Assembly: GCA_026692885.1 (NCBI GenBank)
Contig: JAPLNJ010001198.1
Location: 1-11,834, forward strand
DNA length: 11,834 bases
Source of the DNA: Planctomycetota bacterium
GTDB lineage: Bacteria > Planctomycetota > Planctomycetia > Pirellulales > Pirellulaceae
Direction of reading: 5' to 3'
Shown one piece after another: positions 1-11,834 of this stretch (positions within the stretch are counted from its first letter, which is position 1; every line of letters starts with the position of its first letter). The position numbers and the translations under genes are program-made. The notes beneath the pieces are model-generated. The model worked only from the letters and a program-made list of their open reading frames with translations, was not told the DNA's origin and ran no database searches.

Positions 1-50
1 CAAGTCCGGTTCTGTGAGGGGCGTTGAAGTCGCCTTCAACGGTTGAATAT
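1..50 (+). ncRNA. Probable 3' end of a group II intron (domain V 3' strand and domain VI), truncated by the window edge
   Basis: The first bases contain GTCCGGTTC followed by TGTGAGGGG. This matches the way the 3' strand of bacterial group II intron domain V ends and runs into domain VI. A perfect 8-bp hairpin follows at 22-41 (CGTTGAAG, loop TCGC, CTTCAACG), in the place expected for domain VI. The 5' strand of domain V, the catalytic triad and any maturase gene would lie upstream of the window, so the call cannot be closed here. The exact 3' splice site is unclear; an AT or AC end near 48-50 is plausible. The alternative is a chance hairpin in the leader of the downstream kinase gene. The motif match is from memory of the family. 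Confidence 0.42.
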
Positions 51-108
51 TGTGACACTCTTCAGATCGAAAGAGAAGAGCAACAGGGAATACAAACCAG
101 ACCTACCG

Positions 109-114
109 AAGGAG
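109..114 (+). promoter_or_regulatory. Ribosome binding site deciding the start of the REC-kinase gene
   Basis: AAGGAG lies 8 nt before the ATG at 123. This is ideal spacing and favours that ATG over the in-frame TTG at 24, which would add 33 residues of non-conserved sequence overlapping the presumed intron tail. Confidence 0.75.
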
Positions 115-122
115 ACCATATT

Positions 123-1283
123 ATGCCTACTCGACACCCAGAGCATGCACGCCCCGCCGACATCATGGTCGTGGACGACACGCCCGCCAACCTCCAACTC
201 CTGGAGGGCCTGTTGCGCGAGCGGGGGTATCACGTCCGGGCGCTGCCCCACGGACGACTGGCGCTGGCTGCGGCGGAAGCCGAGCCGCCGGACCTGATCC
301 TGCTCGACATCAATATGCCGGACATGAACGGGTATGAAGTCTGCGAGCGGCTCAAGGCACACCCGCAGCTGAAAGACATTCCGGTCCTGTTCATCAGCGC
401 CTTGAACGAAACGCTGGACAAGGTGAAAGCCTTCGCCCTGGGCGGCCTGGACTACGTCACGAAGCCGTTCCAGTTTGAAGAAGTCGAGGCGCGCGTGCGG
501 ACCCACCTGGAACTCCGCCGATTGCAGCGGAATCTGGAGGAACTGGTCAGCCTGCGTACCCGCCAGCTCGCGGAAGCCATGGGGCGGTTGGCCATCTTGG
601 ACAAAGCCAAGAGCGATTTTCTGCAGATCATCTCGCACGAGCTCCGCGCGCCGCTGTCGGGCGTGCTCGGTTTCACCGATCTGGTGTTTGAAGGTTCCTC
701 GGATCCAACGGTGGAGGAACTCCGAGGTCCGTACCACGAGTCCCGCCAACGGCTGCTGACGTTCGTGGACGATGCCTGTCTGCTGACCCGAGTGGAGGTG
801 GCAGGCGAAGACTTTGCACGAAAATCCTGTGGCTTGGATTCCGTCCTGAACACCGCGCGCGAAAAAGCCGGTGTGTTGGCCCGGTCGCGGAACGTCGAGT
901 TGGGGCCGGCACCGCTGGATCTCGGCCTGGTGGCAGGCGAAGCGCACCTCCTGGCCCGGGCGCTGCAATCGCTGCTGGAGACCGCTGTCAAGTTTGCCAA
1001 CAGCGGCGAGATGGTGCATTTGATCAAAGCCGAGGCGGCTGGCGAGCTCCGGCTCCTGATCGAGGCCACCGGGCGGGCGATCCCGGCCGAGCTATTGCCC
1101 CGGTTCTTTGAGGCGCTGGCCATTGGGGAGACGGTTACGCCGGGCGGCGACTTGGGCCTGGCGCCGGTGGTGGCCGAACGCATCCTGCGTCTGTTTGGCG
1201 GGGCGGTGACCGTCGAGAACCGCGAGCCCCCAGGCATCCGCTTGTGCGTCTGCTTGAAGCCACCGAACCTGCAGGATCCCTAA
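123..1283 (+). CDS. Response-regulator receiver / histidine-kinase hybrid with degenerate ATP-binding domain
   Basis: Soluble 386-residue two-component protein with no membrane segment and no sensor domain other than the receiver. Residues 13-130 form a complete receiver: acidic pair D18-D19, phospho-acceptor D62 in LLDINMPDMNG, S92 in the FISA strand and K114 in VTKPF. A short coiled linker (about 130-160) leads to a dimerisation/phosphotransfer helix with an intact H-box, SHELRAPL (H172). The C-terminal HATPase-like domain (about 235-380) is badly eroded. The N-box Asn is replaced (SLLETAVKF, T287), the G1-box DTGxGI reads ATGRAI (D to A315, G to A319), and the G2 box reads GGDLGL (D343). 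It probably cannot bind ATP normally. It may act as a phosphate relay or scaffold fed by another kinase through D62 or H172. No partner gene is adjacent. Domain calls are firm; loss of kinase activity is inference. Confidence 0.9.
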   Translation: MPTRHPEHARPADIMVVDDTPANLQLLEGLLRERGYHVRALPHGRLALAAAEAEPPDLILLDINMPDMNGYEVCERLKAHPQLKDIPVLFISALNETLDKVKAFALGGLDYVTKPFQFEEVEARVRTHLELRRLQRNLEELVSLRTRQLAEAMGRLAILDKAKSDFLQIISHELRAPLSGVLGFTDLVFEGSSDPTVEELRGPYHESRQRLLTFVDDACLLTRVEVAGEDFARKSCGLDSVLNTAREKAGVLARSRNVELGPAPLDLGLVAGEAHLLARALQSLLETAVKFANSGEMVHLIKAEAAGELRLLIEATGRAIPAELLPRFFEALAIGETVTPGGDLGLAPVVAERILRLFGGAVTVENREPPGIRLCVCLKPPNLQDP

Positions 1284-1451
1284 TGGACCTGCTACTCTTC
1301 GCCCACGCTCTCAGTCCTCAGGGGCGGAGAGTTCCTTGAAGAAGTAGTATGTCCCGACACCTCGTCACGACCACCCGCGTTGACAAACCGGCGGATTGCC
1401 GTCACCATTCTCGCACAGGCAGTCCGTCCGTCTTCCAGGAGTTACACACAC
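1284..1451 (+). other. Intergenic leader before the dehydrogenase gene
   Basis: A 168-bp tandem gap. I see no strong sigma-70 promoter, no convincing terminator and none of the long palindromes that fill most other gaps in this window. The only recognisable signal is AGGAG at 1437-1441, 10 nt before the ATG at 1452. Confidence 0.4.
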
Positions 1452-2192
1452 ATGGATCATTACATCGAAGGTAAAGTCATCGTCGTCACCGGCGGTTCCT
1501 CGGGGTTTGGGCTGGAAGCGGCCCGGATGTTGTTAGAGATGGAGGCCCAGGTCGTGATCAGCGGCCGGAACAAGAAACGTTTGGATGCCGCGGCCAAGGA
1601 ATTGGCTCATGCGAACCTCTTGGCGGTTCAGGCCGACGCGACCGAGACCGCCGACTGGAAAAAACTGATCGCCCAGACACTGAAAAAGTTTAAATGCATC
1701 GACGTGCTGGTGAACAATCACGGCGCCGGTATCAAGATCGCGCCGGTGGAGAAGATGGAAGACAAGGACATCGAGGCCGTGCTGAGCGCCAACTTGACGT
1801 CCGTGATCAAAGGCTGTCGCGAGGTCGTGCGGGTGATGAAGAAGCAGGGCCGTGGTTACGTCGTGAACGTCTCCAGCGGCTGTGCTTACCACTCCTGGCC
1901 ATCGTGGGCCGTGTACACCGCCGCCAAGGACGGTCTGGTCGGGTTCACACGCTGTCTGAATTTGGAAATGGCCGAATGGGGCGGCAAGGCCGGCACGTTT
2001 ATCCCGGGCGCGGCCCAAACACGTTTCTGCGAGGCGGCCGGCATCGCCAGCGATTGGCAGGTCGGCTACCCGACCGCTCATGATTTTGCTCGGACTCTGG
2101 TGCACTGCATCGATGTGCCGGATAGTTGCCTGATGGAAGAAGTGAACATCTGGGGCACGAAGCAAGTCAAGGAAATGCTGAATCCGTTCTAG
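1452..2192 (+). CDS. Short-chain dehydrogenase/reductase (SDR), classical type
   Basis: A 246-residue NAD(P)-dependent oxidoreductase, the normal length for classical SDRs; the substrate cannot be told. The Rossmann glycine motif is TGGSSGFG (13-20). After strand beta-2 comes SGRN with R39, which usually favours NADP(H). The VNNHGAG motif is at 87-93 and the active-site tetrad is visible: N114, S142 (in VSSG), Y155 and K159 (YTAAK). Residues after the tetrad contain IPGAAQTRF, the usual PG-motif region near the substrate loop. The ATG at 1452 is chosen because AGGAG precedes it and the protein then begins just before the first beta strand. The stop codon TAG (2190-2192) lies inside the arm of an intergenic palindrome, so the last residues could have been altered by that insertion. 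The relation to the kinase gene 168 bp upstream is unknown. Confidence 0.9.
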   Translation: MDHYIEGKVIVVTGGSSGFGLEAARMLLEMEAQVVISGRNKKRLDAAAKELAHANLLAVQADATETADWKKLIAQTLKKFKCIDVLVNNHGAGIKIAPVEKMEDKDIEAVLSANLTSVIKGCREVVRVMKKQGRGYVVNVSSGCAYHSWPSWAVYTAAKDGLVGFTRCLNLEMAEWGGKAGTFIPGAAQTRFCEAAGIASDWQVGYPTAHDFARTLVHCIDVPDSCLMEEVNIWGTKQVKEMLNPF

Positions 2193-2299
2193 TGCCGTTT
2201 CAGTTTTGTCATTCGGGGTAGGATGGACTTCCAAGTCCGTCGAACTACGGGTCGGACTTGGAAGTCCAACCTACAGGATCAATTTGGAAACGGCACTAG
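2189..2299. repeat. Nested palindrome A: 13-bp outer arms around a 22-bp GTAGG-type palindrome
   Basis: Outer perfect inverted arms are CTAGTGCCGTTTC (2189-2201) and its complement (2287-2299). Between them sits a second palindrome with arms 2218-2239 and 2253-2274 (22 bp, one mismatch), opening with GTAGGATGG and closing with CCAACCTAC. Each inner arm also contains the self-complementary GGACTTCCAAGTCC. The left outer arm contains the dehydrogenase stop codon, and the right outer arm ends 3 nt before the rarD ATG. Confidence 0.92.
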
Positions 2300-2302
2300 C
2301 GA

Positions 2303-3223
2303 ATGCCTGTGACGTCGAAAACCTCCCACACCGGCATCCTCTACGGCATCGCGGCCTATGGTCTGTGGGGTCTGATCCCGCTGTACTTCAAGGCCGTGGC
2401 CCGCGTCGCACCCCTGGAGATCCTGGCCCACCGCGCGCTGTGGTCCTTTGTGATGCTGGCGATCCTGGTCCGCGTCCTGAATCGCTGGGGCGAGGTGTGG
2501 CGGGAACTCGGCCACGGCCGGCTCATGCTTATGCTGGGGCTGAGCACGCTGCTGTTGGCCGCCAACTGGCTGACGTTCATCTACTCGGTCCTGACCAATC
2601 ACGTGCTCCAGGCCAGCCTGGGCTACTTCATCAACCCGCTGGTCAACGTATTGCTGGGCGTGCTGTTTTTACGTGAGCGACTGAGGCCCTGGCAGATCGT
2701 GAGCATGACGCTGGCACTGGTCGGCGTCATCGTGTTGACAAGTTTCGTCGGGCAGATCCCTTGGATTGCCCTCACCCTGGCGATCACCTTCGGCTTGTAC
2801 GCCTTGCTGCGGAAGCTGATGTCGGTGGACGGGCTGGTGAGCTTGACGGTCGAGACGCTCGTCCTGCTGCCCGTCGCCCTGGCCTACCTCGGCTACCTGG
2901 GCACAACCGGCGCGGTCACAGGCAGGGGAACGTGCGACATCGGCCTGTTGATGCTCAGCGGTCCTGTGACCACGGTGCCGCTGTTATTCTTCGGGGCCGC
3001 GGCAAGACGGTTGCGGCTATCCACGCTGGGCATCGTGCAGTATTTGACACCAAGTCTGCAATTCCTACTGGCGGTGCTCGCCTTTCGAGAACCCTTCTCG
3101 ACGGCTCAAGTAGCCAGTTTTGCCTGTATCTGGACGGCCATCGGCATCTACACGGCGGATTCGTATCGCGCGTTGCGGCAGGCCCGGCAGAACTTGATCA
3201 AGCCGGCCGGAGCGGACCTGTAA
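2303..3223 (+). CDS. rarD: RarD-type EamA/DMT-superfamily membrane transporter
   Basis: A 306-residue polytopic inner-membrane protein with about ten hydrophobic helices arranged as two repeats, the layout of the EamA/DMT superfamily. The N-terminus reads GILYGIAAYGLWGLIPLYFK. That sequence, together with LAHRALWSF (about residues 46-54), LQASLGYFINPL (about 107-118) and VQYLTPSLQFLLAV near 250, is characteristic of RarD (E. coli RarD is of similar length). The substrate is not established for the family; the name comes from a chloramphenicol-sensitivity phenotype. The ATG at 2303 starts just 3 nt after a palindrome arm and has no recognisable Shine-Dalgarno. The insertion has therefore probably replaced the native leader, and translation may depend on read-through from the dehydrogenase or on an unstructured start. 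The C-terminal tail is basic and probably cytoplasmic. Confidence 0.9.
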   Translation: MPVTSKTSHTGILYGIAAYGLWGLIPLYFKAVARVAPLEILAHRALWSFVMLAILVRVLNRWGEVWRELGHGRLMLMLGLSTLLLAANWLTFIYSVLTNHVLQASLGYFINPLVNVLLGVLFLRERLRPWQIVSMTLALVGVIVLTSFVGQIPWIALTLAITFGLYALLRKLMSVDGLVSLTVETLVLLPVALAYLGYLGTTGAVTGRGTCDIGLLMLSGPVTTVPLLFFGAAARRLRLSTLGIVQYLTPSLQFLLAVLAFREPFSTAQVASFACIWTAIGIYTADSYRALRQARQNLIKPAGADL

Positions 3224-3556
3224 CTGTGGTCGAGTCGCTCCGCAACTCCTTAGCTTGGAGTGCGGTGACTTGTCACCGCTTTTCAAGACTCGCTGCAAAA
3301 AGTCAGGCTACGCAAGCGGCGAGAGACAAGTGCGGATTGTCCGCGCTGGTCGCTGGCTCGACGACGATGCGGTTAAGTAATTCATAACCTGGCAGATCGG
3401 TGGTAGGACGGATTGGCACTTCGGCCCCGAAACATCGGGCCGAAGTGCCAAACCGTCCTACGGTCAAACTCCGGACGTGTTCTTTTCCAGCCACTAACTG
3501 TGTCTGTCGGACGGCTGTGTCAATGAAAAGCGGTGACAAGTCACCGCACTCCATAT
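3224..3556. other. 333-bp convergent intergenic region made almost entirely of palindromes
   Basis: This gap lies between rarD (+) and the M14/GATase gene (-), both of which end here. It has no credible coding sequence. It contains the composite inverted repeat at 3256-3553 and smaller hairpins at 3332-3344 (GCGGA/TCCGC) and 3371-3389 (GGTTA/TAACC). No classical T-tract terminator was found; the palindromes themselves are the only candidates for ending transcription of the two convergent genes. Confidence 0.7.
3256..3553. repeat. Nested palindrome B: 29-bp perfect outer arms around a 25-bp GTAGG-type palindrome
   Basis: The outer arms at 3256-3284 and 3525-3553 are perfect 29-bp inverted copies. 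Each is itself a hairpin (GCGGTGAC, TT, GTCACCGC). Inside lies an independent palindrome with arms 3403-3427 and 3437-3461 (25 bp, one mismatch), opening GTAGGACGG and closing CCGTCCTAC, with a 9-nt loop. The right outer arm ends 3 nt before the TAG of the minus-strand gene. The sequence between outer arm and inner palindrome (about 118 bp left, 63 bp right) is unrelated to either arm. Confidence 0.93.
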
Positions 3557-5107
3557 CTACGAGGCGGCCGCCGGTTTCTTGGGGGCTTGGGACTCAACTC
3601 CGGTAAGTCGTTCGGGGCGATCGCCATCGGCGGCCCAGCGGATGCCGCGGCGGACCAGCTCTTCCAGCCCGCGGGTCTGGTCCGGATGCGGGCTGAAACA
3701 GACCACCCGGCCTTTTCCGTAGCGACCCGCGACAATCGCCGGTGCACCGACCATGATGCCTTCCGACACCCCGGACTCAGCCACCTCGCTGCGAAACACG
3801 GCCAGGGGCTGGAAGTCGGGCAGATCCGCCCGCTGGGCGCGCATCAAGATGGGTCCGTTATGGTACCGGACGTCGCACCAGCGTTGGTCCGTCCCCAGAA
3901 TCTTCCGACCGGCGGGCGTAAGTTCCATGGCGACCATCCCCTGCCCCCGATACTTCTCCGCCGAGCACGGCTTGGCGTCCAGGATCTGCAGAGACCACGG
4001 GAATTCGGTCGTGGCCAGGTAGGCTCCGGCGCAGATCCCCACGTAACCGCCCCCGCGCTGCACGAATTCCTGGACCTTGTGCCGGTTCACTTCGCCCAGG
4101 GCTGCTCCCTGCTTGGTCGAACTGCCGCCCGGAAACACGACCACCTGAAAGTGCTCCAGTGCGCCGGCGTCGATTTCCTCCGCACCGAGCGGGACGACCG
4201 TGGCGTCGGGCAGTTGCTCCATTTCCCGAATCAGGTGGTGCATCCCTTTGCGCGTGCCCGGTCCCGCATAGACTGCCATGCGGAGCGAGCTGCGGTCGGT
4301 GGCATCGCCCGAGATCAGATCGACCGAGACCCGCGAATCGATCAGGCCCAGGTGCTCCAGCAATGCGTGCAGCATGACACGGTGCTGTCGGATGCGGAGT
4401 GCCAAGGGCTGGTCTTGGCTGGTTGTGGCTAACACCAAGGTCTGAGCTTGGAATCGTTCCCGGGCGGCCCGGGCCAAGCTGCCGCTGGCCGGCGATCCGC
4501 TGACGACGAACTTCTGGTCGTCGCCGTTGATAGTCGTGTTGACCGCCGCCAGCATGACCTCAGCGGCCAGACGCACCCGCGCAGTGCCGCTCTTCCCAAT
4601 ACTGCTGCCGATGTTGTGGGGCTGGCGTCTGCGGAAGTCGGATCCCTCGTGCAGGTCCACCAGCCAATCCGGTTTGGCCGCCGCCACCGTCTGCCAAAGT
4701 GCCTGTGCCGGTGAGTCGTCCGACCATTCGGACTGCGTAGGATGCGCAAACTCGCCATTGAGATTTCCACGCGACTTATCGATGCCGGGCAGATAGTGCG
4801 AGTTGGCCTGCAGCGCAGGAACATTGGCACGGGGAAGCAGCATGAGTCTGCCGCGTTGGATTGGCCAGTGGCGGATTTCATCGGCGGCCCACACGCCAGC
4901 CGGCTCGTCACCGTGAAGACCAGCGACGACCACCACGGTCGGCCCCGCTGCGCCGCTGTCTTGCACGTAGCAGGGCGTTGCCCAACGCGTCCCGGACGCC
5001 ACCGTCAGCACGTCTCTGGTCGCCTTCTCGGCGGACAGGCCCGGCCATGCCACAAGGCCCAGCCCCAGCGTCAGAAGCAACCATCGACCCGTCGTTCGCA
5101 GCTTCAA
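3557..5107 (-). CDS. Secreted M14/AstE-aspartoacylase-like metallohydrolase fused to a class I glutamine-amidotransferase-like (BPL_N) domain
   Basis: A 516-residue protein from the TTG at 5107. Residues 1-26 form a signal peptide: KLRTTGR, a leucine-rich core, then LSA. Residues about 30-260 resemble zinc carboxypeptidases of the succinylglutamate desuccinylase/aspartoacylase group. GLHGDE supplies H65 and E68, and DLHEG supplies H153. Two other hallmarks are missing: the substrate-binding NLNR motif reads NLNGEF (Arg to Gly), and the strand that should carry the general-base Glu reads LVLATTSQ (Ala at 227). Residues about 275-490 match the class I amidotransferase fold of the BPL_N kind. 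VVVFPGGSS precedes a nucleophile elbow, GGYVGICAGAYLAT (C359), and SPHPD carries H474. The C-terminal tail is low-complexity. The substrate is unknown, and the fusion suggests envelope or periplasmic peptide/amide chemistry. Domain types are fairly certain; loss of the M14 catalytic residues rests on motif reading without an alignment. Confidence 0.82.
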   Translation of the reverse strand: MKLRTTGRWLLLTLGLGLVAWPGLSAEKATRDVLTVASGTRWATPCYVQDSGAAGPTVVVVAGLHGDEPAGVWAADEIRHWPIQRGRLMLLPRANVPALQANSHYLPGIDKSRGNLNGEFAHPTQSEWSDDSPAQALWQTVAAAKPDWLVDLHEGSDFRRRQPHNIGSSIGKSGTARVRLAAEVMLAAVNTTINGDDQKFVVSGSPASGSLARAARERFQAQTLVLATTSQDQPLALRIRQHRVMLHALLEHLGLIDSRVSVDLISGDATDRSSLRMAVYAGPGTRKGMHHLIREMEQLPDATVVPLGAEEIDAGALEHFQVVVFPGGSSTKQGAALGEVNRHKVQEFVQRGGGYVGICAGAYLATTEFPWSLQILDAKPCSAEKYRGQGMVAMELTPAGRKILGTDQRWCDVRYHNGPILMRAQRADLPDFQPLAVFRSEVAESGVSEGIMVGAPAIVAGRYGKGRVVCFSPHPDQTRGLEELVRRGIRWAADGDRPERLTGVESQAPKKPAAAS

Positions 5108-5115
5108 GACCGTCA

Positions 5116-5122
5116 CTCCCTC
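5116..5122 (-). promoter_or_regulatory. Ribosome binding site supporting a TTG start for the M14/GATase gene
   Basis: Read on the minus strand, GAGGGAG lies 8 nt before TTG 5107. The frame also has a GTG at 5116 and a GTG at 5206. The first overlaps this Shine-Dalgarno and the second would put 33 residues in front of the signal peptide, so TTG 5107 is preferred. Confidence 0.6.
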
Positions 5123-5169
5123 GTCACGTTTCCGGCACAACGAGCGACTGGCCCGCGGCTGTCGATCTA

Positions 5170-5197
5170 AGTGTAGCCGACACGCGCCCGGCGTCCA
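5170..5197 (-). promoter_or_regulatory. Possible promoter for the M14/GATase gene
   Basis: On the minus strand TGGACG (5197-5192) and TACACT (5175-5170) are separated by 16 nt and resemble sigma-70 -35 and -10 boxes (four of six matches each). Transcription would start near 5163, giving a leader of about 56 nt. Weak evidence, from sequence only. Confidence 0.3.
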
Positions 5198-5287
5198 GGT
5201 CCCCACGGCAAACTCGAACTCCAGCGGCGGCGAACGTTAGGATCGGCGCATCAATAAGTGTCGCAAGGAGAGTAGACGGCACACTCC

Positions 5288-5427
5288 GAGGCTGTGAAAA
5301 AATCGTAGGGTGGGCCAAGTACTCGCGGCCCACCGTCGCAAGCAAGGCCGTTTCCTTGGAATTGGTGGGCCGCGAGTACTTGGTCCACCCTACCGCGAAT
5401 CGTGTTCGCACATTTTTTCACAGCCTC
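5288..5427. repeat. Nested palindrome C: 16-bp outer arms around a 30-bp GTAGG-type palindrome
   Basis: The outer arms GAGGCTGTGAAAAAAT (5288-5303) and 5412-5427 are perfect complements. One base further in begins an inner palindrome with arms 5305-5334 and 5364-5393 (30 bp, one mismatch), opening GTAGGGTGG and closing CCACCCTAC, with a 29-nt loop. The architecture is the same as repeats A and B. Confidence 0.93.
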
Positions 5428-5454
5428 TCCGTGTGCCGATTTCCGCACACGGAG
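5427..5454. repeat. Hairpin adjoining palindrome C
   Basis: CTCCGTGTGC (5427-5436) pairs perfectly with GCACACGGAG (5445-5454) across an 8-nt loop. The arm begins at the last base of the outer arm of palindrome C. On the minus strand it lies upstream of palindrome C. No T-tract follows on either strand, so it is not a standard intrinsic terminator. Confidence 0.75.
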
Positions 5455-5597
5455 GGTGCGGACTACTTTGAATAAATCCAAGCGTCATTGGTGCGCCGAG
5501 CGTTAGGACTGCCATCGTCCGAGACGCCTACGCGGCTTCAATGCAACTGTGGCCCCCGGCAGATGCGGCACGTTGCAGTTGCCGAGAACGTGGGCTG

Positions 5598-5693
5598 GGG
5601 GTCAGGCGTACAGAATTCAATTTTCGCGGACCTATCGCTCTTGACGGAATTGGGCACATAACCGCGATAATTGAATTCTGTACGCCTGACCCC
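5598..5693. repeat. Palindromic element with GGGGTCAGG ends
   Basis: The arms at 5598-5629 and 5662-5693 are complementary over 32 bp with one mismatch. They open with GGGGTCAGGCGTACAG, contain the GAATTC palindrome, and enclose a 32-nt spacer with no similarity to the arms. GGGGTCAG-type termini recall intergenic repeats linked to REP-associated Y1 (tyrosine) transposases, but that link is from memory and no such transposase is in the window. Confidence 0.9.
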
Positions 5694-5726
5694 AGATTCA
5701 CAGATGTTCCAGGCGAATCGCTGGCT

Positions 5727-5780
5727 CGATGCACCGTGGGGCGTGCATGGTGCATCGGCGCTGCGCTTGATGCACCCTAC
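5727..5780. repeat. Alternating inverted GATGCACC cluster, a degenerate GTAGGGTGC-type palindrome
   Basis: GATGCACC occurs at 5728-5735 and 5769-5776, and its complement GGTGCATC at 5749-5756, about 20 nt apart. The middle copy can therefore pair with either neighbour. The right-hand copy continues as CCCTAC (5775-5780), the usual end of the GTAGG family; the matching left end is eroded. The radical SAM stop codon (TAG on minus, 5777-5779) is part of this CTAC end. Confidence 0.7.
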
Positions 5781-7555
5781 GAACACGATCGCCGTGAAGC
5801 ATCCGGGCTGGACTCGTTTTCACGCCAGACGATGGCCGCATACTCGCCCACGGTTTTATGCCAACCCGAGCCGAGTCGGCGACGCTCACCGGATGGCAAG
5901 AGCACCACCAGTCGCTTGGCCCCGAACAAGCCGGCCGGTTGCAGGCTGTAATAACGGTCCAGATAGCTCGACGAGCGAAAACAGGCCGCTCGTAGCGGTT
6001 CTAACACCGCGGCCGTCAACTGCTCGGCGTTGGCAGTCGGTTCGAGGGTGACCTGGAGGGTTGTATGAGGATTGTCGGACAGGATTTGGGCCGTCAGTTC
6101 GGCGGCAGCCGCGACCTGTTGTCCAAACTGGGCGGACTGAAGCCAAAGCACAAAAGCTTGGCAGCGCTGACCAGGGGGGGGGAGGGCGGAGGGACTGTGG
6201 TCCAGGTCGATCTGACAGCCGCGGCTCAGCCCGGACACGTCGCGCGCGAGTTCCCGGAGCGGCGGCGGCAGCGGATCGAAGTCGATGGCCAGGGCCTCCT
6301 GGGCCTCCTCCATCAGCAACACGATTTGCTCCACCGACAAGGTCGGCGTGTGGAGCACGTAGTACGGCGGCCGTGGCTGATAGTCCAGGCCCAATTGGGC
6401 AGCCTGCTCGCGAAAGGCGGTGCCTGGCAGGACGGACAGGTTGAAGACTTGCACGCCGCCCGTGGGACGCAGCCCGTGGAGGAATTCGATGCCACGCCGC
6501 ACCGAGTCGACCGTGTCTCCGGGCAGACCGATGATCAGATCGAGCTTGACGCGGAGGCCCTCATCCTGCATCGCCCGGACGCCCCGTTCGAGCGCCGGCA
6601 GGTTGACCGGCCGGTCCATCAGTTCCTGCGCGCGGCGATCAACCGACTGCAGGCCCACCTCGATTTCCGTGAAGTTGGCCTCACGCAGCAAGCGGGCCGT
6701 GTCCCGGGTGATCCCTTCCGCCCGCAGTTCGGCAAAGTAGGTGAGCTGCCGCGCGGGGTTACCTTGCGCCAGCATTCGCAAGAAGTCCGGGAAATCGCGG
6801 CGTTGGTTGAGTGTCGGATCGAGAATCACGACGTCGCGCGCTCCTCGCTCGGCGGCGTGGCGCAGATTCGCCAGCACCTGTTCGGGCGAGACCAGAGTCA
6901 CCGCGTCGTAGCTTTTCGGGTAGTAGCAGAAGCGGCACTTGAACACGCAACCTCGGACGGTTTCCAGGAACAGCGTCTGCTCGTCGGCGGCATCCAAGAT
7001 GCCTTCCAGGTAGGGCGAGGAGATTTCATCGAGGTTGGCCAACGGCGTACGCGGCGGTGGCAGCGGACCGTTCGGCCGCACGCACAGGCCGGGGATGGAG
7101 CGGGCGGGCTGGGACTTGCCGACAAGCGCTGTCAGCAATTCGGCAAACGTCTGCTCGCCCTCGCCCAGCACGGCGTAATCCAGGACGCCGCAGTCCAGCA
7201 CCCACGTGTTGTCGGCGGTGATCTCCGGACCGCCGAGCACGATCTTCAGGTCCGGCCGGCGCCGCTTCAGTCGCTCCGCGATCCACAAGGTGCGTTCGAT
7301 ATTCCACATATAGCAGGTGAAACCCACCAGCCACGGTTGCCGGGCGAGAAGCTCCTCGACCAGTCCCTGCTCGCTGAGCGTATTGACCCGCTGCGTCGGC
7401 AGCAATTCGATGCGATAGGCCCGCTCCAGGCCGCGTCTGCGCGCGAACAGCTTCAGATCGGCTGCCGCCAAGGGAATATTGCCGTGGATCGGCACCAATC
7501 CGGCCGGCGGAATCGGCAGTTGCAGCAGCAGTACCAAGCGGCCGGTGGAAGTCAT
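5777..7555 (-). CDS. Radical SAM protein with N-terminal B12-binding-like domain
   Basis: 592 residues from the ATG at 7555. Residues 1-150 form a cobalamin-binding-type Rossmann domain (VGFTCYMWNIERTLWIAERL, then IVLGGPEIT and VLGEGEQTF), as in BchE-like radical SAM proteins. I see no DxHxxG motif, so B12 may bind base-off without a His ligand, or not at all. The TIM-barrel half carries the 4Fe-4S motif CVFKCRFC (C203, C207, C210) and later IEVGLQS and LIIGLPGDT, typical of SAM binding. The last 150 residues match nothing I know. The substrate is unknown; BchE-like members methylate, cyclise or rearrange varied compounds. Start choice is open. A TTG at 7606 has AAGGAGG 11 nt upstream, while the ATG at 7555 has TATATT 6 nt upstream and could be leaderless. 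The stop codon lies in a repeat, so the native C-terminus may be lost. A 9-base G run (C on the coding strand) lies at 6174-6182. Confidence 0.88.
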   Translation of the reverse strand: MTSTGRLVLLLQLPIPPAGLVPIHGNIPLAAADLKLFARRRGLERAYRIELLPTQRVNTLSEQGLVEELLARQPWLVGFTCYMWNIERTLWIAERLKRRRPDLKIVLGGPEITADNTWVLDCGVLDYAVLGEGEQTFAELLTALVGKSQPARSIPGLCVRPNGPLPPPRTPLANLDEISSPYLEGILDAADEQTLFLETVRGCVFKCRFCYYPKSYDAVTLVSPEQVLANLRHAAERGARDVVILDPTLNQRRDFPDFLRMLAQGNPARQLTYFAELRAEGITRDTARLLREANFTEIEVGLQSVDRRAQELMDRPVNLPALERGVRAMQDEGLRVKLDLIIGLPGDTVDSVRRGIEFLHGLRPTGGVQVFNLSVLPGTAFREQAAQLGLDYQPRPPYYVLHTPTLSVEQIVLLMEEAQEALAIDFDPLPPPLRELARDVSGLSRGCQIDLDHSPSALPPPGQRCQAFVLWLQSAQFGQQVAAAAELTAQILSDNPHTTLQVTLEPTANAEQLTAAVLEPLRAACFRSSSYLDRYYSLQPAGLFGAKRLVVLLPSGERRRLGSGWHKTVGEYAAIVWRENESSPDASRRSCS

Positions 7556-7717
7556 CGTGCCAATATAGCCGTGCGGGGGGCGACTAGAAAGACCGCCGTC
7601 TGGCAACTGTCTGCGGGCCTCCTTATACTGCGCACACGTTGTCCCCTGTGCGCCGGCTCGCCGCCGGACGCACCCGACCTATTTTTCCTACCTCACACGT
7701 ACGACGGAGGTTGACCG
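7556..7717. promoter_or_regulatory. Divergent promoter region
   Basis: A 162-bp gap between divergently transcribed genes. On + there is a good -10 box, TATACT, at 7624-7629 with only a poor -35 (TGGCAA, 7601-7606); it would give the Gfo/Idh/MocA gene a leader of about 80 nt. On - the same place holds AAGGAGG (7624-7618) for the alternative TTG start of the radical SAM gene, and TATATT lies just before its ATG. No palindromic repeats are present. Confidence 0.4.
7704..7710 (+). promoter_or_regulatory. Ribosome binding site of the Gfo/Idh/MocA gene
   Basis: ACGGAGG ends 7 nt before the ATG at 7718. It fixes the start directly before the Tat signal peptide. Confidence 0.8.
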
Positions 7718-9049
7718 ATGAGTTCGAAACCCGACATCAGTCGCCGGCAGTTTGTAGCTGGCAGCGCGGCCGCCATCAGCGCGTTCACGATCATTCCTCG
7801 CCACGTGCTGGGCCAACCCGGTCAGCCGTCGGCCAACAACAAGCTGAACGTCGCCTCCGTGGGAGTCGGGGGCATGGGGTCGGGCGACATTCGCAACGTG
7901 CCCACCGAGAATGTCGTAGCCATTTGCGATGTGGACGCCAATCACGCCAACAACGCCGCCAAGAACTTCCCGGGAGCCAAAGTCTACAGCGATTTCCGCA
8001 AGATGCTGGAGACGCAAAAAGAGATCGACGCGGTGATGTGCGCCACGCCCGATCATAACCACGCCGTGGTCTCGATGATGGCGATCAAACTGGGCAAACA
8101 CGTGTTTTGCCAGAAGCCGCTGGCCCATAGCGTGCACGAATGCCTGGCGCTCGCCAAAGCCGCCAAGGAGGCGAAAGTGGCGACGCAAATGGGCAACCAG
8201 GGCCAAGCCAGCGAAGAGTCGCGTCTGACGTGCGAGTTGATCTGGGCCGGTGCGGTCGGCAAGGTCCGCGAGATCCACTCGTGGTCCAACCGCCAGCCGG
8301 ACATCTCGCAGCGCGGCATCCCGCGGCCCAAGGACACGCCGCCGGTGCCGGCGAACTTGAACTGGGATTTATGGCTCGGCCCGTCCCCCGAACGGCCGTA
8401 CCACCCCTGCTATCTGCCATTCGTCTGGCGTGGCTGGTGGGATTTCGGCACAGGCGTGATGGGCGACATCGGGTGCCATAATCTGTCCGCCGCGTTCAAG
8501 GCTTTGAAACTCGGCTGGCCGGCCAGCGTCGAGGCCTGCTCGACGCACTGGAACGCGCCGGCCGAGATTAAGCACGAGACGGCGCCGTTGGCTTCGATTG
8601 TGACGTTCAAGTTCGCCGCCGAAGGCGAGCGGCCGGAGCTCGTGCTCAAATGGTACGACGGCGGCATGATGCCGCCACTCCCGGATGAAGCGGAAGGCCG
8701 CAATATTTTCGTCAACGACGGCACGCTGATCGTCGGGGACAAAGGCAAGATGCTGTGGCATCGGTTGTTACCGGATGCGAAGATGAAGGAGTTCGGCAAG
8801 CCGCCGCAGGTACTGCCGCGGTCGCCGGGTCACTACCGCGAGTGGGTCGATGCCTGCAAAGGCGGACCACCGGCCGGCAGCAATTTCGTGGATCATGCCG
8901 GCCCCTTGGCGGCCGTGGTCTTGATGGGCAACATTGCCATCCGCACGCAGGAGAAGTTACTCTGGGACGCCGAGAAACTGCAGTTCAAGAATTCGGAGGC
9001 GGCCAACCGACTGTTGAATCCGCCTTATCGACAAGGGTGGAGTCTGTAG
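7718..9049 (+). CDS. Tat-exported Gfo/Idh/MocA-family oxidoreductase
   Basis: A 443-residue NAD(P)-dependent oxidoreductase of the glucose-fructose oxidoreductase / inositol dehydrogenase family. The N-terminus is a twin-arginine signal, SRRQFVAGSAAAISAF (R9-R10, hydrophobic stretch to about 26), followed by an AxG-like region near HVLGQ. The protein is therefore expected to fold with its cofactor in the cytoplasm and be exported. The dinucleotide fold starts at NVASVGVGGMGSGDI (GxGxxG, 49-54). D71 follows the second strand, and the family's EKP motif reads QKP (132-134). The C-terminal half shows NWDLWLGP, WDFGTGVMGDIGCH (D250 and H254 are probable catalytic residues) and a closing LLNPPYRQGWSL typical of planctomycete paralogues. 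The likely role is sugar or cyclitol oxidation or polysaccharide breakdown; the substrate is unknown. Planctomycetes have large expansions of this family. The downstream gene is separated by 323 bp of repeats. Confidence 0.93.
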   Translation: MSSKPDISRRQFVAGSAAAISAFTIIPRHVLGQPGQPSANNKLNVASVGVGGMGSGDIRNVPTENVVAICDVDANHANNAAKNFPGAKVYSDFRKMLETQKEIDAVMCATPDHNHAVVSMMAIKLGKHVFCQKPLAHSVHECLALAKAAKEAKVATQMGNQGQASEESRLTCELIWAGAVGKVREIHSWSNRQPDISQRGIPRPKDTPPVPANLNWDLWLGPSPERPYHPCYLPFVWRGWWDFGTGVMGDIGCHNLSAAFKALKLGWPASVEACSTHWNAPAEIKHETAPLASIVTFKFAAEGERPELVLKWYDGGMMPPLPDEAEGRNIFVNDGTLIVGDKGKMLWHRLLPDAKMKEFGKPPQVLPRSPGHYREWVDACKGGPPAGSNFVDHAGPLAAVVLMGNIAIRTQEKLLWDAEKLQFKNSEAANRLLNPPYRQGWSL

Positions 9050-9062
9050 CGTGAGAGCTTGC

Positions 9063-9235
9063 CCCCACTGCTGTGCACATCTTCAAACGGGCCGGAGGCC
9101 GGTATTTTACAAGCACGACGCGCAAGCGAGTGAGTCTGGATTTCGCTTGCCGGTCCACCCCGGACTCACTCGCTTGCGCGTCGTGCTTGTATTTCCAGCC
9201 TTTGGCTGGCTGCCAAGATGTGCACAGCAGTGGGG
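9063..9235. repeat. Large cross-shaped inverted repeat
   Basis: The outer arms at 9063-9083 and 9215-9235 pair over 21 bp without mismatch. The inner arms at 9109-9136 and 9163-9190 pair perfectly over 28 bp, beginning ACAAGCACGACGCGCAAGCG. Between them each side carries its own small hairpin: GGCC-GGA-GGCC at 9090-9100 and CCAGCC-TTT-GGCTGG at 9195-9209. The whole can fold as a four-armed structure on either strand. The ACAAGCACGACGCGCAAGCG motif is one I associate with planctomycete intergenic regions. Confidence 0.93.
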
Positions 9236-9241
9236 CTTGCC

Positions 9242-9272
9242 CCTCGTTCCCACGCTCTGCGTGGGAACGAGG
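9242..9272. repeat. CCTCGTTCCCACGC hairpin
   Basis: A perfect 14-bp stem, CCTCGTTCCCACGC (9242-9255) with its complement (9259-9272), and a 3-nt TCT loop. Its 21-base core is the exact reverse complement of the core of the hairpin at 9323-9347. Confidence 0.92.
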
Positions 9273-9276
9273 ATCC

Positions 9277-9291
9277 GGACGCTCCGCGTCC
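9277..9291. repeat. GGACGC hairpin
   Basis: GGACGC (9277-9282), loop TCC, GCGTCC (9286-9291). A small stem lying between the two inverted copies of the larger hairpin. Confidence 0.7.
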
Positions 9292-9322
9292 CATGCGGCG
9301 ACGCAGAGTGTCGAATAACAAG

Positions 9323-9347
9323 GGTTCCCACGCAGAGCGTGGGAACC
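9323..9347. repeat. GGTTCCCACGC hairpin, inverted copy of the 9242 hairpin
   Basis: An 11-bp stem (9323-9333 with 9337-9347) and loop AGA. Because its core is the reverse complement of the 9242 hairpin, the pair can form either two local hairpins or one long duplex enclosing about 60 bases. Confidence 0.92.
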
Positions 9348-9372
9348 AGAGCTTTACAAGGCGGTTGGTAGC

Positions 9373-10554
9373 ATGGCCAAATCAAGACGCATCTATCTCG
9401 ACAACGCGGCCACCAGTTGGCCGAAGCCCGAAGCCGTCTACGCAGCCGTGGATCGCTACCAGCGCGAACTGGGAGCGCCGGCGGGACGCAGTGTCTACCG
9501 TCAGGCGGCGGAGGTGGAACGTCTGGTGCTGGATACCCGCCGGCAGGTCGCCGAATTGATCGGTGCCGAAGATCCCAGCCGCGTGGTGTTCACATGCAAC
9601 GGCACCGACGCCTTGAACCTGGCCCTGCATGGCCTGTTGCGTCCCGGCGATCACGTGGTCACCACGGTCGCCGAGCACAACTCCGTGCTGCGCCCGCTGC
9701 GGTACCTGGAAGACCAGCGCCGTGTCAGCGTGACACGAGTCCGCTGCAACGCGACCGGCTGGGTCGATGTGGACGATATCCGCGACGCAATCACTCCCCG
9801 GACCCGTCTGATCGCCATGGTCCATGCCTCGAATGTGACCGGAGCTTTGCAGCCCGTGGAAGACGTGGGGCGGCTGGCTCGCGAACGGGGCCTGCTGTAC
9901 CTGGTCGACGCCGCTCAATCCGTCGGCCACGTCCCGGTCAACGTGCGGTGGATCGGGGCCAGCGTCCTGGCGACATCGGGGCACAAGGGCCTGCTGGGGC
10001 CGCTGGGCAGTGGCCTGTTGTACATCGCTCCCGGCGTCGAGCAGCAGCTCGAACCGCTCCGCCAGGGCGGCACAGGCTCGCAGAGTCTGGACGATCGCCA
10101 GCCGCGAATGCTGCCCGACAAATACGAATCTGGAAACCTCAATGTGCCGGCGATCGTCGGTCTGGGCGCGGGGATCGCCTACTTGCGGAAACGCGGTTTG
10201 GACGAAGTGCGGCGACATGCGATGCAGCTCACCCAACTGCTCGTCGACGGCTTACGCGGCATCGCGGGTGTGACCGTCTACGGACCGCTCAAGGCCGAGC
10301 AGCGGGTGGGTGTGGTGACGGTCACGATCAACGGCTACGAGCCGCAGGTCCTGGCGGCCATGTTAGATGCGTCGTACGGCGTGCAGACGCGGGCCGGGGC
10401 ACACTGCGCCCCCTTGATGCACGCCGCGCTGGGAACGCTCAATCTGGGTGGAGCGGTGCGGTTCAGCCTGGGTGCCTTCTCGACCGAGGCCGAGATAATG
10501 CTCGCCATTCGCGCGGTGGCCGAGATCGCCGCCACGGCCGGGAAGCAGGCCTAG
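9373..10554 (+). CDS. Class V aminotransferase / cysteine desulfurase family protein (EF2568-like)
   Basis: A 393-residue PLP enzyme of the NifS/SufS fold. It opens with IYLDNAATSWPKPEAVY, typical of the EF2568-like subgroup of cysteine desulfurases. PLP residues are visible: H102 (AEHNS) stacking on the ring, D179 in VDAAQSVGH binding the pyridine nitrogen, and the Schiff-base lysine K205 in TSGHKGLLGP. RAGAHCAPLMH carries C345, at the position of the persulfide-accepting cysteine of SufS enzymes, so sulfur transfer from L-cysteine is plausible. No sufB/C/D, iscU, thiI or selenium genes are nearby, so the sulfur acceptor is unknown; selenocysteine lyase or another class V activity remains possible. 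The ATG at 9373 is the only sensible start; its Shine-Dalgarno is weak (AAGG at 9358-9361). Cytoplasmic. Confidence 0.9.
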   Translation: MAKSRRIYLDNAATSWPKPEAVYAAVDRYQRELGAPAGRSVYRQAAEVERLVLDTRRQVAELIGAEDPSRVVFTCNGTDALNLALHGLLRPGDHVVTTVAEHNSVLRPLRYLEDQRRVSVTRVRCNATGWVDVDDIRDAITPRTRLIAMVHASNVTGALQPVEDVGRLARERGLLYLVDAAQSVGHVPVNVRWIGASVLATSGHKGLLGPLGSGLLYIAPGVEQQLEPLRQGGTGSQSLDDRQPRMLPDKYESGNLNVPAIVGLGAGIAYLRKRGLDEVRRHAMQLTQLLVDGLRGIAGVTVYGPLKAEQRVGVVTVTINGYEPQVLAAMLDASYGVQTRAGAHCAPLMHAALGTLNLGGAVRFSLGAFSTEAEIMLAIRAVAEIAATAGKQA

Positions 10555-10732
10555 CCCGACTTTACAAGTTACAGCGGTCGGTTTTTTGTAACCACTGGAA
10601 CGATAGGAGGTTGCGGCAAGATTACGGTATCCCCTAAAGATATTGACGATTTCATTCGGTAATTTTTGTATTCTACGAATGTTTAGTATGCCCTAAATTG
10701 TGCGTTTCTGTCCTGATTCAAGGAGGAAGCGT
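10555..10732 (+). promoter_or_regulatory. AT-rich leader of the transposase remnant, with subterminal direct repeats and a possible promoter
   Basis: Composition changes here to distinctly AT-rich, unlike the rest of the window. GTATCCCCTAAA (10627-10638) and GTATGCCCTAAA (10686-10697) are direct repeats with one mismatch. TTGACG at 10643-10648 could be a -35, with TATTCT (10669-10674, 20-nt spacer) or TTGTAT (10666-10671, 17-nt spacer) as a weak -10. AAGGAGG at 10720-10726 is a strong Shine-Dalgarno 6 nt before the ATG at 10733. Confidence 0.4.
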
Positions 10733-10792
10733 ATGGAACGTTTAGAGGCCAAGCAAGTCAACGGAGGAACCTATTATTACAGCACGACGTGA
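10733..10792 (+). pseudogene. 19-codon transposase N-terminal fragment
   Basis: The ATG at 10733 has an excellent Shine-Dalgarno (AAGGAGG, 6-nt spacing) but encodes only MERLEAKQVNGGTYYYSTT before TGA. The sequence resembles the N-terminus of IS4/IS1634-superfamily transposases, in which a KxxNGxxYYY motif opens the protein. The reading frame ends by a GTGA overlap with the next ORF, which is in a different frame. It most likely marks a deletion junction that removed the body of one transposase; a short leader peptide coupling translation of the next ORF is the alternative. Confidence 0.5.
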
Positions 10793-11688
10793 CGCAGGCC
10801 ACGAGTCTGGCCTTAGCCGGCCAAACGGAACGCGCCGCCGCAGCGGTGACACAGGTGGAAGCCCACACCGCCGAGCTCCAGCGGCAAGTCCAGGCATGTC
10901 ACGAACAGTGTGCCGAGAGTGCCCGAGAGCAGTACGCGGCCTGCCAACAACGGCAGCAGCGAGCCCACCAGGCCGTCCGCGGACTCGGCCAGGACTACCA
11001 CCCCTTCGACCTCCAGACCGGGCAGGCGTTGGACGAGAACGCGGTGGCCCAGCGACTGGCGGGTCACTTCGATCAACTGGACCAAATCGCCGCCGAGGCC
11101 GGCTTGTCAGCCCGCGCCACGCAGAAGCTGGCCAAAGCCCGCCGCGTGCTGAAGGCGATGCAAGCCACGGTGAAGTTCTATTGGACCCTGCTCGAGGTCT
11201 GGATCTCCAGCTGGAATCTGTCCCCGGCCGTCGCCCAGTGGCTGCGCGAGGATCTGATTCCGGGCCGGTATCTGGCACGGGCCGCCGAGAAGGCAGACAC
11301 GGCAAGCGAACGCCACCGGTTGCGGGAACTATCCCAGAAAATCCTCGCGCGGGCCCGCTCGCCGACAGGCGTGTGGGGCACGTTAAGTCCTGACCAACGC
11401 CTGGACCTGGAACGTAAGACGCAGGCCTGTGCCGACCTGTTTCAGCGGAGCAGTTCCTGCGTGGAGGGCCGCAACGGGCACTTGGCGCTGAAGCACCACG
11501 CCTTACACCAGTTCACGCCGCGGAAGCTGAAGGCGTTAACGATGCTGCACAACTACGTCATGTGGCGTGCCGATGACACCACGGCGGCTGAACGGTTCTA
11601 CGAGGCCGCCCCACGGGACTACTTCACATGGCTGCTCGACCGACTGGCTGTCCCCGCCCGGCCGCGTGCCGGCCGTTGTAACGCGTGA
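10789..11688 (+). CDS. C-terminal part of a DUF6399-type transposase (probable remnant)
   Basis: 299 residues from a GTG at 10789 that overlaps the stop of the upstream 19-codon ORF (GTGA). There is no Shine-Dalgarno of its own. Residues 12-62 are Gln/Ala-rich and probably coiled coil. After GQDYHPFDLQTG (67-78) the sequence is helical up to a highly conserved block, QRSSSCVEGRNGHLALKHH (219-237), then LHNYVMWRADDTTAAERFY (253-271) and LPxRP-like VPARPR (288-293). These blocks are characteristic of DUF6399 proteins from transposable elements. E226 in SCVEGRN could be the last acidic residue of a DDE site; the two Asp-bearing segments expected upstream are absent, so activity is unlikely. The frame is open only to 10717 upstream. 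The family name is from memory of conserved motifs. It could still be expressed by translational coupling. Confidence 0.72.
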   Translation: MTQATSLALAGQTERAAAAVTQVEAHTAELQRQVQACHEQCAESAREQYAACQQRQQRAHQAVRGLGQDYHPFDLQTGQALDENAVAQRLAGHFDQLDQIAAEAGLSARATQKLAKARRVLKAMQATVKFYWTLLEVWISSWNLSPAVAQWLREDLIPGRYLARAAEKADTASERHRLRELSQKILARARSPTGVWGTLSPDQRLDLERKTQACADLFQRSSSCVEGRNGHLALKHHALHQFTPRKLKALTMLHNYVMWRADDTTAAERFYEAAPRDYFTWLLDRLAVPARPRAGRCNA

Positions 11689-11834
11689 CGCAGACGGCCG
11701 ATCAAGTTTTTCGGACCCGCGAGGGCCCGGCGGGGATACCCTGCGCCATTCCTCTTGGACACGTCGAATCATCGCTCGCGGCACTCCGACCTTATCCGCC
11801 CTGCCCCGACGCTAGCTGCTGGCATTTCGCAACG
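11689..11834. other. Unassigned right flank
   Basis: 146 bp after the transposase fragment. It contains the candidate right inverted repeat (11732-11740) and a GC-rich partial palindrome around 11716-11730. I see no gene, promoter or terminator. Confidence 0.4.

Follow-up and report, generated by a model that had tools for sequence, protein, structure and literature searches.

GTAG-tagged REPs and their dimers were described by Di Nocera, De Gregorio and Rocco in 2013 (PMC3733652). As portrayed in the relevant sections of that work, these REPs share with the elements reported here a stem-loop with GTAG left unpaired at one end, a head-to-head arrangement in dimers, RAYT genes flanked by the repeats and planctomycete hosts. 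Section 7 of the same paper places REP dimers inside palindromes, reports two species without any REP-free palindrome of this kind and gives no mechanism. The account there is one of insertion into palindromes with a single palindrome consensus per species, whereas we find three outer families in one stretch of DNA. The REPINs of Pseudomonas fluorescens, as characterized in the corresponding part of Bertels and Rainey 2011 (PMC3116915), likewise are inverted REP doublets adjoining RAYT genes; they belong to another phylum and have other sequences, and ours are known from sequence rather than from observed transposition. RAYT (TnpA-REP) proteins form a recognized family (PMC8266576; NCBIfam NF047646), and genes in two relatives (G078 and G263) match it, but none in the window does.

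The window is the whole 11,834-nt stretch of planctomycete DNA that was analyzed. The preliminary description had reported palindromes within palindromes at three sites, and we located the inner palindromes and the outer arms at all three (coordinates are given without strand). In an inverted-repeat search of the window, inner element 1 (2218 to 2274) had arms 2218-2239/2253-2274 that are 95% complementary, inner element 2 (3403 to 3461) had arms 3403-3427/3437-3461 (96%), and inner element 3 (5305 to 5393) had arms 5305-5334/5364-5393 (97%). All three are intergenic, and their GTAG ends face outward in a head-to-head doublet. In elements 1 and 3 the GTAG is unpaired and stands directly before a stem-loop: unit 2218-2241 consists of GTAG followed by an 8-bp stem, and unit 5305-5336 of GTAG, the stem sequence GGTGGGCC, a 10-nt loop and GGCCCACC. 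Element 2 (GTAGGACGG...CCGTCCTAC) is one long stem without clear single REP units. Folding of the single-stranded DNA gave z-scores of -8.6, -12.1 and -11.2, respectively. The inner palindromes are GTAG-tagged REP doublets (REPINs). The proposed common ends, GTAGGRYGG...CCRYCCTAC, were largely upheld. GTAGGRYGG occurs five times on the two strands of the window, every time in one of the three elements (0.23 expected by shuffling; at least five in 0 of 200 shuffles), but the right end of element 1, CCAACCTAC, is one base off. No match was obtained in Rfam at gathering scores, nor for site 1 in a plasmid collection. A further GTAG-tagged hairpin, on the minus strand at about 5745 to 5780, lies inside no other listed palindrome.

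Insertion sequences of the IS200/IS605 type were considered for the inner elements and rejected, given the size of these elements (57 to 89 bp) and the lack of a Y1/HUH transposase among the eight window proteins scanned. Doublets were found in 3 of 28 sampled genomes and in 33 of 296 genomes of the order of G001, with counts reaching, for example, 65 in G078 and 44 in G283. The one sign of an insertion-site preference of the doublets was a mild excess of pyrimidines at the base preceding GTAG (C 0.40, T 0.29; 184 flanks). Y1_Tnp matches numbered 104 in 12 genomes. The GTAGGRYGG motif was present at 4 of the first 30 of these loci, at none of them on both sides; among 40 further loci, the GTAGG motif lay within about 0.3 kb in 7, on both sides in 5, and one of the 7 (L225) had a lone motif without a clear REP. 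RAYT genes above the NF047646 cut-off of 80 bits stand beside repeats in G078 and G263; the scores were 179 bits at locus L229, 185 at L257 and 70 at L226. The L229 open reading frame (1527-2078 of that locus), in G078, lies between doublets of the subfamily that inner element 3 resembles, which supports the suggestion that the GTAG family consists of REPs mobilized by RAYTs. REPs of the GTAGGGTGGGCC type would be candidate substrates of this RAYT.

The outer element at site 2 (3256 to 3553) is a doublet of a second REP family. Its arms, 3256-3285/3524-3553, are 30 nt long and 100% complementary, with 238 nt between them, and each REP comprises TGGAGT, the hairpin GCGGTGAC TT GTCACCGC and TTTTCA. 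The inner doublet sits off center, 117 and 62 nt from the arms. Empty doublets of this type occur in two relatives, G012 and G092 (loci L167, L219 and L221). Among five copies recovered in one search, two (G092) were empty doublets, and the remaining three (G153 and G245) had no inverted partner of at least 18 nt within their loci. At L167 in G012, copies of the repeat stand at both ends of an open reading frame (2688-3263 of that locus) that scored 79.9 bits against NF047646 (cut-off 80) and 16.4 against Pfam Y1_Tnp (cut-off 23). Just below the first cut-off and below the second, this frame suggests that outer element 2 belongs to another REP family, one that is accompanied in a relative by a RAYT-like gene of its own.

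Outer element 3 (5288 to 5427) is a 140-bp noncoding element with terminal inverted repeats GAGGCTGTGAAAAAAT and ATTTTTTCACAGCCTC. Its arms, 5277-5303/5412-5438, are 89% complementary, and the 16-nt core 5288-5303/5412-5427 is perfect; the inner doublet lies 1 and 18 nt from the arms. This element is itself nested. It splits a GTAG-tagged REP doublet (5272 to 5466), whose left unit is broken in its 3-nt loop, so that the sequence reads GTAGACGGCACAC TCC ... TCC GTGTGCCG, ATTT, CCGCACACGGAGGGTGCGGACTAC. The two copies of TCC (5285-5287 and 5428-5430) form a target duplication, which may alternatively be read as CTCCG (5284-5288 and 5427-5431). The intact hairpin, GGCACACTCCGTGTGCC, was found in 34 of 296 genomes and had GTAG at most 14 nt upstream in 36 of 45 copies (loci L262 to L291); GTAGACGGCACACTCCGTGTGCCG is the predicted intact sequence of the site before insertion. 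A search with the REP matched 14 places, and after 13 intact tandem REPs were set aside, one interrupted REP was left, in G061. Here, a related 118-bp element without the doublet occupies the same position in the REP and is flanked by the same duplication, TCC or up to CTCCG. The REP is broken at the same base in both known copies (the window and G061), the second of which was found through the REP. ISPsy8, a type 1 insertion sequence in REPs (Tobes and Pareja 2006, PMC1525189), likewise is inserted precisely on the axis of symmetry of a REP hairpin and is flanked by a direct repeat of 3 bases. ISPsy8 has transposase open reading frames, whereas outer element 3 and its relative (140 and 118 bp) have no gene and no room for one. 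Outer element 3 has the traits of a MITE: it is short, has terminal inverted repeats and a target duplication, and lacks coding capacity.

The arms of outer element 1 (2189-2201/2287-2299; 13 nt, perfect) were shorter than the length limit of the first inverted-repeat search and were seen in the nesting test. This element (2189 to 2299) can be described as 103 bp (2193-2295) with 9-bp ends TGCCGTTTC and GAAACGGCA between two copies of CTAG (2189-2192 and 2296-2299). The CTAG copies are a possible 4-bp target duplication; CTAG is itself palindromic and may belong to the arm instead. The left copy contains the stop codon of the SDR gene. The inner doublet lies near the center of the loop, 16 and 12 nt from the arms. 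This is the only copy known, no paired copy of its ends having been found in 2.6 Mb of loci from relatives. Candidate marks of full-length versions with a transposase would be GGCACACTCC and TCCGTGTGCC at a spacing of 50 to 2,000 bp, or element ends GAGNNTGTGA/TCACANNCTC or GGACCGGCG/CGCCGGTCC.

A nest resembling that at site 1 was found repeatedly in one relative. G169 has it at three sites, with both the doublet and its outer arms shared; these copies are 111 bp long, similar in size to the 103 bp between the CTAG copies. The copies are alike at 99 to 110 of 114 compared positions, and the flanks outside them are unrelated (best local scores of 10 to 11). They are bordered by 3-bp direct repeats: TTA/TTA, TAA/TAA and, imperfectly, TAA/TAG. 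A formed nest therefore can move as a unit. This goes beyond the palindromes discussed in PMC3733652, in that the direct repeats show palindrome and dimer to have moved together. In the 0.18 Mb of G169 covered, no arm pair lacking the doublet was found, as expected if inner and outer arms always formed one unit, an outcome that the preliminary description held to count against its model; at the other two outer types this does not hold, since outer element 2 occurs empty and the outer element 3 relative lacks the doublet. The G169 composite and outer elements 1 and 3 are similar to MITEs in being short and noncoding, with terminal inverted repeats and short direct repeats outside (putative for outer element 1). 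They differ from MITEs in that the core is a REP doublet and no parent insertion sequence was found; searches for the exact arm of outer element 3 met it in none of 119 genomes (15 nt) and none of 292 (16 nt).

The preliminary description held that three nests out of three were hard to explain by chance. We estimated that a random landing within the same intergenic gap would hit the outer loop at 28 of 53, 179 of 274 and 19 of 481 positions, a joint probability of about 0.014, or about 0.07 by our own arithmetic with the outermost REP doublet as host at site 3. The argument carries less weight than claimed. Half of the noncoding DNA is palindromic: six palindromic elements take up 976 of 1,946 noncoding nucleotides (with later start codons, about 43% of 2,264). 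The perfect arms at the three sites measure 13, 30 and 16 nt, and among 400 random window positions, a draw that included the three nested elements themselves, perfect arms of at least 13 nt within 160 nt on either side were met 19 times. A further nest, 9108-9191 within 9063-9235, contains no GTAG element.

Nesting frequency was then determined in relatives. In 11 genomes, 239 doublets were counted, and a first sample took in 88 of these. It was weighted heavily to G139 (26) and G078 (22), with only two each from G169 and G283, and gave 3 nests in 88 against 6 in 1,364 controls (P = 0.014). Two of the three strong nests came from the thinly sampled G169 and G283, and more loci therefore were fetched and the test repeated. 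The enlarged sample held 113 doublets from 14 genomes (6 of 26 in G169, 2 of 44 in G283). Strong nests rose to six, and it was here that the G169 composite emerged. At a score of at least 16, nests were found in 6 of 113 doublets and 12 of 1,536 mismatched-flank controls (P = 0.0009); at a score of at least 12, the figures were 9 of 113 and 58 of 1,536 (P = 0.04). The one G169 composite accounts for half of the six strong nests, leaving four independent nests. Clear outer arms were absent from 107 of 113 doublets. The general preference for palindrome loops ascribed to the family was not supported by this comparison, and GTAG palindromes in the relatives sampled lie mostly outside other palindromes. 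We also looked for the sites themselves. When the eight window proteins were compared by tblastn with the loci of relatives, no syntenic copy of any site emerged; seven loci matched two window proteins, the weaker match having only 26 to 40% identity. There are proteins with 96 to 97% identity (P0001 and P0121). Empty orthologous sites were sought at 80 of the 359 loci that encode AstE/BPL_N relatives and in 11 of the 119 genomes in which the radical-SAM protein has a relative, and no empty allele for comparison was obtained.

The explanation that we consider probable is that GTAG-REP doublets reside in other mobile repeats, and that nests form by landing and may then spread as composites. The inner palindromes would be nonautonomous REPINs, spread by RAYT (TnpA-REP) HUH transposases, whose substrate is single-stranded REP DNA in folded form. 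The outer elements would be other mobile repeats, a second REP family at site 2 and small terminal-inverted-repeat elements at sites 1 and 3, the latter making short target duplications (CTAG, and TCC to CTCCG, respectively). A doublet would land in such an element, within the scarce intergenic DNA that tolerates insertions, and the resulting nest could then be spread by the outer ends, as in G169; outer element 3 would additionally have picked the loop of a REP hairpin. Because a composite spreads as a unit, nesting looks more common than the underlying single events. PMC3116915 describes REP doublets as scattered at random over extragenic space, which agrees with this explanation. Sites 1 and 3 resemble composites of this kind, a resemblance argued by analogy since neither a second outer 1 pair nor the exact outer 3 arm was found in the DNA searched; it presumes that the window genome behaves like its relatives. 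Counterpoints are that the three nested sites of three in the window are far above the 6 of 113 in relatives and that inner element 2 shows no clear REP units. It is conceivable, but somewhat doubtful, that planctomycete terminal-inverted-repeat elements carry a GTAG-REP doublet core with which they move together; doublets would then use two routes, being moved as single strands by a RAYT or, through the outer ends, by another transposase, and at least one outer family would land in the loop of a second GTAG-REP, creating three-layer nests.

The excess of nests over controls in relatives may reflect some loop preference. That the GTAG family was inserted preferentially into the loops of other palindromes, by an HUH transposase acting on single-stranded hairpin DNA, nevertheless appears unlikely. 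The nesting of all three window sites, the RAYT genes beside the family, the nearly central doublet at site 1 and the REP dimers in palindromes that PMC3733652 describes, in the portion concerned, for A. variabilis, T. roseum and H. neapolitanus agree with it; the many doublets without outer arms, the reduction to four independent nests and the off-center doublets at sites 2 and 3 do not. The clearest case of an insertion directed at a loop is outer element 3 in the GTAG-REP, rather than any insertion of the GTAG family itself. Separate chance landings in older repeats, with no composite moving as a unit in the window, would suit the repeat-rich noncoding DNA, the empty outer 2 doublets and the nest without GTAG. 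Against this stand the low joint probabilities and the composite that moved as a unit in G169, and we regard such a pile-up as improbable. It is highly improbable that the hairpins are kept for an RNA or chromosome function, as terminators or mRNA stabilizers, and merely resemble nested insertions: the sites are all intergenic, and PMC3733652 places REPs predominantly downstream of coding regions, but the target duplication at site 3 with its parallel in G061 and the G169 unit, present several times with direct repeats around it, demonstrate mobility. A hairpin can be both functional and mobile.

REP dimers within palindromes already were noted in 2013, in the part of PMC3733652 cited above; in one relative, the repeated copies bordered by direct repeats show joint movement. 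REP doublets may ride on elements other than those of their own RAYT. If the targeting of REP loops holds genome-wide, high-copy REPs would serve as dispersed landing sites that are safe for genes, and nests would provide relative dates for waves of repeats in uncultured planctomycetes.

An inverted-repeat search and a flank alignment recovered the inner and outer palindrome arms at the positions given in the preliminary description, and GTAGGRYGG is far over chance in the window (5 observed versus 0.23 expected). GTAG stands at both outer ends of every inner palindrome (inner elements 1 to 3, at 2218-2274, 3403-3461 and 5305-5393). In predicted folds, one unit of the first (2218-2241) has an unpaired GTAG followed by an 8-bp stem and one unit of the third (5305-5336) has GTAG, an 8-bp stem and a 10-nt loop; the second is a single long stem in which REP units are indistinct. 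With GTAG outside at both ends, the inner palindromes have the form of the head-to-head GTAG-REP dimers of PMC3733652, and in the wording of PMC3116915 they are REPINs. The doublet pattern GTAGGRYGGN{20,50}CCRYCCTAC was found in 3 of the 28 genomes reached by handle and in 33 of 296 genomes of the order of G001, with up to 65 copies (G078). A further GTAG-tagged hairpin (GTAGG-GTGCATC...GATGCAC) lies on the minus strand at 5745-5780, and the radical-SAM ORF, ending at 5777, uses the TAG within this tag as its stop codon.

No recognised transposase is among the window's eight genes (histidine kinase/response regulator, SDR, EamA, AstE/BPL_N, B12-radical SAM, Gfo/Idh, class-V aminotransferase and DUF6399). 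Planctomycete assemblies (Planctomycetes, Pirellulales and Thermoguttaceae) make up nearly all of the named relatives listed for the Gfo/Idh protein, with one "Nealsonbacteria" besides; those listed for the AstE/BPL_N protein are Verrucomicrobia and Pirellulales, at no more than 49% identity. The DUF6399 ORF (10789-11688; E 8.6e-38; GTG start) has no NCBIfam match at E 0.01 and may be a shortened gene.

In the relatives, matches to the Pfam domain Y1_Tnp were found in all 12 doublet-bearing genomes searched. GTAGGRYGG was on both sides of the match in none of the 30 loci in the first set returned. Seven of 40 loci in a second set carried it within about 0.3 kb, on both sides in L226, L229, L247, L249 and L257 and on one side in L254 and L225. 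The ORF at 1527-2078 of L229 (from G078) scored 179 bits against the NCBIfam RAYT model NF047646 (cut-off, 80) and is flanked by doublets, 88 and 128 nt long, whose units are GTAGGGTGGGCC-GAGTTCTACGA-GGCCCAC; for comparison, the units of window element 3 (89 nt) are GTAGGGTGGGCC-AAGTACTCGC-GGCCCACC. L257 scored 185 bits, and L226 scored 70 bits, below the cut-off. In vitro, RAYT-type enzymes process REPs in single-stranded form, and the weight of the GTAG motif for binding or cleavage differs in degree among them (PMC8266576).

The preliminary description had proposed that the GTAG family inserts preferentially into the loops of existing palindromes. For each doublet, the left 250 nt was aligned with the reverse complement of the right 250 nt, using mismatched flank pairs from the same genomes as the control; the control pairs lack independence from one another, and both sides are inflated by copies of a composite in G169. 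A score of at least 16 was reached by 6 of 113 doublets from 14 relatives (three in G169 and one each in G283, G139 and G263) versus 12 of 1,536 mismatched pairs (p = 0.0009), and a score of at least 12 by 9 versus 58 (p = 0.04). In an earlier sample, the stronger threshold gave 3/88 versus 6/1,364 (p = 0.014) and the weaker 5/88 versus 49/1,364 (p = 0.37). Thus, nests occur above chance, yet 107 of the 113 doublets are not clearly nested. The window's three nests scored 30, 18 and 13. Six palindromic elements occupy 976 of its 1,946 non-coding nt. Random landing of each element within its own intergenic gap would give three-of-three nesting with a chance of about 0.014, or about 0.07 by our own arithmetic with the outermost REP doublet as the site 3 host; since this is a single hand-picked window, these figures neither establish nor exclude a preference in its own genome. 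A nest lacking GTAG lies at 9063-9235, where arms CCCCACTGCTGTGCACATCTT surround a palindrome of another family (32-bp arms, 9108-9139/9160-9191).

Three of six doublets examined in G169 lie inside an identical arm type (GGACCGGCGCATCAATAAGTGTC) at equal internal distances. Over 114 compared positions the three copies match at 99 to 110, their outside flanks of 300 nt show no relationship (best local scores, 10 to 11), and the abutting direct repeats are TTA/TTA, TAA/TAA and TAA/TAG. Arms and doublet together form a single unit, about 111 bp long, which moved in one piece and made short target duplications, one imperfect. No arm pair without a doublet was seen within 0.18 Mb of G169. Nine of the 113 doublets share a flank with another doublet of their own genome. 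In G012, weak arms of a single kind surround two doublets (L090 and L165) and two doublets have a flank in common, which makes a second composite case possible. Doublets in G263 (L352) and G122 (L356) lie between similar outer arms (GCGTCA...TTGATC type), perhaps another composite or a shared landing element. In the window, a 24-nt arm (AGGAYCGGCGCATCAATAAGTGTC) occurs singly at 5239-5262, upstream of site 3; in G169 (L112/L386, L405) it is an outer arm of the composite.

Site 1 (outer palindrome, 2189-2299) has the same build as the G169 composite and about its size: an element of 103 bp, ending in TGCCGTTTC/GAAACGGCA, is bounded by two CTAG copies, and 16 and 12 nt separate its doublet from the arms. 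Because CTAG is itself palindromic, it may be either a duplication or part of the arm. No second copy was found in the 2.6 Mb of loci searched.

At site 2 (outer palindrome, 3256-3553), the outer repeat GGAGTGCGGTGACNNGTCACCGC is present in 3 of 296 genomes; among 36 doublet-bearing genomes, two (G012 and G176) have the outer hairpin. Outer-2 doublets with no GTAG palindrome inside were found at L167:2549-2664 (G012) and at L219:1413-1528 and L221:1498-1626 (both G092). The spacer besides the inner doublet is 179 nt in the window versus 48 and 75 nt in G092. In G012, a 191-aa HUH-type ORF (L167:2688-3263, minus strand; NF047646, 79.9 bits against a cut-off of 80; Y1_Tnp, E 0.0098) has a copy of the repeat at either end, which makes outer 2 a probable second RAYT-moved family. 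The ORF as listed begins within its own flanking repeat (MECGDKSPHSK...), which may therefore supply the start codon.

At site 3 (outer palindrome, 5288-5427), the 16-nt arms are preceded by GTAG-AC-GGCACAC-TCC and followed by TCC-GTGTGCC-G, then ATTT and CCGCACACGGAGGGTGCGGACTAC. By its sequence, the whole (5272-5466) is a GTAG-REP doublet with the left hairpin broken in its loop; the string common to both sides is TCC, which may be read as CTCCG. The unbroken hairpin, GGCACACTCCGTGTGCC, is carried by 34 of 296 genomes; in loci L262-L291, GTAG stands no more than 14 nt upstream of 36 of its 45 copies. When the 34 genomes were searched for hairpin halves 100 to 160 nt apart, 14 places in 3 genomes matched; 13 were intact tandem REPs and were set aside, and one was a true interruption (G061:C339:4543-4680, L292). 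There, GTAGTAGGCACAC-TCC, a 118-bp element and TCC-GTGTGCCG are followed by the head-to-head partner. The element (ends GAGTTTGTGATTTTTTGAAA / TTTCAAAAAATCACACGCTC) shares GAGNNTGTGA with outer 3 and has no GTAG doublet inside. Paired ends of this form were found only at these two places in 2.6 Mb of loci. Among the GTAG-tagged GGCACAC REPs examined, the right arm was intact in 73 and not in 4, two of which are the insertions. The G061 case was located through the REP, so by itself it is no measure of target choice. ISPsy8 breaks REPs at the hairpin's axis of symmetry and is accompanied by a direct repeat of 3 bases (PMC1525189). Elsewhere in the window, a 32-bp inverted repeat at 5598-5693, with arms beginning GGGGTCAG, fits the GGGGWSAS motif, which PMC3733652, in its available sections, places at terminal repeats beside some tyrosine transposases; a hairpin GTTCCCACGC...GCGTGGGAAC forms a doublet-like repeat of two inverted copies at 9242-9349.

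Earlier publications already describe palindromes that contain REP dimers (PMC3733652, section 7), REPs linked to unrelated stem-loops around a pair of Pseudomonas genes (section 16 of that paper) and the use of REPs by ISs as targets (PMC1525189); the available part of PMC3189936 offered nothing relevant. The literature searched, which covered few subscription papers, yielded no description of a planctomycete GTAG-REP with a gene-less element in its loop or, with queries that did not name a doublet core, of a terminal-repeat element that moves together with a core REP doublet. We infer that several families of miniature elements would share the same narrow intergenic spaces. A doublet landing in a terminal-repeat element may become its core and then be carried on by the outer element's transposase, and one outer family would also use REP loops as a landing site.
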